From Paenibacillus polymyxa (lineage in GTDB: Bacteria > Bacillota > Bacilli > Paenibacillales > Paenibacillaceae), in assembly GCF_015710975.1 (NCBI RefSeq), contig NZ_CP049783.1, forward strand, positions 1,367,501-1,431,500: a DNA stretch of 64,000 bases. Reading direction: 5' to 3'. Made by a program: the position numbers and the translations under genes. The notes below the pieces were generated by a model. The model worked only from the letters and a program-made list of their open reading frames with translations, did not search any database and was not told the origin of the DNA. The first letter of the stretch is position 1; each line of letters starts with the position of its first letter. Below are positions 1-64,000 of the stretch, one piece after another.

Positions 1-77
1 TTTATAAATAAAATCCGTACTCACTCGTTGTTCAGTTTTCAAAGATCAAATTCTTTTTCACTGCGTTTTTCAGCAGC
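1..77 (-). other. rRNA operon leader (16S lies off the left edge)
   Basis: On the minus strand, positions 47-28 read GATCTTTGAAAACTGAACAA, followed by CGAGTGAG. This is the antitermination/processing motif found in the leaders of Bacillus and Paenibacillus rRNA operons, just before the 16S gene. It lies directly downstream of a strong promoter (84-112, minus). The 16S gene itself is outside the window, so its identity is inferred from the leader. A 16S-23S spacer is possible but less likely given the adjacent promoter. Confidence 0.65.
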
Positions 78-83
78 TATAAG

Positions 84-112
84 ATCATATCATGTTCATT
101 TCAAAAATGCAA
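84..112 (-). promoter_or_regulatory. Strong sigma-A promoter, probably of an rRNA operon
   Basis: The minus strand carries TTGCAT (112-107), a 17-nt spacer and TATGAT (89-84). The sequence upstream (113-170) is A/T-rich with A-tracts and resembles an UP element. Transcription would start near 77 and run into the rRNA-type leader. Confidence 0.7.
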
Positions 113-397
113 GGGTTATTTTATTCTTTTTTATTAAAATCATTTCACCCTAATTATTCTTTTTTGAAACGGCTGTTTTATTGTCAGCTCAAATAATATA
201 CCACTTCGCTTTACTGATTACAACATGTAAAAAATACCAATTAAAAACCACTAACTGATTTTTGAAAGTCGGCTCTACTACTGTATCCATCAAACTTTTG
301 AATTTGTTTTTCTTCATTATAATTATCGTGAGTATTTGACTGGATCTATTGCACTTGAAAAATGCTTTTCATGCATAGCGATTAGATATATTACAGG

Positions 398-882
398 CCT
401 AGACTGGGCGATCAATAATGCAGGCGGTGCTTTAGAGCAAGCACCATTAGCTAAAGTCAGGGTAATGACCTTCCTTTTTGAGTACCATAAAAATTAATGC
501 ATTCAGGTGTATATTGGAACATGAAAATTGAGATCCAACAAATGCTTACAGAGAATCAATTGTCAACGTTTCTTCAATAGTTGGTCTGAAAGCATTTCTG
601 GCATACGGTGCTTACGTGGCATCAAAACATGCAATTCAAAGTCTTACCAATGCAACTGCGCTTGATTATGCAAGTCAAGGCATTCGTATCAATACTGTAG
701 CTCCACGACAACCCAATAGGGCAGTTGAATATCAAGGAGTGCTAGCAGTTATGCTGTATTTGTACCAATTGAAGCCAGCTGGCGATTTCAAAAGTTGCAA
801 AAGGTATTGCTTGGCTTCTCTCTGACGAAGCTTCCTATATAATATAATTGGATCTAAGTTAACGATTGATGGTGGCTTGATG
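398..882 (+). pseudogene. Decayed short-chain dehydrogenase/reductase (SDR) gene
   Basis: Fragments of one SDR enzyme can be read in order but in different frames. They are the NNAG-type motif (LDWAINNAGG) near 400-430, the catalytic Ser motif (IVNVSS) and the YxxxK motif (YVASKHAIQSL) at 556-650, GIRINTVAP near 680-705, then GIAWLLSDEASY near 800-835 and KLTIDGG near 855-875. Stop codons and frameshifts separate the blocks. The region between the NAG and Ser motifs is shortened, and the N-terminal nucleotide-binding fold is missing. The remnant cannot encode an active enzyme. The substrate of the ancestral protein cannot be told. Confidence 0.8.
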
Positions 883-1134
883 CTTTTTAAAATTACTTCC
901 CCCAATAAATAGCATCCTTTACATTCACATATACGCTTTCCCATCACCGTCCGCATCCCCCTATATCCCCCGTACCTCTGGATCAGTGCCAGGTTCGTCT
1001 TTTCTTCATCAGAAAAACGACCTTCTTTTATAGGCTGTCAGTCCGGTCATCCTCACTACATGCAGAAACGGGGATATGGGGCCATTAACAGAATCAAATC
1101 CGCGTCAGAAAATTCTTTTTAGAATGCACGCGGC
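883..1134. other. Intergenic stretch with no recognisable gene
   Basis: About 250 bases between the SDR relic and the terminator of map. I see no open frame with a ribosome binding site, no RNA gene and no repeat. It is probably decayed DNA continuous with the pseudogene. Confidence 0.5.
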
Positions 1135-1165
1135 AAAAGAGACTGTCCTCTGGACAGCCTCTTTT
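1135..1165 (-). terminator. Hairpin terminator downstream of map
   Basis: The inverted repeat AAAGAGaCTGTCC / GGACAGcCTCTTT has a three-base loop. On the minus strand it is followed by a short T run. It lies about 60 bases past the stop of the methionine aminopeptidase gene. Confidence 0.65.
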
Positions 1166-1225
1166 CTGTAATAGGTCTAACTCATTTAATTCGCTAGTCT
1201 GTAGGTTACTGATGGATGCCTGCTT

Positions 1226-1972
1226 TTATTGCTGGGTCAAGATGATAGGACCGTCTGCTGTAATTGCCAGCGTATGCTCGTATTGTGCCGACAAACCACC
1301 GTCCAACGTACGTGCGGTCCAGCCGTCCGCATCAATTTTACTGCGGTATGTGCCTGTGTTGAGCATCGGCTCAATTGTAATGACCATGCCCTCTTTCAAG
1401 CGTGGTCCACGGTGCGGAGGTCCGTAATGCGGAACCTGCGGTTGCTCATGCATTTCTTCCCCGATGCCATGCCCAATAAATTCGCGTACGACCGAAAAGC
1501 CTTCCGCTTCCGCGTAAGTTTGGATCGCATGGGAAATATCCCCGATCCGATTACCAACAACAGCTTGCTCAATCCCTTTATACAGAGACTCTTTGGTAAC
1601 GTCCAACAGCTTTTGGGCCTGCTCAGACACATTCCCCACCGCATACGACCAAGCGGAATCTGCCAGCCAGCCATTCAGGTTCACAACCATGTCGATCGTC
1701 ACGATGTCGCCGTCCTTCAATGGTGTTTTGTTCGGAAAACCGTGGCAAATCACATCATTAGGGGAACCACAAGTTGCAAACTGGTAGCCGTTATAACCCT
1801 TTTGCTCCGGCGTTGCGCCGTGCTTCTTCATAAATGATTCTGCAAAGGCGTCAATTTCCAGTGTCGTAATACCTGGCTTAATCATTTTAGCAATTTCCCG
1901 GTGGCAAGCAGCCAAAATTTCGCCGGCTTTTTTCATATTTTCAATTTGTTCTTTGGTTTTAATGATAATCAT
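1226..1972 (-). CDS. map: Type I methionine aminopeptidase
   Basis: This cytoplasmic metalloprotease removes the initiator Met from new proteins when the second residue is small. At 248 residues it has the normal length of a type I enzyme without an N-terminal extension. All five metal ligands of the pita-bread fold are visible: Asp94 (TIDMVV), Asp105 (ADSAW), His168 (GHGIG), Glu201 (IEPML) and Glu232 (QYEHT). The substrate-contacting His77 (ICHGFP) is also present. The start ATG follows GAAGGAGA with good spacing. The gene stands alone, not in the ribosomal-protein operon, so it may be a second, YflG-like copy. That last point is inference. Confidence 0.95.
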   Translation of the reverse strand: MIIIKTKEQIENMKKAGEILAACHREIAKMIKPGITTLEIDAFAESFMKKHGATPEQKGYNGYQFATCGSPNDVICHGFPNKTPLKDGDIVTIDMVVNLNGWLADSAWSYAVGNVSEQAQKLLDVTKESLYKGIEQAVVGNRIGDISHAIQTYAEAEGFSVVREFIGHGIGEEMHEQPQVPHYGPPHRGPRLKEGMVITIEPMLNTGTYRSKIDADGWTARTLDGGLSAQYEHTLAITADGPIILTQQ

Positions 1973-2121
1973 TAAATGTTCTCCTTCTTATCCATGTTCG
2001 TTCCACTTTTCACTGCTTCTTTTTTTCTGCTTCTATTGTAACGCTAAAAGCAGTGAAATGGAACCGATGTCAATTGATACCGTTTACAAGGGCTTAAACG
2101 GGGTTTATAATACTCCATAAT

Positions 2122-2135
2122 TTGTATACAAGTAT
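2122..2135 (+). promoter_or_regulatory. GntR operator 1 upstream of gntR
   Basis: TTGTATACAAGTAT matches the core and right arm of the known Bacillus subtilis GntR operator ATACTTGTATACAAGTAT. The central TTGTATACAA is a perfect palindrome. It lies about 30 bases before the gntR start, consistent with autorepression relieved by gluconate. Confidence 0.8.
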
Positions 2136-2165
2136 GCAAAATTATTTGCAAGATAGGAGTATTCT

Positions 2166-2861
2166 ATGAAATATCCAACAACCTGGTTACAGGGCGCATC
2201 GCTTGGAGAGAGGATTGCTTGTGAACTCCGACTTCAGATTATACGTGGTATGCAGACACCCGGCACTGTTCTATCTGAAAATCAGATTGCTACCGATTTT
2301 GGTACCAGCCGTTCTCCTGTGCGTGAAGCCATGAAAGTGCTCTCAACCGAAGGACTTATCCGCTTGGAGCGCATGGGGGCGGTTGTGATCGGCATGACAC
2401 CCGATGATATGGAGGAGCTATTCGACGTACGAATGCTGATTGAACATTTTGTTGTTCAAAGGTATGTACATAGGGATAATACCATATTGGTAAACACTTT
2501 AAATCAGATGATCGACAAAATGGAAGTCGCTCTCAAGCACAGAGATATCGCTGAATTTTCACTTCAGGATTTTAATTTTCATGAAGCTCTGGTTCTGGAA
2601 GCAGGCCATACCCGTATTCTCCATACCTGGAATGGTATGAGACAGTTGATCCTGACGGTTATGCTGGCTGCGACAGAACAACGTTTTGCGTCTAACATCG
2701 AAGAATCTCAAGTCACGATTCACAAGCACCGCACCTTTGCAAATGCTTTAAAACAAGGAAATGATCAAGAATTATCCCGACTCATTGAGGAACATTACCG
2801 AGACACTCGCAACGCGGTTAACGATAGTGTTTTGTCCTCCTATAGAAAGACATTATCCTAG
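2166..2861 (+). CDS. gntR: GntR-type transcriptional repressor (FadR/FCD subfamily)
   Basis: A 231-residue DNA-binding regulator. Residues about 10-75 form the winged helix (ENQIATDFGTSRSPVREAMKVL). Residues about 85-220 form an all-helical FCD ligand domain with His and Asp/Glu positions typical of the FadR subfamily. B. subtilis GntR has 243 residues. The ATG at 2166 follows AGGAGT with normal spacing. The call as the gluconate repressor rests on the GntR-box operators before this gene (2122-2135) and before the kinase (2943-2956), and on the FGGY kinase next door. Gluconate or gluconate-6-phosphate is the expected inducer by analogy. Confidence 0.88.
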   Translation: MKYPTTWLQGASLGERIACELRLQIIRGMQTPGTVLSENQIATDFGTSRSPVREAMKVLSTEGLIRLERMGAVVIGMTPDDMEELFDVRMLIEHFVVQRYVHRDNTILVNTLNQMIDKMEVALKHRDIAEFSLQDFNFHEALVLEAGHTRILHTWNGMRQLILTVMLAATEQRFASNIEESQVTIHKHRTFANALKQGNDQELSRLIEEHYRDTRNAVNDSVLSSYRKTLS

Positions 2862-2877
2862 CCGGAACATACCCGAC

Positions 2878-2936
2878 AAAGAGCCAATTGTATCGCGTCT
2901 TTATGCCCACTCCAACTGACGCGGTTCTCTTTTCAG
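2878..2936 (+). terminator. Imperfect hairpin after gntR
   Basis: AAAGAG and CGCGTC on the left can pair with GACGCG and CTCTTT on the right (2918-2936), with an internal bulge, followed by TTTTC. It would separate the gntR transcript from the second GntR-controlled promoter just downstream. Confidence 0.4.
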
Positions 2937-2942
2937 ACTAAA

Positions 2943-2971
2943 TTGTCGACAAGTATACAATTAACTATACA
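2943..2971 (+). promoter_or_regulatory. GntR operator 2 overlapping a promoter for the gluconate genes
   Basis: TTGTCGACAAGTAT (2943-2956) contains a perfect 10-bp palindrome followed by GTAT and repeats the layout of operator 1. TTGTCG (2943-2948) and TATACA (2966-2971), 17 bases apart, could serve as -35 and -10, so a bound repressor would block polymerase. The operator match is seen directly. The promoter assignment is inferred. Confidence 0.65.
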
Positions 2972-2974
2972 TAT

Positions 2975-3060
2975 TAGCACCTTTACTCTTTGAATGTTAT
3001 GGAACCATCCTCTCCCTAGTCGCATTCGGTTTGATTATACTGCTGGATGTGTTAATTTAA
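2975..3060 (+). pseudogene. Relic of the C-terminus of a GntP-type gluconate permease
   Basis: Read with one frameshift near 3002, this stretch gives SLNVME and then TILSLVAFGLIILL..., ending in a stop at 3058-3060. It resembles the VMETI-plus-hydrophobic C-terminal end typical of gluconate:H+ symporters (GntP/GntT). Only about 25 residues remain, between the GntR-controlled promoter and gntK. The similarity is from memory of the family and the fragment is short, so this remains a reasoned guess. Confidence 0.42.
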
Positions 3061-3099
3061 CGATAATAGCTAATAAGGTAAGTGAAGGGGAGAATGAAT

Positions 3100-4647
3100 A
3101 TGACTGAAACCCGATATATGATCGGCGTCGATATTGGCACGACCAGTACCAAGGCAGTGCTTTTTGAAGAAAACGGCAATATTGCCGCGCAGCATCATGT
3201 GGGCTATCCACTCCATACACCTGAGCCAGATGCGGCAGAACAGGACCCTGAAGATATTCTCAAAGCTGTCGTAGAGACGGTGCAAGAGGTCATGACACAA
3301 AGCGGAGTACCCGCCGAACATGTGCTGTTCGTCTCCTTTAGTTCGGCTATGCACAGCGTACTGGCGGTGGACAAGAACGGTAAACCACTGACCGCCTCCA
3401 TCACGTGGGCAGATAATCGTAGTGCCAAATGGGCTGAAGCGCTCAAACATAAATACAATGGACACGATATTTACTTACGCACGGGAACGCCCATTCACCC
3501 CATGTCACCGCTGACAAAACTGATGTGGATTACACGAGATTTACCGGATGTAGCGGCCCAGACGTACAAGTTCATTTCTATAAAGGAATATGTCTTTGCC
3601 CGGTTATTCCACCAATATGTCGTGGATCACTCGATCGCCTCTGCTACCGGACTCATGAATTTGAAGCAGCTGGATTGGGACGAGGAAGCGCTCACTATTG
3701 CAGGTGTGACGAAGGAGCAGCTGTCCGAGCTGGTACCGACAACTCATGTGCTAAAAGGACTGGACGCAGCCTATGCACATGACATGGGCCTGCTGGAGAC
3801 GACCCCTTTTGTGATCGGGGCCAGTGACGGTGTCTTGTCCAACCTCGGTGTGAATGCAATCAAACCTGGAGTTGTCGCTGTTACCATCGGCACCAGCGGA
3901 GCCATCCGTACTGTAGTTGATAAGCCTCTCACCGATGCGAAAGGGCGCTTTTTCTGTTATGCCTTGACCGAAAAGCTGTGGGTCATCGGCGGCCCGGTGA
4001 ACAACGGCGGTATCGTGTTCCGCTGGATACGGGATGAATTTGCAGCCTCTGAGGTGGAAACTGCCAAACGCTTAGGAATTGATCCGTATCATGTGCTGAC
4101 CCAAATCGCAGAACAGGTGCGTCCAGGCTCGGACGGTCTGCTTTTCCTTCCGTATCTATCTGGCGAACGCGCTCCTCTGTGGGACCCAAATGCGCGTGGC
4201 TCCTTCTTCGGCCTGTCCCTGCGGCACAAAAAAGAGCATATGATTCGCGCCGCACTGGAAGGTGTACTGTTCAATCTGTATACAGTCATGCTCGCTATGG
4301 AGGAAGTCATTGACAGACCGTCTGTCATTCACGCCACGGGTGGATTTGCACGCTCGGAGCTGTGGAGACAGCTCATGGCAGATATTTTTGATCAGGAAGT
4401 CATTATCCCCGAAAGTCTGGAAAGCTCATGTCTAGGCGCAGCTATTCTAGGCTTGTACGCGTTAGGGCGAATTGATTCGCTAGATGCAGTATCCGGTATG
4501 ATCGGCACCACTCATCAGCATAAACCTGCGGCAGAGCATGTAGATATCTATCGCGATTTACTGCCGATCTATATTCGCATTTCACGTAAATTTGAAGAAG
4601 AGTTCAAGGATATTGCAGAATTTCAGGTCAAGTCCCTACAATCTTAA
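3100..4647 (+). CDS. gntK: FGGY-family gluconate kinase
   Basis: This enzyme phosphorylates gluconate to 6-phosphogluconate, feeding the pentose phosphate pathway. At 515 residues it matches B. subtilis GntK (513). The N-terminal ATPase motif is IGVDIGTTSTKAVLF (residues about 8-22). The phosphate-2 loop is VTIGTSGAIR, and the FGGY signature region runs LPYLSGERAPLWDPNARG, then FFGL. The adenosine motif is HATGGFARSELW. I place the start at ATG 3100, seven bases after GGGGAG; a GTG at 3082 and an ATG at 3094 are too close to that site. Other FGGY kinases (xylulose, glycerol) are less likely because of the GntR operators. No gluconate dehydrogenase gene follows. Confidence 0.87.
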   Translation: MTETRYMIGVDIGTTSTKAVLFEENGNIAAQHHVGYPLHTPEPDAAEQDPEDILKAVVETVQEVMTQSGVPAEHVLFVSFSSAMHSVLAVDKNGKPLTASITWADNRSAKWAEALKHKYNGHDIYLRTGTPIHPMSPLTKLMWITRDLPDVAAQTYKFISIKEYVFARLFHQYVVDHSIASATGLMNLKQLDWDEEALTIAGVTKEQLSELVPTTHVLKGLDAAYAHDMGLLETTPFVIGASDGVLSNLGVNAIKPGVVAVTIGTSGAIRTVVDKPLTDAKGRFFCYALTEKLWVIGGPVNNGGIVFRWIRDEFAASEVETAKRLGIDPYHVLTQIAEQVRPGSDGLLFLPYLSGERAPLWDPNARGSFFGLSLRHKKEHMIRAALEGVLFNLYTVMLAMEEVIDRPSVIHATGGFARSELWRQLMADIFDQEVIIPESLESSCLGAAILGLYALGRIDSLDAVSGMIGTTHQHKPAAEHVDIYRDLLPIYIRISRKFEEEFKDIAEFQVKSLQS

Positions 4648-4739
4648 ATTAGCGGAACCTGTTCTAATGTTGTTGCGTATTATCGTTTTATAAGACCTGT
4701 CTATACTCAGTTGGATAGGATAAGAAGGAGGATTAGACG

Positions 4740-4919
4740 ATGCTCAAAAAATTACTGCACCGCCTGCTACATTCCACCTCTCATTCCCATAAGCGGCGAT
4801 ACAGCAGCTCAGATCGTTATTACGACCGTAGACGCCATTCTTCATCAGACGGATACAAGAACAGCCATAACGGTCACCGATATTATAAGGATAAACGCCG
4901 TCACTACTCTAGTTCCTAG
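4740..4919 (+). CDS. Small Ser/His/Arg/Tyr-rich basic protein (59 aa), unknown
   Basis: A short open frame starts with MLKKLLHRLLHSTSHSHKRR and continues as an Arg/His/Tyr/Ser-rich tail ending in SSS. It has a near-perfect ribosome binding site (AGAAGGAGG) eight to nine bases before the ATG, and a strong terminator 70 bases after its stop. The N-terminus is amphipathic with Leu and His; the rest is highly basic and low in complexity. I do not recognise a family. The composition recalls small spore-coat or nucleic-acid-binding proteins, but that is speculation. It may be cotranscribed with gntK, 92 bases upstream. Confidence 0.65.
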   Translation: MLKKLLHRLLHSTSHSHKRRYSSSDRYYDRRRHSSSDGYKNSHNGHRYYKDKRRHYSSS

Positions 4920-4989
4920 CCACACAACAAAAAGCAGTGGCGGAGTACAACGTAACACAAGAAGCAAGCCACAGGCTCCTTAAGCTTAT

Positions 4990-5025
4990 AAAGCGAAGCC
5001 CCTTCTCATCAAGGGCCTTCGCTTT
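4990..5025 (+). terminator. Rho-independent terminator
   Basis: AAAGCGAAG and CTTCGCTTT, with an inner CCCTT/AAGGG extension, form a stable hairpin followed by ATTGTTG. It closes the gntK / small-ORF transcript. Confidence 0.8.
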
Positions 5026-5094
5026 ATTGTTGTGCGCCCTTCGTTACGCAGAGCAACATCAGTGCATTTTACAGGAAATCGGCTATAACCGAAA

Positions 5095-5214
5095 TTACAG
5101 AAATAGGGTTTTAGAGATAATCACCAACAAAATAAACAGTACCAGAATCGCTCCTACAGAGGTCCAGGCTCCTACGCCGCAACCCATACCGCCTACTCCA
5201 CACATATGACTCAT
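5095..5214 (-). CDS. YjcZ-family small membrane protein (39 aa)
   Basis: The frame starts MSHMCGVGGMGCGVGAWTSV and ends in a hydrophobic GAILVLFILLVII segment and a short KTLFL tail. A Gly/Cys-rich head followed by VLFILLVII is the signature of the YjcZ/YhbV-type sporulation-associated micropeptides, which are often present in several copies in Bacillales. A GAAGGGAG ribosome binding site lies about eight bases before the ATG. The single helix (about residues 21-37) should sit in a membrane. The family role is unknown. Confidence 0.78.
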   Translation of the reverse strand: MSHMCGVGGMGCGVGAWTSVGAILVLFILLVIISKTLFL

Positions 5215-5273
5215 TTACAACACTCCCTTCGCTCATTTCAGGATCATTGTATGTAGACCTAGTCAAATGCGTA

Positions 5274-5306
5274 AGGGGCATTCCCCCATTTTTGCGGCGA
5301 ATGCCT
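5274..5306 (-). terminator. Possible terminator of the kinase gene
   Basis: GGCATTC and GAATGCC (seven pairs, loop of about 15) lie 20 bases past the kinase stop. The T-rich flank is on the plus side, so the direction of termination is uncertain. Confidence 0.35.
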
Positions 5307-5327
5307 GTTTATTTTTAGGGATTAAAG

Positions 5328-6149
5328 TTATGGATTAACCTCTAACTGCAACAATGCTTCCTCCAACTCCTGCATAAACTGTCGACTATGTTCATAACGT
5401 GGACGAATTTGAAAAAGCCGCTCCAGTATATGACGCACAGGTTGACTCAGCATTAATTCTTCCTGCCAGCTTCCAGGGGGTTGATCCGGCTGAGGCTCAT
5501 AACTGCTATACAGCATAAAAAGCATGAAATGCCCGACATCATACAAATCGCTGTAGAAGGCGACATCTTGTCGCTCAGGTGCGCGCTTTTCCAGCATGGC
5601 TTCGGTGAATACATCCTCCTGTCGTTCTCCCACGGCCAAAGCAAGCCCAAAGTCGATTAGGTACGGCTTCCCTTCGCGGTGAATTACGTTAGGAATACGG
5701 ATATCGCGATGGATGTATCCCCGTTCATGCACATGCAGAACTCGCTCCATTAACTCTAAAATGTAGACGATACATTCCTGTTCCGTAAAGGAACGCTCCT
5801 GTTCAAAGATAAGCTCTTCCAAGGTCATACCGGAGACGTATTCCATGACCATATACATTCCGTCCGAATGTTGGTCAATTTCAAGCAACTTTGGAATAAA
5901 AGGGTGCTCCATCTTTCGCATAATGTGAGCCTCGCGCTGCAATAGTTGAACTGCCTGCGCTCGTTTGCTCGGTCTGGGCAGTTTTACCGCCACCTCCTGT
6001 CCGCTGTGCCGATCCAGACAAAGGTAGGTTAGACCATAGCTACCCATGCCTAAAAGCGAACGAACACAATAACGTCCGCTCAGCAAATCACCAGGCTGTT
6101 TGGGATAATCTATCCATGATTCATAAATGTTCCGCAACCAAGCAAACAT
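5328..6149 (-). CDS. Eukaryotic-like protein kinase (Hanks type)
   Basis: A cytoplasmic protein kinase of 273 residues. Motifs are the glycine loop GMGSYG (34-39), VAVK with the ATP-binding Lys56, a catalytic loop HRDIRIPN (147-154) and DFG (166-168). There is no PASTA domain and no clear membrane segment, so it is unlike PrkC and closer to short soluble kinases. The Lys that normally follows HRD at +2 is Arg151, as in animal Src-like tyrosine kinases; activity is still plausible because Asp149, Asn154 and the DFG Asp are kept. The start at ATG 6149 is chosen for GGAAAGGAT upstream; an upstream start at 6236 would add 29 non-conserved residues. The MerR-like coiled-coil gene lies upstream on the same strand and could be a substrate; that is inference. 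Confidence 0.85.
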   Translation of the reverse strand: MFAWLRNIYESWIDYPKQPGDLLSGRYCVRSLLGMGSYGLTYLCLDRHSGQEVAVKLPRPSKRAQAVQLLQREAHIMRKMEHPFIPKLLEIDQHSDGMYMVMEYVSGMTLEELIFEQERSFTEQECIVYILELMERVLHVHERGYIHRDIRIPNVIHREGKPYLIDFGLALAVGERQEDVFTEAMLEKRAPERQDVAFYSDLYDVGHFMLFMLYSSYEPQPDQPPGSWQEELMLSQPVRHILERLFQIRPRYEHSRQFMQELEEALLQLEVNP

Positions 6150-6241
6150 ACTTAGATCCTTTCCTATACATGCCGCAGCCACGTTTCCTATGCGACTTGT
6201 CCTCGTATTCTTGTATTCCGTTATTATATCATCCACGCCAA

Positions 6242-6275
6242 AAGACCATCAGAGCCGGGTAGGTCTGATGGTCTT
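6242..6275 (-). terminator. Hairpin terminator between the MerR-like gene and the kinase gene
   Basis: AAGACCATCAGA pairs with TCTGATGGTCTT, 12 pairs with a 10-base loop, followed by TTTT on the minus strand. It lies 20 bases after the stop of the MerR-like gene. Confidence 0.75.
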
Positions 6276-6295
6276 ATTAGACAAGATAATGATCG

Positions 6296-7111
6296 TTATG
6301 CCTCTCTGCGGCTACGTGGTGTCAGACCGAGCCAGGACAACAGCGAACTGCGCGTTTTGCGTTGCCGGCCCTGATAGGTACGTAGATTAGTGATTAACTG
6401 CCGATCCCGTTCTTCCTCGACCCTTTCTTTCATCCAACGTTTATGGTCCTCTAGTTGGTTAGATAAGCTAACATTCTTCTCCATCAAACGGCTGTGCTCT
6501 GCTTCCAGTTCCTCCAAACGGCTCCGCATTTCCAACAAAGCGGTTTGCACCATATCCTGCATCTGCGCCAGTTCTTGTGGCTCTACGGACTCCTGCGTTT
6601 GTACGGATACAGGTGCTTGCTCCAATCTATACTCCATGGTTGGGGTCAAAGTCTGGAACTGTTCCTGCGACTGCATGGGTTCCTCTGATAGCTCCTGAAC
6701 ATTCATTTCATCCTCTATCTCTGTCAGCTCAACCGTAGCAGCAGCTTGCTCCTGCATGACCGTCTCTTCCCTACCCTCAGCCGCCGCCATTATTTCTTGC
6801 CAGGTTGCGGTCAGTGACTCAGCATCCGAGATGGGTGGCAAGCGGAATTCTTCATCCTCCAATTGGAAGGGAGCGGTTATTCTCTCAAGTACCACCTGAA
6901 CGGATTGCTCCATTGTCATATGCTGCTCACGCAACGCCCTCCGCATCACCTTCAAGCACTCAACATCCTCTGCACTGAACATTCTTGACTGATTAGTGGA
7001 ACGTTGAAACACATATCCCTGTTCCTCCAGCGCCGCTGCATATTTACGAAGGGTACTCGCCCCGATTCCCAGTTGCTTTGCTGCTTCCGTCGTCGACTTG
7101 CTTTCTTCCAT
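6296..7111 (-). CDS. MerR-like HTH protein with C-terminal coiled coil
   Basis: A 271-residue protein. Residues about 6-70 form a MerR/RacA-type winged helix (TEAAKQLGIGASTLRKYAAAL, then SRMFSAEDVECLKVM). A Glu/Gln-rich linker follows (about 100-185). A heptad-type coiled coil (about 185-245, starting ELAQMQDMVQTALLEMRSRL) ends in a basic tail RRKTRS...RSRREA. The arrangement resembles RacA, DUF3967 and related chromosome- or plasmid-associated proteins rather than a classical metal or drug regulator, as there is no ligand-binding domain. GGGGAGGT lies about nine bases before the ATG. It may bind DNA as a structural or segregation factor, but its role is unknown. Confidence 0.68.
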   Translation of the reverse strand: MEESKSTTEAAKQLGIGASTLRKYAAALEEQGYVFQRSTNQSRMFSAEDVECLKVMRRALREQHMTMEQSVQVVLERITAPFQLEDEEFRLPPISDAESLTATWQEIMAAAEGREETVMQEQAAATVELTEIEDEMNVQELSEEPMQSQEQFQTLTPTMEYRLEQAPVSVQTQESVEPQELAQMQDMVQTALLEMRSRLEELEAEHSRLMEKNVSLSNQLEDHKRWMKERVEEERDRQLITNLRTYQGRQRKTRSSLLSWLGLTPRSRREA

Positions 7112-7649
7112 TTAATCATTACCTCCCCGGATGGTATGGAAAGAAATAAGCTTGTATATGTAGAATTCGCGGAAACCATTGGAAATCCTTTGGCAAAAAA
7201 GTTCTAATATTGCAGACTACTAAGAACCTTTGTCATAAACGAATACATTATAAAAATACAAGAAGCGACATCGCTAAGAATGCTCCTGCACTGTATACTC
7301 TTGAGACTCATTAAGATACGTCACATAAATGTCATACTCCCAATATTGTTACGTAAACTTTTCTTCCATGGATATGGCTCATGTTATGATTTATACGGAA
7401 ACCACTTATAAATAAATAGATAACTTACATCCTGTCTTCCAATAAAAGAATATGGATAATCTACACTTATTCTTTGATTAATCCTAAATTGCTCCCCCTA
7501 TTCACCGTTCTTTTTTAATTTATCGGAATGAGGACAAAAAAATGGATATTTTCAAAAGATCAGCAATATGTTATGTTATGTAACGTAAAATGGATTTCAG
7601 GCATAATTTGTAGCATATTAACGTTCGTTGGAACGAGGAGGAAACATAA
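7112..7649 (+). other. Long divergent intergenic region between the MerR-like gene and ldh
   Basis: About 540 AT-rich bases with no gene. Two related short motifs, GTTACGTAAAC (near 7347) and TGTAACGTAAAA (near 7579), could be protein-binding sites. A weak promoter, TGTAAC-17-CATAAT (7579-7607), lies about 43 bases before the ldh start. I find no good match to the palindromic Rex site TTGTGA...TCACAA that would be expected for ldh. Confidence 0.4.
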
Positions 7650-8606
7650 ATGAAGGGGAAGGCAAGGAAAGTAGCGATTGTCGGCGCGGGAATGGTCGGT
7701 TCGAGCTGTGCCTACTCAATGGTCAATCAGTCCATTTGTGACGAAATCATGATGATTGACCGCACGTATGACCGGGCTTTGGCCCATGCACTGGATCTGT
7801 CCCATTGTATGGATTTTACGTCTACACGCACCAAGGTCCGTGCAGGCACATATGCAGACTGCACGGATATGGATGTTGTGATTATAACGGCTGGGTCCAA
7901 TCCTAAACCGGGTCAAGACCGCCTATCTGTATTGGACGATGCCGTGCATATCACCAGAGAGATTGTAACAGCTATTATGGAGGGCGGTTTCGACGGTATT
8001 TTCGTTATTGCCGCTAATCCTGTCGACATTGTTACTTATCTGGTGCAGAGTATATCCGGTCTGCCGCGCAACAAGGTGATCGGCACGGGCACCTCTATCG
8101 ACTCATCCCGGCTCAAGACGTTGCTTTCTGAGGTGTTTTCCATAGATCCACGCAGTGTACAGGGGTATGCCTTGGGCGAGCATGGCGAATCCCAATTCGT
8201 GGCCTGGTCGCACGTTACGATTGGCGGCAAGCCGCTCTTGCACATTTTGCGTCAGCATAAGGAACGATTCAGACACGTTGATCTGGATGACATCGCCCGT
8301 AAAACAAGGGATGCCGGTTGGGAGATTTTCACCCGCAAAGGTGCCACTTATTTTGGTATTGCCAATGCGCTGGCGTACATTACCCGTTCCATTTTGAATG
8401 ACGATGGTAAAATTATAGCAATTTCTGCCGTATTGGACGGCGAGTACGGACACACTGATGTCTGCACGGGCGTTCCAGCAATCATCGGCAGTAGAGGAAT
8501 TCAGGAGGTCATCGAGCTTGAGCTGAGTCCAGAAGAACAAGCCAAGTTTGACGCCTCTTGCCGCCTGATCAGCAATAATATTCGTGCTATTTCAGGCTTA
8601 GTGTAA
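7650..8606 (+). CDS. ldh: L-lactate dehydrogenase
   Basis: It converts pyruvate and NADH to L-lactate and NAD+, regenerating NAD+ in fermentation. The protein is cytoplasmic, 318 residues (B. subtilis Ldh 321). Evidence is the Rossmann loop [12 protein letters not shown] (about 11-22), NAD-loop Asp37, the substrate-closing loop PGQDRL with Arg91, the Asp151/Arg154 pair in GTSIDSSR, and the catalytic His178 in LGEHGES. Malate dehydrogenase is unlikely by the overall pattern, but the loop GQDRLSVL deviates slightly from the usual KPGETRLDL. The start follows GAGGAGGAAA. It is a single-gene unit ending at a strong terminator. Confidence 0.93.
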
Positions 8607-8655
8607 GCCCATAGAGTAAGTGTCTTATTCAGAACACGAACCTGCAGCACCAGCA

Positions 8656-8695
8656 AAAAAGCTCCTTACCCTCTTTTTAGGATAAGGAGCTTTTT
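8656..8695. terminator. Bidirectional terminator between ldh and the ABC transporter operon
   Basis: AAAAAGCTCCTTA and TAAGGAGCTTTTT pair perfectly over 13 bp, with A and T tracts on both sides, serving the convergent ldh (plus) and transporter (minus) transcripts. Confidence 0.9.
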
Positions 8696-8713
8696 CAGTT
8701 TCCATATTTCGTC

Positions 8714-9442
8714 TTATATCTCTTTATAACGAAATATCATCAGGCCAGCAAACGCAAACACGACAAAGCTACCCAGTACCACCATCAACAGTGTATCCGT
8801 TGGCACCATGAACGCCCCGAAATTGTCTCCCCCACTCGGCATCATTGCCAATAGAGGCTGAGTCCATGGATAGTACGGACCATAGGTCTGAGAGTTGGCG
8901 ACCAGCATATTGGGCACGGTAAATACGAAATTCAATGCAAGCGGTGCAGCAAAGCTGGACCACAAAAAGGACACCATCAGTTGCAGGGCTGCTAGCGGCA
9001 AACAAGCAACCCAGCCTGCAAGCAGGCTTTGGGCAATTGCGGCCCAAGGAATCGGTCCGCTCATTCCCTGCACAGTTCCAACACCCAGCAGCGCTCCTCC
9101 AAACAGCAGCTGAGTCAGTCCGACCATAGCCATGATGATGGTCAGCTTGGCTGCGTACAACCCCGTGCGAGACAACGGCAATGACATCAGTTGCTTCCAG
9201 CCGCCGCCCCCATGCTCGAATCGGCAGACTAGAGACCCAAACACGGCGGTCAGCATCGGCAGGAACAGCATTGCATGTATTGTAAGCATAGCAGCCAGCA
9301 GCAACAGCCAGTTTCCTCCCGGATTCGCCAGCAAACCAATCAGGACGGCAATCGCTGGACTGACGAGCGCGAGCAGCCAGACAGGCGACTTTGCCATTTT
9401 CATGCGTTCGACAGAAAGTAGCCGCACGTATCCTCCAAGCAT
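8714..9442 (-). CDS. ABC-2 permease of a lantibiotic/bacitracin self-protection type transporter (second subunit)
   Basis: A 242-residue integral membrane protein with about six hydrophobic segments (near 20-38, 45-70, 95-120, 135-160, 165-185 and 215-238). The motif WKQLMSLPLSRTGLYAAKL matches the cytoplasmic loop shared by LanE/LanG/BcrB permeases. The same loop occurs in the upstream permease (WKQLLALPISKFSVYMAKL), so the two subunits are paralogues forming a heterodimer with the ATPase at 10155-11081. The start overlaps the stop of the first permease gene by one base (TAATG), implying translational coupling. Expected role: expelling membrane-acting peptides or bacitracin-like antibiotics. 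Confidence 0.82.
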   Translation of the reverse strand: MLGGYVRLLSVERMKMAKSPVWLLALVSPAIAVLIGLLANPGGNWLLLLAAMLTIHAMLFLPMLTAVFGSLVCRFEHGGGGWKQLMSLPLSRTGLYAAKLTIIMAMVGLTQLLFGGALLGVGTVQGMSGPIPWAAIAQSLLAGWVACLPLAALQLMVSFLWSSFAAPLALNFVFTVPNMLVANSQTYGPYYPWTQPLLAMMPSGGDNFGAFMVPTDTLLMVVLGSFVVFAFAGLMIFRYKEI

Positions 9443-10158
9443 TACGCCACATCCTTTCGGCTAAAATGAGCTGCAGTCAGCAGGCTGAGAATTGCACCTG
9501 TTCCGCATCCGATGGACGCAAATATCCACGCTTGTGGCGCAACCCATGCGAATTGCGGCCAAGCCAGCGGAAACCATTCGGACAACTGGGAAGCAAACAA
9601 GCTCCCAATGCCTAACGTAATGCCCAGTGTTACAGGTAGCGCTTGATTATGGAACGTGACCGTTAGCCACAACAACAATACGAGTATAGGCAGCGTGCCG
9701 CCCAAGGGCCAAAATCCGAGCCGTATTAGCTCCCCTATCGGTGCAGGTTCTCCCCCAAAGCCAAGAAGCATTCCTAATGTCCAAGTCCCAATCGTCAAAA
9801 GTAGACAGGACACGCATAGCATTCCAATGGCTAATGTTAGCTTTGCCATATAAACACTAAATTTGGAAATAGGCAAAGCCAGCAGCTGCTTCCAGGAGTT
9901 AGATGTATGCTCCACATTCGCCAACATGGAAGCGACCATCGTAGCTCCAAGCACCAGCGCAAGGGGGACAAACAACGCGATGTTATCCATCAAGCTTTCC
10001 CATAAGCGACCCTTATATCGTGGAATCAGATAGTCATAGCGGAGTCCGAAATTCAGTCCCTGCATGGCCACCAGCCCAAGAGGACCGAGGAATACCAGGA
10101 ACCAGATTCCCTTTCTGCGTGCTTTGAGCAGATCCGCTGTCAGCGCTCGCAGCATCAT
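9442..10158 (-). CDS. ABC-2 permease of the same transporter (first subunit)
   Basis: 238 residues with six predicted helices. It begins MMLRALTADLLKARRKGIWF, the typical start of the BcrB/LanE-type permeases, with the coupling loop motif SNSWKQLLALPISKF near residue 95. GGAGGGGG precedes the ATG. Its start overlaps the ATPase stop by four bases (ATGA), so ATPase, permease 1 and permease 2 are translationally coupled. No lantibiotic or nonribosomal peptide genes are visible nearby, so it more likely gives resistance to foreign peptides than self-immunity. That is inferred from context. Confidence 0.82.
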   Translation of the reverse strand: MMLRALTADLLKARRKGIWFLVFLGPLGLVAMQGLNFGLRYDYLIPRYKGRLWESLMDNIALFVPLALVLGATMVASMLANVEHTSNSWKQLLALPISKFSVYMAKLTLAIGMLCVSCLLLTIGTWTLGMLLGFGGEPAPIGELIRLGFWPLGGTLPILVLLLWLTVTFHNQALPVTLGITLGIGSLFASQLSEWFPLAWPQFAWVAPQAWIFASIGCGTGAILSLLTAAHFSRKDVA

Positions 10159-11081
10159 AGGGAACCCCCTCCTTTGCCCACCACCTGCATGAACATATCC
10201 TCCAGCGATTTGCGGCGTTCCTCTACACGATATACAGCATGTGTGTTTTCCACCAATCTTCTGACCAGCAGCGCAACAGCCGCATCATTCATGTTGTCAA
10301 AATTCAGTGCTGACCCATCCTTCACTGAATGATAGCCCTGTTCACGTGCAATCAATTGGGCTGCTTCGGGTTCCGATACTACAATCCGAATCCCCCCTGC
10401 GGACTCTTGTCGAAGATTGTGAATCGTATTTTGGAAGACTAGTTGCCCTTCACGAATAATACCGACGGTATTCGCCATATGCTCTACCTCGCTCAGCAGA
10501 TGACTGGATACCAGTACAGTGATCCCCCGCTGCTTGGGCATCGCCTGTATCAATTCGCGCATTTCTTGAATGCCCTCGGGGTCCAAGCCATTCGTGGGCT
10601 CGTCCAGAATTAGCACTTCGGGATTGCCGAGCAGGGCTGCTGCGATACCAAGTCTCTGCTTCATGCCCAGCGAGTAGCCTTTAACCGAGCGTTTGGCGTG
10701 CTTGGTCAGGCGAACGACCTCCAATACTTCCGCAATGTTCTCTTTCGGTACATTCAAAATACGACGGATAGCCTCCAGATTTTCGATGGCGTTCAAATGA
10801 CCATAATATGAAGGATACTCTACCAACGAACCGACTTTACGCAAAATATCGAGTCTATGTCTGCGGATATCTTTGCCGAATATACGGATCGTTCCTCGAG
10901 TTGGGCGAATAAGCCCAAGCAGCATGCGGATTGTTGTCGTTTTCCCTGCTCCATTGGGACCGAGAAATCCGTAAATATCTCCCCGTGCTATTTTCAGGTC
11001 CAGCTGATTAACCGCGGCGCGGCCTTTGTATATTTTGCTGAGACTGTTCGTTTCAATAATTGTTTCGTTCAAGTTCCTCAC
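10155..11081 (-). CDS. ABC transporter ATPase, BcrA/LanF type
   Basis: A 308-residue ATP-binding subunit. It has Walker A GPNGAGKTT (about 41-49), the signature YSLGMKQRLGIAAALL, Walker B VLILDEPTNGLDPEG, and the switch His in VLVSSHLLSEVE. A C-terminal extension of about 80 residues is typical of BcrA-like subunits. The caller start GTG 11081 sits inside a GAGGTGAGG run; TTG 11072, three codons later, is also possible. It lies 51 bases downstream of the histidine kinase gene on the same strand and is coupled to two permeases. Confidence 0.88.
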   Translation of the reverse strand: MRNLNETIIETNSLSKIYKGRAAVNQLDLKIARGDIYGFLGPNGAGKTTTIRMLLGLIRPTRGTIRIFGKDIRRHRLDILRKVGSLVEYPSYYGHLNAIENLEAIRRILNVPKENIAEVLEVVRLTKHAKRSVKGYSLGMKQRLGIAAALLGNPEVLILDEPTNGLDPEGIQEMRELIQAMPKQRGITVLVSSHLLSEVEHMANTVGIIREGQLVFQNTIHNLRQESAGGIRIVVSEPEAAQLIAREQGYHSVKDGSALNFDNMNDAAVALLVRRLVENTHAVYRVEERRKSLEDMFMQVVGKGGGSL

Positions 11082-11131
11082 CTCGACACCTATCGTAACG
11101 TGCCAAGTTTAAAGCCAAGGGAACTCTGAGT

Positions 11132-12562
11132 TTAAGTTTTGTTTAAAAAACGGATTTGCGTCCCGGCTGATGAACTAGAAATCTCCCTCTCCAAATTCAT
11201 TTCGCGCGCCAAGAGCTCTGTAATCGCCAGGCCAATTCCAGCTCCTTTTTCACTGGATTGCTGCTCCATTCCCGGGCCTTTATCTGTGATGACCAATGCC
11301 TCTCTTCCGTTATCCTTCTGTACTTGAATACCGATATATCGACCGGAGGCGGCATGCCGAACTACATTTTGAAAAAGATTGTCCAGCAGACGGCGGAAGC
11401 CTTGCTCATCGACATTCCATACCAAACTATGCTCAGGCAGGTCGATATCCACTTCAAAGCCTTCCTTTTCCCACACTGGGTACCAGCTGGCTGCACACTC
11501 GCGCACCAGCCGCAAGATATCACGCGGCTCGTTATTCATGGTGTATTTGCCACTGGATAGCAGATTATAGGTTAGCAAGTTGTCGATCAGACTCCCAAGG
11601 TCCTTTAACTTATTTTCCATCAGTGTAATCGACTGCTTCCCTTTGCTGCTGAGATTTTCCGCATCCAGGGTATACAGATGGCTGCGCACAACCGTAAGTG
11701 GTGTTCGAATATCGTGTGACAGATCGGCGACTAGTCTCTTCCGCAGTTCCTCCTCCTGACGCTCACGTCCTCGACTCTCTGCCAACTGCTCAACCATCCG
11801 ATTAAACGACTCCTCCAGTTTGCCGATTTCATCCGGGCGTCCGGTAGCAACGAGAATGGGTAATCCATCCTCGCCTCGCTGCGACATGGCGGCCTGAAGC
11901 TGCAACAGCCTCCGCCGAATGCCTCCAAAAAACAGAAGCGATACGAATATAAAAGCCCCCAGAACCAATAGAATAAAAAGGAGATAATACATCAACATGC
12001 CATTGTCACTAGTCGGATGTTCAAAGAACGAACGGGGCACTTTTAATACCATATAGCCCTGATTCACATCATCCTTGCCCCCGCCAATAAAGGCCACGAC
12101 CGTAAACGGCCCCTCAGAGCTGGCTTGCTTCATAAAAGATATAGCTTGCGCCGCACTCCATTGTTTTGGAATGGTAGGTTGTGTCGGTAGCTCCAGTCTG
12201 GTTAACCCTGCGGTATCGACCCAAAATATTTGTGAATCTGGGAACATATCCTGCTGTATTTTGCGCAGATGGGCTGAAATTTGCTCTGGACTAGCTCCCT
12301 TCAAGGCGATAGCTTCTCGATGCCAGCTATGTTCAGTTTGGGTCGTAGAGGGATAGTAAGGATTCTTAGGCTTGATATCCGTCTGCAAATTCAACAGTAT
12401 GCTATATATCAAGGTTGTAACAGGCAATACAATGGGCAACAACATCATAGCTAACACAATAATGACCAAATAGCGGAACAACAGTGAACTACGAAACCGC
12501 CCTCTCTGGGCTGGACGGGAGCTGCGACGCCACCATGCCCACCTCTTACGCATACCGTTCAT
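11132..12562 (-). CDS. Sensor histidine kinase of the transporter operon
   Basis: A 476-residue membrane kinase. One helix (about 30-55) and another (about 190-212) flank an extracytoplasmic sensor domain of about 135 residues. HAMP (about 215-270), HisKA with the phospho-acceptor His in ADLSHDIRTPLTVV (about 290), and an HATPase domain (N box near 380; DKGPGM; GAGIGLAI) follow. The large external domain differs from the short intramembrane-sensing kinases (BceS type), so it may sense the drug directly. Its start overlaps the regulator stop by one base (TAATG). Expected output: phosphorylation of the regulator upstream and induction of the ABC transporter. Confidence 0.88.
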   Translation of the reverse strand: MNGMRKRWAWWRRSSRPAQRGRFRSSLLFRYLVIIVLAMMLLPIVLPVTTLIYSILLNLQTDIKPKNPYYPSTTQTEHSWHREAIALKGASPEQISAHLRKIQQDMFPDSQIFWVDTAGLTRLELPTQPTIPKQWSAAQAISFMKQASSEGPFTVVAFIGGGKDDVNQGYMVLKVPRSFFEHPTSDNGMLMYYLLFILLVLGAFIFVSLLFFGGIRRRLLQLQAAMSQRGEDGLPILVATGRPDEIGKLEESFNRMVEQLAESRGRERQEEELRKRLVADLSHDIRTPLTVVRSHLYTLDAENLSSKGKQSITLMENKLKDLGSLIDNLLTYNLLSSGKYTMNNEPRDILRLVRECAASWYPVWEKEGFEVDIDLPEHSLVWNVDEQGFRRLLDNLFQNVVRHAASGRYIGIQVQKDNGREALVITDKGPGMEQQSSEKGAGIGLAITELLAREMNLEREISSSSAGTQIRFLNKT

Positions 12563-13236
12563 TATGCTTTCACCCGATAACCTACACCACGGATCGTCTC
12601 AATGATGCGGGGTGCCGCAGGATCAATCTCCAGCTTTTCCCGTAAGTGCCGAATGTGGACCATTAAAGTTTTGTCTCCGTCGATATATGGATCTCCCCAT
12701 ACCGCCTCATACATTTGCTCTTTCGTCATAATCTGGCCCAAATGCCGCAGCAAATAAGCAAAAATATGATATTGCTTGCCTGTTAGCGTAATTTCCTCCC
12801 CGGTATCACGATTCACAATACGATTATCTGGAGGAAACACAGACAGATGCCCCAGTTGTAGAGATTCTTCGGACACGCTTCCTGATCGCCGCAGCAAAAT
12901 CTCCATACGTGCTATGAGTTCGTCGGGGTGAAAGGGCTTTGTCACATAATCGTCAGCAAAATCCAGTCCTTGTAACTTATCATCAATGGACGTACGGGCA
13001 GACAACATGAGGATGGGAAGCTCCGGGTACTCTTTCTTGAGCCGCTTCCCAATGGTGAACCCATCCAGGCCGGGTAACATCACATCCAAAATCACGAGTC
13101 GGCACGCGCGAGCTGCTTCCACAGCTCCATCCCCACTGCGAAGCCAGGTTACAGCGTAATTCCGCTCTTCCAAATACTGATGCGTCCAAGCACCAATATC
13201 TTGATCATCTTCGATGTATAGCACATTTGTTTTCAT
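12562..13236 (-). CDS. OmpR-family response regulator
   Basis: 224 residues. The receiver domain has the acidic pair EDD near residue 10, the phospho-acceptor Asp in LVILDVMLPGLDG (about 52), and the conserved Thr/Ser and Lys (VTKPF, about 100). A winged helix follows from about residue 130 (TGKQYHIFAYLL ... MVHIRHLREKLE ... IRGVGYRV). I prefer ATG 13236, six bases after a GTAGGTG site, over GTG 13245. It is the first gene of a five-gene minus-strand set: regulator, kinase, ATPase, permease, permease. Confidence 0.9.
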   Translation of the reverse strand: MKTNVLYIEDDQDIGAWTHQYLEERNYAVTWLRSGDGAVEAARACRLVILDVMLPGLDGFTIGKRLKKEYPELPILMLSARTSIDDKLQGLDFADDYVTKPFHPDELIARMEILLRRSGSVSEESLQLGHLSVFPPDNRIVNRDTGEEITLTGKQYHIFAYLLRHLGQIMTKEQMYEAVWGDPYIDGDKTLMVHIRHLREKLEIDPAAPRIIETIRGVGYRVKA

Positions 13237-13386
13237 AATAGACACCTACTTATCGTTTTTCTTTTATGTAATGGGCATTATAGCAGTTATGGTACATAAC
13301 CCACTTAAAAAGGTTAATAACTACCTTATACGACATACGCTTCACAATTTCAAATTTGAATGCAGGTGAACAAGGAGGCCTATCTG

Positions 13387-15156
13387 ATGCTGCTGGAAGC
13401 GATATACCACCACCCGAAACGTAATTGGGCTTTTGGTTATGATGATGAAACGATAATTTTACGGCTCCGTACAAAGAAAAATGACCTGACTGCTGTTCAC
13501 GTTCTTACCGTAGATAAGTACGACTGGGATCGTACTCGGCAGCTTATTCCGATGTCTAAATTTGCCACCGATGGCAGGTTCGATTACTACGAATGTACTG
13601 TAAAGCCTACTCACCGTCGGCTGAAATATGGATTTTTGCTGGAAGACGGCGAGGAACGAATTTGGATGAACGAGAACGATTTCACCACCGAGGAACCCCA
13701 AAATGCAGACAGTCTGTTCCAATATCCGTTTCTAAATCCGATTGATATATTGAAGCCACCTGCATGGGTGAAGGATGCTGTTTTTTATCAGATTTTCCCG
13801 GAACGCTTTGCCAACGGCGACCCCTCCATTAGCCCGGAAGGTGCTGAGGAATGGGGTGGCACACCGCAAAGAGACAATTTTTTCGGTGGCGATCTACAAG
13901 GGATTCTCGATCATCTGGATCATCTAAGCGAGCTAGGGATCAACGCCATATATATGACCCCTGTCTTCAAGGCGACGACCAATCATAAATACGATACTGA
14001 GGATTACATGGAGGTAGATCCGCACTTTGGGGACAAGGAGATATTAAAAAAACTGGTCGAGGCCTGCCATGAGCGGGGAATCAGGGTCCTGCTCGATGCG
14101 GTGTTCAACCACTCGGGGCGTACTTTTAAGCCATTCGTTGACGTACTGGAGAAAGGTGAAGCCTCTCCTTATAAGGACTGGTTCCATGTCCATAGCTTTC
14201 CACTGGAAGTGAACGATGGCACACCGACCTACGATACATTCGGGCTGGAACCGATGATGCCCAAGCTGAACACAGAGCATCCTGAGGTAAAAGAGTACCT
14301 ACTGAATGTGGCAAAACATTGGATTGAAGAGATCGGTATCGACGGCTGGAGGCTGGACGTGGCAGACGAGGTGGATCACGCCTTTTGGCGTGAATTCCGT
14401 ACGACAGTCAAGCAGGCTAACCCGGATGCATATATTTTGGGTGAAATGTGGAATGAATCGTCTGAATGGCTTCAGGGCGACCAATTCGACGCGACGATGA
14501 ATTATCCGTTCACCTATGCGGTAAATGATTTTTTCGTCAAAAAAGTGACCGATGCCCAGAGCTTTGCCTTTGCCATTGGGCGACAGCTTGCCCGCTATCC
14601 ACAACAGGCATCCGAGGTTGCCTTCAATCTGCTGGATAGTCATGATACACCGCGCCTGTTGACACTGTGCGGGGGCGACAAGCGACTGATGCGGCTGGCT
14701 GCTTTGTTCCAGTTCACGTACATGGGTGCGCCCTGCATTTTTTACGGCGATGAGGTCGGTCTGGATGGAGATGCTGATCCAGGCTGCCGCCAGTGCATGG
14801 AGTGGGACACCGATAAGCAGGACCACGAGCTGTTCGACTTTTATCGTGAGCTGATCGCTCTTCGCAAGGCACACCCTGTCCTTCGTGATCAAGGAAGCAT
14901 CACTTTCCTGGAGGCACAGCCGGAAGGCGCTTCACTCGCCTACGAGCGCCGCAGCGACGAAGAAGTGCTGCTTGTGCTATTCAACCGTTCCGATGAGCAT
15001 CACACTTTTGAACTGTCTATTCCAGAGCAGGAATGGGAGGTAGCCTTTGGCGAAAGCCAGTGGTCCGTAGGACCGGAGGGGCTGCATGTCGAGCTTCCAC
15101 CCTACGGATACGCTGTGCTGAAGGCAGCACCTCCCCGGTCAGTAAAACCTGCTTAA
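13387..15156 (+). CDS. Neopullulanase / cyclomaltodextrinase (GH13_20)
   Basis: A cytoplasmic amylolytic enzyme of 589 residues, the usual size for this subfamily. The N-terminal 120 residues form a CBM34-type domain that mediates dimerisation. The GH13 barrel follows, with region I DAVFNH, the nucleophile Asp324 (GWRLDVADE), acid/base Glu353 (LGEMWNE) and Asp420 (LLDSHD). It is expected to hydrolyse cyclodextrins, pullulan or short maltooligosaccharides. There is no signal peptide. I set the start at ATG 13387 because AAGGAGG lies eight bases before it; ATG 13360 has no ribosome binding site. Maltogenic amylase is an equally acceptable name. Confidence 0.9.
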   Translation: MLLEAIYHHPKRNWAFGYDDETIILRLRTKKNDLTAVHVLTVDKYDWDRTRQLIPMSKFATDGRFDYYECTVKPTHRRLKYGFLLEDGEERIWMNENDFTTEEPQNADSLFQYPFLNPIDILKPPAWVKDAVFYQIFPERFANGDPSISPEGAEEWGGTPQRDNFFGGDLQGILDHLDHLSELGINAIYMTPVFKATTNHKYDTEDYMEVDPHFGDKEILKKLVEACHERGIRVLLDAVFNHSGRTFKPFVDVLEKGEASPYKDWFHVHSFPLEVNDGTPTYDTFGLEPMMPKLNTEHPEVKEYLLNVAKHWIEEIGIDGWRLDVADEVDHAFWREFRTTVKQANPDAYILGEMWNESSEWLQGDQFDATMNYPFTYAVNDFFVKKVTDAQSFAFAIGRQLARYPQQASEVAFNLLDSHDTPRLLTLCGGDKRLMRLAALFQFTYMGAPCIFYGDEVGLDGDADPGCRQCMEWDTDKQDHELFDFYRELIALRKAHPVLRDQGSITFLEAQPEGASLAYERRSDEEVLLVLFNRSDEHHTFELSIPEQEWEVAFGESQWSVGPEGLHVELPPYGYAVLKAAPPRSVKPA

Positions 15157-15242
15157 GATGGTGGTGTGAAGACGAGAAGAAAGGCATAAGTTATGTAGGC
15201 GCGGATGCTGATGAAAGCACCTGCCGACTATGGCAAAAAACG

Positions 15243-15284
15243 AGATCGCCGGGAACAAGTTAGATAATTTGTTGCCGGCGATCT
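15243..15284 (+). terminator. Terminator of the GH13 gene
   Basis: AGATCGCCGGGAACAA pairs with TTGTTGCCGGCGATCT with a single mismatch over 16 positions, followed by TTTTT. Confidence 0.9.
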
Positions 15285-15319
15285 TTTTACGTCGAGGATG
15301 TAGCTTTTGCACAAGCTGA

Positions 15320-15478
15320 TTATTTATTTTTGACATCTGTTCTTACTACCCCAACATCCGAAGCATTGATCGAAATGGGGTTACCGCCTTGCCCTGTGTG
15401 AGCTGAAGAAGATTGTCTAACGTCCACCCTAATTCTTTTGCCCTTAAAGCCAGTTCGTCTCCTTTTTCCCAATGCCAT
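15320..15478 (-). CDS. Possible small basic protein (52 aa)
   Basis: An open frame begins MALGKRRRTGFKGKRIRVDV and ends in a stop at 15320-15322. The N-terminal 20 residues are strongly basic; the rest is polar. AAGGAGG lies just upstream, only two bases from the ATG but eight from the in-frame TTG two codons later, so the true start may be TTG at 15472. I recognise no family. It lies in a 540-base gap between two terminators. Moderate doubt remains because of its size and the start ambiguity. Confidence 0.42.
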   Translation of the reverse strand: MALGKRRRTGFKGKRIRVDVRQSSSAHTGQGGNPISINASDVGVVRTDVKNK

Positions 15479-15629
15479 GGCCTCCTTAAGTCTTCGTGGC
15501 TTATAAACCTCTCAATATGACCTAACTGTGAAGAGATATGCTATATGCATATGCCGCTGAAAAAAGCAGGTCTCGGCGAATATCAGATCATAGCGAAAAG
15601 AGGCGATTAAAATGATTTTATCCACACAA

Positions 15630-15669
15630 AAAAACCGCTTCAAATGAAGTACCTTTTGAAGCGGTTTTT
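15630..15669. terminator. Bidirectional terminator
   Basis: AAAAACCGCTTCAAA pairs with TTTTGAAGCGGTTTTT around a loop of about 10, with A and T runs on both sides. It closes the minus-strand response-regulator transcript. Confidence 0.88.
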
Positions 15670-15697
15670 GAGCGGCTACCTGAAACAGTACAACAGT

Positions 15698-16849
15698 CTA
15701 CGCAGGTAGCGTCTGTGTTTTCAATTGCACGTACAACTGGTGTGTCACCTGCTGCGGCTCAATACCCAACTCATCTTCCAGTAAGCTGACGAAGCTTTCA
15801 TAATGCTTTTGAGCAGCTATATACTCTCCCAGTTGGGCATAAGCAGTCAGCAGCAAACCGCAGATATCATCTGAATAAGGTTCACGCTGCTGTAGGTTGA
15901 GCAAGCGTTGGACGGACTGCCGGGCACGACCTGAACGGAGCTCTTCTCTAGCCAGTTCTGAAGCACATGCCAGATACATATTGCGCAGCTTTTCTCTTTT
16001 TGCATACGCCCATGGGTAATCGTGTTCCTCCAGATAATTGCCACGGTACAGAGCCAACAGGCTCTCGATACGCGGCGTACCGCCGTTGCCAGATGCCGCC
16101 CATTCGGAAATTCCCCGCTCTAATAGCTCCACATCTGTAACCCAGCCATTACGGTTCAAACGATAGCGATCCAGATTGTACTCCAGCTTCGTATCTTGCA
16201 TCCGTTCTTTCAGCGCCTTGCGAATTTGGTAAATGGACGTATGTAGATGAACAACAGCCTTGTCCAAATGATATTCGGGCCACAGCGCATCCAGCAATTG
16301 CTCCTTGCTAACCCATTCCCCTTCATGGTGTAGTAAAAAGGAGAACAGCTCCTGCGACTTTAATGTACGCCATTTGAATGGCTTTGCTCCCACGGCTCCT
16401 TGTCCATCCTCCAAAATTTCAAGCCTTTGAAAACAACGCACTTTGGGTAATTGCTCTGCTGCGACGACCGAGCTGGAAGGACGGGAATCTGCCAGCGTGG
16501 CTACAATCCGATCCAACGTTTTATTAAGCCGCCGGGCATGAACAGGTTTTAACAAGTAATCCAGTGCTTGCAGTTCGAATGCTTCAATAGCATATTCCGA
16601 GTACGCAGTCACAAAGACGATATGAATATGCGAGTCCAGCTGTTGAATCCACTCGGCGGCCTCCAGTCCGTTCATCTCCGGCATTCCGATATCTATAAAA
16701 ACAATATCCACACGTTCTGCCGCCAGATGATCCAACCCAGCTTGTGCAGACGTATATTTGCCCATGACCGTTAATCGTCCGTCCGCCTCCAGCAACCGTT
16801 CCAAGTAGGTTAGTGCCGACCTCTCATCATCAATCAATATCGCCTTCAT
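15698..16849 (-). CDS. Response regulator with winged-helix and BTAD output domains
   Basis: 383 residues. A CheY-like receiver (1-118) has DDE at residues 7-9 and the phospho-acceptor Asp in IVFIDIGMPEMNG (about 54). A winged-helix segment (about 140-235) follows, then a SARP-like bacterial transcriptional activator domain of TPR-like helices (about 240-380; ALYRGNYLEEHDYPWAYAKR). I prefer ATG 16849, where the receiver begins, over the longer reading from 16921. The gene lies 158 bases downstream of the large hybrid kinase on the same strand, and both are expected to work together. Target genes are unknown. Confidence 0.82.
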   Translation of the reverse strand: MKAILIDDERSALTYLERLLEADGRLTVMGKYTSAQAGLDHLAAERVDIVFIDIGMPEMNGLEAAEWIQQLDSHIHIVFVTAYSEYAIEAFELQALDYLLKPVHARRLNKTLDRIVATLADSRPSSSVVAAEQLPKVRCFQRLEILEDGQGAVGAKPFKWRTLKSQELFSFLLHHEGEWVSKEQLLDALWPEYHLDKAVVHLHTSIYQIRKALKERMQDTKLEYNLDRYRLNRNGWVTDVELLERGISEWAASGNGGTPRIESLLALYRGNYLEEHDYPWAYAKREKLRNMYLACASELAREELRSGRARQSVQRLLNLQQREPYSDDICGLLLTAYAQLGEYIAAQKHYESFVSLLEDELGIEPQQVTHQLYVQLKTQTLPA

Positions 16850-17007
16850 CTGTGTCCGCGCTCCCTTCCTGCTGCAACCATCCATTACATTGCTCCATGA
16901 CCAAGCTGTCTGCTTTACCATCCGATTTTTAATTTCTTATATTTTATATATCGTATAAACTCGGGCGCGACATTAGCTTTTTTCGGCAGATGCACTGTAT
17001 TTTTTAT

Positions 17008-20000
17008 TCATTCACTAGGGCGAGATAAGGTCATTTCCGGCACACGGAAGCTTACTGTCGTCCCTTGCATAGGATTGCTTTCAATCTCCAATCCTTCTCC
17101 ATACATATGGATCAGACGGCGATGGATATTACGCAGCCCCACACTGGAGGATACATGCTCCTCCGACAGTAAGTGTCGCAGTCGCTCTGGCGGAATCCCT
17201 ACGCCGTCATCGGTCACGCTGACCACAAAATCGGCTCCAGCCTCTTGTACAATCACCCGCACCGTTCCACCTGTGGCCCGCTGCATTACACCATGTCGTA
17301 TTGCATTTTCCACAATGGGCTGAATGCTTAATGGCGGGATCAGCGACCGGATGTTCCTCCCTACCTCTATAGTCATCTGCAAACGTTCTTCAAAACGGGC
17401 TTTTTCCAATGCCACATACGATTCTACCAATTCCAGTTCCTTGCATAGCGGAACTGTATTCTCCCTGTTCTGAAAATCAAAGCTTCCCCGCAAATACTGG
17501 CTCAGCTCCATAAGCAGCTCCGCTGCTTTGTCCGGGTCTACCGCTACGGTCGAAACAATGACATTTAATGCATTGTACAGAAAGTGCGGCTTGATTTGTG
17601 CCTGTAAAAAGGCCATTTCCGAACGCACCGCTTCCTCTGCCGAATGGCGCATGTTCAGCAGGGTGCGCACACGCGCCTTTAATTCCTCAGCATCAACAGG
17701 CTTACGTAGAAAGTCATTGGCTCCAGCCATGAAGCCTGCACGGATATCGCCGGGCAGGTCGCGTGCCGTCAGCAGCAACACGGGTAGTTCGGAGAGAGAA
17801 TACCGTTCGCGAATCCGTCGGCACAGCTCAATACCGGACATTTCTGGCATCATCCAGTCCGTAATGACTAGGTCAAATCGGGTACGGCTATTCAGCAGCT
17901 GAAGCGCCTCCTCAGCATGTTCCACAGCCACCACACTACAACCTGTGGTGTATAACAGCTCTTCCAACACCCGAAGGTTAACCTCATCATCATCTACAGC
18001 CAGCACTCTGTAAGGAACATTCCTCACTTGCTCCAATCCATCTTCTTCAAGCGGATTCACATCCTGACTCGAGGTCACACCAGGCTGCAATATAACCTCA
18101 GACAAAACATTTTTTTGAGCTTCATGTGCCGACGTACCAGTCTCCGCTAAGGGCAGTGTAAAATAAAAGGTCGAACCTTTACCCAATCTGGACTCTACTC
18201 GGATATGGCCTCCATGCAGCTCCACCAGACGACGGGTTATGCCTAACCCAAGCCCAGTTCCACTATATCCTTCGTCCTCAGCATTCGCCCCTCGGTTAAA
18301 AGGTTCAAAGATGTGCAAAAGATAGTCTGGGGCAATACCTGGTCCGGTATCCTTCACACTAATTTCCATTTCGCGGTTCCTGGTCTTGGCAGAGATTACG
18401 ATTTCGCCTTCCTCCGTAAACTTCATCGCATTCCCCAATAAATTGTATAAGATCTGATTCAGGCGATGTTCATCTGCATCCACCTTAGGCAACGAATTAG
18501 GCCATTCTTTGACGAATTGGAGCTTTTTCTTACCTACCGAATGACCCAATACCTCCAGCACAGAGTTCACTGCAGCTTGTACGTTTACAGGCCGGCGGTT
18601 TAAGGCTAATCTTCCATTTTTCAAATTAGAAAAATCCAAAATATCGTTAATCAAATAGGAAAGCCTGCGCCCTACATTCGCAATCAAGACCAAATTGTGC
18701 TTTTGCGGCTCATTGAATTGTGTCCCATAGCGGTCTAGCATGGATTGAGCGATATTAATAATTCCATGTAGAGGAGTACGCAGCTCATGTGACGTGTTCG
18801 CCAGAAATTCGTCCTTTAACCCATCCAGGGTTAGCAAACGTCGTGATAGGTTCTCAACCTCCATGAACGAATGTACAAAACGTTTGGCCAGCAGCAGCGT
18901 TTGAGCCAATACGAATATGAGCATTTCATAGGCTGTTACCCCACGTACATCTCCCCATCCCAGAACATACACAAAACTGGTCACCACAATCATAAGAATG
19001 CTCATAATACTAATGACTAGCAGTGCAGCGTCGTCCGTCCGTTGAACAAGTCCACGAATTAGGATCAGTAATACATATCCCACACTGACTACACCAAAAA
19101 GAAGGATAAACGTTTCAAAGGATGAGAGTACCAGTGTAGGCAACAATAGCCCCATACCCAGCATCAGTGCGGTTGTAATACTATAGAGACGCAGCACGAT
19201 CCGATTCATAACAATCTGTGTCGTAAGATGAACATACCGAATCAGAAAATAGTAGAACAGCGTCGAAGAGAACGATTGAATTTTCAATATCCATTCATAA
19301 GGCAAATCCGGCATTCCCCAGACTAGCAGCTTCTCTCCATGTGTCAGAATGTAAAATATTGCCGCGACGCAAAAGCATGCTAAGTAAAGCAAGGCCTTCT
19401 CTTTTTTACGTAAAAGGTACAGCATGATAAAAAATACAGTAGGGATAAAAAATCCTGCGACCAGTACGGTGTCCTCTGCCATCGCTACTTCCCGGCTATG
19501 CGTAATACTGGCATAATCACCAAACAGCAGCGGATAAATGATTCCCCCGGAGGAATAGCTATAATTAGCCACATGCACGATAATATCAGTCGCATGTCCA
19601 TCTATTGCAGCAAATCCAACAAAGGGGGCGTTGCCCTGTTTGCCTTTTTCGGCCGAAACAGAGGGAATACCGCTTGCCCCCACCTCTGCTCCATCAATCC
19701 ATACTCGGCTAGAGTTGCGAATGTTTTGCATATGGATGCCGTACAGATTTTCCAATTTTTCAGGTAAAAGTACACGAACATGGTAGGTACCATATCCAGT
19801 CGCCTGTCCCCCAGGCATCCACTGATTCCATCTACCAGGCACATCCACAATTTTGGCGGAAGATCCGGTGCCTGATCCCAATTTGGAGGAGTTTCGACGA
19901 TTTCCCCAATCCTGATCTCGCGTTTCCTGAAAAGATGAAGGCTGCAAAAGCTGATTAGGATAAAACTCCCACTCTCCTCCCAACTGTACAGCGCCTTCCT

Positions 20001-20148
20001 TGTCGGGGTCCCAATTACGCAAATCAATAACACCGTTGTGAGCTTTCCAATGACTGTTTCCGGATAATACGCCCGACACTAACGGATACACCGGCAACGC
20101 AACCGCAAGCAGAAGTATAATAAAAAATAAAACACCCTGTTTTTTCAT
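17008..20148 (-). CDS. Seven-helix hybrid histidine kinase with two transmitter modules
   Basis: 1046 residues. A signal/anchor helix (5-25) leads to an extracytoplasmic jelly-roll domain of the 7TMR-DISM type (about 40-215), then about seven membrane helices (220-425). Next come HisKA (His about 454, [12 protein letters not shown]), a first HATPase (DTGPGI; GLGLGI), a receiver (Asp about 764, [13 protein letters not shown]), and a second LytS-type kinase core (His about 854, [12 protein letters not shown]) with its own HATPase ([16 protein letters not shown]). The jelly roll suggests carbohydrate or other small-ligand sensing. Two different transmitters around one receiver is an uncommon build. 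The gene sits upstream of the BTAD regulator. Confidence 0.85.
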
Positions 20149-20227
20149 AAATCCCCCGCTCTTTTCAATAACGTCTATCTTTTTGTATCGGTTATTCTAT
20201 CCAGCTACATTAGAAGCGTTGTCCATA

Positions 20228-20277
20228 CAAAAAGGGACGCCCGCCGCAGATAAAATCTGTGCGGAATCGTCCCCTTC
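20228..20277 (-). terminator. Terminator of the SLH-protein gene
   Basis: On the minus strand GGGACG pairs with CGTCCC, with an inner CCGCACAGAT / ATCTGCGG extension, followed by TTTTT. It lies about 30 bases past the SLH gene stop. Confidence 0.85.
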
Positions 20278-20308
20278 TATACATCCTTGTAGTTCCTAAC
20301 TTTTCCTA

Positions 20309-23300
20309 TTAAGGAATCAAACCGTCATCATTGCCACCGCCAGGAATCGACCCTGAACCGTCGCCGCTGCCTGTTCCGCTGCTATCGCTTGGCGATGTTG
20401 CTCCACCATTGCTGTCGTCGCTGCTTGTTCCGCTGCTATCGCTTGGCGGTGTTGCTCCACCGCTACTGTCGTCGCTTCCTGTTCCGCCGTTATCGCTTGG
20501 TGGTGTTGCTCCATCGCTGCTCTCGCCGCTTCCTGTTCCGCCGTTATCGCTTGGTGGTGTTGCTCCATCGCTGTTCTCGCCGCTTCCTGTTCCGCTGCTA
20601 TCGCTTGGTGGTGTTGCTCCACCGCTGCTGTCGCCGCTTCCTGTTCCGCTATTATCGCTTGGTGGTGTTGCTCCACCGCTGCTGTCGCCGCTTCCTGTTC
20701 CGTTGCTATCGCTTGGCGGCGTTGCTCCACCACTGCTTTGTTGCTGGCTGTCTATAAAATCTTTATACTCCTGAATCGCATCTTCCAGATTCATATAATT
20801 TTTCTTAACTTCCGGCATAGGATAATACGGGTCCAGACGATTGAATGCATCCACTACTCTGTGAAAGTAGACCGTCGTAGGATCTGTACCATTTACTGTA
20901 AGCAGATTGTTCGCAATGTTCTTAATCTCATTGACATCAAGATCAGTTACGATCCATTTGGATTGGTAGTTCGCAAACGCTGTAATCAAATCTGTGTTAG
21001 CCTGGTCTACCTGCAGTTGTGTGCTATCTGGATTATTAAGCACAAGGCTTGCCAGATTAATTTGCCCTTGAAGTTCTTCGTTATCTTGCTCGATATAATG
21101 ACGGCCGAACATCAAAACTTCATTATTAGCCAAATTGATATTGTAATTCAACAACATAGTATCCACCGCTATAGGTGCAGCATACTGGCTCTGTACCCGT
21201 TGCAGTTCCTCGTATACGGGAACAACGTCTTGCAATTCAAAGCTGGACAACCCCAAGAAGATGGAGGCATGCTCTGAAGCAGAAGACAAGGATTGCTGAG
21301 CTTCAGCGCTTAACGCTCCTGAATTTTGCGCCAAAATTCCATTGATCGCTGTCTGCATTTCGATGACTTCGTTTCTCAATTGTAGCCTTTTCTCGTTATA
21401 TTTTTCAATATAGGTCCCTTTAGCCTGACTTAATTGATTATAAGAGATCACCAATTGTTCCTCAGGAGTAAACGGCATAATGAGTGCAAAGTGGGCTTGT
21501 ACTGTTTGTTGATCTAAAAGCGTCATTTCCGTATTCAAGTAATTACGAGCCACAGGATCAGACAGCAGTTTGAGTTGAATATCTTGAACCAACTGCTGCA
21601 GTTTTTCCCGTGTTGTAGCAGACACTGGCGCAGTGAATACCGTAAGCCTTTGACTCAGCTCCATGTTCAAGTTCAATACATCCAGCTGCGTCATAGCGGT
21701 GTGCATCTTCTCTGTATATTCCTGAATGAGGTTGTCTAGTTCAGTATTTTGAGAACCACTCTGATCGTAGATAACCTGCGCTTCTTGTAAAGTATTTTTA
21801 AGCACTGAGAAGTCCGCTGCTTGCAGTGCTAGGAATGATTCTGTGGCACCTTCTATTTTTTGTGTCCATTCCTCCAACTGCTCAGTTGTAGATAATGGAT
21901 TCAGATATACTTTTGATCCTTCCCTCACTATGGACTTGTAACGCGCTTTGTCCGTTTTCAAATTCTCCACACGATCCGTTACATCGAGAAAATGCAGATA
22001 GGCATCTCTGAGTTTTACTGATGCTTTGTATACCTTGATTACTCGACCCAAGCTTTCTACTTCCCGATCCACAATGTTCTGAGGCGCATTCCCTTCCAAC
22101 ACATTGTTGCCAAATCGAATCGCTTGACTTAGTGAGTCATCCCAGTGAGGCGGAAATTCGTCACCAATCATTCGGTTTTGTTCAAGGGTAGTCGAAGCTA
22201 ACTGAATCAGTCTAGTTAATTCCTGTGTTCCAATCACCGGTTCTGTGGCTGAGGCTGTGTACACAGAAACGTCCTGTTTCAATGTGCTGAGCGCTTGATC
22301 TACTTCTACTTGTGTAGCTGCTGTATTGTTTAGTACCAGCATAGCTTGATGGATGGCTATGGACAGGTTTTCCTTCGCTCCGGCTGGGTAAAGTGCTTGA
22401 TCCGTTCCACCCTCGCCTGCACGCTCCAGCAGTTCTTTGGCTGCATGGACTTCTGTCTCCAGCCGACTGCGGTCTACGCTGATAATGTCACTGTTGTGTT
22501 TTTTCTTATCTTTGCTGTCTGTATCCGTGACAACCGCTCCAGTAGAGGACGATTTCGTCGTACCATTCACGAGACTAACAGCTTCTTTCATCGCATTATA
22601 GTTGATAATAACATCCTGTGGCTGTTTTTGTTCCGGCAGGTTAAGCTGGCTGATTGCTGCTCCCTTAGCCAACGTAATAAAAGGAACGCCCACATATTGA
22701 GATGCATCCAGCAAACCAATACTACCGTTAACCAACAGCTTGCCAAGTCCCTGTTGCAATGAAACACGACTAATCGCGGCATTACCTTCGGTCACGATCG
22801 ATGCATCATTTTTCAGCGTCAAGTTGTCAATCTTTGTCGTCCCGGTTGCTGTCAATTGTGCATCTTGAGAGCCAAGCTCAACACCAGACCATGTCGTATT
22901 TTCCAAAATGGCTGATACCGGCTGGGTACCTGAGCCTTTGATTTCTAATACGCCTGTGGAGGACATGTTTTTCAAGGTTACCGAACCATTGACGATTAGG
23001 CGTCCATCAAAAGACACACCCTTACCGTCAAATACGCCACCGTCTGCGTTAATTTCCAGCTTATTTACACCTGTGAGTGTACGCAAATTACGGTTAAGAT
23101 CGATTTTTGCCCCTTTTAATACCGCTTTATTATTTTCACCGAACAAACCTTGCAAAGATCCTTCCAGCTGGTAAGGGATATTTCCGATTCGAACCGTATT
23201 GCCCTCTGATTTCACTTCCCCTACTGGATGATCCAACAGGCTAACAAATACTTCCGCACCACTCTCCCGGTTCAACGGATTTTTCAAATCTGTTGCAGAA

Positions 23301-23818
23301 GCATCCTCTGATAATAGACCATAATTGCGAGCTACCTGAACTGCATTTTGCTGTGCGTCCGCATTACCTGCATCCTGCAAGTCCATTGCGCGTACTAGCG
23401 ATACGATCAGTTCTTCCTTGGTAATGGCATCCCCCGGACGGAACAGTTCTCCGTTGCCTGTCATATACCCGGCTGCACGTACAGCCTCAATATAGGGAGC
23501 ACCCCATGCATCCGAGGATACGTCCATAAAAGAAGTTTGCGGCTGATTGTTAACTTCCAACTGGAACAGACTGCACAAAATCTTAGCCGCTTCGGCGCGG
23601 GTCAAATTCTTTTGTGCCATAAAATCGCCCTGATTACCACCTGTCATCAAACCCAAAGTGCGAGCTTGTGCTACAAATCCAGTTTCACTTTGCGTATCTG
23701 CTGTCGCTGCATAAGCAGTCTGGGCGCCACCCATCCAAGGCAGAGATACAATGGAGCCTGAAGCAATCCCCAGCACCATTGCAGATGCAATCCATTTATT
23801 TCGATTTACAAGTTTCAA
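20309..23818 (-). CDS. Secreted SLH-domain cell-surface protein with C-terminal repeats
   Basis: A surface protein of 1169 residues. A signal peptide (about 1-37, ending AQTAYA) is followed by two recognisable SLH units (about 45-150; LTRAEAAKILCSLFQL and ITKEELIVSLVRAMDL) that would bind secondary cell-wall polymer. Next come a beta-rich stretch (about 215-380), a long helical region with FIVAR-like segments (about 450-1030), and a low-complexity tail of seven 18-residue repeats of the type GGATPPSDxxGTGSGDSS. I choose TTG 23818, eight bases after TAGGAG; GTG 23827 overlaps that site. It probably spans or decorates the cell wall. Its binding partner is unknown. Confidence 0.85.
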   Translation of the reverse strand: MKLVNRNKWIASAMVLGIASGSIVSLPWMGGAQTAYAATADTQSETGFVAQARTLGLMTGGNQGDFMAQKNLTRAEAAKILCSLFQLEVNNQPQTSFMDVSSDAWGAPYIEAVRAAGYMTGNGELFRPGDAITKEELIVSLVRAMDLQDAGNADAQQNAVQVARNYGLLSEDASATDLKNPLNRESGAEVFVSLLDHPVGEVKSEGNTVRIGNIPYQLEGSLQGLFGENNKAVLKGAKIDLNRNLRTLTGVNKLEINADGGVFDGKGVSFDGRLIVNGSVTLKNMSSTGVLEIKGSGTQPVSAILENTTWSGVELGSQDAQLTATGTTKIDNLTLKNDASIVTEGNAAISRVSLQQGLGKLLVNGSIGLLDASQYVGVPFITLAKGAAISQLNLPEQKQPQDVIINYNAMKEAVSLVNGTTKSSSTGAVVTDTDSKDKKKHNSDIISVDRSRLETEVHAAKELLERAGEGGTDQALYPAGAKENLSIAIHQAMLVLNNTAATQVEVDQALSTLKQDVSVYTASATEPVIGTQELTRLIQLASTTLEQNRMIGDEFPPHWDDSLSQAIRFGNNVLEGNAPQNIVDREVESLGRVIKVYKASVKLRDAYLHFLDVTDRVENLKTDKARYKSIVREGSKVYLNPLSTTEQLEEWTQKIEGATESFLALQAADFSVLKNTLQEAQVIYDQSGSQNTELDNLIQEYTEKMHTAMTQLDVLNLNMELSQRLTVFTAPVSATTREKLQQLVQDIQLKLLSDPVARNYLNTEMTLLDQQTVQAHFALIMPFTPEEQLVISYNQLSQAKGTYIEKYNEKRLQLRNEVIEMQTAINGILAQNSGALSAEAQQSLSSASEHASIFLGLSSFELQDVVPVYEELQRVQSQYAAPIAVDTMLLNYNINLANNEVLMFGRHYIEQDNEELQGQINLASLVLNNPDSTQLQVDQANTDLITAFANYQSKWIVTDLDVNEIKNIANNLLTVNGTDPTTVYFHRVVDAFNRLDPYYPMPEVKKNYMNLEDAIQEYKDFIDSQQQSSGGATPPSDSNGTGSGDSSGGATPPSDNSGTGSGDSSGGATPPSDSSGTGSGENSDGATPPSDNGGTGSGESSDGATPPSDNGGTGSDDSSGGATPPSDSSGTSSDDSNGGATSPSDSSGTGSGDGSGSIPGGGNDDGLIP
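20345..20748 (-). repeat. 54-bp tandem repeat array inside the SLH gene (about 7 copies)
   Basis: The landmark GTTGCTCCA recurs on the plus strand at 20397, 20451, 20505, 20559, 20613, 20667 and 20721, exactly 54 bases apart. Each unit encodes 18 residues (Gly/Ser/Asp/Pro/Thr-rich). Copies differ by a few bases. Being a multiple of three, gain or loss of units would change tail length without breaking the frame. Confidence 0.95.
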
Positions 23819-24133
23819 TATTTTCACTCCTAGACGCTATTTATTGGCATATATCCTGTTATATCAAAGGCTTTAGTCATGTTTAGTTCTACGATTTATG
23901 CAACCAAGGAACTATGCTAAAAGAATTATATGAAATCCCACTGAACCGATTCTGAACAATTAGACCTATACAACGTGTTTCATAGAATATTGCTTGACTT
24001 GGAGCTAACTACACATGGCCTAATCTGCTTGTATTCATTTAATTTATTGCTGCGAATGGTTATTTAGACAGAACTAGCGAGGATGGGTGAGGCGGTAGAA
24101 AATGACTATGACCGTTCTAATATAAGAAATGAC
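23819..24133. other. Intergenic region upstream of the SLH gene
   Basis: AT-rich sequence presumably holding the SLH promoter (minus strand). I see no gene, RNA or repeat here. Confidence 0.4.
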
Positions 24134-24167
24134 AAGAACGCCCTATCCATTGATATAGGGCGTTCTT
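24134..24167 (-). terminator. Terminator downstream of metNI
   Basis: AAGAACGCCCTAT and ATAGGGCGTTCTT pair over 13 bp with an eight-base loop. It lies 130 bases after the metI stop and closes the minus-strand metNI transcript. Confidence 0.72.
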
Positions 24168-24296
24168 GATCAGAAATGAGGAGGTGAAATCTAAATATTT
24201 GCAATTTGCTCATAGTGAGCGAGGATGCTCTTGGATAATGGAATAATGCTAAAACCTAACATGCCAACTACATATGTTGAATATCCGTTTTGTTCA

Positions 24297-24962
24297 TTAA
24301 CCCCTGCGTGCTTTGCGAGAGAGCAGGTTGCCCAAGGATTGAACCCCTTGTACAAACACGACTAGAATGACGACGGTTATGAGCATAACTAACGTATCAA
24401 AACGTTGATAGCCATACGCTATCGCCAGATCGCCAATGCCGCCGCCGCCGACCGCACCAGCCATAGCCGTTGCACCAATCAGTCCAATGGCGGCTGTCGT
24501 TAACGACAAAATCAGAGAACTGAATGCCTCGGGCAGCAAAAAGTATCGAATGACCTGAAACGGAGTCGCCCCCATCGCATCTGCTGCCTCCAATATTCCC
24601 GGATTGACCTCCAACAACGAATTTTCGACCAGCCTGCCGATATAGGGTGCTATATAAATAATTAAGGGGACAATTGCCGCACTGGTCCCAATGGATGTAT
24701 GCACAATCAGACGGGTTAACGGAATGATCGCGATTAGCAATATAATAAACGGTAAGGAACGAACAATGTTAATGATCGGATTTAAAATACTGTACAGCCA
24801 TTTGTTCTCCAAAATTCCGCCTGAACGGGTGACGACGAGTAAAATACCGATAGGGATACCAATCAGAGCACCAATAAATAATGATATGCTGACCATAAGT
24901 ATAGATTCATACAAAGCTTCCCACAGTTGATCCCAAGTTATCGTGGTTCCTGTAATCATCAT
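24297..24962 (-). CDS. metI: Methionine ABC transporter permease
   Basis: A 221-residue permease with about five helices. The EAA-type coupling loop is GILEAADAMGATPFQVIRYFLLPEA (residues about 124-148), and the C-terminus shows the MetI motif GATAMAGAVGGGGIGDLAIAYGYQRF. It imports methionine or related compounds with MetN. The start overlaps the metN stop by four bases (ATGA), so the two are translationally coupled. The expected substrate-binding lipoprotein MetQ does not follow; the next stretch is intergenic. Confidence 0.9.
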   Translation of the reverse strand: MMITGTTITWDQLWEALYESILMVSISLFIGALIGIPIGILLVVTRSGGILENKWLYSILNPIINIVRSLPFIILLIAIIPLTRLIVHTSIGTSAAIVPLIIYIAPYIGRLVENSLLEVNPGILEAADAMGATPFQVIRYFLLPEAFSSLILSLTTAAIGLIGATAMAGAVGGGGIGDLAIAYGYQRFDTLVMLITVVILVVFVQGVQSLGNLLSRKARRG

Positions 24963-25981
24963 AGACTTTCCACCTCCTGAATATGAACCCCTTTGCTCTT
25001 GATAAAATCAACAGCCTGCTGAACGGCATGCTGCTCACCGCGCAATTGAAGTGTCATATAGCCAATCGTCGTTTCTTGAATCTCCGTCATGTTGGCAAAC
25101 AAAATGTTCACATGGATATCGTGCTTCCGAATCAATTCATGAACCACTGGGTCGGAAGCTGCCTGTCCGATAAATTCCAGCTTGTAGATGCGTTGCGACT
25201 CTTGCTGCTCGAACGTTTGCAGCACACTATCCGGCACTTGATCGTGAATAACTGTGCGTACAAAGCTTTGCGTCGTTGGATGCTTCGGCTGTCCGAATAC
25301 CTCCAGCACGTTGCCCTGCTCAATGATTTCTCCCTTTTCCATGACGGCCACCTTATTGCAAATCCGCTGAATCACCGACATTTCATGGGTAATGATCAAG
25401 ATGGTGATCTTGTATTCCTTGTTGATTTTGCGAAGCAAATCAAGAATAGACTGCGTGGTCTGCGGATCAAGTGCCGAGGTTGCCTCATCACAGAGCAAAA
25501 TGGACGGGTTGCTCGCAAGCGCCCGCGCAATCCCGACACGCTGCTTTTGCCCGCCGGAAAGCTCGCTGGGATAGCTATTTGCCTTATCCGATAATCCTGT
25601 GAATGCCAGCAACTCTGTTACACGCCTCTCAATTTCCCGCTTGTTGCGCTTGAGCAACACCAATGGAATGGCAATGTTTTCGAATACTGTTTTCGATTCC
25701 AGCAGATTAAAATGCTGAAAAATCATTCCGATCTTTTTCCTTACTTTTCGCAGCCCGGAGGTCGAATAGGCATTTAAGCTCTCCCCTTCGACAAGAACCT
25801 CACCGGTCGTTACTTTCTCCAGACGATTGACCAAACGGATAAGCGTACTTTTCCCTGCACCACTAAATCCGATAAAACCAAAGATATCTCCTTTATCTAC
25901 TGTGATATTTATATTCTTTAACGCTTGAATGCTTAAGCCTTTTCTTACATAGGTTTTGGATACATTCCTAAGTTCAATCAT
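24959..25981 (-). CDS. metN: Methionine ABC transporter ATPase
   Basis: 340 residues. Walker A is GFSGAGKST, the Q loop IFQHFNLL, the signature LSGGQKQRVGIARAL, Walker B ILLCDEATSALDP and the switch His ITHEM. The C-terminal 80 residues form a NIL domain (RIYKLEFIGQAASDPVV...), the allosteric methionine sensor that separates MetN from other ATPases. I choose ATG 25981, just after GGAAGGAGTTAGGAG; an in-frame start at 26008 overlaps that site. A good promoter lies at 26095-26123 with a dyad in the leader. No S-box riboswitch is visible. Confidence 0.92.
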   Translation of the reverse strand: MIELRNVSKTYVRKGLSIQALKNINITVDKGDIFGFIGFSGAGKSTLIRLVNRLEKVTTGEVLVEGESLNAYSTSGLRKVRKKIGMIFQHFNLLESKTVFENIAIPLVLLKRNKREIERRVTELLAFTGLSDKANSYPSELSGGQKQRVGIARALASNPSILLCDEATSALDPQTTQSILDLLRKINKEYKITILIITHEMSVIQRICNKVAVMEKGEIIEQGNVLEVFGQPKHPTTQSFVRTVIHDQVPDSVLQTFEQQESQRIYKLEFIGQAASDPVVHELIRKHDIHVNILFANMTEIQETTIGYMTLQLRGEQHAVQQAVDFIKSKGVHIQEVESL

Positions 25982-26051
25982 AGCTCCTAACTCCTTCCGC
26001 TCCATCAAGTATGTAAGATCTCTCTGAGTTGATTTCTTTCCTATGGCATGA

Positions 26052-26074
26052 ATACTCGAATTAAATCCGAGTAT
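26052..26074 (-). promoter_or_regulatory. Near-perfect 23-bp dyad in the metNI leader (possible operator)
   Basis: ATACTCGAATT and AATCCGAGTAT arms flank one central base with a single mismatch. It lies about 15-35 bases after the predicted start of transcription. The position suits repressor binding. It lacks a T run, so a terminator is unlikely. The binding protein is unknown. Confidence 0.55.
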
Positions 26075-26094
26075 TTTAGTAAGTTTTATAGAGT

Positions 26095-26123
26095 ATACTA
26101 CTTCGATTTTATATTGATGTCAA
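26095..26123 (-). promoter_or_regulatory. Sigma-A promoter of metNI
   Basis: The minus strand has a consensus TTGACA (26123-26118), a 17-base spacer and TAGTAT (26100-26095). Confidence 0.75.
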
Positions 26124-26187
26124 TATGTGTTTTAAGTTTGGTGCAAGCATTTCTTTCTTTGCATAAATGAACATGATATTGCAGATG

Positions 26188-26218
26188 GTATGGAATATGC
26201 CGAAGTATACACATCTTA
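26188..26218 (+). promoter_or_regulatory. Possible sigma-G/F-type promoter of pdaA
   Basis: GTATG (26188-26192) and CATCTTA (26212-26218), 19 bases apart, resemble the forespore sigma-G elements. This fits PdaA being a forespore protein in B. subtilis. The match is loose. Confidence 0.28.
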
Positions 26219-26249
26219 CCCGAACCGGGGCGGAAGCGGAGGAACATAG

Positions 26250-27047
26250 ATGAAGCGAATATTAACCTTGTGGCTATGCATTGCAATGATGGGAATGTCC
26301 ACAGTTATGGGAGAATCGGCATCAGCTACCCAAGCTGTGGACGGACAACCGTATCATTTTGGGTTTAAAAAAAGCAAAGGAGGCGAGCTGCCCTCCATCG
26401 CACAAGAAGGCTTTATGCACCTGATTGAAAGACAAGGCGGCATCTTTTTGGGGGATACGACTAAGAAAGAATTATTTCTTACTTTCGACAACGGTTACGA
26501 AAATGGATATACTCCCAAGGTACTGGATGTATTGAAAGCAAAAAAGGTTCCGGCCGCCTTCTTTGTTACTGGGCATTTTGTAAAAGACCAACCAGATTTG
26601 ATGCGCCGCATGGCGAGTGAAGGCCATATCATCGGAAACCATTCATGGAGCCATCCTGATATGAGCACCATTTCTTCGGCAGAGATTCGATCTGAGCTGG
26701 ATCGGGTACGAACTGCATCTGCAGAGCTGACCGGGCAAAAGGAAATGAAATATGTCCGACCACCGCGCGGCATTTTTAATGAAAAAGCATTGGCATCCTG
26801 TCGAGAAGCCGGATATACGAGTGTGTTCTGGTCGGTAGCCTACAAGGACTGGGACACGAATATTCAGCAGGGGACGGACTATGCCTATCGTCAAGTTATG
26901 CAGCAGCTTCACCCTGGAGCGGTCATTTTGCTCCATTCTGTATCCAAGGATAATGCCGAGGCACTGGGCTCGATCATTGACGAGGCACGCAAGCAAGGAT
27001 ATGAGTTCAAAAGCCTAGATGATCTTAAAGTTAAGCACTATCATTAA
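26250..27047 (+). CDS. pdaA: Delta-lactam-biosynthetic de-N-acetylase (polysaccharide deacetylase)
   Basis: A secreted or membrane-anchored NodB-fold enzyme of 265 residues that deacetylates N-acetylmuramic acid, a step needed for muramic delta-lactam in spore cortex. A signal sequence (about 1-27) is followed by the PdaA-specific motif FLTFDNGYENGYTP, where Asp-Asn replaces the Asp-Asp of other deacetylases. The metal motif HSWSHPD and the RPPRGIFN and LLHSVS motifs are also present. GGAGGAA lies seven to eight bases before the ATG. Loss of PdaA in Bacillus blocks germination. The window therefore comes from a spore former. Confidence 0.92.
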   Translation: MKRILTLWLCIAMMGMSTVMGESASATQAVDGQPYHFGFKKSKGGELPSIAQEGFMHLIERQGGIFLGDTTKKELFLTFDNGYENGYTPKVLDVLKAKKVPAAFFVTGHFVKDQPDLMRRMASEGHIIGNHSWSHPDMSTISSAEIRSELDRVRTASAELTGQKEMKYVRPPRGIFNEKALASCREAGYTSVFWSVAYKDWDTNIQQGTDYAYRQVMQQLHPGAVILLHSVSKDNAEALGSIIDEARKQGYEFKSLDDLKVKHYH

Positions 27048-27079
27048 AAATAGCATCTAACTTAATGACTCAATACCGT

Positions 27080-27130
27080 CATCAGCCCGATCCACATCTG
27101 CCCTAGCAGACTGTGTGAATCGGGCTGATT
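27080..27130 (+). terminator. Hairpin after pdaA
   Basis: ATCAGCCCGAT pairs with ATCGGGCTGAT, with further pairing of CACA and TGTG inside. The following T run is weak. Confidence 0.6.
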
Positions 27131-27209
27131 AGTTTACGAATAAGAAAGGTCATTGATATAATGACGTAAGAAACGATTTGGATAGCACTTTTTTGGAGGT
27201 ACATATATT

Positions 27210-27977
27210 ATGCACTTTGTATTTGATTTGGATGGGACGATCTGCTTTAAGGGGCAGTGTGTGTCGGATAAGATCGCAGGCTGTTTGGAACAATTGACTC
27301 AAGCGGGACATGAAGTCATTTTTGCCTCGGCACGACCAATCCGCGACATGCTGCCCGTACTTCCTGAACGCTTTCACAACTACACCCTGATTGGTGGTAA
27401 CGGCTCAATGATCTCCCAAAAAGGCAGTGTAAAATACGTAGAGTCCTTTCTTCCGGAAGTAAAGAATGCTCTACTCACACTGCTAGAGGAGCACCAAGCC
27501 ACCTACCTGATTGACAGTGAGTGGGATTATGCATATACAGGCGCAGTTGATCATCCCATACTCAACAATGTGGATGTTAGCAAGTTGGCGCAAAAGCTGC
27601 CTTTGGCGTCCCTGAAATCTATTGTAAAAATACTCATTTTAACTGCTGACGATATGGAAGGCTTGGCTGCTAAGCTTCTACCGCTGGGTGTGGTCATTCA
27701 TCAACACCGCAATGAACAGGTACTGGACATTAGCCCACAGAATATCCATAAATGGAACGCGCTTCAGAAGCTAGGTGTGCAGCCTCGTCAATTTATCGCT
27801 TTTGGTAATGATGCGAATGATATTCCAATGTTCAAAGAGGCACACCATGCCGTCATGATTCACCATCATGCTGAACTGGCTGCCTACGCGACTGAATCTA
27901 TTCCTAATGAGGGAGAAAATCAAGAAGAACGGATTATCGCCAAAATACGCGAATTGGCTGAAACAGTAACTGTGTAG
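27210..27977 (+). CDS. HAD-superfamily Cof-type phosphatase
   Basis: A cytoplasmic hydrolase of 255 residues. HAD motif I is FDLDGTI (nucleophile Asp7, acid Asp9), motif II SAR near residue 51, a Lys near residue 180, and motif IV GNDANDIPMF (about 200-209). A C2B-type cap lies between. Such enzymes dephosphorylate sugar phosphates, pyridoxal phosphate or flavin mononucleotide with low specificity; the substrate cannot be told. TTGGAGG precedes the ATG. It is a single gene between two hairpins. Confidence 0.87.
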   Translation: MHFVFDLDGTICFKGQCVSDKIAGCLEQLTQAGHEVIFASARPIRDMLPVLPERFHNYTLIGGNGSMISQKGSVKYVESFLPEVKNALLTLLEEHQATYLIDSEWDYAYTGAVDHPILNNVDVSKLAQKLPLASLKSIVKILILTADDMEGLAAKLLPLGVVIHQHRNEQVLDISPQNIHKWNALQKLGVQPRQFIAFGNDANDIPMFKEAHHAVMIHHHAELAAYATESIPNEGENQEERIIAKIRELAETVTV

Positions 27978-27990
27978 TCCAACGCTAAGG

Positions 27991-28020
27991 AAGGGGAGGC
28001 TTCTCTATGAGCCTCCCCTT
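27991..28020. terminator. Bidirectional terminator
   Basis: AAGGGGAGGCT and AGCCTCCCCTT pair around an eight-base loop, followed by CTTTTT. It serves the HAD gene and the convergent alpha-glucosidase gene. Confidence 0.88.
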
Positions 28021-28049
28021 CTTTTTATCATCTTAAGGATAACGAACAT

Positions 28050-29750
28050 TTATTTTAAGGTTAACTTATACACTCTAGCTTCATAAGGGCGCAGCTTCAA
28101 AGCGTGCAAATTTTCTCCTTTTACCGGTTCATAGTTGGAGAGAAGCAGCTCCGCCTTGGCGATAGGAAACTCCTCACCGTCGGGCCAGTGGAACACTGGA
28201 TCACGGTCAAAAAAATTCAGAATGACTAGCAAACGCTCTTGTCCCAGCATGCGCGCAAATACATACAGTTCTGTATCAAGTGGCAACAACAGCTTGTATT
28301 CGCCATAGACTATGACCTCATGTTGTTTGCGCAGAGCAATCAACTTGCGATAATAGTGATAAATCGAGTTCGGATTATTTCTTTCCGCCTCTGCATTAAT
28401 GTGCTTGTAGTTATCATTAATTTTCATCCACGGCTCTCCATCGGTAAATCCGGCTGCAGGTCCGGCATTCCACTGCATGGGAGTGCGTGCATTATCCCGA
28501 CTTTTTCGCCAGATCGCGGCCATAATCTGCTCCTCCGGCTCACCGATCTTTCGTTGCTGCTCATAATAATTCAATGTTTCTACGTCCCGGTAATCATCAA
28601 TCGAAGGGAAGGCAATATTCGTCATCCCAATCTCTTCACCCTGATAAATATAAGGCGTGCCCTCAAGCATATGTGTGAAGGTTGCCAGCATTTTGGCGGA
28701 TTCCACACGGTACTGGCCATCATTCGCAAAACGCGAGAGAGCCCGCGGTTGATCGTGATTGTTCAGATAATTGGCATTCCATCCTTCCTGATGAAGCACC
28801 GTCTGCCAACTACTCATTATTTTTTTCAGTTCCACCAGCGTCCACGACTTGTACTTCCATTTTTCCGTTCCTAACCCTTGGGCATCAATAAACATGTGTT
28901 CAAACTGAAACACCATATTCAGCTCATGCCGCTGATCTCCCACATAATCCAGTGCCTGCTCTGGCCCTAAACCGGACGTTTCACCAACCGTCATTAAGGG
29001 ATAACGCTCCAGTACCTTTTCGTTCAGCATCCGTAGAAGTACATGTACTTGTTCAAGGTTGGAAAAGAGCTGATAGGCACGCACCAAGGTTTGTTTGTCA
29101 GGATTATGCGCATCCGGCAGTCCTTCGGCTTTGACAATATGGGCAATGGCGTCAAAGCGGAAGCCATCGACTCCCTTTTTTAACCACCATTCCACCATAC
29201 GATAGAGTTCACCCACCATCTCTTCATTTTCCCAGTTCAGATCCGGCTGATGCTCGGAATATAGATGCATGTAATATTCGTCTGTAAGCTTGTCATATTT
29301 CCATACAGAACCGGAGAAATACGATTCCCAGTTGTTCGGATATCCGCCATTTTTGCCTGTTCGCCATATGTAGTAGTCCCGCTTCGGATTATCCTTGGAC
29401 GAGCGTGACTCCGTGAACCACGGGTGCTCATCCGACGTATGGTTTAATACCAAATCCATCATAATTTTGATACCTCGTTCATGCGCCTGATGAAGGAGTT
29501 CATCAAAATCCTCCATCGTTCCAAACTCATCCATAATGGCATAATAATCGCTAATATCATATCCGTTATCGTGATTGGGCGACTTATATATCGGGCAAAT
29601 CCAGATCACATCAATACCCAGCTCAGACAGATAATCCAGCCGAGACAAAATGCCGCGCAGGTCCCCTTTTCCGTCTCCGTCAGAATCCTGAAAACTGATC
29701 GGGTATATCTGATAAACAACAGCTTCCTTCCACCATATTTTTTTAGGCAT
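28050..29750 (-). CDS. Alpha-glucosidase / oligo-1,6-glucosidase (GH13_31)
   Basis: A cytoplasmic glycosidase of 566 residues, the usual length of MalL/TreA-like enzymes. GH13 regions are MDLVLNHTS (98-106), GFRFDAIAH with nucleophile Asp200, VGETSG with acid/base Glu257, and NNHDQPR with Asp333. It should release glucose from the non-reducing end of maltose-, isomaltose- or sucrose-type oligosaccharides. The loop DAIAHIVKAEGLPDAHNPD differs from classical MalL and TreA, so substrate preference is open. CAGGAGGG precedes the ATG. It stands alone, without PTS or ABC sugar transport genes beside it. Confidence 0.86.
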   Translation of the reverse strand: MPKKIWWKEAVVYQIYPISFQDSDGDGKGDLRGILSRLDYLSELGIDVIWICPIYKSPNHDNGYDISDYYAIMDEFGTMEDFDELLHQAHERGIKIMMDLVLNHTSDEHPWFTESRSSKDNPKRDYYIWRTGKNGGYPNNWESYFSGSVWKYDKLTDEYYMHLYSEHQPDLNWENEEMVGELYRMVEWWLKKGVDGFRFDAIAHIVKAEGLPDAHNPDKQTLVRAYQLFSNLEQVHVLLRMLNEKVLERYPLMTVGETSGLGPEQALDYVGDQRHELNMVFQFEHMFIDAQGLGTEKWKYKSWTLVELKKIMSSWQTVLHQEGWNANYLNNHDQPRALSRFANDGQYRVESAKMLATFTHMLEGTPYIYQGEEIGMTNIAFPSIDDYRDVETLNYYEQQRKIGEPEEQIMAAIWRKSRDNARTPMQWNAGPAAGFTDGEPWMKINDNYKHINAEAERNNPNSIYHYYRKLIALRKQHEVIVYGEYKLLLPLDTELYVFARMLGQERLLVILNFFDRDPVFHWPDGEEFPIAKAELLLSNYEPVKGENLHALKLRPYEARVYKLTLK

Positions 29751-30021
29751 GTTTCCCTCCTGTATCTTCTCTGTACATCCAATAGCTTATGCTCTTAACA
29801 TACACGCAATACCTGTATGCGAATCGTCGGTGCAGGGAAATGAGGGACTTGTAAGCTTGCTTAGGTACACAAGCAGAGCTGCTATAGCCTACGATATGTT
29901 TTTTTAATTTTTTTTTTGAAAAACAGGTTGTATACATGGACTTGGCGTTACCTATATTTATGAACTACCCATATACTTGAACCAAAAGCGGTGCCATTCT
30001 TGAATTTAGGGAGGAATTGAT

Positions 30022-31113
30022 ATGAACTTTCGGCCCAAGGAGCCAAAGGATTTAATTGTGGAGTCAGCTGTGATCCCGCCCAACATCCATGTGGATGTGG
30101 AGTCAGCCACTGAGGGGGGAACACGCCGCCTGATGCTTAGTGATAACCCGGAGACGCTTACCCACGTGACGGTACCTACCGAGCAAGCCACTTTGTGGCA
30201 TGATGTGGTTCGCACCACCACCCGGACAGTCAAGCACCGGATTTTCGGCTGGCATTATAACAAAATCGACAGCCCTGTTAAACTGGGCATCACCATAGAG
30301 AATAAAAGCACGGCCCGCCTGGAAGTACGCCATATTGAACGTGCCCTGGAGATTGTACCTGAGGATGGCAACTGGATTATTGATGTTGGGCAGTCTATTG
30401 CCAAAAGCTGTTTGGCGGGTACGATGAAACGTCTGAAGCCAGTAGACCGTCACAAATTTGGCAGAGGCACCGCCTTGCTGGAGGAATTTGAGCTACCCGA
30501 AGGATCACTGGCCGGATTCGTCTATGACCTCACGGTAGAATATGCCGAAGGCCACGGTACGCTGGACTATGTGATTCGCACCGTAGTCAGCAAAGATACG
30601 CAGACTGATCTGCGCGAGATTCATGAGGATGCGCTCCCCCCTGTACCCCCGCCACAGGCGCATCCACGGGGCGTATGGTCCTTTTCTGAAACAAATGCGC
30701 GTATGCCGGAGTATGTAGTAGGGCAAAGCGCCAACTACCGAGCATGTGCCACTAAGAAGCTGAACGGCGAAACTCCTGCAGATCTTCTGTTTACAGGGGA
30801 ACGCAGCGAGCTGGGGCCTGCGCTTGATAATCGCGGACAATTCGGAACAATATATAACGCAACCATTCCTATCGTTAATCACAGTAGTGAGGTACGTACC
30901 GTACGAATCTACGCTAATCCACGTGGAGGTGCATTCGCCGGGTCTGTACGCGTAGATGGTCATGTATACGGTATCCCCTTGCTACAAGATAATACCAAGG
31001 TATGCCGACTGACTGACATCCGCGTCCCGTCTGGCCAGTCGAGCTATTCTCTTAGCTTCATGGTTGCAGGTAGCGCGACTACTCCGCTGGGTTTATACGT
31101 GATCACACTATAA
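30022..31113 (+). CDS. Uncharacterised beta-rich protein (363 aa)
   Basis: I do not recognise a family. The protein has no signal peptide, no membrane segment and no Cys cluster (three Cys in all). Alternating hydrophobic pattern and many Val/Thr suggest beta sandwiches: residues about 60-205 and 255-363 (starting TIYNATIPIVNHSSEVRTVR) each look like one domain, joined by a Pro-rich hinge (ALPPVPPPQAHPRGVW, about 207-222). GGGAGGAATTGAT precedes the ATG. A terminator follows, and the flanking genes are on the other strand, so it is a single-gene unit. Confidence 0.72.
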   Translation: MNFRPKEPKDLIVESAVIPPNIHVDVESATEGGTRRLMLSDNPETLTHVTVPTEQATLWHDVVRTTTRTVKHRIFGWHYNKIDSPVKLGITIENKSTARLEVRHIERALEIVPEDGNWIIDVGQSIAKSCLAGTMKRLKPVDRHKFGRGTALLEEFELPEGSLAGFVYDLTVEYAEGHGTLDYVIRTVVSKDTQTDLREIHEDALPPVPPPQAHPRGVWSFSETNARMPEYVVGQSANYRACATKKLNGETPADLLFTGERSELGPALDNRGQFGTIYNATIPIVNHSSEVRTVRIYANPRGGAFAGSVRVDGHVYGIPLLQDNTKVCRLTDIRVPSGQSSYSLSFMVAGSATTPLGLYVITL

Positions 31114-31195
31114 TCGTAATAACATTAGATGGACACATGGGTCGCCTCAATAGTGCAAAGAATATAATTAAGATGTAGTTGTTCTAAAAAAATCA

Positions 31196-31229
31196 AATAA
31201 CCCGGTGACCATAGATCATCGGGTTATTT
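31196..31229. terminator. Bidirectional terminator
   Basis: AATAACCCGGTGA and TCATCGGGTTATT pair with one mismatch, with A- and T-rich flanks. It separates the orphan gene from the convergent EAL gene. Confidence 0.82.
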
Positions 31230-31263
31230 GTGTCGATTTCTTTATAGAATACGCTATTTCAGA

Positions 31264-32325
31264 TTACACTACTCTACTAAGTATAAAATTGGATGGTGGA
31301 GTAGGCTCCGGCTTACCAAACAAATAACCCTGAGCTAGCGACACACCTGCATCACGACAAAATTCAAAATCCTCCATTTGCTCTACACCTTCAGCCAACA
31401 CCTGACCACCAAAACGAAAAGCGGATTCCACTATCCCAGTAATTTGGCGTTTTTGATCACTGTTACTGTGACAGCCATCAATTATACTGCGGTCAATTTT
31501 AACATAATCGGGCTGGAGGCAATTCATAAGCTCTGTCGTAGAATAACCTGCCCCTACATCGTCCAGTGCCACCGAAACTCCCCGTGTACGATATTGTTCA
31601 AAGATTTGATGCAAAAAATTCAGGTCGTCTATTTCTTCCGTCTCTACGACCTCAAACACAAAATCCTCCGTATTCATGGATAGCCGATCAATTGTCTCAA
31701 AGGTATGATTCAAGCAATAAGCCGGATTATAAATAGTTGAAGGGAGAAAATTAATAAATCGTTTAATTCCCGTCGGAAGGCATGTCGCACTTTTTTCAAT
31801 GGCGGAAATACGAGCCGAGCGATCCAAATGAGCATGCAAGCCAGCTTCACGAGCAACTTCAAACAATCGGAAAGGCTGAAAAGACTTATCGGGCTGTGAT
31901 GGACGCAGCAAAAACTCAAAGCCTATGATATTCAGCTTGTAGTCAACAATAGGTTGCATATGGCTGGTAAAGTTTTGATTCTTAATAATACTCACCAGAT
32001 CCGGATGTTGCAGTCGAGCTTGCAATTGACTAAATAAAAGCCAGTCCTCAAATCCCTCAACATGTTGCAAACCAGTCACCACAACTTGCATTCGGTCCAA
32101 GCACTCCTGCGGCAGACGAGCCAGTCCGTTAACCAACTGTTCCAACTGTGAACGGCTGTCGTAGCGAAACACGATGTTATCCTCACACCAATGTTCTGGT
32201 TTCATTTGTTCCGATAGCATACCCAAGCCCTCTAATGCTGGAGTAAGCGACACCCTAGAATGCCTAATTTTCAGCAATCCTTGATCCTTAATAGGTAATA
32301 TGATGCTGCAATTGCTGCAAGTCAT
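31264..32325 (-). CDS. EAL-domain cyclic-di-GMP phosphodiesterase
   Basis: 353 residues, soluble. The N-terminal 100 residues hold a CSNC motif (residues 3-6) and an uncharacterised region. The EAL domain (about 112-350) keeps the residues needed for hydrolysis: Glu in FEFLLRP (the signature EAL reads EFL), Asn in FINFLP, Glu in FEVVETEEI, Asp-Asp in ALDDVGAGYS, Lys in VKIDRSII, Glu in LAEGVEQ and Gln in AQGYLFGKP. It should cleave c-di-GMP to pGpG and so oppose GGDEF enzymes. An ideal AGGAGG lies six bases before the ATG. A c-di-GMP riboswitch occurs in the same window at 57784-57862. Confidence 0.88.
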   Translation of the reverse strand: MTCSNCSIILPIKDQGLLKIRHSRVSLTPALEGLGMLSEQMKPEHWCEDNIVFRYDSRSQLEQLVNGLARLPQECLDRMQVVVTGLQHVEGFEDWLLFSQLQARLQHPDLVSIIKNQNFTSHMQPIVDYKLNIIGFEFLLRPSQPDKSFQPFRLFEVAREAGLHAHLDRSARISAIEKSATCLPTGIKRFINFLPSTIYNPAYCLNHTFETIDRLSMNTEDFVFEVVETEEIDDLNFLHQIFEQYRTRGVSVALDDVGAGYSTTELMNCLQPDYVKIDRSIIDGCHSNSDQKRQITGIVESAFRFGGQVLAEGVEQMEDFEFCRDAGVSLAQGYLFGKPEPTPPSNFILSRVV

Positions 32326-32527
32326 AATGGTCCTCCTCGGAACAATTTCCCGGTTTTTTCACCATTATATCACAAACAATTAGAACAAAAGTACTATATA
32401 ATTACGTGTTTTGACAAAAAATAAGCTTATTCCGAACAACAACTTAGGACTTAAGTACATATTCGACAAAAACAAAGCCTTTTTTACACTCATAATAAAC
32501 ACGGTACTATTGTATTGGGCATCAAAA

Positions 32528-32566
32528 AAAGCAGCAAATCTCTTGTTTAAAGAGACTTACTGCTTC
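32528..32566 (-). terminator. Terminator of the nucleotidase gene
   Basis: AAGCAGCAAATCTCTT pairs with AAGAGACTTACTGCTT with minor mismatches. On the minus strand it is followed by a T run. Confidence 0.75.
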
Positions 32567-32599
32567 ATTCTGTTATGGAGTGGAGACTAAAATCCCAAG

Positions 32600-34702
32600 T
32601 TACTTGGACGCCTTTGGCTTCGTTGTTATAGCCGGTTTTGCAGCCGCAGGTTTAGTCGTTTTGACAGCTGGCTTCGCGGTTGCTTTCGCAGGTGCCGCAG
32701 CTTCCTTCACAGAGGTCGTTGCTGCACTAGGCTTAGCGCCAGCTTTCAAGCTGTATTTGGCAAACCCGTCTGCCGCGTTGCTCAAGTATGAAATTTGTTG
32801 ATTTCCGGCCAGCACGTCTTTGGCATCAGGAGAGGACTCAAAAGTAACCTTGGCCTGACCAAAAGGAGCAATAGACCAGTTGCCGTCCGCTGACGGGTTA
32901 ATCGTTCCGTTCGTACGGATATAATCAACAACGACTTGGCGACTTTCATCCGGTGCTGCCATCACAATTCGTTTGCCATCTGGGTTAGCCAGTTTGGAGG
33001 AGGAAGCACGATAGTTATTGGTCGCAACAATAAATTTCTGTGCAGGATCAATAGCCTTCCCATTGTATTGCAGATCCTTGATACGATGGGCTGAAGAATC
33101 AATAATAGTTCCCTTGGCATCATATCGTGCAGGCTGAGTTACATCAATCTGGTAATTCACACCGTCAATCACATCAAAATTGTAGGTTGGGAAATCTTTG
33201 TTGATCAGCGATTGTTCCTCAGTTTTGCTAGGATCAATGCGGTTGAACTGACCCGCAGACCACTCCAGCCACTCCTGAATTTCAGCACCAGTAACTTCTA
33301 CAGCATGAACCGTGTTCGGGTACACATACAGATCGGACACGTTTTTAATCGCTATTGTACCTTCAGGAATGTTGGTATAATACTCGGCACCGTTGCGACC
33401 ACCGGCTTTGAATGGAGCGCCTGCCGATAATACGGGGAGATTTTCGTATTCGGTTCCTTTAAGATGGTTTTGAACATACCATTTCTGTGCATTTGTCACA
33501 ATTTGAATGGACGGGTCATCCTGCACTAATGCAAAATAGCTGGTAATCGGTGCAGTCGTTGTTCCGACAGGTTGACGGATATAATCCAGCGTTCCTTGAT
33601 GCTCTCCTTTAATTGCATCAACCAGTTTAAAGTCAGGAATAAACTGCGCAGTCTGATTGGTGGTACTCACAACTGGACGTACTTGAGACTGAGAGTTGAT
33701 TACATTCCACTCACGGTTTTTCTTTTCCAGGCTCAGATCAATAATGCCCAGATCCTTGCCCCACGATGAAGCTTCTACTGCTGGTACGCCATTAATAGTT
33801 CCTTTATCCAAATCTACACCCTTCATATCTTTAAAATCTGAGCTTGGGAAAGATTTATGAGCATGCCCAAACAGAATCGCGTTAATCCCGTCTACCTTGC
33901 TCAAATATTTAACGGCATTTTCCATCATTGGCGTTTGCGGCACATCCTCATAGCCTGTATGTGCAAGCACAACAATAATGTCAGCCCCTTCTGTTTTCAT
34001 TTGCGGAATAAACTTTTTGGCTGTTTCCACAATATCCTTTGTAACGACCTTATCTTTCAAATTAGCTTCATCCCACTGCATAATTTGGGGGGTTACCAGA
34101 CCGATGACACCCACTCTGAGTGTATGCTCTTCGCCCTTCTCATCCATTACTGTTTTATCAAGAATCTGATAAGGGGTAAAATAATTTTTAGTAGCTTCGC
34201 CCCCTTTATCAACATAAACGTTCGCATTTACGTAAGGAAAGTCAGCGCCCTTGAGCGATTTGTCCAAAAAGTCGAGACCATAGTTGAATTCGTGGTTTCC
34301 CACAGTAGCCGCATCATAGCCCATCAAATTCATCATCTTGTAGACTGGATGGACGCCGCCTTCTTTCTCAAAGGTTTTGTTGCGGGCCATATAATCGCCT
34401 AATGGGTTGCCCTGCAGCAAATCACCGTTATCGAACAGCATACTGTTTCTTGTTTCACTACGTGCTTTCTGGATCAAACTAGCTGTACTAACCAAGCCAT
34501 ATTCGTTGGTTTCTTTGTCTGAATAGTAATCATAATTCATCAGTGCTCCATGAATATCCGTTGTTTCCATGATCCGCAAATTCACCGTAGCGCTATCGCG
34601 AGAGTCGCTAGCTGCCCAGGATGGAGCGGCTGAAAACACCAGTAGGCTACAAGCTACAACTGCTGCTGTAAACCCTTTAAACCAATTTTTACGAAATAAC
34701 AA
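32600..34702 (-). CDS. Secreted 2',3'-cyclic-nucleotide phosphodiesterase / 3'-nucleotidase
   Basis: An exported nucleotidase of 700 residues related to CpdB and YfkN. A signal peptide (about 1-30, ending APSWA) precedes a calcineurin-like metallophosphoesterase domain with METTDIHG (metal Asp/His), FDNGD, GNHEFNYG, VLAHTG and FGHAH motifs (about 45-350). A 5'-nucleotidase C-terminal domain follows (about 380-610). The last 45 residues are an Ala/Lys/Pro/Thr-rich basic tail that may hold the protein in the anionic wall. The start is TTG 34702, eight bases after GAGGAGGG. Role: scavenging phosphate and nucleosides from RNA breakdown products. Confidence 0.9.
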   Translation of the reverse strand: MLFRKNWFKGFTAAVVACSLLVFSAAPSWAASDSRDSATVNLRIMETTDIHGALMNYDYYSDKETNEYGLVSTASLIQKARSETRNSMLFDNGDLLQGNPLGDYMARNKTFEKEGGVHPVYKMMNLMGYDAATVGNHEFNYGLDFLDKSLKGADFPYVNANVYVDKGGEATKNYFTPYQILDKTVMDEKGEEHTLRVGVIGLVTPQIMQWDEANLKDKVVTKDIVETAKKFIPQMKTEGADIIVVLAHTGYEDVPQTPMMENAVKYLSKVDGINAILFGHAHKSFPSSDFKDMKGVDLDKGTINGVPAVEASSWGKDLGIIDLSLEKKNREWNVINSQSQVRPVVSTTNQTAQFIPDFKLVDAIKGEHQGTLDYIRQPVGTTTAPITSYFALVQDDPSIQIVTNAQKWYVQNHLKGTEYENLPVLSAGAPFKAGGRNGAEYYTNIPEGTIAIKNVSDLYVYPNTVHAVEVTGAEIQEWLEWSAGQFNRIDPSKTEEQSLINKDFPTYNFDVIDGVNYQIDVTQPARYDAKGTIIDSSAHRIKDLQYNGKAIDPAQKFIVATNNYRASSSKLANPDGKRIVMAAPDESRQVVVDYIRTNGTINPSADGNWSIAPFGQAKVTFESSPDAKDVLAGNQQISYLSNAADGFAKYSLKAGAKPSAATTSVKEAAAPAKATAKPAVKTTKPAAAKPAITTKPKASK

Positions 34703-34860
34703 AATATATCCCTCCTCATTAAGGTGTATGCCTCATATACATACTTTTGCACATATATGTAAGCTTTGAACCCACCATTCCTATTTTAATCCAACGCCAG
34801 ACAAAAGAGTAGTCATTTGCTTAAAATATTTATGAAAAAATAATTATTTCTCGTATAAAA

Positions 34861-34902
34861 AAAGCCAGTAAATCTCCTGAAAAAGTTGGAAATTTACTGG
34901 CT
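34861..34902. terminator. Hairpin terminator of the pyridoxamine-oxidase-like gene
   Basis: AAGCCAGTAAATCTCC and GGAAATTTACTGGCTT pair, with A-rich sequence on the left giving a T run on the minus strand. Confidence 0.82.
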
Positions 34903-34920
34903 TGTCCGTTTATATTGTTT

Positions 34921-35355
34921 CTATTTCGTCCACATCTGGCGCTCCGTTTGTTGACCCACGTACTCAATACGAGTTGGATTGACGTCTAAAATGACATAAT
35001 CGGGATCATCTGGTCCGGAAAACCATTTTTTCAGAGAATCATTCCACACTTGTTTGCGTAACCCCTCATCAGCTGTAATCTGGACGGTAGCCTCCACTTC
35101 CAAGACTTCCTTCGTGCCACCCACTTCATAGCCCAGCAGCAAATAAGCATTCGGATTGTCCTTTAGCTCATCCACTTTATGTGTTTTGCGATCCGTCGCC
35201 AGATGAATGTTCATTCCATCGTTAAAAAGGGCCATATAGCGTACTTTCGGTTTTCCGCCCTCTACCGTACCTAACGAGCAAAATTTGTTGTTATCCAAAG
35301 CCTTCACAATGGCTTGTTCCAGCTGACTGCGATCCAGTGTCTCCGTTTTACCCAC
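34921..35355 (-). CDS. General stress protein 26-type flavoprotein (pyridoxamine 5'-phosphate oxidase fold)
   Basis: 144 residues with the split beta-barrel of the PNPOx-like family (FCSLGTVEGGKPKVRYMAL, 25-43; NIHLATDRKTHKVDELKDNPNAYLLLGYE). It resembles B. subtilis YdaG (GSP26), a sigma-B-regulated stress protein thought to bind FMN. The start is GTG 35355, following AAAAAGGAG at a fairly long distance. The substrate is unknown. It stands alone, divergent from the thiamine operon. Confidence 0.82.
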   Translation of the reverse strand: MGKTETLDRSQLEQAIVKALDNNKFCSLGTVEGGKPKVRYMALFNDGMNIHLATDRKTHKVDELKDNPNAYLLLGYEVGGTKEVLEVEATVQITADEGLRKQVWNDSLKKWFSGPDDPDYVILDVNPTRIEYVGQQTERQMWTK

Positions 35356-35630
35356 AGTACAACAACTCCTTTTTACGAATTAGAATTCTATAGGGCTATG
35401 CCACTTGGCACCAGCTCTCCTAAACATACAGTGTAGCTGTTCTGAAAATAACATGACCGGAACAGATCTGAATGATTCATGTTCATTTTCAGATCGAAGC
35501 TCACAGTAAAAGTGTACCCTGTCGTTCGACAAATGAACCGTGAGCGCTTCCTCAAAGCTGGACAGACCCGCTTTCAAGGCATATAATCGTCGTAGTAAAC
35601 CCGAATAAACGAACCCATTAAACCATACAA

Positions 35631-35722
35631 TGCCAGGGGTGCTGGAATCGGCCGGCTGAGAGTGTGTCCCAAGACACTGACCCTTACAACCTGATCTGGG
35701 TAATGCCAGCGTAGGAATGCTT
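35631..35722 (+). promoter_or_regulatory. TPP riboswitch (THI element)
   Basis: The conserved parts of the thiamine pyrophosphate aptamer are present in order: CCAGGGGTGCT (35633-35643), GGCTGAGA (35654-35661), a variable stem with GTGTCC/AGACAC, then ACCCTTACAACCTGATCTGG (35680-35699) and GTAATGCCAGCGTAGGAA (35700-35717). A terminator hairpin lies 60 bases further on. High TPP should therefore stop transcription before thiY. Confidence 0.96.
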
Positions 35723-35781
35723 AAGCAAGATGTGCCTTTTATTAAAACAGGACATCCCTTACTTTGGTATATACAAGCGCA

Positions 35782-35814
35782 AGCGTCCCGGAATCTCGGG
35801 ACGCTTTTTTTTGT
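35782..35814 (+). terminator. Riboswitch-controlled terminator of the thi operon
   Basis: AGCGTCCCG and CGGGACGCT form a nine-pair stem with a five-base loop, followed by eight T residues. It lies between the TPP aptamer and thiY, the usual expression platform. Confidence 0.93.
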
Positions 35815-35930
35815 TGAAGATAAAGTTGTTGGAAAGATTGCTTCCGGCAGATGTGATTTTTGTGAAAATGGGGAATATAAACTGTCTGATTGGACGGATA
35901 ACGGGTAATTAAAAAGGAGAGAACACAACG

Positions 35931-36974
35931 ATGAAGCGCATGAAAATGTTAAGCCTGGGTCTGATCAGTCTGTGGCTCATGGCTATGACTCTGACCGCTT
36001 GCGGCGGCAATCCCCCTACATCTCAAAAGGAGGTTCCTGCTGCCGACACTTCAACGTCTACCTCGGCAAAGGGGCTCAAAGATGTTAAAGTCGTGCTCGA
36101 CTGGACACCCAATACGAATCACACGGGACTCTATGTCGCCAAGGACAAAGGATTTTACGAAAAAGCAGGCTTAAATGTCCAAATTGTTCAACCTGGTTCA
36201 GGGGGAGCCGACCAAATGGTTGCTTCGAATGCTGCACCTTTTGGTATCAGCTATCAAGAAGGCATCACTCAGGCTCGCATCCAAGGCGTACCGCTCGTAT
36301 CCATCGCTGCGGTGATTCAGCACAACACCTCTGGCTTCGCAGCTCCGGTAGACCGCGGAATTAAAAGCCCGAAAGATTTCGAGGGTAAAAGCTACGGTGG
36401 CTGGGGTTCTCCTGTAGAAGAAGCGGTCATGAAATCCATCATGGATTCAGACCAAGGTGATGTGAGCAAAGTGAAAATCGTCAATATGGGCAATGCAGAC
36501 TATTTTACAGCCGTGAAGCGGGATATTGACTTTGCCTGGATTTTCTACGCATGGACCGGGATTGAGGCCGAGCTTCGAGGCGAGCCCTTGGATATGCTGT
36601 ATGTAAAAGATTATTCCAAAAGTCTCGATTACTATACACCTGTAATTGTGAGTAATGAACAGACGATAAAAAATGATCCTGACCTAGTCAAAGCGTTCAT
36701 GGATGCTACCGCACAAGGCTATGAATACACTATCGCCCATCCAGAAGAAGCGGCGAATATCTTAACTAAAGCTGTGCCAGAGCTGGACAAAAAACTGGTA
36801 CTTGCTAGCCAAAAATGGCTAAGCCCGCGTTATCAAGACGATGCCACGCAATGGGGCTTACAAAAAGCAGAGGTATGGCAAAACTACTCGGATTGGATGT
36901 ATGAACGCAAGCTGCTCAGCAAATCTTTGGAAGTCGATAAGGCCTTCACAAACGACTTCTTGCCCAAGCGTTGA
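35931..36974 (+). CDS. thiY: Thiamine-pyrimidine precursor binding lipoprotein
   Basis: The extracellular binding subunit of a ThiXYZ ABC transporter that takes up thiamine pyrimidine precursors (formylaminopyrimidine or HMP in characterised relatives). 347 residues. A lipoprotein signal ends LTAC with the lipidated Cys24. The mature part is an NMT1/THI5-like solute-binding fold with the family start LDWTPNTNHTGLYVAKDKGF. AAAAAGGAGAG precedes the ATG. It is the first gene after the TPP riboswitch. Confidence 0.93.
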   Translation: MKRMKMLSLGLISLWLMAMTLTACGGNPPTSQKEVPAADTSTSTSAKGLKDVKVVLDWTPNTNHTGLYVAKDKGFYEKAGLNVQIVQPGSGGADQMVASNAAPFGISYQEGITQARIQGVPLVSIAAVIQHNTSGFAAPVDRGIKSPKDFEGKSYGGWGSPVEEAVMKSIMDSDQGDVSKVKIVNMGNADYFTAVKRDIDFAWIFYAWTGIEAELRGEPLDMLYVKDYSKSLDYYTPVIVSNEQTIKNDPDLVKAFMDATAQGYEYTIAHPEEAANILTKAVPELDKKLVLASQKWLSPRYQDDATQWGLQKAEVWQNYSDWMYERKLLSKSLEVDKAFTNDFLPKR

Positions 36975-37020
36975 TCATTTTGTTAAATCGCTAAATAAGA
37001 CTGGACTAGAGAAGTGAACG

Positions 37021-37060
37021 AAGCGCCACTACGCGCTTTGTGTGTAAAAATGCCACACAA
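37021..37060 (+). other. Two consecutive small hairpins downstream of thiY
   Basis: AAGCGC/GCGCTT (37021-37038) and TTGTGTG/CACACAA (37038-37060) can form adjacent hairpins. Neither is followed by a clear T run, so processing or mRNA protection is more likely than termination. Confidence 0.45.
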
Positions 37061-37082
37061 CCTATCAAAAAACTAAAGTGCT

Positions 37083-37278
37083 TTTAAGGCGGTTGGTAGC
37101 GGAGCGGTTCATTTGAATCTGGAAAAGCGAAGCGTTCGCCTGAAGCTTTCTTTAGGAAAGCTAGCTTCGGAAGCATACGCTCAGGGGGATTCTTACCTTT
37201 AAAATTTAATTCAAAGAATCCCATGGCAACAGCGATCGTAAGATCAAATGAAACGCGAAGCGGTCTCCCCGCCTTAAA
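37083..37278 (+). other. 196-nt highly structured element between thiY and the thiamine-binding gene
   Basis: The ends TTTAAGGCGG (37083-37092) and CCGCCTTAAA (37269-37278) are perfect 10-bp complements. Inside, TTCATTTGA+TCT (37108-37120) pairs with AGATCAAATGAA (37241-37252). Three local hairpins follow: GCGAA/TTCGC (37127-37139), AGCTTTC/GAAAGCT (37144-37162, loop TTTAG) and GGGATTCTT/AAGAATCCC (37186-37222). CCTGA/TCAGG (37139-37185) gives a further alternative pairing. There is no open frame. It could be a structured RNA, a regulatory element or a dispersed palindromic repeat; the sequence alone does not decide. Confidence 0.72.
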
Positions 37279-37328
37279 CCAATTTATTTTCCTAATAACT
37301 TAAACAATAAAGGACAGGTGAAATTCAC

Positions 37329-37622
37329 ATGGCTAATACACTGCTCAGCATTCAAGTAATCCCTAAAACACCTAATAACGAAGACTCTTACCCCTATGTA
37401 GACAAGGCGATTGAGGTCATCCAGCGTTCCGGTGTCAAACATCAGGTGAATCCATTGGATACGACCATGGAGGGCGAGCTCGACGAGTTGCTGAAAGTGG
37501 TTAAAGAAATGCACGAGGCTTTGACGGAAGCTGGAAGTCCCAGCGTCATTTCACAGATCAAAATTGCACATAACCCACAGGGCATCAGCATGAACAAGCT
37601 GACCGAGAAGTATCGCCCATGA
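37329..37622 (+). CDS. MTH1187/YkoF-type thiamine-binding protein
   Basis: A small cytoplasmic protein of 97 residues with a ferredoxin-like fold (MTH1187 family, formerly DUF77). Typical features are LLSIQVIPKT at the start, the middle NPLDTTMEGELDELLKVV and the end KIAHNPQGISMNKLTEKY. Members bind thiamine or its pyrimidine part. The gene lies inside the TPP-controlled operon and its stop overlaps the permease start by four bases (ATGA). Confidence 0.9.
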   Translation: MANTLLSIQVIPKTPNNEDSYPYVDKAIEVIQRSGVKHQVNPLDTTMEGELDELLKVVKEMHEALTEAGSPSVISQIKIAHNPQGISMNKLTEKYRP

Positions 37623-38395
37623 ATCCGAAAGGCAAGAACGCATCCTGGTGGAAAAGCGTATGGCCGCCCCTTGTGGCGGTCCTCTTCTTTTTAGCGGCTT
37701 GGCAGGGAGCGGTTTCCTATTTACATATTGAATCCTGGCTGCTGCCAGCTCCATCCCTAATCGTAAAAGAGGGTATGGCGCAGTCGGCGTTGCTTGGTGC
37801 CCATACATGGGCTACGATTCGCCTGACGCTTGCGGGATTTGCTATAGGGACAGCAACAGGACTGCTGATCGCCATCATTCTCCATACGATTCCTTTTCTC
37901 AAATCTGCTCTGTACCCGCTCCTGATCCTTAGCCAAAACATTCCGATTATCGCCCTCGGTCCGTTGCTCATGGTATGGTTCGGTTTTGGCGTGCTGCCCA
38001 AGCTTATGGTCATTACATTAGTATGCTTTTTTCCCGTGGCTGTAGCAGCCATGGACGGGCTGACACGGACAGACCGTATGATGATGAACTACATGCGGAT
38101 GTCGGGTGCAAGCCGCCGGGCTATTTTTCTAAAACTAGAGCTGCCACACTCCCTGCCACAAGTCTTCTCTGGCATTAAAATCGCTGCTACCTACAGTGTG
38201 ATGGGCGCAATTATTGCCGAATGGATTGGGGCCAGTGAAGGAATTGGATATTATATGTTGCTGCAAAAATCTGCCTATCGTACGGATCTCATTTTTGCCG
38301 CTATCGGGATTATTGTTACACTCAGCTTACTGATGTTTGTCGTTATTCTACTACTGGAGAAATGGTTGGTGCGCTGGAAACCCGATCAAGAATAG
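37619..38395 (+). CDS. thiX: Thiamine-precursor ABC transporter permease
   Basis: 258 residues with about six membrane helices, of the SsuC/TauC/ThiX permease type. The coupling-loop region is NYMRMSGASRRAIFLKLELPHSLPQVFSGIK (about 156-186). The start overlaps the preceding gene (ATGA). It should form the channel for the substrate delivered by ThiY. Confidence 0.9.
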   Translation: MNPKGKNASWWKSVWPPLVAVLFFLAAWQGAVSYLHIESWLLPAPSLIVKEGMAQSALLGAHTWATIRLTLAGFAIGTATGLLIAIILHTIPFLKSALYPLLILSQNIPIIALGPLLMVWFGFGVLPKLMVITLVCFFPVAVAAMDGLTRTDRMMMNYMRMSGASRRAIFLKLELPHSLPQVFSGIKIAATYSVMGAIIAEWIGASEGIGYYMLLQKSAYRTDLIFAAIGIIVTLSLLMFVVILLLEKWLVRWKPDQE

Positions 38396-38441
38396 CCTCC
38401 ACATATTTGCATTAAAGCATTAATGAAAGGACGTGGCACAT

Positions 38442-39392
38442 ATGAGTCTGCATCCGACGGACTTGACATCACCACACATGGCTCATGAGCAGCAACAAGC
38501 CGGGGAACCGCAGGTAATCACGCCTGCCCCTCCTGCTTTGGAATTGGACGGGATCAGCCTCGCCTTCCAGAAAAAACGAAGCACACTGCCTGTACTGCAG
38601 AATGTGTCCCTCACCGTCAAGCCGGGAGAATTTGTCTCCCTCGTCGGTCCGTCAGGCAGTGGCAAAAGCACGCTGTTTCACATCATCGGCGGGCTGCTCA
38701 AGCCGCAGCAGGGACGTATTCATATGCATGGACAGGACGTGACTAGTGAACGCGGTCATATTAGCTATATGCCGCAGCAGCCCGCCCTTTTCCCGTGGCG
38801 CACCACGCTGGACAACATACTACTCGGGCAGGAAAATGCACCGCGAAAGGATGCAGTAGCAGAGTCCCGATACGTCAGCGAACGTGAACGACGCAAAGAA
38901 GCCTTGCAATGGCTTGAGCAGGTTGGGCTGGGCAAGTTCGCGAAGGCGTATCCGCATACGTTATCTGGTGGCATGCAGCAACGTGCGGCCTTTCTTCGTG
39001 CCCTGCTTAGCCCACAGGAATTAATGCTGCTGGATGAGCCGTTCAGCGCACTCGATGCGCTGACACGTGCAGACATGCAGCAATGGTTATTGCGGATGTG
39101 GGAGAAGAACCGCCGCTCTGTGCTGTTCATTACCCACAGCATTGAAGAAGCGCTGTTGCTCTCCGACCGCATCTATGTGCTGTCAGCGCGACCTGCTTCA
39201 GTGATGCATGTCGTAGACGTTCCTTTTCCTCGCCCGCGTAGGGAAGAAATCACCCTCGATCCACGCTTTATGGAATGGAAGCGGACAATGACTGGCTGGA
39301 TGCGTGAGGAAAAATACAAACTGGATGGCGATATGGACACCGCTGAAAGTGCTCGTAAAAACACCCTGAACGATGGGGCAAATTTCTTATGA
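38442..39392 (+). CDS. thiZ: Thiamine-precursor ABC transporter ATPase
   Basis: 316 residues. Walker A is GPSGSGKST, the signature LSGGMQQRAAFLRALL, Walker B LMLLDEPFSALD and the switch His THSIEEA. About 40 residues precede the usual start of the ATPase fold. I choose ATG 38442 after AAAGGA; GTG 38433 is too close to that site. The stop overlaps the next start (ATGA). Confidence 0.9.
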   Translation: MSLHPTDLTSPHMAHEQQQAGEPQVITPAPPALELDGISLAFQKKRSTLPVLQNVSLTVKPGEFVSLVGPSGSGKSTLFHIIGGLLKPQQGRIHMHGQDVTSERGHISYMPQQPALFPWRTTLDNILLGQENAPRKDAVAESRYVSERERRKEALQWLEQVGLGKFAKAYPHTLSGGMQQRAAFLRALLSPQELMLLDEPFSALDALTRADMQQWLLRMWEKNRRSVLFITHSIEEALLLSDRIYVLSARPASVMHVVDVPFPRPRREEITLDPRFMEWKRTMTGWMREEKYKLDGDMDTAESARKNTLNDGANFL

Positions 39393-40234
39393 ATGATTGG
39401 AACCTGCACTCTGCATTCAGATTGAACGCAGCAGCAACTGCTCCCTTAATCGACGCGCACATTCATGTAGACAGCTACCCGCCTGAGCAACAAGAGCTAT
39501 TGCTCGCTTCGCTTGCCGACAACCATGTAGAAGCCATTATAGCCGTGTCCATGCATCTCGCCTCCAATCAAGCCAACCTGCGCCTGGCTGAGCGTTGGCC
39601 CGGGCTAGTACGTCCAGCCTTCGGCTTTCATCCAGAACAGGCTCTGCCACCACAAGCCGAGCTTGACTTGTTGTTTGATTGGATGGACGAACATGTACAA
39701 CAAATGATTGCGGTAGGTGAAGTCGGCCTGCCCTATTACAATCGGCTGGAAGCCTCACGCAGCGGAGATGCTTTTGACCTCGCTCCCTATATAGCACTAC
39801 TGGAGCGATTTATCCAGTTTGCAAGCAAGCATAGCAAGCCCATCGTGCTGCACGCCGTTTATGAAGATGCAGACATGGCCTGCGACCTATTGGAACGTCA
39901 CGGCGTTACGCAAGCGCATTTTCACTGGTTCAAGGGCTCTGCCGCCACGACCAAACGTATGGCCCGTAATGGCTATTATGTGTCCTTCACACCGGATCTC
40001 CTGTACGAAGAAGAAATCCGCAGTTTGGCAAGACAGTATCCGTCTAATCAGGTCATGGCAGAGACAGACGGCCCATGGCCATTCGAGGGCCCTTTTACCG
40101 GACAGCAGACACATCCACGGATGACTGCCGAGGTCATTCGCGAGTATAGCAAGCTGACCGGTCAAGATGAAGCTACTGTCCGTCAATTGTTTTATGATAA
40201 TACGAGCCGCTTCTACTCCCTGTCCAATTCATAA
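39389..40234 (+). CDS. TatD-family metal-dependent hydrolase in the thiamine operon
   Basis: 281 residues of the amidohydrolase-fold TatD family: DAHIHVD (metal His pair) near residue 24, GFHPE, GEVGLPYY (metal Glu), IVLHAV, HWFKG and AETDGPWP (metal Asp). It is translationally coupled to thiZ (ATGA) and is the last gene of the operon before a terminator. In B. halodurans the imported formylaminopyrimidine is deformylated by YlmB, which is absent here. A role in processing a thiamine pyrimidine precursor is therefore attractive, but this is inference from position; TatD proteins are also nucleases or have broad activity. Confidence 0.83.
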   Translation: MNDWNLHSAFRLNAAATAPLIDAHIHVDSYPPEQQELLLASLADNHVEAIIAVSMHLASNQANLRLAERWPGLVRPAFGFHPEQALPPQAELDLLFDWMDEHVQQMIAVGEVGLPYYNRLEASRSGDAFDLAPYIALLERFIQFASKHSKPIVLHAVYEDADMACDLLERHGVTQAHFHWFKGSAATTKRMARNGYYVSFTPDLLYEEEIRSLARQYPSNQVMAETDGPWPFEGPFTGQQTHPRMTAEVIREYSKLTGQDEATVRQLFYDNTSRFYSLSNS

Positions 40235-40288
40235 AGGCATATCAGCTAGTTACTAAAAGGCTCACAACCATAACTTGTAGTCAAAGCA

Positions 40289-40341
40289 AAGAACCTCCTT
40301 ATATACGCGAAACTTTATCATGCGTAATTAAGGAGGTTCTT
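40289..40341. terminator. Terminator of the thi operon
   Basis: AAGAACCTCCTTA pairs with TAAGGAGGTTCTT, and inside it TACGC pairs with GCGTA. The downstream flank TGTAATTTT is moderately T-rich. It also faces the convergent nitroreductase gene. Confidence 0.8.
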
Positions 40342-40410
40342 GTAATTTTACATACACGTGTTGCTCAAATGCAGCTCATCCATTGCAACGTTTTTTGACG
40401 TTGCTCCACT

Positions 40411-41154
40411 TTATTGCTTCAAGAAACCCTTCTGTTCCAAAAATGGCTTCAACTGCAAACGCGCTGGCTCGGTCAATCTCGTCGCCATTTGCTCAGACCA
40501 AGGTGTAGAGCGTTGACCGCCCGTACGTTCCTTCAGATATTCAGCTGATGTATGGTCGTATACCTCTACAGCTTTCATCGTCTGATTTTTATCGTAACCA
40601 TTCATATGCAAAACACCGGACAGTGGAAGTCGTGGACGCAAGCCCGTTTCCTGATCCGGTACACCAATGCACATACCGAACACTGGATATACCAGCTCTG
40701 GTAACCCTAACAACTCGGATACCTCTGCTATTTTAGTACGAATGCCCCCGATGTAAACGATGCCCAAGCCGAGTGATTCAGCGGCCACCGCTGCATTTTG
40801 TGCAGCTAACGCGGCATCAATGGTTGCAACCGTATAATTTTCGACGGACCCTTCGTAGGAAGGCTGGCCTGGCTGATGATGAATCGTCACCTGCTTCAAA
40901 CGATACAGGTCTGCGCACCACACCAGAAATGTAGGGCATTGCTCAACATAAGCCTGCCCTCCTGCCAACTCGGCCAGTTTTGTTTTTAAGGAAGGCTCGG
41001 TAACGGCAATAACGGTATATGCCTGCACATTGCTGGACGAGGATGCCATTTGGCCAGCTGCCACAATAGCTGCGAGCTGCTCGTCGGTAATGGGGTCTGA
41101 CTTGAATTTTCGCACAGACCGGTGGTTCATCAACAAGGAAATCGTATCATTCAT
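40411..41154 (-). CDS. NfsA/FRP-type NADPH nitroreductase
   Basis: A flavin-dependent oxidoreductase of 247 residues. N-terminal MNDTISLLMNHRSVRKFK is the FMN-binding start of the family; SSSSNVQAYTVI, YVEQCPTFLVWCADL and LGIVYIGGIR follow, and the C-terminal region carries RPRLPLSGVLH. It reduces quinones, nitro compounds or flavins with NADPH. I choose ATG 41154, preceded by AGGAGTG; the upstream extension to 41319 is not conserved. It is a single gene. Confidence 0.9.
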   Translation of the reverse strand: MNDTISLLMNHRSVRKFKSDPITDEQLAAIVAAGQMASSSSNVQAYTVIAVTEPSLKTKLAELAGGQAYVEQCPTFLVWCADLYRLKQVTIHHQPGQPSYEGSVENYTVATIDAALAAQNAAVAAESLGLGIVYIGGIRTKIAEVSELLGLPELVYPVFGMCIGVPDQETGLRPRLPLSGVLHMNGYDKNQTMKAVEVYDHTSAEYLKERTGGQRSTPWSEQMATRLTEPARLQLKPFLEQKGFLKQ

Positions 41155-41338
41155 GACGGCTTCACTCCTAATCCATAATATAAGCTCTTTATCTGCTTCA
41201 AGCTGTGAGTACACGAAAAGGTTCTTGCATACTTGCATGGCACTCCTACAAATATTATGAAACTTTCGCCAATGATAAGCAACCTGACGCGATGAAAGAT
41301 GGCACCATGGATTACACAAATGAAAAACTTAGCAAAAA

Positions 41339-41376
41339 AGCAAGTACGCACAAAGCTAAAATTGTGTGTACTTGCT
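41339..41376 (-). terminator. Terminator of the copper operon
   Basis: AGCAAGTACGCACAA pairs with TTGTGTGTACTTGCT with one mismatch. On the minus strand it is followed by six T residues. Confidence 0.85.
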
Positions 41377-41441
41377 CTAATTACAAAATGATCTCGCTAC
41401 AAATATCCAGCAGTATGCGTCTGCCTAATACATCAAAACAT

Positions 41442-43898
41442 TTACAGCTTCACGCGCTGGAGACGCAGCGCATTCAGCACGACCGAAACAGAGCTGAATG
41501 CCATGGCCGCTCCCGCCAACCATGGAGCAAGAAAGCCTAAAGCAGCAATCGGAATGCCGATCACGTTATAACCGAGCGCCCAGAACAGATTTTGCCGTAT
41601 GTTTGTCATGGTCCGCCGGCTCATTTCGATCGCGTCCGGAATGCTATTTAGGTTACCACGCATGAGCGTAATATCGGCAGCCTCCATGGCCACATCCGTA
41701 CCCGTACCCATTGCCATCCCTATATGAGCTGTAGCCAGCGCCGGCGCATCGTTAATACCGTCCCCGACCATGGCTACGATCTTGCCCTGTTCCTGAAGTC
41801 GTTTTACCTCTTCGGCCTTTCCTTCAGGCAACACTTCCGCCAGCACCCGTTCAATTCCCGCCTGGGCGGCAACGGCCCGCGCCGTCCTTTCATTGTCACC
41901 CGTAATCATGATGACTTCAATGTTCATCGCCCGCAGACGGGCAACAGCTTCTCGTGACGTTTCTTTAATTGTATCCGCGACGGCCACTAATCCGGCATAG
42001 GAACCGTCCACAGCGACAAGCATCGCCGTTTTCCCTGCGCCTTCCAGTTCATTCATTTGCTGCTCGGTTGAGTCATCAATCGCGATGCCTTCCCTGCTCA
42101 TTAACCGGCGTGTGCCCACCAATACCTGCTTGCCTTCCACAGAGGCCTTCACACCATAACCCGGAATATTTTCAAAATCCGTCGGGCTCACTAGCTCAAT
42201 ACCTCGATCAGCAATCCCTTTTACAATAGCTTCTGCCAGCGGATGCTCCGAGCTTTTTTCTGCCGCACCGAGCAATCGCAGCAAATCCGTTTCAGCCAGG
42301 CTGCTTGCGCCAACCATAACATCCGTTAGCTCTGGCTTGCCGTTCGTAACCGTACCTGTCTTATCCAAAATCACTGCGTTGACGGAACGGGTCATTTCCA
42401 AATGCTCGCCGCCCTTGAACAAAATACCGTACTCAGCGGCACGTCCCGATCCTGCCATAATGGACGTTGGGGTAGCCAATCCGAGCGCACAAGGACAAGC
42501 AATGACGAGAACTGCAATCATTTTCTCCAATGATCCTGCAAAATCAGACGGTGTCACAAGGAAAAACCAGACGAGAAACGTCATCACGGCAATAGCAACT
42601 ACGATGGGAACAAAGATACCCGAGATTTGATCCGCAATCCGCTGAATCGGGGCCTTGGAGTTTTGCGCATCTTCCACGACCTTAATAATACGGGCCAACG
42701 CCGTATCACCACCCACACGCTCAGCCTGGATACGAAGTACTCCGTTTTTATTGAGCGTGGCTCCTGTGACCGGGGAACCCTCTCCTTTTTCAACCGGAAG
42801 ACTCTCGCCACTTAACATGGATTCATCCACTGCCGAACGCCCATCCACGACTACACCATCGACGGGAATTTTCTCCCCTGGACGCACAATAAAGATATCC
42901 TTCACACGCACTTGTTCAATCGGTATATCTAGCTCTTGTCCATCACGTACCACACGTGCCGTTGTCGCCTGTAGGTTCATCAAGCTCTTGATCGCCTCAG
43001 ACGAACGTCCTTTGGCTACCGCTTCGAACCATTTACCGACCAGAATAAGCGTAATGAGTACCGCGCTTGTCTCGTAATACAGCTCTGGCATGGTCATGAC
43101 AGGCATTCCCGCCATTCCCTCCATGACATCAGACGGACGCAGGGTAAGGTACAAGCTGTAAAAATAAGCCGCAGACGTACCCAGTGCAACTAACACATCC
43201 ATATTCGAACTGCCGTTGCGAAGCGCTTTATACGCGCCCACATAAAACTGCCATCCAATGATGAACTGAATGGGTGTTGTCAGTACAAGTTGAAACCATG
43301 GATTCAAGAACAGTTCCGGTACATAAATCCATGAGGTAAAGGAAAAATGAGCCACCATCGCCCACAATAACGGAAGCGACAGCACTGCCGATATTATCCA
43401 CTTCCATTTTTTACGTTGGATATCCTTACTGCGAACATCCGCAATATTGTCCTCAGCACTCTGTGGGATCGCTCCGTAGCCCAGCTGTTCAATCTTGCTT
43501 ACCAGATCACTAACCGTAGTACTCCCAGCAGAATATTCCACATGAGCTGTTTCCATCGCCAAATTAACCGTAGCACCTGTTACGCCTGGTATTCGGTTTA
43601 ATCCTTTTTCAATTCGAGCTGCACAGGCTGCGCAAGTCATGCCCGTCACATTCAAATTGGCTTCTTCACTCACAGTTCCAAAACCAAGAGAAGCAATTTT
43701 ATCGCGGAATTCAGGGATTTCCACCTGCTTGGGGTCATAGGATATAGACGCCTGCTCCAATGCCAAATTCACATTAGCCTGCGCCACTCCGTCTATTCGG
43801 TTTAAACCTTTTTCAATACGGCTTGCGCAGGCTGCGCAGGACATCCCCGTAATATGAAGCGTTGTATGCTTATCACCGTCGGTCGCGCGGTTTTCCAT
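41442..43898 (-). CDS. copA: Copper-exporting P1B-type ATPase
   Basis: 818 residues, inner membrane. Two N-terminal HMA domains carry CAAC copper sites (Cys21/Cys24, and a second set about 70 residues later). Eight membrane helices follow, with the transport site CPC in [12 protein letters not shown], the phosphorylation motif DKTGT, HP in SSEHPLAEA and [12 protein letters not shown]. It exports Cu(I). I choose ATG 43898 after AGAAGGAGG; the reading from 43994 runs through the operator at 43916-43932. It receives Cu(I) from CopZ and is controlled by CsoR. Confidence 0.95.
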
Positions 43899-43915
43899 GG
43901 TAGTCCTCCTTCTAC

Positions 43916-43932
43916 ATACCCCAGTGGGGTAT
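43916..43932 (-). promoter_or_regulatory. CsoR operator upstream of copA
   Basis: ATACCCCAGTGGGGTAT is a perfect 7-3-7 inverted repeat, matching the GC-rich CsoR site, 18 bases before the copA start. The same arms occur upstream of csoR. Confidence 0.88.
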
Positions 43933-44015
43933 ATTGTGTTCAAAAAGAAAAAGCTCCTAACATGGAAGCTTCTTCTTCGAACAAATCTGTTCACGAATCA
44001 TACAGCACCTTAATC

Positions 44016-44216
44016 TTAAACAACATCATAGCCTTGGTCTGCAATGGCTGTTTTCAGAGCTTCAACACTCAGCTTGGATTCGTCATATTCTACACTTACC
44101 TGTTTCGTTTCGAGGCTGACCTTGCCGGTAGCGCCTACTTTCTCCAAAGCTCCTTCTACGGCTTTCACGCAATGATTACAGCTCATGCCTTCTACGTTCA
44201 ATGTAACTTGTGCCAT
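44016..44216 (-). CDS. copZ: Copper chaperone CopZ
   Basis: A cytosolic HMA-fold protein of 66 residues. The Cu(I) site is GMSCNHC (Cys13, Cys16), and the helix-strand pattern ends with DQGYDVV. It shuttles Cu(I) to CopA. It lies between csoR and copA on the same strand, 55 bases after csoR. GAGGAAAC precedes the ATG. Confidence 0.96.
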   Translation of the reverse strand: MAQVTLNVEGMSCNHCVKAVEGALEKVGATGKVSLETKQVSVEYDESKLSVEALKTAIADQGYDVV

Positions 44217-44271
44217 TTTCGTTTCCTCCTCAAGGGTACGTCCATACCCATAATGTGTATATCTGCTACTT

Positions 44272-44622
44272 TTAACGGATTAGCTTCTTAACCGTAATTA
44301 GTAGCTCATCAATCACTTCTTGCTCTCCTGCCTGCATGCGCTCAATGACACAGCTTTTCATATGCCCTTCCAGCAGTAGCTTGCCGACACCATTCAGTGC
44401 CGACTGAACAGCCGCAATCTGGTTCAACACATCGTCACAGTAAGTGTCCTTCTCAATCAAGCCCTTAATCCCGCGTACCTGCCCTTCAATACGGTTTAAC
44501 CGAGATACAAGGCTGTTCTTGAATTCCGCCGAATGATGACTTTTTCTAACTGTCTTCTCCCCATCTGTTCCACAATGAGTCCCGTGGACTTCAGTGTGGG
44601 AAACAGGTTGCTCCTCAGCCAT
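44272..44622 (-). CDS. csoR: Copper-sensing repressor CsoR
   Basis: An all-helical repressor of 116 residues. The Cu(I) ligands Cys62, His87 and Cys91 match the C-H-C set of CsoR, as opposed to the patterns of RcnR or FrmR. The conserved LVSRLNRIEGQVRGI region binds DNA. The first 30 residues are His-rich (HTEVHGTHCGTD) and longer than in B. subtilis CsoR (101 aa). Copper binding should release it from the two operators at 43916-43932 and 44681-44697. Confidence 0.95.
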   Translation of the reverse strand: MAEEQPVSHTEVHGTHCGTDGEKTVRKSHHSAEFKNSLVSRLNRIEGQVRGIKGLIEKDTYCDDVLNQIAAVQSALNGVGKLLLEGHMKSCVIERMQAGEQEVIDELLITVKKLIR

Positions 44623-44672
44623 ACATCAGCCTCCTGTGTGGTGTAATGCACTCATGCATTTAATATAACCCC

Positions 44673-44702
44673 ATCATAATATACCCCCACGGGGTATGTC
44701 AA
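44673..44702 (-). promoter_or_regulatory. csoR promoter with CsoR operator in the spacer
   Basis: On the minus strand TTGACA (44702-44697) and TATGAT (44678-44673) are 18 bases apart. The inverted repeat ATACCCC/GGGGTAT (44681-44697) fills the spacer, so CsoR binding would directly block the promoter of csoR-copZ-copA. Confidence 0.88.
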
Positions 44703-44735
44703 CATTCCTAAAAAATGTCACCATTTTGCCTTGTT

Positions 44736-45965
44736 TCACACTTTTGAGCGTGCTTCCTTGGCAAGTACAACAAAGCTTAACAGCGCACCCAGCTCAGCTA
44801 TAGCAATAACAACCGCCATCGGTACGGGGGTTGTTCCACTACCCAAGCCTACCAACGGTGAAGCGATGGAGCCCAGCAATAGAGGCAGCAAGCCAAGCAT
44901 GGCGGACGCACTGCCTGCGGAACGCTGCTGACTCTGCATGGCCAGTGAAGTCGTCGTTGTACTCACAATACCTACGCAGGATACGACAAAAAACATCGGA
45001 ATTAATACAGCTAACAATTGGCCTCCGGTAAAAGCTACGGTAAGCAAGCTGATCCCGGCTACAGCCGCAATTATCAGACCTGACAAGAGCAATTGTCGTT
45101 CGCTAAATCGACCCACGAGTCTACCCGTCAACTGGGAAAACAGTACAATCCCCAAACCATTCACTGCAAAAATGATGCTATACGTCTGGGGAGAAACCCC
45201 GAAAATATCCTGAAGCACGAAAGGCGAGCCAGCGATGTACGCAAACATCGCCCCTGTAATCAGTGCCTGCGAGAGGGCATAACCCATAAAGCGCCGATCT
45301 GCAAATAGATGACCGAGTGTTCCCAGCGTCTGCTTCAAGCCACCGGATGACCGACGGTTCGTTGGCAACGTTTCTGGAAGACCCAATACAACGGCAATTA
45401 GCATGGCCACACCAACTACACACAGCACCATGAAAACACCGCGCCAGGAAACAAAATTCAAAATGACACCGCCCAGCACAGGTGCAGCAATGGGAGCCAC
45501 ACCATTCACCAGCATGAGCAGTGAGAAAAAGCGTGTCAATTCTTTGCCCGAGTACAGATCACGGGCCACTGCTCTGGAAATCACGATCCCCGCCGATCCC
45601 GTAAGCCCTTGAATAAAGCGAAGCGCAATGAGCACAGCGATATTTGGAGCAAACACACATAACAGCGATGCCGCGGCGTACAGAATAAGCGAAATCACCA
45701 GCGGTCCTCTGCGACCCCTCACATCGCTAAGCGGACCAGCAACGATCTGACCAACGGCCAGTCCCAACAGACAGGCTGTCAGACTAAGCTGCGCTAGCGA
45801 AGTAGTCGTATGCAAATTGTCGGCTAATGTAGGCAGTGACGGCAAATACATATCTATGGACAATGGTCCGAAGGCACTTAATGCACCCAGAACAAAGGCA
45901 ATCCATAATATTCGTGATTTGGTCATATCTGCGGCAACCATTACCGTATTGGATAACCGATTCAT
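44736..45965 (-). CDS. Bcr/CflA-family drug exporter (MFS)
   Basis: 409 residues, 12 membrane helices. The Bcr/CflA subfamily is marked by ALSAFGPLSIDMYLPSLPTLA (helix 1), the motif A loop GPLSDVRGRRGPL and the helix 4-5 region RFIQGLTGSAGIVISRAVARDL. It should export drugs such as bicyclomycin, or sulfonamides, by proton antiport. I choose ATG 45965 (10 bases after AAAAGGATG); GTG 45986 is within that site. It is a single gene downstream of the divergent 46-kb region. Confidence 0.9.
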   Translation of the reverse strand: MNRLSNTVMVAADMTKSRILWIAFVLGALSAFGPLSIDMYLPSLPTLADNLHTTTSLAQLSLTACLLGLAVGQIVAGPLSDVRGRRGPLVISLILYAAASLLCVFAPNIAVLIALRFIQGLTGSAGIVISRAVARDLYSGKELTRFFSLLMLVNGVAPIAAPVLGGVILNFVSWRGVFMVLCVVGVAMLIAVVLGLPETLPTNRRSSGGLKQTLGTLGHLFADRRFMGYALSQALITGAMFAYIAGSPFVLQDIFGVSPQTYSIIFAVNGLGIVLFSQLTGRLVGRFSERQLLLSGLIIAAVAGISLLTVAFTGGQLLAVLIPMFFVVSCVGIVSTTTTSLAMQSQQRSAGSASAMLGLLPLLLGSIASPLVGLGSGTTPVPMAVVIAIAELGALLSFVVLAKEARSKV

Positions 45966-46167
45966 GATAATAATCATCCTTTTCACTAAAATATAAATAA
46001 TGACTTCAATATATTATGATATCATTCATTTCATCTGGCTTCGAATAATTACACGCTAATCCGCGATTTTTTTTCAAAATTGCTATAAATCAGGCAGGAA
46101 TTTACCAATTTCAGGTCGAATTACACGGTAACCAAAACAAAAAAATTGTAGAATCTGGAGAATGATA

Positions 46168-46761
46168 ATGGTCTATGATGGAGTGCTGCTGGGTCTCATT
46201 GTAGGCCTGTTTAGAGGAGGCTGGCGGCAAGGTCTGATCCGTTTCAGTCATATTCGCCTTATAGCCGGTTGGATGTTCCCCCTGCTGCTGGTGGTTCAAT
46301 TCATTATTTTTTATGCTCAGGAAAAGTGGGCTTGGCTGGCAGCCATTAATGGGTATCTATTTATGGGAGTCTACGTGGTCGGATTGATATTTCTCTGGTT
46401 GAACAGACATCATAAGGGATTCAAGCTTATTTTAATCGGCGTGTTGATGAATTTTATAGTTATGGCAGTGAATGGCGGCAGGATGCCGGTCTCGCTGAGC
46501 GCTTCTGAAGTACTGGGTCCCTATTATACAGATATGCTTAAATCCGGCAGTGTCATCTCGAAACATTACATGATGGATGCGAGCACACGTTTATCATTGC
46601 TTGGTGACATCATTCCCCTTTCCAAGCCCTATCCCCGCACGCAGGTGATTAGTATTGGAGATGTCGTCATGAACTTCGGGATGTTCCTGTTTATCCAAAA
46701 TGTGATGGTCGTAAAAAGAAATAAGGATAATCAACAAGAAACCAACCCCCACCATGCCTAG
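46168..46761 (+). CDS. DUF5317 membrane protein
   Basis: A 197-residue membrane protein with about five helices. The motif NFIVMAVNGGRMPVS (about 102-116) is diagnostic of DUF5317. Function unknown. TGGAG lies seven bases before ATG 46168; the ATG two codons earlier is too close to that site. A 31-residue membrane peptide gene follows 34 bases downstream, and then the GGDEF/HD-GYP gene. Confidence 0.85.
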   Translation: MVYDGVLLGLIVGLFRGGWRQGLIRFSHIRLIAGWMFPLLLVVQFIIFYAQEKWAWLAAINGYLFMGVYVVGLIFLWLNRHHKGFKLILIGVLMNFIVMAVNGGRMPVSLSASEVLGPYYTDMLKSGSVISKHYMMDASTRLSLLGDIIPLSKPYPRTQVISIGDVVMNFGMFLFIQNVMVVKRNKDNQQETNPHHA

Positions 46762-46795
46762 TTCAGAGCTTATTCCAAGGAAGGGAGGGAACCGT

Positions 46796-46891
46796 ATGAA
46801 AAACTTGAAATACTCCCGTGTGATTATCAATGCTATTATCGTTGCTTCTGTCGTAATCGCTTTGACTTCCGGTTACAAAATTGGAGGCTAG
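46796..46891 (+). CDS. Small hydrophobic peptide (31 aa)
   Basis: The frame starts MKNLKYSRVIINAIIVASVV and ends in GYKIGG. GGAAGGGAGGG lies just upstream with good spacing. A basic N-terminus and one helix (about 9-25) indicate a single-pass membrane peptide. No family is recognised. A terminator follows within 60 bases, so it probably shares the transcript of the DUF5317 gene. Confidence 0.65.
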   Translation: MKNLKYSRVIINAIIVASVVIALTSGYKIGG

Positions 46892-46925
46892 TCACCGATA
46901 AAGAAAAAAAGGAAGCACAGGCTCA

Positions 46926-46956
46926 ACAAAACAGGCTGGATTCCGGCCTGTTTTTT
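46926..46956 (+). terminator. Terminator after the 31-aa ORF
   Basis: AAAACAGGC and GCCTGTTTT pair around a nine-base loop, followed by TTTTTT. Confidence 0.85.
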
Positions 46957-47044
46957 CATGTGAAATTTTCGATTACAAAATTGTAAATTATCCCATTCAC
47001 CCCTGGTAGCTTTGACATCAAGATACGACAAGGCAGGAGAAAAA

Positions 47045-48895
47045 ATGATGAGTATATTAAAAAAGCTGCAAGAACGGGTTACCACGACGGGAATATACGT
47101 ATTTTTCATGTGTATGGTAGGCCTGATCGTTCTCTTGTATACGAACCATTGGTCCTTTTTGCACTATTCGACGACAGAGTGGGTCACGATCTATTCCCTG
47201 TTGGGAGCAGTTCTGATTCTGGAGCATTTTACATTCCAGTTGCCACCAGCCAGTAACAAGCAGTCCATGGATTCCTCCGTGTACCTCGCTTGTATTTTTG
47301 TGCATGGCACTGAAATTGCCATTTTGATTTTGCTGTTCAATGTGATCATTGCTGCGTTTCGGCATACAGAACTGTCCTGGTGGAAACATGCCGTCAATTT
47401 TTCCATTTACGCACTTTCCATTTTCCTGTCGTCAACCGTATTCGAACTAAGCGGCGGAACGCAGGGAGCCTTGAACGAGGACCATTTTGCTTCCTACCTG
47501 CTCGCATTGATCTGCTACTTTACGGTAAACACAATCACCTTGGGCATCTACTTCTATATCGCATATAAAGGGTCGTTCAATGAGCTCAAACAGGCTTTTT
47601 TGGCAGAATCCCTGCTTGTATACTTATGTACACTCATCCTGTCTTTGGTCTTGACCACGCTGATTTACTACAACGGCATTTTAGGACTTTTGCTGTTCTT
47701 GGGGCTAAGCATGCTCTTATCCCACGCGTTCAAGCAAATGTTCACGATGTATCGTGAGATTGAAGAAAAAGCCAACACGGATCGCAGAACAGGGCTGTAC
47801 AATCACAGCTACTTTGAAAATACACTTGAAGCTGAACTAAATACATCCAGATCGCAGAATACTCCCCTAAGTCTGGCGCTGATTGATATTGATGATTTCA
47901 AAAAATACAATGATCATTTCGGTCATCTCAAGGGCGATCAGCTACTGGGGTTTCTCGGTGAGTTTCTCAAAAAGGAAACGTTCGGTACTCATATTACCGT
48001 ATCCCGCTATGGTGGAGAAGAATTCACTTTGCTTATGCCCGATCATACTGCTGAACAAGCTTATGAAAAGGTCAATGCTATCCGAAAAAGACTGAATGAT
48101 TCCCGTTACGAGGGAGTTGAAATTTTCCCACACGGGTGTCTGTCCTTCTCCGCAGGCATTGCACAAAGCCGCATTGACATCTACGACAAATCACAGCTGG
48201 TCGATCTAGCGGATAAAGCACTGTACTATGCCAAGAAACAGGGCAAAAATATCGTTCATACACACGGCAGTCTAAATGAAGTGGAACGCGAGGTCGATCT
48301 CGGACAGGATATTCGTGATCTGGAGCAGCAGCTTAATCTATTCTTGTACAAGGATATTAACACCTTCAAGCATTCCAAACGGGTATTCAGATATGCAGCA
48401 GACATGAGCGATGTGCTTCAGCTCGGTCCGAAGGATAAGCGGCGTTTTTTACTGGGAGCCCTCATTCACGACATCGGCAAACTGGAAATCCCCTGGAATA
48501 TTCTTAATAAAAAAGAGAAGCTGTCTAGCGAGGAATGGCGGATGGTACAAGCTCATGTCATGTGGGGCAAACGTATTGTCGAAGCCAATGAACGATTCAT
48601 AGATTTAGTTCCTTTTGTGGAGCTGCATCATGAACGTTATGACGGGGGAGGCTATCCGTTTGGCTTTAAGGGCGAGCAAATCCCAAGGCTGTGTCGGATG
48701 CTGACGATCATCGACTCTTTTGACGCGATGACAACAGAACGTCCCTATCAACCGACCAAAACATTCGAGGAGGCCATCGAAGAATTGCGTACTTGTTCGG
48801 GGAGCCAATTCGATCCCGATCTAACGGCTATTTTTATCCAATATATTCAACATAAGCAACCTGCTTTCACGCAGTCTATAGAAGCAGGCATCTAA
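47045..48895 (+). CDS. Membrane GGDEF / HD-GYP protein (c-di-GMP synthesis and breakdown)
   Basis: 616 residues. About seven hydrophobic segments (10-235) form a membrane sensor. A GGDEF domain (about 250-410) has the active motif RYGGEEF and the substrate-binding DIDDFKKYNDHFGH; I see no RxxD inhibitory site at the usual place. An HD-GYP domain (about 440-600) has HDIGKLEIP and HHERYDGGGYPFGFKGEQIP. Both activities could be real, or one may only sense nucleotide. AGGCAGGAG precedes ATG 47045. It is a candidate source or regulator of the ligand for the riboswitch at 57784. Confidence 0.88.
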   Translation: MMSILKKLQERVTTTGIYVFFMCMVGLIVLLYTNHWSFLHYSTTEWVTIYSLLGAVLILEHFTFQLPPASNKQSMDSSVYLACIFVHGTEIAILILLFNVIIAAFRHTELSWWKHAVNFSIYALSIFLSSTVFELSGGTQGALNEDHFASYLLALICYFTVNTITLGIYFYIAYKGSFNELKQAFLAESLLVYLCTLILSLVLTTLIYYNGILGLLLFLGLSMLLSHAFKQMFTMYREIEEKANTDRRTGLYNHSYFENTLEAELNTSRSQNTPLSLALIDIDDFKKYNDHFGHLKGDQLLGFLGEFLKKETFGTHITVSRYGGEEFTLLMPDHTAEQAYEKVNAIRKRLNDSRYEGVEIFPHGCLSFSAGIAQSRIDIYDKSQLVDLADKALYYAKKQGKNIVHTHGSLNEVEREVDLGQDIRDLEQQLNLFLYKDINTFKHSKRVFRYAADMSDVLQLGPKDKRRFLLGALIHDIGKLEIPWNILNKKEKLSSEEWRMVQAHVMWGKRIVEANERFIDLVPFVELHHERYDGGGYPFGFKGEQIPRLCRMLTIIDSFDAMTTERPYQPTKTFEEAIEELRTCSGSQFDPDLTAIFIQYIQHKQPAFTQSIEAGI

Positions 48896-48919
48896 TGTCT
48901 CATACACTATTCCACTTTA

Positions 48920-48964
48920 TCCCTACTGTGAAAGAAATCCTGGCGATTTCTTTCACAGTAGGGA
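48920..48964 (+). terminator. Very strong terminator
   Basis: TCCCTACTGTGAAAGAAATC pairs perfectly over about 19 bases with its complement after a five-base loop, followed by CTTTTC. Confidence 0.9.
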
Positions 48965-49149
48965 CTTTTCATAAGAGTGGCATTTTGCATCATGCTTATT
49001 ATTTCAAATTTCATATAAATGTCATAATTCGCTCCATCTATTCACGCTATATGCACTATGATTAAGATAGGAATTGGTTTGTCCGTATAAAATGCTACAA
49101 ATGAGGATATCCTCGCTTCAAGTAATCGAGAGAAGGTGACTTCACAGGC

Positions 49150-50868
49150 ATGTTGTACCTGTCCAGACCAGCCCGTGTGGCTTGTCTTTTATTGCTGTGT
49201 CTCCCTCTTCTGCTCCTGTTTCCTCACTCATCGTGGGCTCATGCATTTGTCGTTGAATCCAGCCCGACCGAAAATCAGGTTTTGGACAAGTCCCCTTCTC
49301 AGGTGACTATCACTTTCAACGAAGATTTGCAGTCTGCCTTCATGTCCATCAAAGTGACTGATGAAACAGGCAAGCGGGTCGACACAGGAAAAGCACAGCT
49401 CAATCCAGAGCACCAATCCACCATGGAGATCCAATTGATTCCAGGGGTGAAGAATGGAATTTACACCATCACTTGGAGAGCTTTGTCCGCAGATGGACAC
49501 CCAGTCAATGGAGTGATTCCATTTCAAGTAGGTAGCGGTTCCAATGCGTATACCGATCAAGCTACCCCTTCTGAAAGCTCTGGGACATCACGAATCGACT
49601 TAATTGCTGTCCGTTGGCTCCTTTACATAGGGTTATCGCTGCTGTTTGGAGCGATTTGTTTCCGACTGTTCCTCTTACCGAGCATAAACCGAGCCAAGAA
49701 TCGCAGTGAACAGCAGATGCTTAGTCAGCGACCCTCTGACACATTACCCCGTTGGACTAAGCTGCTCTGGAGCGGCTACGGCATAACGTCTGCTGTCATT
49801 TTAATTAGCCTACCGCTTCAGGCGTCTTGGGATGCCGGAGTTTCCATCGGGGAGGGCTTCTCACTCCCTATTCTGGGAGAAGCTCTTCAATTTACGGGAG
49901 CAGGGCAAATCTGGTTTATCCAGATGATTCTCGTGCTGCTTCTAAGCGTAACGCTAATTTATGCGATCGATCCCAGCATTTCTGATCGCCAGCGCCGTGT
50001 TTGGGGCTACAGCTCCGTTTTACTCACGCTGAGCCTCATGCTGTCCAAGGCCTTTGTCGGGCATCCGGCAGCAGCCACCCACCCGGCTCCAGCCATTGTG
50101 GCAGATTTCGTCCATCTTGCAGCGTCAGCTTTTTGGATCGGATCACTTGCCGTCATGGTGGTGTGCCTGCCTGTTGCCGGATTGGAGCTGCCTGTATCCG
50201 TGCAGGCAACTCTGCGACAAACGGTCCTGCGCCGCTTCGCTGGCTGGGGCATGGCTATGGTGGCGGCGCTACTCGCCACTGGTATCTATGGAGCGGTGCT
50301 GTACATTCCAGCTCCCTCCATGCTGCTGAACACATCCTATGGACTCGTTCTGCTTGGTAAAGCAGCGCTACTGCTAGTAATGCTGGTCTTCGCAGCCAGC
50401 CAGTTTCGCAGCGCTCGGCAAGCGGCGGCGAGCAAGCGAGCCGCCGGAGGATTGCGTACCGAGCTGTCCGTCGGTCTGCTCGTGATGCTACTGGCAGCGG
50501 TGCTCACTCACCTGTCACCTGGCCAGGCACCTGCTGTACCGTTTGAGGAGACTCGCACTACTGGCGAATACAGCGTTACACTGGCAGTCAGCCCTAATGC
50601 TGTGGGCAGCAATGAATTTAAGGTATCCGTTCAGGATAGCAAGGGGGCTGCCGTTTCAGGAATCCAGCAGGTCACATTAACGCTTATCCCAGCTAATCCT
50701 GACCAAGATCAACAGGAATTTGTCTTGCCCGTGAAGCAGCAACAGCCTTTCCGCAGTCAGGAATTGATAACCTCCGAAGGAACATGGGCGGTAAAAGTAC
50801 ATGCTCTGACAGCATCACTCGATGCGGTTGATGCTGAATTCACTCTGCAAGTAGACGGTAAAAAATAA
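49150..50868 (+). CDS. ycnJ: CopC-CopD fusion copper import protein (YcnJ)
   Basis: 572 residues. A signal peptide ends at SSWA; the mature protein begins HAFVVESSP, so His is the first residue, as needed for the CopC Cu(II) site. The CopC domain (about 31-130) includes SADGHPVNG. The CopD domain of eight helices (about 150-455) has KAFVGHPAAATHPAP and FVHLAASAFWIGS. A C-terminal YtkA-like domain (about 460-572) completes it. This matches B. subtilis YcnJ, used for copper acquisition. The start at 49150 follows AGAAGG at a somewhat long distance. No YcnK regulator gene and no CsoR site are visible. Confidence 0.92.
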   Translation: MLYLSRPARVACLLLLCLPLLLLFPHSSWAHAFVVESSPTENQVLDKSPSQVTITFNEDLQSAFMSIKVTDETGKRVDTGKAQLNPEHQSTMEIQLIPGVKNGIYTITWRALSADGHPVNGVIPFQVGSGSNAYTDQATPSESSGTSRIDLIAVRWLLYIGLSLLFGAICFRLFLLPSINRAKNRSEQQMLSQRPSDTLPRWTKLLWSGYGITSAVILISLPLQASWDAGVSIGEGFSLPILGEALQFTGAGQIWFIQMILVLLLSVTLIYAIDPSISDRQRRVWGYSSVLLTLSLMLSKAFVGHPAAATHPAPAIVADFVHLAASAFWIGSLAVMVVCLPVAGLELPVSVQATLRQTVLRRFAGWGMAMVAALLATGIYGAVLYIPAPSMLLNTSYGLVLLGKAALLLVMLVFAASQFRSARQAAASKRAAGGLRTELSVGLLVMLLAAVLTHLSPGQAPAVPFEETRTTGEYSVTLAVSPNAVGSNEFKVSVQDSKGAAVSGIQQVTLTLIPANPDQDQQEFVLPVKQQQPFRSQELITSEGTWAVKVHALTASLDAVDAEFTLQVDGKK

Positions 50869-50899
50869 TTATTTTATTCTTAAAAGGAGCGAAATAAAT

Positions 50900-51649
50900 A
50901 TGAATACAACGATTCAAACAGCAAAATTCAGGTTTTCCAGGTTAGCAACTTCCATGGGTTTAATTGCGGCTGGTGCCTTGCTTTTTGCAGGTATGGCCAG
51001 TGCGCATGTGACGGTCAAGCCTTCCGTTTCACAACCTAATGCGTGGGAAACGTACACGTTGAAAGTGCCTGTGGAAAAAAACATTCCAACCACTAAAGTC
51101 GCCTTAAAAATTCCCAAAGAGGTCGTTTTCAAACAATACGAGCCTGTACCGGAATGGAAGGTAGCCACCGAAAAAGACAGCTCTGGCAAAATAACTACCG
51201 TCACCTGGACGTCTGAAAAAGACGGAATCCAAGCAGGTCAGTACCAACGCTTCAGCTTTGTAGCACAAAATGCAGATCAGAATACTGCAGCAGCCTGGGA
51301 CGCCTTCCAATATTACAGTGACGGAAGTATTGTGGAATGGACAGGCGATGAAGGAAGTAACAATCCTCATTCTATTACTACAATCACGGCGGATGCCACA
51401 CCGGAAACTCCTGCTCCTGCCGCAGACAGCGGACATGATTCGGCAGGCACCGCAGAGGGTCATGCAAGCACAGATACGGCTAAAGATAGCAGCAGCACCG
51501 CACCTACCTCGGACAATGCTGCTGAGGCTGCCCCTGCTGCTTCTGCTCCAGCCAGCTCTGCTGCACAAACCACAGCACTTGTTCTCTCGATCATTGCAGT
51601 CGTGCTTGGTGCAGCAGCAGTAGGCATTACACTCAAGCGTCGCAAGTAA
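50900..51649 (+). CDS. ycnI: Copper-binding membrane protein YcnI
   Basis: 249 residues. The signal peptide ends in GMASA, leaving His as the first mature residue (HVTVKPS), the Cu(II)-binding residue of the YcnI (DUF1775) domain. That domain spans about 36-165 with PNAWETYTLKVPVEKN and FVAQNADQNTAAAWDAFQYYSDGS. An Ala/Ser/Thr-rich linker (165-220) and one C-terminal helix (222-242) ending in KRRK anchor it. It lies 31 bases after ycnJ, as in B. subtilis, and should pass copper to YcnJ. Confidence 0.93.
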   Translation: MNTTIQTAKFRFSRLATSMGLIAAGALLFAGMASAHVTVKPSVSQPNAWETYTLKVPVEKNIPTTKVALKIPKEVVFKQYEPVPEWKVATEKDSSGKITTVTWTSEKDGIQAGQYQRFSFVAQNADQNTAAAWDAFQYYSDGSIVEWTGDEGSNNPHSITTITADATPETPAPAADSGHDSAGTAEGHASTDTAKDSSSTAPTSDNAAEAAPAASAPASSAAQTTALVLSIIAVVLGAAAVGITLKRRK

Positions 51650-51687
51650 TCTGGGTTACAATAAAATATAAGACTGTTTTAAAAAGA

Positions 51688-51724
51688 AAAAGCTGACACC
51701 GTTTTAAAAGGTGTCAGCTTTTTT
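51688..51724 (+). terminator. Terminator of ycnJI
   Basis: AAAAGCTGACACC pairs perfectly with GGTGTCAGCTTTT, followed by further T residues. Confidence 0.93.
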
Positions 51725-51895
51725 ATATGAGAAATAACAATGTTTTCGTATACTATTCAGCCTAAATATATCCTCAGATTTATCTCATCCTATCATTTCA
51801 CATTCACCTATCTATCATTTTTTTGGTAAAATGATAGGAACCTCACGATTCTAACATGATAGCATTGCAATCTATTGAGCATAGGAGATCATAGG

Positions 51896-53143
51896 ATGAA
51901 AATCGTAAATAAGGCTTTTTTATCTAGCGTTATCCTTCTGAGTACCGCAGCGGGCATCTATAGCCCTATGGCACAAGCGGAGGCGGGTAAGGTCAGCATC
52001 ATGCTGGACGGATATCCATTGCCGTTCCCTGTACAGCCTGCCATGATGGACGGCACGACGATGGTTCCCTTTCGCGCTATTTCTGAGGCTCTGGGCATTA
52101 CAGTGAAATGGGATCAAGCCAGCCAAAGCATCACCGCTACCAAAACGCAAGGCAGTGCAACCAAGCAGGTGGTTCTCAAAATGGGGAGCCGCAATGCCAC
52201 AGTAGACGGGCAAACGGTTCAACTCACAGCCGCACCGCAAACCGTGCGCGGCAGCACGATGATTCCGCTGGGCTTTTTCGGGCAACAGTTTGGAGCCACA
52301 GTCAACTGGAATCAGGGAACACGGACGGTCTCTATTACATCGCCACGTGAAGCTATGTATACTGTAGGCTTCTATGCGCTGTCTTCCTTTGACCAAAAAT
52401 CCAAAATACCGAATTTTAATGCCGTTGCCTTCGGCTGGAGCCGAATTGATACAAACGGACAGTTCACAACGACTGGCAAAGAATATAAATGGCCACAAGC
52501 TGCCGGAGCTGTAACGCCTGAGTCTATTTTACAGGAGGCAGATAGCCAGGGGACTTCCCCTTACCTGATGGTTTATTCTGTAGACGGTAATCATGAGCTA
52601 ACCAAGGTTTTGGAAAATACGCAGCTTCAAGAACAAACCATTTCCCAAATCGTCAGCACTGCGACCGATAAGCAGTTCAAGGGCATTACGTTAGATCTTG
52701 AAGGATTGGGCTGGAGCGGCGATAAGGCCAAAGCTCGTTCTGATTACAATGCTTTTATTAAAAAGTTATCGGCCAAAGCGCATCAAGCCGGACTCAAGCT
52801 CACCGTCGTTCTGCATCCGCTGAATAGCTCTTACGCTGGCTATGACTACAAAACGCTGGGCAATCTGGCGGACGATCTGATCATCATGGCCTATGATTAC
52901 GGACAAAAATCTACACCTGAGCCATTGGATAAAGTGGACGAAGCCATAAAACTGGCGTTGAAGGAAACCTCGCGGGATAAGCTCATTTTGGGAATTTCAA
53001 TGGGTAGCGAAAAAGACAGCACCGTTAACGCCAAGATCGGTTTAGCCAAACGTTATGATCTCAAAGGAATCGCAATCTGGCGTCTGGGCATCATCGGAGA
53101 AACAGCCTGGGCACAGATGAACGAATCCATCGAGTTTAAATAG
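51896..53143 (+). CDS. Secreted GH18-type glycoside hydrolase with copper-amine-oxidase-like N domain
   Basis: 415 residues. A signal peptide (about 1-27, ending AQAEA) precedes a wall-associated copper amine oxidase N-terminal-like domain (about 30-150; MDGTTMVPFRAISEALGITVKWD repeated as MIPLGFFGQQFGATVNWN). The GH18 barrel (about 155-412) keeps the catalytic Glu in GITLDLEGLGW and MAYDYGQKSTPEP. It resembles YaaH/YdhD/SleL-type spore or cell-wall glucosaminidases. ATG 51896 follows AGGAG. It is a single gene. Confidence 0.88.
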   Translation: MKIVNKAFLSSVILLSTAAGIYSPMAQAEAGKVSIMLDGYPLPFPVQPAMMDGTTMVPFRAISEALGITVKWDQASQSITATKTQGSATKQVVLKMGSRNATVDGQTVQLTAAPQTVRGSTMIPLGFFGQQFGATVNWNQGTRTVSITSPREAMYTVGFYALSSFDQKSKIPNFNAVAFGWSRIDTNGQFTTTGKEYKWPQAAGAVTPESILQEADSQGTSPYLMVYSVDGNHELTKVLENTQLQEQTISQIVSTATDKQFKGITLDLEGLGWSGDKAKARSDYNAFIKKLSAKAHQAGLKLTVVLHPLNSSYAGYDYKTLGNLADDLIIMAYDYGQKSTPEPLDKVDEAIKLALKETSRDKLILGISMGSEKDSTVNAKIGLAKRYDLKGIAIWRLGIIGETAWAQMNESIEFK

Positions 53144-53177
53144 TGTCCATTTTGTAAAAGGAATCCGTCCTTATTCC

Positions 53178-53223
53178 GCCCGCTAATGATTTTCATGCGC
53201 TTTCTATGAAATCATCGGTGGGC
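53178..53223 (+). terminator. Terminator of the GH18 gene
   Basis: GCCCGC...AATGATTTTCAT pairs with ATGAAATCAT...GGTGGGC, followed by six T residues. The right arm overlaps the last codons of the convergent HxlR gene. Confidence 0.82.
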
Positions 53224-53622
53224 TTTTTTCATGTCTATTTTAGCAAAATGCTTGCCTGACTTGGAAATTGTCTCCACAGGCTCGCATCCTTGTTCTCCGT
53301 AGAAGATCCCCCAGTCTCTCATAAAATCCAGCAACGGTCTTAACGTATCTCCCAACGGGGTAAGCGAGTATTCCACACGTGGTGGGTTCTCGTTATAAAT
53401 TTCACGGTGCACAATTCCATCACGCTCCAATTCGCGTAGCTGCAAGGTTAGCATCCGCTGTGTAATATTAGGCAAGGTTCGTCGAATTTCATTATAGCGC
53501 CGTGGTCCTGTGGTCAAATGATACAAGATGACCCCCTTCCACTTGCCTCCAATCACCCCGACAGTTTTCGCTACCGGACATCCAAAATTAACGCTAACTG
53601 TATGTTCCATCTCCTGTGCCAT
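53212..53622 (-). CDS. HxlR/DUF24-family redox-type regulator (HypR-like)
   Basis: 136 residues, winged helix of the HxlR family (CPVAKTVGVIGGKWKGVILYHL; RRYNEIRRTLPNITQRMLTLQLRELERDGI). A Cys at position 15 in FGCPVA corresponds to the redox-sensing Cys of HypR, YodB and relatives. The gene is divergent from a YfkO-like nitroreductase. In B. subtilis HypR activates the nitroreductase gene hypO under disulfide and electrophile stress; the same arrangement suggests the same role. An inverted repeat lies in the shared promoter region. Confidence 0.87.
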   Translation of the reverse strand: MAQEMEHTVSVNFGCPVAKTVGVIGGKWKGVILYHLTTGPRRYNEIRRTLPNITQRMLTLQLRELERDGIVHREIYNENPPRVEYSLTPLGDTLRPLLDFMRDWGIFYGEQGCEPVETISKSGKHFAKIDMKKAHR

Positions 53623-53675
53623 GTATTCCCCTTCTTTCTACAGGATGTAGGCTAATAGCCTCAGACCTATAACAA

Positions 53676-53701
53676 GGAACAAATATGTGCGTACTTGTTC
53701 C
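53676..53701. promoter_or_regulatory. Inverted repeat in the divergent hxlR / nitroreductase promoter
   Basis: GGAACAA (53676-53682) and TTGTTCC (53695-53701) are perfect arms 12 bases apart. It lies between the divergent starts and is the best candidate operator for the HxlR-type regulator. Confidence 0.6.
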
Positions 53702-53809
53702 CTGCAAAAACTTTCTATATGATAACTATATATTCGATATTAGCTCTCATTATAGTAGCAGAAAACCCATAGAGCACCAACTAAACCCATATCAAAAGGA
53801 GTACATTTT

Positions 53810-54484
53810 ATGTTCAATACATCAGCTAAAAAGCAGGAAATTCTGGATGCCTTTTTATTCAGACATGCCACGAAGGAATTCGCCCCCGATCGCATCATAC
53901 CTGAGGAGGATTTTCAATTCATTCTCGAAACCGGACGACTTTCCCCAAGCTCCGTAGGATTTGAACCGTGGCAGTTTGTGGTCGTGCAAAATCAGGCATT
54001 GAGAGAAAAGCTGGCGGCGGTTTCCAGTGGTGGTCAAAAGCAAATTCCTGCGGCCAGCCACGTCGTTTTGATTTTGGCACGTAAGGATGTCCGTTATGAT
54101 TCACCTTACGTGGAGTACATGTATAAAGAGGTTAAGGGGATGTCTGACGAAGACTTTGCCTCCCTACCAGGCCGCTATAAGATTTTCCAGGGTGAAAACC
54201 AACGCCTGCTGGAAAACGAACGCACGTTATTCGACTGGGCCTCCAAGCAAACTTATATTGCCTTAGGTAATATGATGACAGCGGCAGCTCAGATCGGCAT
54301 TGATTCCTGCCCGATTGAAGGCTTTAACTATGATCAGGTGCATGCCATTTTGGAGGAAGAAGGCCTGCTGGAGGACGGGCTGCTGGATATTTCAGTCATC
54401 GCTGCCTTCGGTTATCGTGCTCATGAACCCAAGCGGGAAAAATCCAGGCAACCACTGGAGAAAGTTACACGTTGGGTCCTGTAA
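53810..54484 (+). CDS. NAD(P)H nitroreductase (YfkO/HypO-like)
   Basis: 224 residues, flavin-dependent nitroreductase fold. Motifs are FRHATKEFAPDRIIPEEDF (FMN phosphate contact), LSPSSVGFEPWQFVVV, and ALGNMMTAAAQIGIDSCPIEGF in the C-terminal half. AAAAGGAG precedes the ATG. It likely reduces quinones or nitroaromatics in electrophile stress, controlled by the divergent HxlR-type regulator. Confidence 0.9.
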   Translation: MFNTSAKKQEILDAFLFRHATKEFAPDRIIPEEDFQFILETGRLSPSSVGFEPWQFVVVQNQALREKLAAVSSGGQKQIPAASHVVLILARKDVRYDSPYVEYMYKEVKGMSDEDFASLPGRYKIFQGENQRLLENERTLFDWASKQTYIALGNMMTAAAQIGIDSCPIEGFNYDQVHAILEEEGLLEDGLLDISVIAAFGYRAHEPKREKSRQPLEKVTRWVL

Positions 54485-54527
54485 CCTGCGACTCATACCC
54501 TTCCAAACCTAGGACATTAAAGCATCT

Positions 54528-54584
54528 AAAAAGCGGGCTTGCGGCGCTTCATCTGAATGATGAACACACCGTAGCCCGCTTTTT
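54528..54584. terminator. Bidirectional terminator
   Basis: AAAAAGCGGGCT pairs with AGCCCGCTTTTT. The right arm reaches the stop codon of the convergent TIGR02328 gene. Confidence 0.85.
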
Positions 54585-54964
54585 CAGATCACTTCAATCT
54601 CTATTAAAATTCCTTTGGAAGCCAGGTTATCCAGGCACTCCTTCATATATTCGTCATCATGCTCCACATATGCGTCCGCGCCTGCCAGTTCCTCGCCTAG
54701 CTCCGCTTCCCAAGGTTCACACTGCTTACCACGATACAATGGCTGTTCCCATAGTGGATCAACATTGTATCCTCTTCTTTTCATTTCGTCCATAATGAGC
54801 TTATGATAGCGTACCAGCAGCATGGGGTGATAGTCGAACACATAATTCACTGTGGCGTGTGGCTTTCCCCACCCGTTCCCCCGCAGGGCACAACACTCAC
54901 GATGTTGTCCCAACAGTTGGGGACGGGGGAGCTTGCCAATCAATTGTTCATGCCAAAGCCTCAT
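54584..54964 (-). CDS. TIGR02328-family protein (pyrimidine-dimer glycosylase-like)
   Basis: 126 residues. The start MRLWHEQLIGKLPRPQLLGQ, followed by HRECCALRGNGWGK, is characteristic of this family, which is related to the Pyr_excise fold of T4 endonuclease V. A repair role is thus possible, but not shown for this subfamily. A YVFDYHP block and an acidic C-terminus are also seen. It lies 33 bases downstream of the DUF445 gene on the same strand. Confidence 0.78.
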   Translation of the reverse strand: MRLWHEQLIGKLPRPQLLGQHRECCALRGNGWGKPHATVNYVFDYHPMLLVRYHKLIMDEMKRRGYNVDPLWEQPLYRGKQCEPWEAELGEELAGADAYVEHDDEYMKECLDNLASKGILIEIEVI

Positions 54965-54997
54965 GCTTCCACAACCTTATCTGTAGCTTTTTCTGTA

Positions 54998-56254
54998 TTA
55001 TTGGATTAGCATACGGATACCTGTCAGTACAATACCGATCAGGAAGCCTGTTACTGCGCCGTTAATACGTATCCACTGCAAATCCTGTCCCAGTTTGTCC
55101 TCCATCAGTGCAATCAGGGATTTGTTGTCCATTTTGTCTACATTTTCGCGCACCAGGTTACCAATCCGGCTATGATTGGCTTCCACGAGACTAGTAATTC
55201 CTTCCACGATTCGTGCATTAATTTTGTCCAGCAATTCGGTATTCCCTCTTAAATCAGCCAGCATCCGATCCAGTAACGGTAAAATGTAGGTCGGCACATA
55301 GTCTTCGTCTTCCATATAGTTCAATAAGCGGGTACGAAGCTCTTCCATTTTACCGAGCACGGACGCTTCGCCTTCCCAAGCTTCAATCAGGCTATCCTTC
55401 CAGCCGTTCAGCCCTTCCTGAACCGTATCCTTCGTTGCCAATCGGGTCACCTGTGTTCTCAGACCGTCGATCACTGCCAGACGGCGCGGATGCTCTTCCC
55501 TTTGCAGCTCTGCTACCTGATCCAGCAGGAAATGACGAATCATTTCACCCATGCGCTCTTCGTTCAGATAGCCGAGGAAGGCGTTCAAGGCAAATTGCAT
55601 CAGCCCGCTCACCTGCAAACCACTGACAGCCTGCATCCCTAAGGTGCCAAGTGTATAGCCTGTTTCCGGTCGCAAAAGCCAGGATTCCGCCTGCTCCAGC
55701 GTGTAATCCAGTGCGCGAATATCATAGCCCTTCTCACTGGATTGGCGGGCAAGCGCCTCCAGTAGTGGTCCGGCATCGATGTCCGTCACCTGTCGCTTGA
55801 TCTCAGCCACGATAATCGGAGCCAATTCCGCGAGCGGGAGCGACTGGACGAGCCGCTTGGCGAGCACATCTATCGATGCTGCTGCTTCTGGTGTACGCAA
55901 TCCTTTTTCCACACCGCCCAGCATCAGCTCCGCCAAACGAATGTCCGCGATTTTAGAAGCAATGCTGTCTTTGTTCAGCAAGTTATTTTCCACCGTATTC
56001 ACCAATGCATTCGTGAGCTTGTCCCTATTTTTAGGGAGAAGCGCCGTATGTGGTATCGGGATGCCTAGCGGATGACGGAACAATGCTGTGACAGCGAACC
56101 AGTCTGCCAGTCCCCCTACAAGTCCTGCCTCAAAGGCTCCGGCTAACAATCGAGCCCAGCCATATTGCTGGAAGGGCACGGTGGCTGCAAAGCCTGCCCC
56201 TAGAATAACGAGCGACCAAGCCGCTGCGGTTTTCGTATTTTTGGGTTTTTCCAT
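54998..56254 (-). CDS. DUF445 family membrane protein
   Basis: 418 residues. An N-terminal membrane pair (about 10-65, AGFAATVPF, then LVGGLADWFAVTALFRHPLGIPIPHTALLPKN, the DUF445 hallmark), a long helical middle and a C-terminal helix (GAVTGFLIGIVLTGIRMLI). The function of the family is unknown. I choose ATG 56254, eight bases after GGAGG; the reading from 56293 adds 13 residues without support. Confidence 0.88.
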   Translation of the reverse strand: MEKPKNTKTAAAWSLVILGAGFAATVPFQQYGWARLLAGAFEAGLVGGLADWFAVTALFRHPLGIPIPHTALLPKNRDKLTNALVNTVENNLLNKDSIASKIADIRLAELMLGGVEKGLRTPEAAASIDVLAKRLVQSLPLAELAPIIVAEIKRQVTDIDAGPLLEALARQSSEKGYDIRALDYTLEQAESWLLRPETGYTLGTLGMQAVSGLQVSGLMQFALNAFLGYLNEERMGEMIRHFLLDQVAELQREEHPRRLAVIDGLRTQVTRLATKDTVQEGLNGWKDSLIEAWEGEASVLGKMEELRTRLLNYMEDEDYVPTYILPLLDRMLADLRGNTELLDKINARIVEGITSLVEANHSRIGNLVRENVDKMDNKSLIALMEDKLGQDLQWIRINGAVTGFLIGIVLTGIRMLIQ

Positions 56255-56533
56255 CCTGTAATCCTCCAAACTGACTATCGATAAGTTAAGCAACTATACA
56301 TATATTACCCATCATATCATTGCCTGTGTAATTTCCAAAGTTGAGAGCACTTATAATTCAACACATAAGGACATTTTTTGCGTAATTTTTTATGCATATA
56401 TCTCTCTTTTTTACATTCATGTTCGTGAACCAAATCACAACACTGGGTCCAAAATCTCATTTTCAATAATAAGCCTTACGAACCATTTTATCAGAACCAA
56501 GTCCTAAATTTCTTAAACCGAAAGGAGAAGTGA
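56255..56533. other. AT-rich intergenic region
   Basis: About 280 bases, very AT-rich, presumably with the DUF445 promoter. No gene, RNA or repeat seen. Confidence 0.4.
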
Positions 56534-56614
56534 ATGGAAAAGTTGAATGGGCATGTAAGATATTTTTTTCAACACTATCCTATATTTGACCCCAGAAAGG
56601 ATTTGAATCCATGA
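56534..56614 (+). CDS. Possible 26-residue peptide or gene fragment
   Basis: A short frame begins MEKLNGHVRYFFQHYPIFDP and ends with two stops in a row (TGATGA). AAAGGAGAAG lies in ideal position before the ATG. After the stops, the same frame stays open for another 38 codons, which suggests a decayed gene rather than a mature peptide. No family is recognised. Confidence 0.28.
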   Translation: MEKLNGHVRYFFQHYPIFDPRKDLNP

Positions 56615-56848
56615 TGACCTCAGAATTCTTTCAACAATATTCGACCTTTTATACGGATAACCAGGTTGAATATCCATAAGAAGCGGGGCTTCTATAAAAC
56701 TCACACACATAATTTGATATATAGACATATTTAATGTGATAAAATAAACTTTTATTAAATAGTAAATCATGTTTAATCAGCCATTATATATTGGTAAATC
56801 AAACCAAGATAAGCTAGATAAAATTGCTTTTTTGTAAAGGAATTGAAT
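56615..56848. other. Intergenic region upstream of the AraC-type gene
   Basis: AT-rich. No gene, RNA or repeat recognised; it should carry the promoter of the AraC-type regulator. Confidence 0.35.
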
Positions 56849-57730
56849 ATGACAACAGACCAAAAAAACACCGAGGGCCTCTGGAACGGCGAACCTGTCG
56901 TAATTGTGCGCACTCCCTCCGCTTTTGCCAAGCAATCCCTTTTATATATTCAGGAATTAGGCTATTTCCAAAAAACCTCTGATTTTACAATAGAAAGGAA
57001 AGAACTCACCTCCTTTTTGCTTGTTTTTACGCTGTCTGGTAAGGGAGAATTACTGTACCGGGACAAGAAGTATATTTTAAAGCCTCATGATTTGTTTTTT
57101 ATTAATTGCGATGAATATTTACAATACAGCACCTCCGGTGATGAAGCCTGGGAGTTTATCAGCTTATACCTGTACGGCAACCTGATCGAACATTTTTACG
57201 AACAATTTGCCAAGCATAATAAACCGGTAATATCCCTGCACAATCCATATGTTATATTAGACAAGCTGCATGCACTAATCTGCGGGCAGTCTGATCGAAG
57301 CCTTTCCGGCGAGCTGCTAACGTCCAGACTCATTGGTGAAATACTGACGTATATTTTGCAGCATCCTTATGATCATCGGTATGTAAATGCAGGAACGCTC
57401 AGCGAAGTACGTCAGGTGCAGCAGTATTTGGACCAGTCCTACTGTGAGCGAATTACGCTGGACTCGCTGGCAGACATGTTCAACCTAAACAAATTTAATC
57501 TTGCTAAAAATTTCAAAAAACAGATTGGATTTTCTCCAATTGATTATCTCATTAATGTCCGGATCACAGCCGCTCAGGGATGGCTTAAAACCAGTGACAT
57601 ATCCATTGTGGATATCGCAAGGTACGTTGGGATTCCCAATACGAGCCATTTTATCAACCTATTCAAGGAACATGTAGGGGAAACACCTCATTCCTTCCGT
57701 AAAAAGTGGGGAAACCGCTCCAAACTGTAA
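56849..57730 (+). CDS. AraC-family transcriptional regulator
   Basis: 293 residues. A cupin-like ligand domain (about 35-165; FTLSGKGELLYRDKKYILKPHDLFFINCDEYLQY) and a C-terminal pair of helix-turn-helix units (about 190-288; ITLDSLADMFNLNKFNLAKNFKKQIGFSP and SIVDIARYVGIPNTSHFINLFKEHVGETPHSFRKK). AAAGGAATTGAAT precedes ATG 56849. Targets are not evident; no sugar or peptide genes lie beside it. Its stop is only 50 bases before the riboswitch. Confidence 0.9.
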   Translation: MTTDQKNTEGLWNGEPVVIVRTPSAFAKQSLLYIQELGYFQKTSDFTIERKELTSFLLVFTLSGKGELLYRDKKYILKPHDLFFINCDEYLQYSTSGDEAWEFISLYLYGNLIEHFYEQFAKHNKPVISLHNPYVILDKLHALICGQSDRSLSGELLTSRLIGEILTYILQHPYDHRYVNAGTLSEVRQVQQYLDQSYCERITLDSLADMFNLNKFNLAKNFKKQIGFSPIDYLINVRITAAQGWLKTSDISIVDIARYVGIPNTSHFINLFKEHVGETPHSFRKKWGNRSKL

Positions 57731-57783
57731 ATAGGAGGTCTCCTGTACTCCGTTTGATAGACGATAGACGCACAAGCTATTCA

Positions 57784-57862
57784 AGCTAATGGCAAAGCTG
57801 TCGAAAGACAGTGACGCAAAACTATAGGGCCTTCCTACTCGGATGGCAGCCAGTTACCAAGT
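57784..57862 (+). promoter_or_regulatory. Class I cyclic-di-GMP riboswitch (GEMM-I)
   Basis: The conserved core is present: AATGGCAAAGCTGTCGAAAG (57788-57807), with the GAAA tetraloop capping GCTGTC/GACAGT, then GACGCAAAACTATAGGGCC (57813-57831), a short loop, and GGATGGCAGCCAGTTACC (57841-57858) closing the second helix. GGCAAA, the GNRA loop, GACGCAAA and GTTACC are the GEMM-I invariants. The plus orientation means that it cannot serve the upstream AraC gene. The next plus-strand gene is the LPQTG adhesin at 59655, beyond the IS. Confidence 0.9.
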
Positions 57863-57869
57863 GAACGAG

Positions 57870-57893
57870 CTTTTTATTATGCCTTTTTACATA
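57870..57893 (+). other. Possible expression-platform hairpin after the riboswitch
   Basis: GAGCT and AGCTC arms flank two TTTTT runs (roughly 57867-57897). The stem is short, so a terminator function is only suggested. Confidence 0.35.
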
Positions 57894-57970
57894 GCTCCAT
57901 CACAAAATTGCTATACCTCTCTCGAAGAAAAAACCTTGATCACTATGATCAAGGTCAGATTGTCGAGAAA

Positions 57971-57998
57971 CCCCGTCTTTTTGAGACGTGGTTTTTTT
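57971..57998 (+). terminator. Terminator inside the left end of the IS
   Basis: AAACCCCGTCT and AGACGTGGTTT pair with one mismatch, followed by eight T residues on the plus strand. It would stop plus-strand transcripts entering the IS from the riboswitch side. Confidence 0.75.
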
Positions 57999-58039
57999 TT
58001 CTTTACATGAGAGATCTCTGGTCTCTGGAAAAACAAGGT

Positions 58040-59400
58040 TCACCCCTGTTTTTCCAGGCGATCCAGGTGGATCGCCATCTTCTTCATGTTCTGCACGGCT
58101 GCCGTCATGAGGGCTTGTTCCCTGACGTTCGGAAGTCCGCGCAAACGGCAATAGCGAAACCCATGGAGCTCTTTGGCATCCGCGAAGCTTCGCTCAATCG
58201 TCTCTTTTCGTTTGCGGTACAGCTGTTTCCCGGATGGGCTTAGCCGGTTGCTCCGTACCCACTCTTTGCTGTCTTCCCAGACATGCCGAGTCACCACTTT
58301 GCGGTGGTTTTTAGACTGAGTACACTGGCTCAGCAACGGGCAACGCTCGCACTGAGCCGGATCAGATGCATACTGCCGGTATCCCTTTCGGTCTGTCGTT
58401 CGGTAGGCTAATTCTTGTCCTGCTGGGCAAATATACACATTGTTCTTGGCATCGTATTCAAACTTCCATTTCGGAAACAGGCCTTGTTTGGGATGAAATC
58501 TTCGGTGAGCAATCACGGCAAAAATCTTTCGGCTTTGCAAACCTCGACAAATCGGCGTTGTTAAATAACCTGAATCTAGCGTAACAGCTTCTACTTGAAA
58601 AGCAAAACGTTCTCTTTGGCGGTCCAAACGGGACAAATAGGGGACGGAATCATGTACATTCCCCGGCGTCACGTGCACATCCGTAATCACATTGTACTTC
58701 ATATCCACTGTCCGGTGGTCCAGATAGAAGAAGCCTTCGGGCTTGCCATCACGGATCATATAGCCGCTGTCCGGATCTGTTTTGCTCACTTTAATTTCTT
58801 TTTCTTCGTTCACTTCCTCTCGAGATTTTAGGGCTTTTTTCCGTGGTTTTTCCGGTCCTCCTTCACCGCTTCATTCAGCTCGTCCATATAGTCTTTGGTA
58901 TTCTGTAATACTTGCTCTTTAGTGTACTGATGTTTGTTGGCATTGGCCTTGACGTGTGTAGAATCGGTGATGAGAACACGCCCGCCCACCATTCGGTGAG
59001 AGATCGCCTGCAGCACAATTTCATCGAAGATATCTTGAAAGATCGTAGTGTCTTTAAAGCGAGTACGACGATTCCAACTAATCGTCGAATGGTCCGGAAC
59101 TTTATCCGTTAAGCCCAGCCCCAGAAACCAACGATAAGCCAAGTTCGTTTGAATTTCACGCTCGAGTTGCCGTTCTGAGCGAATGCCATAGAAATAACCG
59201 AGAAAGATCATTTTAAACAATACCGTAGGATCAATGGCAGGACGCCCGTTGTCTGCACAATACAGCGGGCTTACCTTCTCATGAATAAAGGAGAAGTCGA
59301 TATAGGTATCCACTTTGCGAAGCAAATGATCTTGGGGCACCAGTTCTTCCAAGGAAACCAATTCAAAGGATTGTTGTTTGTCTCGATGAGATCGCAGCAT
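58040..59400 (-). CDS. IS1182-type transposase, two frames joined by a putative -1 frameshift
   Basis: Frame 1 (59400-58828) starts MLRSHRDKQQSFELVSLEEL and holds the N-terminal domain plus the first catalytic Asp region (LITDSTHVKANANK). Frame 2 (to 58040) continues with YLDHRTVDMKYNVITDVHVT, the second Asp (VTLDSGY), a Cys-rich CPAG...CERCPLLSQC motif and ETIERSFADAKELHGFRY with the catalytic Glu. The frames meet at AAAAAAG (58840-58834), in phase as A_AAA_AAG. A -1 slip there gives one protein of 453 residues, normal for the family. The alternative is a simple indel in the A tract that killed the gene. Confidence 0.85.
58834..58840 (-). promoter_or_regulatory. A_AAA_AAG slippery heptamer (candidate -1 frameshift site)
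   Basis: The zero-frame codons are GGA AAA AAG CCC TAA, so the heptamer is exactly in the phase required for -1 slippage and the zero-frame stop follows one codon later. After slipping, translation reads GCC CTA AAA and enters frame 2. Confidence 0.7.
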
Positions 59401-59545
59401 ACCAACACCGTCCGTTTCTATACAATAGTTACCTATATTATATAACATTAACGCGGTGTCGTCTTAAACAAATTTAACATAAAAATAGGCTGTCGAAACT
59501 TTCTCGACAGCCTGACCTTGATCACTATGATCAAGGTTTTTTTCT

Positions 59546-59654
59546 GTTGGGGTAGTCATGTCAACCTAGCATGCTGAATATACTAATTTCGAACTAGGAG
59601 GAGGGAAAGAAAACAATATAACACAACATAACCGCCGAAGCTTGCCATATTACG
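59546..59654 (+). promoter_or_regulatory. Truncated leader of the adhesin gene
   Basis: 109 bases between the IS end and the adhesin start. A TATACT (59579-59584) could be a -10 element, but no good -35 is seen. A strong AGGAGGAGGG (59596-59605) lies 50 bases before the annotated ATG, with no start codon at a normal distance. Confidence 0.45.
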
Positions 59655-62600
59655 ATGAATAGGAGAATCACTTGGAGCATGGGAACCAAAATAAATGTCA
59701 TGATTATTGCCTTATTGCTCATTGTCCAAAGCTTTTTCAGCACCACACTGGCTTACGCAGATCCTCCTGCCCCTGAACTGCCGCACAGTGCTGTATCCGA
59801 TCCTACAACCGTTACGGATGCTGTATATGCGGTCCCAAACCCTGAACCCCCTAAGGAGGTTCCGCCAAACACTGTCCCTTCCGTGCAAGGAGCAGCTCAT
59901 TCAAAGTCTCAAAAGGAAGCAGCTCCCCAGAGTATACTAACGAAGTTGAGTCTAACGGACGAAGCCGGACGTGTCATTGATGCGGTATATAATCCAGGTA
60001 GTACGTTCGACATTGGATCAGCTATCCAACTTGGCTATGAATGGGAGCTTCCTGACGATGCTTATAAAGCAGGGGATACCTTCACCTTTCACTTACCAGA
60101 ACAGTTTGTCATCTACACTGATATCTCATCTCCGCTAGTGACTACAGACGGGACCGTGGGGTTCTTTACAGTAGATCGTCAGGGTAAGGTCATCATGACC
60201 TTTAACCAATATGTAGAGAACCATTCCCATGTCAGCGGCAAACTGCAAATTAAAACCGAATTCACAAAAGAAACGGTGAAAGGCAGCACAGAAGTCATCA
60301 TTGCGATTCCAATTAAAGGCGGGGTTCAAACGGTCATCGTAAATGTGAAACCCCAGTCAGGGCCAAACTTAAGCAAGCAAGGAAAAATAAATGGCACCCA
60401 CCAGATCGACTGGGCCATTGATGTGAACAAACAGCTAAACACCGTTAAACACGCCCTCATTACTGATCCAACTCCTTCAGGACTGGAACTCGTGAGAGGC
60501 TCTATCCGACTCTATCATCTGCAAGTCAATATCGATGGCACGACCGTTGTCAAAGACCTAGTGAATGCGAGTAAATACGCCATTGAATCGGATCAAGCCG
60601 GGACCGGATTTGCAATTCGTTTTCAAGATGCTAGCATTAGCACTGCCTATCAGATCCAATACTCCACCCGCATTACTGGCAACGAAACTCGCTTTTCCAA
60701 CACAGCGACGCTTTCAGGGGATGCGATAGATAACGTTGCTGCCACCGCTACAGTTCAGGTGGAGCGTGGTGAATTTTTGTCCAAAAAAGTTGAAAAGTAT
60801 GATCATGCCACACAAACACTCTCGTGGGCCATAAGATATAACTTTGGCGAGACAAAAATCCCCGAAGCCAAAGCCCTTTTAATTGATCATTTCAACAAAA
60901 CTCAAAAATTGCTGCCCGGTTCTTTGAAAGTATTTAAGGGAAATACACTGGAGGAGCTTCCATCGTGGGCGTACACCGTCATCCCGGTTGACTATCCCGA
61001 CCGTAACGGCTTCAAACTTCAATTCAACTTCGACGTAGATTCAGCCTATACCATCCGATATCAGACCCAGGCTAGAGGCCGCGTCTATGAAGATGAAAAA
61101 ATTACAAACATCATCACCACAGATGGAACCCAGAAGATCATATCGACGGAAATCACAAGCGGAGTTATGACTAAAATGTATGACACGCCCAATTACAACA
61201 CGAAAGTCATACCTTGGGTGATCACCATTAATACAGACTCATACACCATGAAAAATATTGTCATTAAGGATGTGTTCCCTAATGGGGGCCTCGCCTTGTT
61301 GCCCGACACCCTGAAAATTCAAAGTGTTGACGGTACAACGGAACTCCTCGCGCCCATGGATTATGAGCTAGTTCCACGATCAGCGGACTATAAACAAGGG
61401 TTTACACTTATTTTTCATAAAACGATTCAGAAGGCTTATACGATCAAGTATTCAACCATCTATAATAATGACTGGAAAATAGATACGACGAAGCCCGAAT
61501 TTCGCAACAAATCCTTTATAGATTATCAGTATGAAAATGGTGAAACATCGTCGCATGAGGTGGAATGCCCGATCTGGCCGGACTTTATGACACAACGGAA
61601 CGGGGCCAAGCAAGGAAGCTATGATGCGAGCTCCAAACTCATTACCTGGGATATTAAAGCCAACTATAATCGCAAGATCCTGAATCATGCGGAAGTGAGA
61701 GATGTCTTATTGCAAGGTCAGAGGTTACTGCCTGGCTCCGTAAAAGTATACGATATGACCTTGCTGGGATGGTGGGATGGCGTACAAAAAGGGGCTGAAA
61801 TCCCGGCAGATCAATATACAATTATTCCTCCCACTAAACAAAATAGTAATGAATTGCGTATCCAGTTCAAGAAGCCAATACAGACTCCGTACTGGATTAC
61901 CTTTCAAACTTCATTGGAAGGAGAATTGATTGAAAAGGAAATTCATAATCGCGCTCTTCTACTGGATGGACAAAAAACCGTCTCCGATTGGGCAGCCCAA
62001 GTTACGGTACCTCATGGCGGGGAATATGTGTCTAAGGCCGGCGCACAAAATGGAAATAAGATCGACTGGAGCATTCGTATCAATGAAGGACAATCACATG
62101 TGTCCAACGCTAAAATAGTCGATCAGCCTAGCAACAACCAAATCTTAATTGTGGATTCCTTTCATTTATACTCTGCAATCATGGCTGCCAATGGAAATAC
62201 CACCAAGGGCACCGAATTAATCAAAAACCGAGATTACTGGCTTCACATCAAGACAGACACTCAGGGTCAGCAAACTTTTGAGCTTACTTTTGCCAAGGAT
62301 ATTTCCACTGCTTTTATTCTTGAATATCAATCGTTCATTCATGCTGAGGATAAAGCTAAGGTGAGCAACAAGGTTGCTTTTGCAGGAGATCGTTTGACGA
62401 CAGAACTGCGGGAAACCAGTCAGGAAATCATCGTACGAACGTCTTCCGGCTCCGGTTCTGGTGGGGGCGTAACCGAAACCCTTGAGCTGACCAAGGTAGA
62501 TCAGGATGCTCCCAACAGGGTACTGCCTGGCGCCCGGTTTGCGCTCTATGATAAGGGACAAAAAAGAGCACCGCTTATACAAACGACCAATGCGGAAGGC

Positions 62601-63224
62601 AAAATCATCTTTTCCTCCTTGCTTCATGACGATTACATTTTGGAAGAATTGGCAGCACCGGAGGGGTATGAAATAACAGAGGGTAAGCTTGAGATCAGAA
62701 TAGACGCAGCACTCCAACAAAGCTCTGGCATAAAGAGGGTTGTGATCACCAATCGTAAAGAAAAGAAAAACGAACCCGAAACACCTGTAGACCCGGGCAC
62801 ACCTACCCACCCAGAGCCGTCTCCCCCAGCGGGAGGCTCCGGAAAAAAACATGATAAAGATCCCGAGGTGCCCGTGACACCATCTATAACCGTTCCTCCG
62901 TCACTGCCAAGGCCCCCGGAAGGCATTGTCCCTCCACAGAAGGAACCCACACCCACACCGCCACCAGCAGCCCGGGAGGAACCCAAAGCACTGCCTGAAC
63001 CACCAGCCGTCATGCCTCAAGATCCGTCTCCTCCAGTGGAACCGAACGACGAGCCCAAACCTAAAATCCGTCTCCATGAGCCGGAGAAAGAGCCGGAGGA
63101 GCCACCTGCAGTGCATCAGTTGCCCCAAACAGGAGAAAGTAGCCCCGTTCCGTTTTATTTGGCAGGCATTGCCATGATTATATGCGGCGTATTTTTGAAA
63201 TTTAGACGGACAAACAAAAAATAA
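59655..63224 (+). CDS. LPQTG-anchored multi-domain surface adhesin
   Basis: 1189 residues. A signal peptide (about 10-36, ending LAYA) is followed by about five to six repeated Ig-like adhesin domains (about 95-930) of the SdrG/collagen-binding type, each with a GxIDWxIxxN-like strand (HQIDWAIDVN, QTLSWAIRYN, KVIPWVITIN, KLITWDIKAN, NKIDWSIRIN). A SpaA/Cna-B domain (about 936-1035) has LTKVDQD (Lys), LEELAAPEGYE (Glu) and VVITNRK (Asn), the set for an internal isopeptide bond. A Pro-rich wall spacer (1038-1154), LPQTG (63120-63134), a hydrophobic helix and a KFRRTNKK tail complete a sortase substrate. No good ribosome binding site precedes ATG 59655; ATG 59679 has AGGAG 13 bases upstream. Confidence 0.9.
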   Translation: MNRRITWSMGTKINVMIIALLLIVQSFFSTTLAYADPPAPELPHSAVSDPTTVTDAVYAVPNPEPPKEVPPNTVPSVQGAAHSKSQKEAAPQSILTKLSLTDEAGRVIDAVYNPGSTFDIGSAIQLGYEWELPDDAYKAGDTFTFHLPEQFVIYTDISSPLVTTDGTVGFFTVDRQGKVIMTFNQYVENHSHVSGKLQIKTEFTKETVKGSTEVIIAIPIKGGVQTVIVNVKPQSGPNLSKQGKINGTHQIDWAIDVNKQLNTVKHALITDPTPSGLELVRGSIRLYHLQVNIDGTTVVKDLVNASKYAIESDQAGTGFAIRFQDASISTAYQIQYSTRITGNETRFSNTATLSGDAIDNVAATATVQVERGEFLSKKVEKYDHATQTLSWAIRYNFGETKIPEAKALLIDHFNKTQKLLPGSLKVFKGNTLEELPSWAYTVIPVDYPDRNGFKLQFNFDVDSAYTIRYQTQARGRVYEDEKITNIITTDGTQKIISTEITSGVMTKMYDTPNYNTKVIPWVITINTDSYTMKNIVIKDVFPNGGLALLPDTLKIQSVDGTTELLAPMDYELVPRSADYKQGFTLIFHKTIQKAYTIKYSTIYNNDWKIDTTKPEFRNKSFIDYQYENGETSSHEVECPIWPDFMTQRNGAKQGSYDASSKLITWDIKANYNRKILNHAEVRDVLLQGQRLLPGSVKVYDMTLLGWWDGVQKGAEIPADQYTIIPPTKQNSNELRIQFKKPIQTPYWITFQTSLEGELIEKEIHNRALLLDGQKTVSDWAAQVTVPHGGEYVSKAGAQNGNKIDWSIRINEGQSHVSNAKIVDQPSNNQILIVDSFHLYSAIMAANGNTTKGTELIKNRDYWLHIKTDTQGQQTFELTFAKDISTAFILEYQSFIHAEDKAKVSNKVAFAGDRLTTELRETSQEIIVRTSSGSGSGGGVTETLELTKVDQDAPNRVLPGARFALYDKGQKRAPLIQTTNAEGKIIFSSLLHDDYILEELAAPEGYEITEGKLEIRIDAALQQSSGIKRVVITNRKEKKNEPETPVDPGTPTHPEPSPPAGGSGKKHDKDPEVPVTPSITVPPSLPRPPEGIVPPQKEPTPTPPPAAREEPKALPEPPAVMPQDPSPPVEPNDEPKPKIRLHEPEKEPEEPPAVHQLPQTGESSPVPFYLAGIAMIICGVFLKFRRTNKK

Positions 63225-63245
63225 ATGCAATCTACCTGCCCTGAT

Positions 63246-63280
63246 CTTCCGTTTCATTCCCGAGTGGAATGAGACGGAAA
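63246..63280 (+). terminator. Hairpin between adhesin and sortase
   Basis: CTTCCGTTTCATTCC pairs with GGAATGAGACGGAA with one or two mismatches. Seven T residues follow after a short TGGGGCA stretch. It may reduce, rather than stop, read-through into the sortase gene. Confidence 0.65.
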
Positions 63281-63335
63281 TGGGGCATTTTTTTCAAAGT
63301 ATGTATCATCCGTACATTGCTTAGGGGAGATGAGG

Positions 63336-64000
63336 TTGCTGAATCTGCGTAAACTTTCCTATCTGTTTATTGGGTTGGGCTTACTCTTTATTTTGTTTCC
63401 TAAAGCGACCGAATGGAATGAGGATCGAGAACAACACAAGCTGTTACAAGCAGCGGAGTTATCTCTAGAAAAAAGCAATTCGGTATTGCCTTCTAGTCTT
63501 GCAGACAGCTATGCTCGCTTGTCCACTCGGGTTGCGGAAGCTCCGGTTAGTGAGGCACGGCAACATACCTTTCCATCCCCCGCTCCCAATGCCAGCGTTA
63601 ATGAACAAACTCCCATAGCCACTATTAGCATAAGTCGTATTGCTTTAAAGCTCCCTGTGTTGGAAGGAGCGACGAGGAAAAATATGAAATATGCGGCAGT
63701 ACATATGCCGGAAACGGGAAAGCTGGGACAAGTGGGGAATGCTGCTATTGCTGCTCATCGAGCCCGTACTCCCGGACGTTTATTTAATCGTCTTCATGAA
63801 CTGAAGATTGGAGATAAAATTGTTGTTAACGCTCAAGGTAGCCAGTATATGTATAAAGTTTACAGCATAAAGGTAGTCGATCCAATGGACGTGTCTGTTC
63901 TGAAAAGCTTCAAAAACCATAAGCTGCTCACGCTAATTACATGCGACCCTCTCGTGAATCCCACCCATCGTCTCATTGTTCAAGCCAAGTTAAGCACCTA
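63336..64000 (+). CDS. Sortase (class D-like), cut by the right edge
   Basis: A membrane transpeptidase that should anchor the LPQTG adhesin. The frame is open to the window end, about 221 residues from TTG 63336 (six bases after GGGGAG; ATG 63330 is right next to that site). The last two bases are TA, so a stop may fall at 63999-64001. One N-terminal helix (about 8-22) leads to a linker, then the sortase barrel with catalytic His in AAHRARTPGRLF, Cys in LLTLITCDP and Arg in THRLIV. TLxTC is the usual sortase signature; the short size and single N-terminal anchor fit class D, though class A or C cannot be excluded. Confidence 0.87.
   Translation, partial: MLNLRKLSYLFIGLGLLFILFPKATEWNEDREQHKLLQAAELSLEKSNSVLPSSLADSYARLSTRVAEAPVSEARQHTFPSPAPNASVNEQTPIATISISRIALKLPVLEGATRKNMKYAAVHMPETGKLGQVGNAAIAAHRARTPGRLFNRLHELKIGDKIVVNAQGSQYMYKVYSIKVVDPMDVSVLKSFKNHKLLTLITCDPLVNPTHRLIVQAKLST

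Follow-up and report, generated by a model that had tools for sequence, protein, structure and literature searches.

Organization of the locus

The window, i.e. the whole stretch of 64,000 nucleotides analyzed here, ends in a surface-protein locus in which a c-di-GMP-I aptamer, an IS1182-family element, a large adhesin and a sortase follow one another downstream of an AraC-type regulator gene (Table 1). The aptamer, which the earlier note had recognized on the plus strand, matches its Rfam covariance model with 67.2 bits against a gathering cut-off of 35 (E = 5.4e-11). In a profile search the adhesin contains Collagen_bind, Big_8 and SpaA domains (PF05737 in five stretches, PF17961, PF17802) and an LPQTG sorting signal at 63120–63134 (TIGR01167, 24.4 bits; cut-off 15.9). 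With scores far above the cut-offs for the aptamer and the protein domains, and an empty site in three other genomes, the arrangement is more than chance. The repeated collagen-binding fold together with the LPXTG signal identifies the protein as a sortase-anchored adhesin of predicted collagen-binding type, and its reported order with a sortase on the plus strand is what we find, the PF04203 protein starting at 63330.

Table 1. Features of the riboswitch–element–adhesin locus (window coordinates)
Feature	Position	Strand	Basis or remark
AraC-type regulator gene, upstream neighbour	56843-57730	+	AraC domains
c-di-GMP-I (GEMM-I) riboswitch aptamer	57781-57861	+	Rfam RF01051, 67.2 bits
Left hairpin copy, ACCTTGATCACTATGATCAAGGT	57933-57955		perfect 23-bp direct repeat, 23/23
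IS1182-family element of 1559 bp with leftward-reading transposase	57956-59514	-	second-copy borders, NF033551
Left inverted end, CAGATTGTCGAGAAA	57956-57970		end comparison
Element-borne terminator-like hairpin with T run, facing aptamer transcripts	57974-58000	+	stem 57974-57988
ORF B of the transposase (DDE part; -1 frame with respect to ORF A)	58040-58813	-	PF13751, overlapping open frames
Transposase ORF A (DUF772 part)	58828-59448	-	PF05598
AAAAAAG heptamer where ORF A and ORF B overlap, candidate site of -1 frameshifting	58834-58840	-	
Right inverted end, reverse complement CAGGCTGTCGAGAAA	59500-59514		end comparison
Candidate hybrid promoter TCGACA-16-TATGAT, spanning the element end and the hairpin	59504-59531	+	10/12 matches
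Right hairpin copy with full T run, terminator directly ahead of adhesin	59515-59537		
Conserved block after terminator, possible promoter or regulatory region of adhesin	59538-59600	+	identity to L008/L009/L010
LPQTG surface adhesin, 1189 aa	59655-63224	+	ORF intact; start possibly ATG 59679
Sortase, stop codon just past window edge	63330-64000	+	PF04203; open-frame end in L139

Borders and transposase of the element

An insertion sequence of about 1620 bases with 45-base inverted ends had been described between aptamer and adhesin. Its presence and family assignment hold, whereas its length is 1559 bp and its inverted ends comprise 15 bp, 13 of them identical by eye (CAGATTGTCGAGAAA / CAGGCTGTCGAGAAA), the remaining bases being a 23-bp target duplication in the form of a hairpin. 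A second copy in the same genome (G000:C1:5779313-5780871; 1 mismatch in 1559) matches the window over 57955–59515, where the match ends, and is flanked by another hairpin; the border hairpin thus differs between element copies within one genome.

The transposase is encoded in two overlapping frames. ORF B exceeds the cut-off of the IS1182 model NF033551 (285.8 bits; cut-off 270), and ORF A alone, covering model positions 3–177 of 488, stays below it with 218.9 bits. Overlapping frames, always in a -1 relation, recur in 11 of 15 related copies (exceptions L073, L075, L076 and L083), and we think it unlikely that the split represents a broken transposase gene. The AAAAAAG context was found in 6 of the 15 copies by the pattern used; no significant RNA structure was detected around the heptamer (z = 1.16; 179 of 200 shuffles fold as well).

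The two hairpin copies are identical at all 23 positions. The left one lacks a T run on the plus strand and retains it for leftward transcription, giving a terminator-like site on the minus strand. The plus-strand terminator that the earlier note ascribed to the element (57971–57998) is matched at its left end by a terminator-like hairpin with T run, and terminator-like sites lie at both element ends, facing outward as well as inward.

Target preference within the genus

Among the matches listed, 15 distinct elements were complete, with the motifs of either end and 45 bases of flanking sequence, and 12 of these are enclosed by a direct duplication of an entire hairpin of 17–31 bp (10 perfect, two with 1–2 mismatches). 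No simple duplication is seen in the remaining three, of which L039 and L069 form a composite pair and L121 does not fit. Hairpins adjoin 63 of 68 distinct element ends, compared to 24.5% of 20000 random positions, and hairpins with a T-rich tail 55 of 68, compared to 3.7%, where the control is the 64-kb window alone and the ends are non-independent, with two per element and sites common to related genomes. A hairpin is missing at the other five ends, and a small number of the 63 present are weak. The targets share no sequence consensus, as in the IS1272 type, but instead of being replaced without target duplication, as in that type, the stem-loop is duplicated whole in 12 of the 15.

Because at most four candidates were scored per genome, element copy counts are lower bounds; border examination covered 24 loci, another search scored 150 of 415 candidates, and the targets come from one genus. 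An Rfam search beside 20 of the other insertion loci gave matches only to a 5S rRNA, a tRNA and, marginally, a group II intron fragment, and to no other riboswitch.

Empty sites and gene order in relatives

The empty site sought in relatives is found in three genomes of the same genus (L008, L009 and L010), where the same adhesin comes directly after the aptamer and the joined flanks of the window align through one hairpin into the adhesin gene. By coordinates, the empty-site distance from the aptamer end to ATG 59655 is 211 nt (235 nt to the alternative ATG 59679), which replaces the leader of 175–180 bases estimated earlier.

Aptamer matches are present in 25 of 75 genomes, the other 50 having none. 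Four genomes with an aptamer but no adhesin within ~1.5 kb (G030, G031, G047 and G065; ORFs viewed for L028 of G030 only) were left out, and 21 loci were compared, 4 with one aptamer and 17 with tandem aptamers, relatives being represented by one genome per species. One relative carries a name, L091 being P. farraposensis. In all four one-aptamer loci the aptamer lies ahead of the adhesin. In all 17 tandem loci two aptamers are followed by a transglutaminase-like gene, after which come a hairpin with a T-rich tail (equalled by 0 of 340 shuffles) and an adhesin; an element between aptamers and adhesin was seen in none of them. A diguanylate cyclase (GGDEF) gene is present in 11 of 17 tandem loci and an AraC gene upstream likewise in 11 of 17, absence here meaning absence at the sensitivity of the homologue table (one query per gene, E 1e-6, ≥35% query coverage, stretches of 13.5–19 kb). 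Over the whole set, 15 of the 21 loci, among them that of the window, have an AraC homologue with 71–100% identity ahead of the aptamer. In 20 of 21 loci a terminator-like hairpin immediately precedes the adhesin; in L157 it precedes the sortase, which there comes before the adhesin. One terminator scan omitted the L008 hairpin, probably counting the T run into the stem, and a second script listed it.

The distribution of gene orders suggests how the locus arose. The terminator seems to be older than the adjacency of aptamer and adhesin, and the target of the element looks like the old terminator of the transglutaminase-like gene. The clade of the window appears to have lost the second aptamer together with the transglutaminase and cyclase genes, a loss that would have left the remaining aptamer and the old terminator side by side.

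Model of the insertion

We consider it probable that a hairpin-seeking, hairpin-duplicating IS1182-family element landed in the single terminator between the c-di-GMP-I aptamer and the adhesin–sortase pair. The empty site, the element borders and the whole-hairpin duplication, here and elsewhere in the genus, can be read from the sequences themselves. The element would seek intrinsic-terminator hairpins and duplicate the whole hairpin upon insertion, and the ancestral terminator would have stood behind a transglutaminase-like gene that was headed by a riboswitch and belonged to an operon often including a diguanylate cyclase gene. As the left hairpin copy lacks a T run, aptamer transcripts would run into the element and be expected to end at the terminator that it carries, irrespective of c-di-GMP concentration, while the right copy, keeping its T run, would act as a terminator just ahead of the adhesin. 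Judging from these terminator-like sites, the element and the duplicated terminator together should block any read-through from the aptamer's promoter, and the riboswitch can probably no longer reach the adhesin gene. This would leave the adhesin silent, unless it is expressed from a promoter downstream of 59538 or from one where element and hairpin meet.

Regulation of the adhesin

The earlier note took the adhesin to have been c-di-GMP-controlled and uncoupled by the element. This is partly supported: the empty site exists and read-through should be blocked, but prior control is hypothetical. Genuine c-di-GMP switching of adhesin transcription, similar to Bacillus thuringiensis Bc2-cap, would account for an aptamer scoring above cut-off and preceding the adhesin in every one-aptamer locus; Bc2 itself, in the consulted part of its description, offers the precedent of a c-di-GMP-I ON switch with terminator and collagen adhesin (PMC4933901). 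Moreover, the joined, IS-free leader of the window contains a strong possible antiterminator, AGUGAACGAGCUUUUU with AAAAACCUUGAUCACU (−11.7 kcal/mol; 0 of 1000 shuffles as good). Prior control is nevertheless in doubt, because all 17 tandem loci put the transglutaminase-like gene and a terminator-like hairpin behind the aptamers, so that the terminator seems to predate the arrangement, and because the antiterminator is convincing only in the window's leader: it is at shuffle level in L008 and L009 (53% and 54% of shuffles as good) and weak in L010 (11.5%). In a folding model of the four one-aptamer leaders, the antiterminator enters the minimum-energy structure of the window leader only (2.12 expected pairs, compared to ~0 in the other three). 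Neither shuffling nor folding revealed an antiterminator common to the four leaders, and the folding model gave no ON or OFF logic shared among them. We regard such a switch, uncoupled by the element, as quite possible while leaning slightly against it.

Alternatively, the adhesin–sortase pair may have its own promoter after the terminator, in which case the element would occupy a gap where it does no harm, with one transcription unit on either side, and the insertion would be nearly neutral. The intact adhesin ORF and the terminator-like hairpin that almost always stands directly ahead of the gene (20 of 21 loci) agree with this arrangement. The block at 59538–59600 has identities of 95, 86 and 92% to L008, L009 and L010, compared to 88, 91 and 84% for the aptamer, and is the best conserved leader segment relative to L008 and L010, two of the three relatives; conservation after the terminator would fit a promoter belonging to the adhesin. 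In the comparison with L009 a deletion within the block brings its conservation below that of the aptamer. However, scanning the window and L008 yielded no convincing sigma-A promoter after the terminator, and the intact ORF may only reflect a recent insertion. We hold this arrangement to be plausible, if a little short of persuasive.

A new, c-di-GMP-independent promoter could also have formed from a −35 hexamer (TCGACA) in the right end of the element and a −10 hexamer (TATGAT) in the hairpin, with a start just past the hairpin that would escape termination. The candidate has 10 of 12 consensus matches at 16-nt spacing, but the region holds four such matches compared to 3.3 ± 1.8 in shuffles, so chance is a sufficient explanation and we judge the promoter improbable. 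Finally, the symmetric placement of the two hairpins could make them part of 45-bp inverted ends of the element itself, an assignment that can be dismissed almost with certainty, as other copies carry different hairpins and the empty sites hold one hairpin at exactly the same place.

Implications

Beyond insertion into the terminator, a wider reading, in which this IS1182-family lineage copies an entire terminator hairpin to both its sides and here severed what was left of a c-di-GMP feedback operon, appears to us evenly balanced between acceptance and doubt. If true, each insertion would be wrapped in two outward terminators in addition to its own inward ones, and the element could enter terminators in leaders and between genes, leave the genes unbroken and sever regulatory RNAs from the genes they adjoin. 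The feedback operon would comprise aptamers, transglutaminase-like protein, adhesin, sortase and diguanylate cyclase.

The many copies, with empty sites for one, provide natural cases of the whole-stem-loop duplication drawn as a possible branch in the consulted part of PMC5678879, and the locus would be an example of a regulatory RNA severed from its neighbour by a terminator-preferring element. In the part of the literature searched, neither a riboswitch severed by an IS1182-family element nor a whole-hairpin duplication observed for one is described. A riboswitch-led surface-protein locus that includes a diguanylate cyclase gene in 11 of 17 tandem cases suggests a testable feedback circuit, which in the clade of the window seems to have decayed step by step.

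Comparison with known systems

The tandem c-di-GMP-I loci and the window represent the same locus type, with an adhesin downstream and, in 11 of the 17 tandem loci, AraC upstream; the tandem loci differ in having two aptamers and a transglutaminase-like gene, in the frequent presence of a diguanylate cyclase gene and in showing no intervening element that we could see.

IS1272 and TnSha1, IS1182-family elements of Staphylococcus, target hairpins without sequence consensus, several of them proven terminators, and remove the stem-loop or part of it with no target duplication, according to the consulted portions of PMC4923244 and PMC5678879. Duplication of the whole stem-loop appears there as 'pathway b' drawn for IS1272-like transposition (PMC5678879), and an excerpt of PMC12056078 already notes that target duplication may or may not accompany the action of IS1182-related elements. 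The window element shares the transposase family and the hairpin targets, but duplicates the whole stem-loop, as do 12 of the 15 complete elements with it included, the outcome of pathway b, and encodes its transposase in two overlapping frames.

In the Bacillus cereus group, the Bc2 c-di-GMP-I riboswitch with cap/cbpA is reported, in the sections consulted, to be an ON switch with the terminator next to the ORF (PMC4933901, PMC7423583). Both Bc2 and the window present a c-di-GMP-I aptamer, a terminator and then a large collagen-binding LPXTG adhesin, predicted as such in the window, where, unlike in Bc2, the coupling is a candidate only, the terminator seemingly goes back to an upstream gene since lost, the adhesin is followed by a sortase and an element intervenes. 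At the level of its abstract, CD2831 of Clostridioides difficile, a riboswitch-controlled sortase substrate linked to collagen binding (PMC6447587), resembles the window in combining a riboswitch with a sortase substrate.

Locus organization and element borders

The window contains the aptamer, IS1182-family element, LPQTG adhesin and sortase in the order described in the earlier note, whose observation is largely right given corrected element borders. A second copy of the element in the same genome shows 1 mismatch in 1559 bases; the match spans 57955-59515 and ends there, and this copy is bordered on both sides by another hairpin, AGACCGTCCGTAGACGGTCT. Because the match stops at these positions and the flanking hairpin differs, we assign the element to 57956-59514 with 15-bp ends and regard the hairpin as the duplicated target. 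The inverted pair at the borders comprises 43 nt, of which 23 nt form a palindrome that recurs in direct orientation without a mismatch; the 45-base inverted ends proposed before are a mixture of element ends and duplicated target hairpin. The transposase consists of two overlapping ORFs with AAAAAAG inside the overlap, and among 15 related copies, with identities reaching down to about 75%, 11 have frames that overlap in a -1 relation. This looks like a putative programmed frameshift; a search for a stimulatory RNA structure at the overlap found none.

Features of the riboswitch-adhesin locus and a further riboswitch in the window
Feature	Position	Strand	Remarks
TPP riboswitch	35625-35734		69.5 bits
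AraC-type gene	ends 57730		50 bases ahead of aptamer
c-di-GMP-I aptamer	57781-57861	+	Rfam match
Hairpin, left copy	57933-57955		23-nt palindrome
IS1182-family element	57956-59514		1559 bp, 15-bp ends; borders from second copy in genome
Element's own hairpin	57974-58000	+	nine T; directly beyond left junction
Transposase	58040-59448		two overlapping ORFs
Hairpin, right copy	59515-59537		23-nt palindrome
Adhesin			1189 aa, ORF intact; five Collagen_bind stretches, Big_8, SpaA domains
LPQTG signal of adhesin	63120-63134
Sortase			follows adhesin

Empty sites and proposed origin of the terminator

The aptamer region was searched in 75 same-genus genomes, including the window's own, and 25 had a match. 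The empty site anticipated by the earlier note exists in three genomes (loci L008, L009 and L010), where the aptamer leads via a single hairpin to the same adhesin and the joined flanks align across it with 87%, 88% and 80% identity of the main aligned pieces, respectively. Compensatory changes in the stem, e.g. T-A in the window versus C-G in L008 and L009, indicate that hairpin pairing is kept.

Among the 21 loci compared, four (in G000, the window's own genome, G008, G025 and G027) have the gene order AraC, one aptamer, adhesin, sortase. The remaining 17 all carry two aptamers followed by a transglutaminase-like gene (PF01841 in both examples scanned; signal peptide by eye), with a hairpin and T-rich tail 3' of it. 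In 11 of these the stem contains GATC and resembles the window's hairpin; when these gaps were shuffled by dinucleotides, a hairpin of this kind arose in 152/340 cases and one as good as observed in 0/340. The next gene found after the hairpin is the adhesin in 16/17 loci, with the sortase first in L157. The six tandem loci in which no GGDEF gene was found (G010, G011, G017, G023, G041, G074) have weaker T tails, and at the search sensitivity applied they also showed no close sortase or AraC gene. No close transglutaminase homologue turned up in the window's genome (best match 33% over part), where scoring 150 of 415 candidates gave one further c-di-GMP-I aptamer; this lies at G000:C1:492638-492719 (L088) and extends into the beginning of a long ORF (at least 535 aa), exported-looking by eye. 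In the simplest history, loss of the second aptamer and the transglutaminase gene would have brought aptamer and old terminator side by side; the cyclase gene would also have been lost in the window's lineage, and the element then inserted.

Of the 17 tandem, riboswitch-led adhesin loci, 11 (L142, L143 and nine more) have a gene for a GGDEF diguanylate cyclase downstream (PF00990 in both examples scanned); a feedback circuit is possible there. In L142, L146, L147 and L148 a second adhesin copy lies between the sortase and cyclase genes. The second tandem aptamer scores best as c-di-GMP-I-GGC in 16/17 loci (L142-L158, except L155). Since an SD-like purine stretch and the transglutaminase-like start codon directly follow it in the six loci looked at, the arrangement suggests translational control.

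Possible control of the adhesin before and after insertion

The aptamer exceeds the Rfam cut-off in all four one-aptamer loci, with the adhesin-sortase pair next after it, and there is a precedent in Bc2 of Bacillus thuringiensis, reported as a c-di-GMP-I riboswitch that turns a collagen adhesin ON (PMC4933901; cf. PMC7423583). Control by c-di-GMP before the insertion is nevertheless unproven. Against it, the terminator seems older than the aptamer-adhesin arrangement and a candidate antiterminator is strong in the window's leader only: shuffles were as good in 0/1000 cases there, in 11.5% for L010 and about 53% for L008 and L009, and of the predicted minimum-energy structures, only the one for the window's leader contains it (2.12 expected pairs versus about 0 in the others). 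The post-terminator block is the best conserved leader segment against L008 (95%; aptamer 88%) and L010 (92%; aptamer 84%); against L009, which has a deletion within the block, it reaches 86% and the aptamer 91%. A promoter scan found no convincing promoter 3' of the terminator in the window or L008, or on the plus strand just ahead of the aptamer in the window. The terminator scan of the same tool missed the L008 hairpin, probably because its T run pairs into the stem; a separate hairpin script did find it.

The left hairpin copy now adjoins the element end in place of its T run and for this reason should no longer stop rightward transcripts. Immediately beyond it, however, lies the element's own hairpin with nine T, which corresponds to the plus-strand terminator that the IS was said to bring, and the right copy retains its T run immediately ahead of the adhesin. 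By terminator scan, the left copy and the element's right end are also terminator-like on the minus strand. With such sites on both strands, the element is probably insulated for both directions of transcription, and just a short RNA is expected from the aptamer. The proposed uncoupling of a c-di-GMP-controlled adhesin is half right: the severing is likely, the prior control unproven. TCGACA-16-TATGAT, which spans the right junction, may form a hybrid promoter, but the candidate is no better than chance.

Target preference of the element

The stronger finding is that the element seeks and duplicates terminators. A hairpin lies within 3 bases of 63/68 distinct element ends, a few of them weakly, versus 24.5% of random positions, and a hairpin plus at least four T in the next 8 bases at 55/68 versus 3.7%, the control being 20000 random positions in the window only and the 68 ends not mutually independent. 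The five ends without a hairpin occur one each in L042, L101, L109, L111 and L124. At most four candidates were scored per genome, so the copies counted are a lower bound. Direct duplication of the whole hairpin (17-31 bp) was found in 12 of 15 distinct complete elements, perfect in ten and with one or two mismatches in two. Of the remaining three, L121 showed no clear hairpin pair, and the other two form the arms of what appears to be a composite transposon in G027. The composite (L138, G027:C1:3000000-3010305) has two related copies enclosing about 7 kb of cargo that includes transporter-like, AraC-like and glycosidase-like ORFs (named by eye only); with the same hairpin on its outer flanks, it appears as if inserted into a terminator.

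According to PMC12056078, insertion of IS1182-related elements may or may not duplicate the target. The Staphylococcus elements IS1272 and TnSha1 of this family likewise target hairpins and terminators, but they remove the stem-loop and duplicate nothing (PMC4923244, PMC5678879), whereas here the whole hairpin is duplicated. The sequence patterns indicate that the lineage of the window's element behaves as drawn in pathway b of the PMC5678879 model, duplication of the whole stem-loop.
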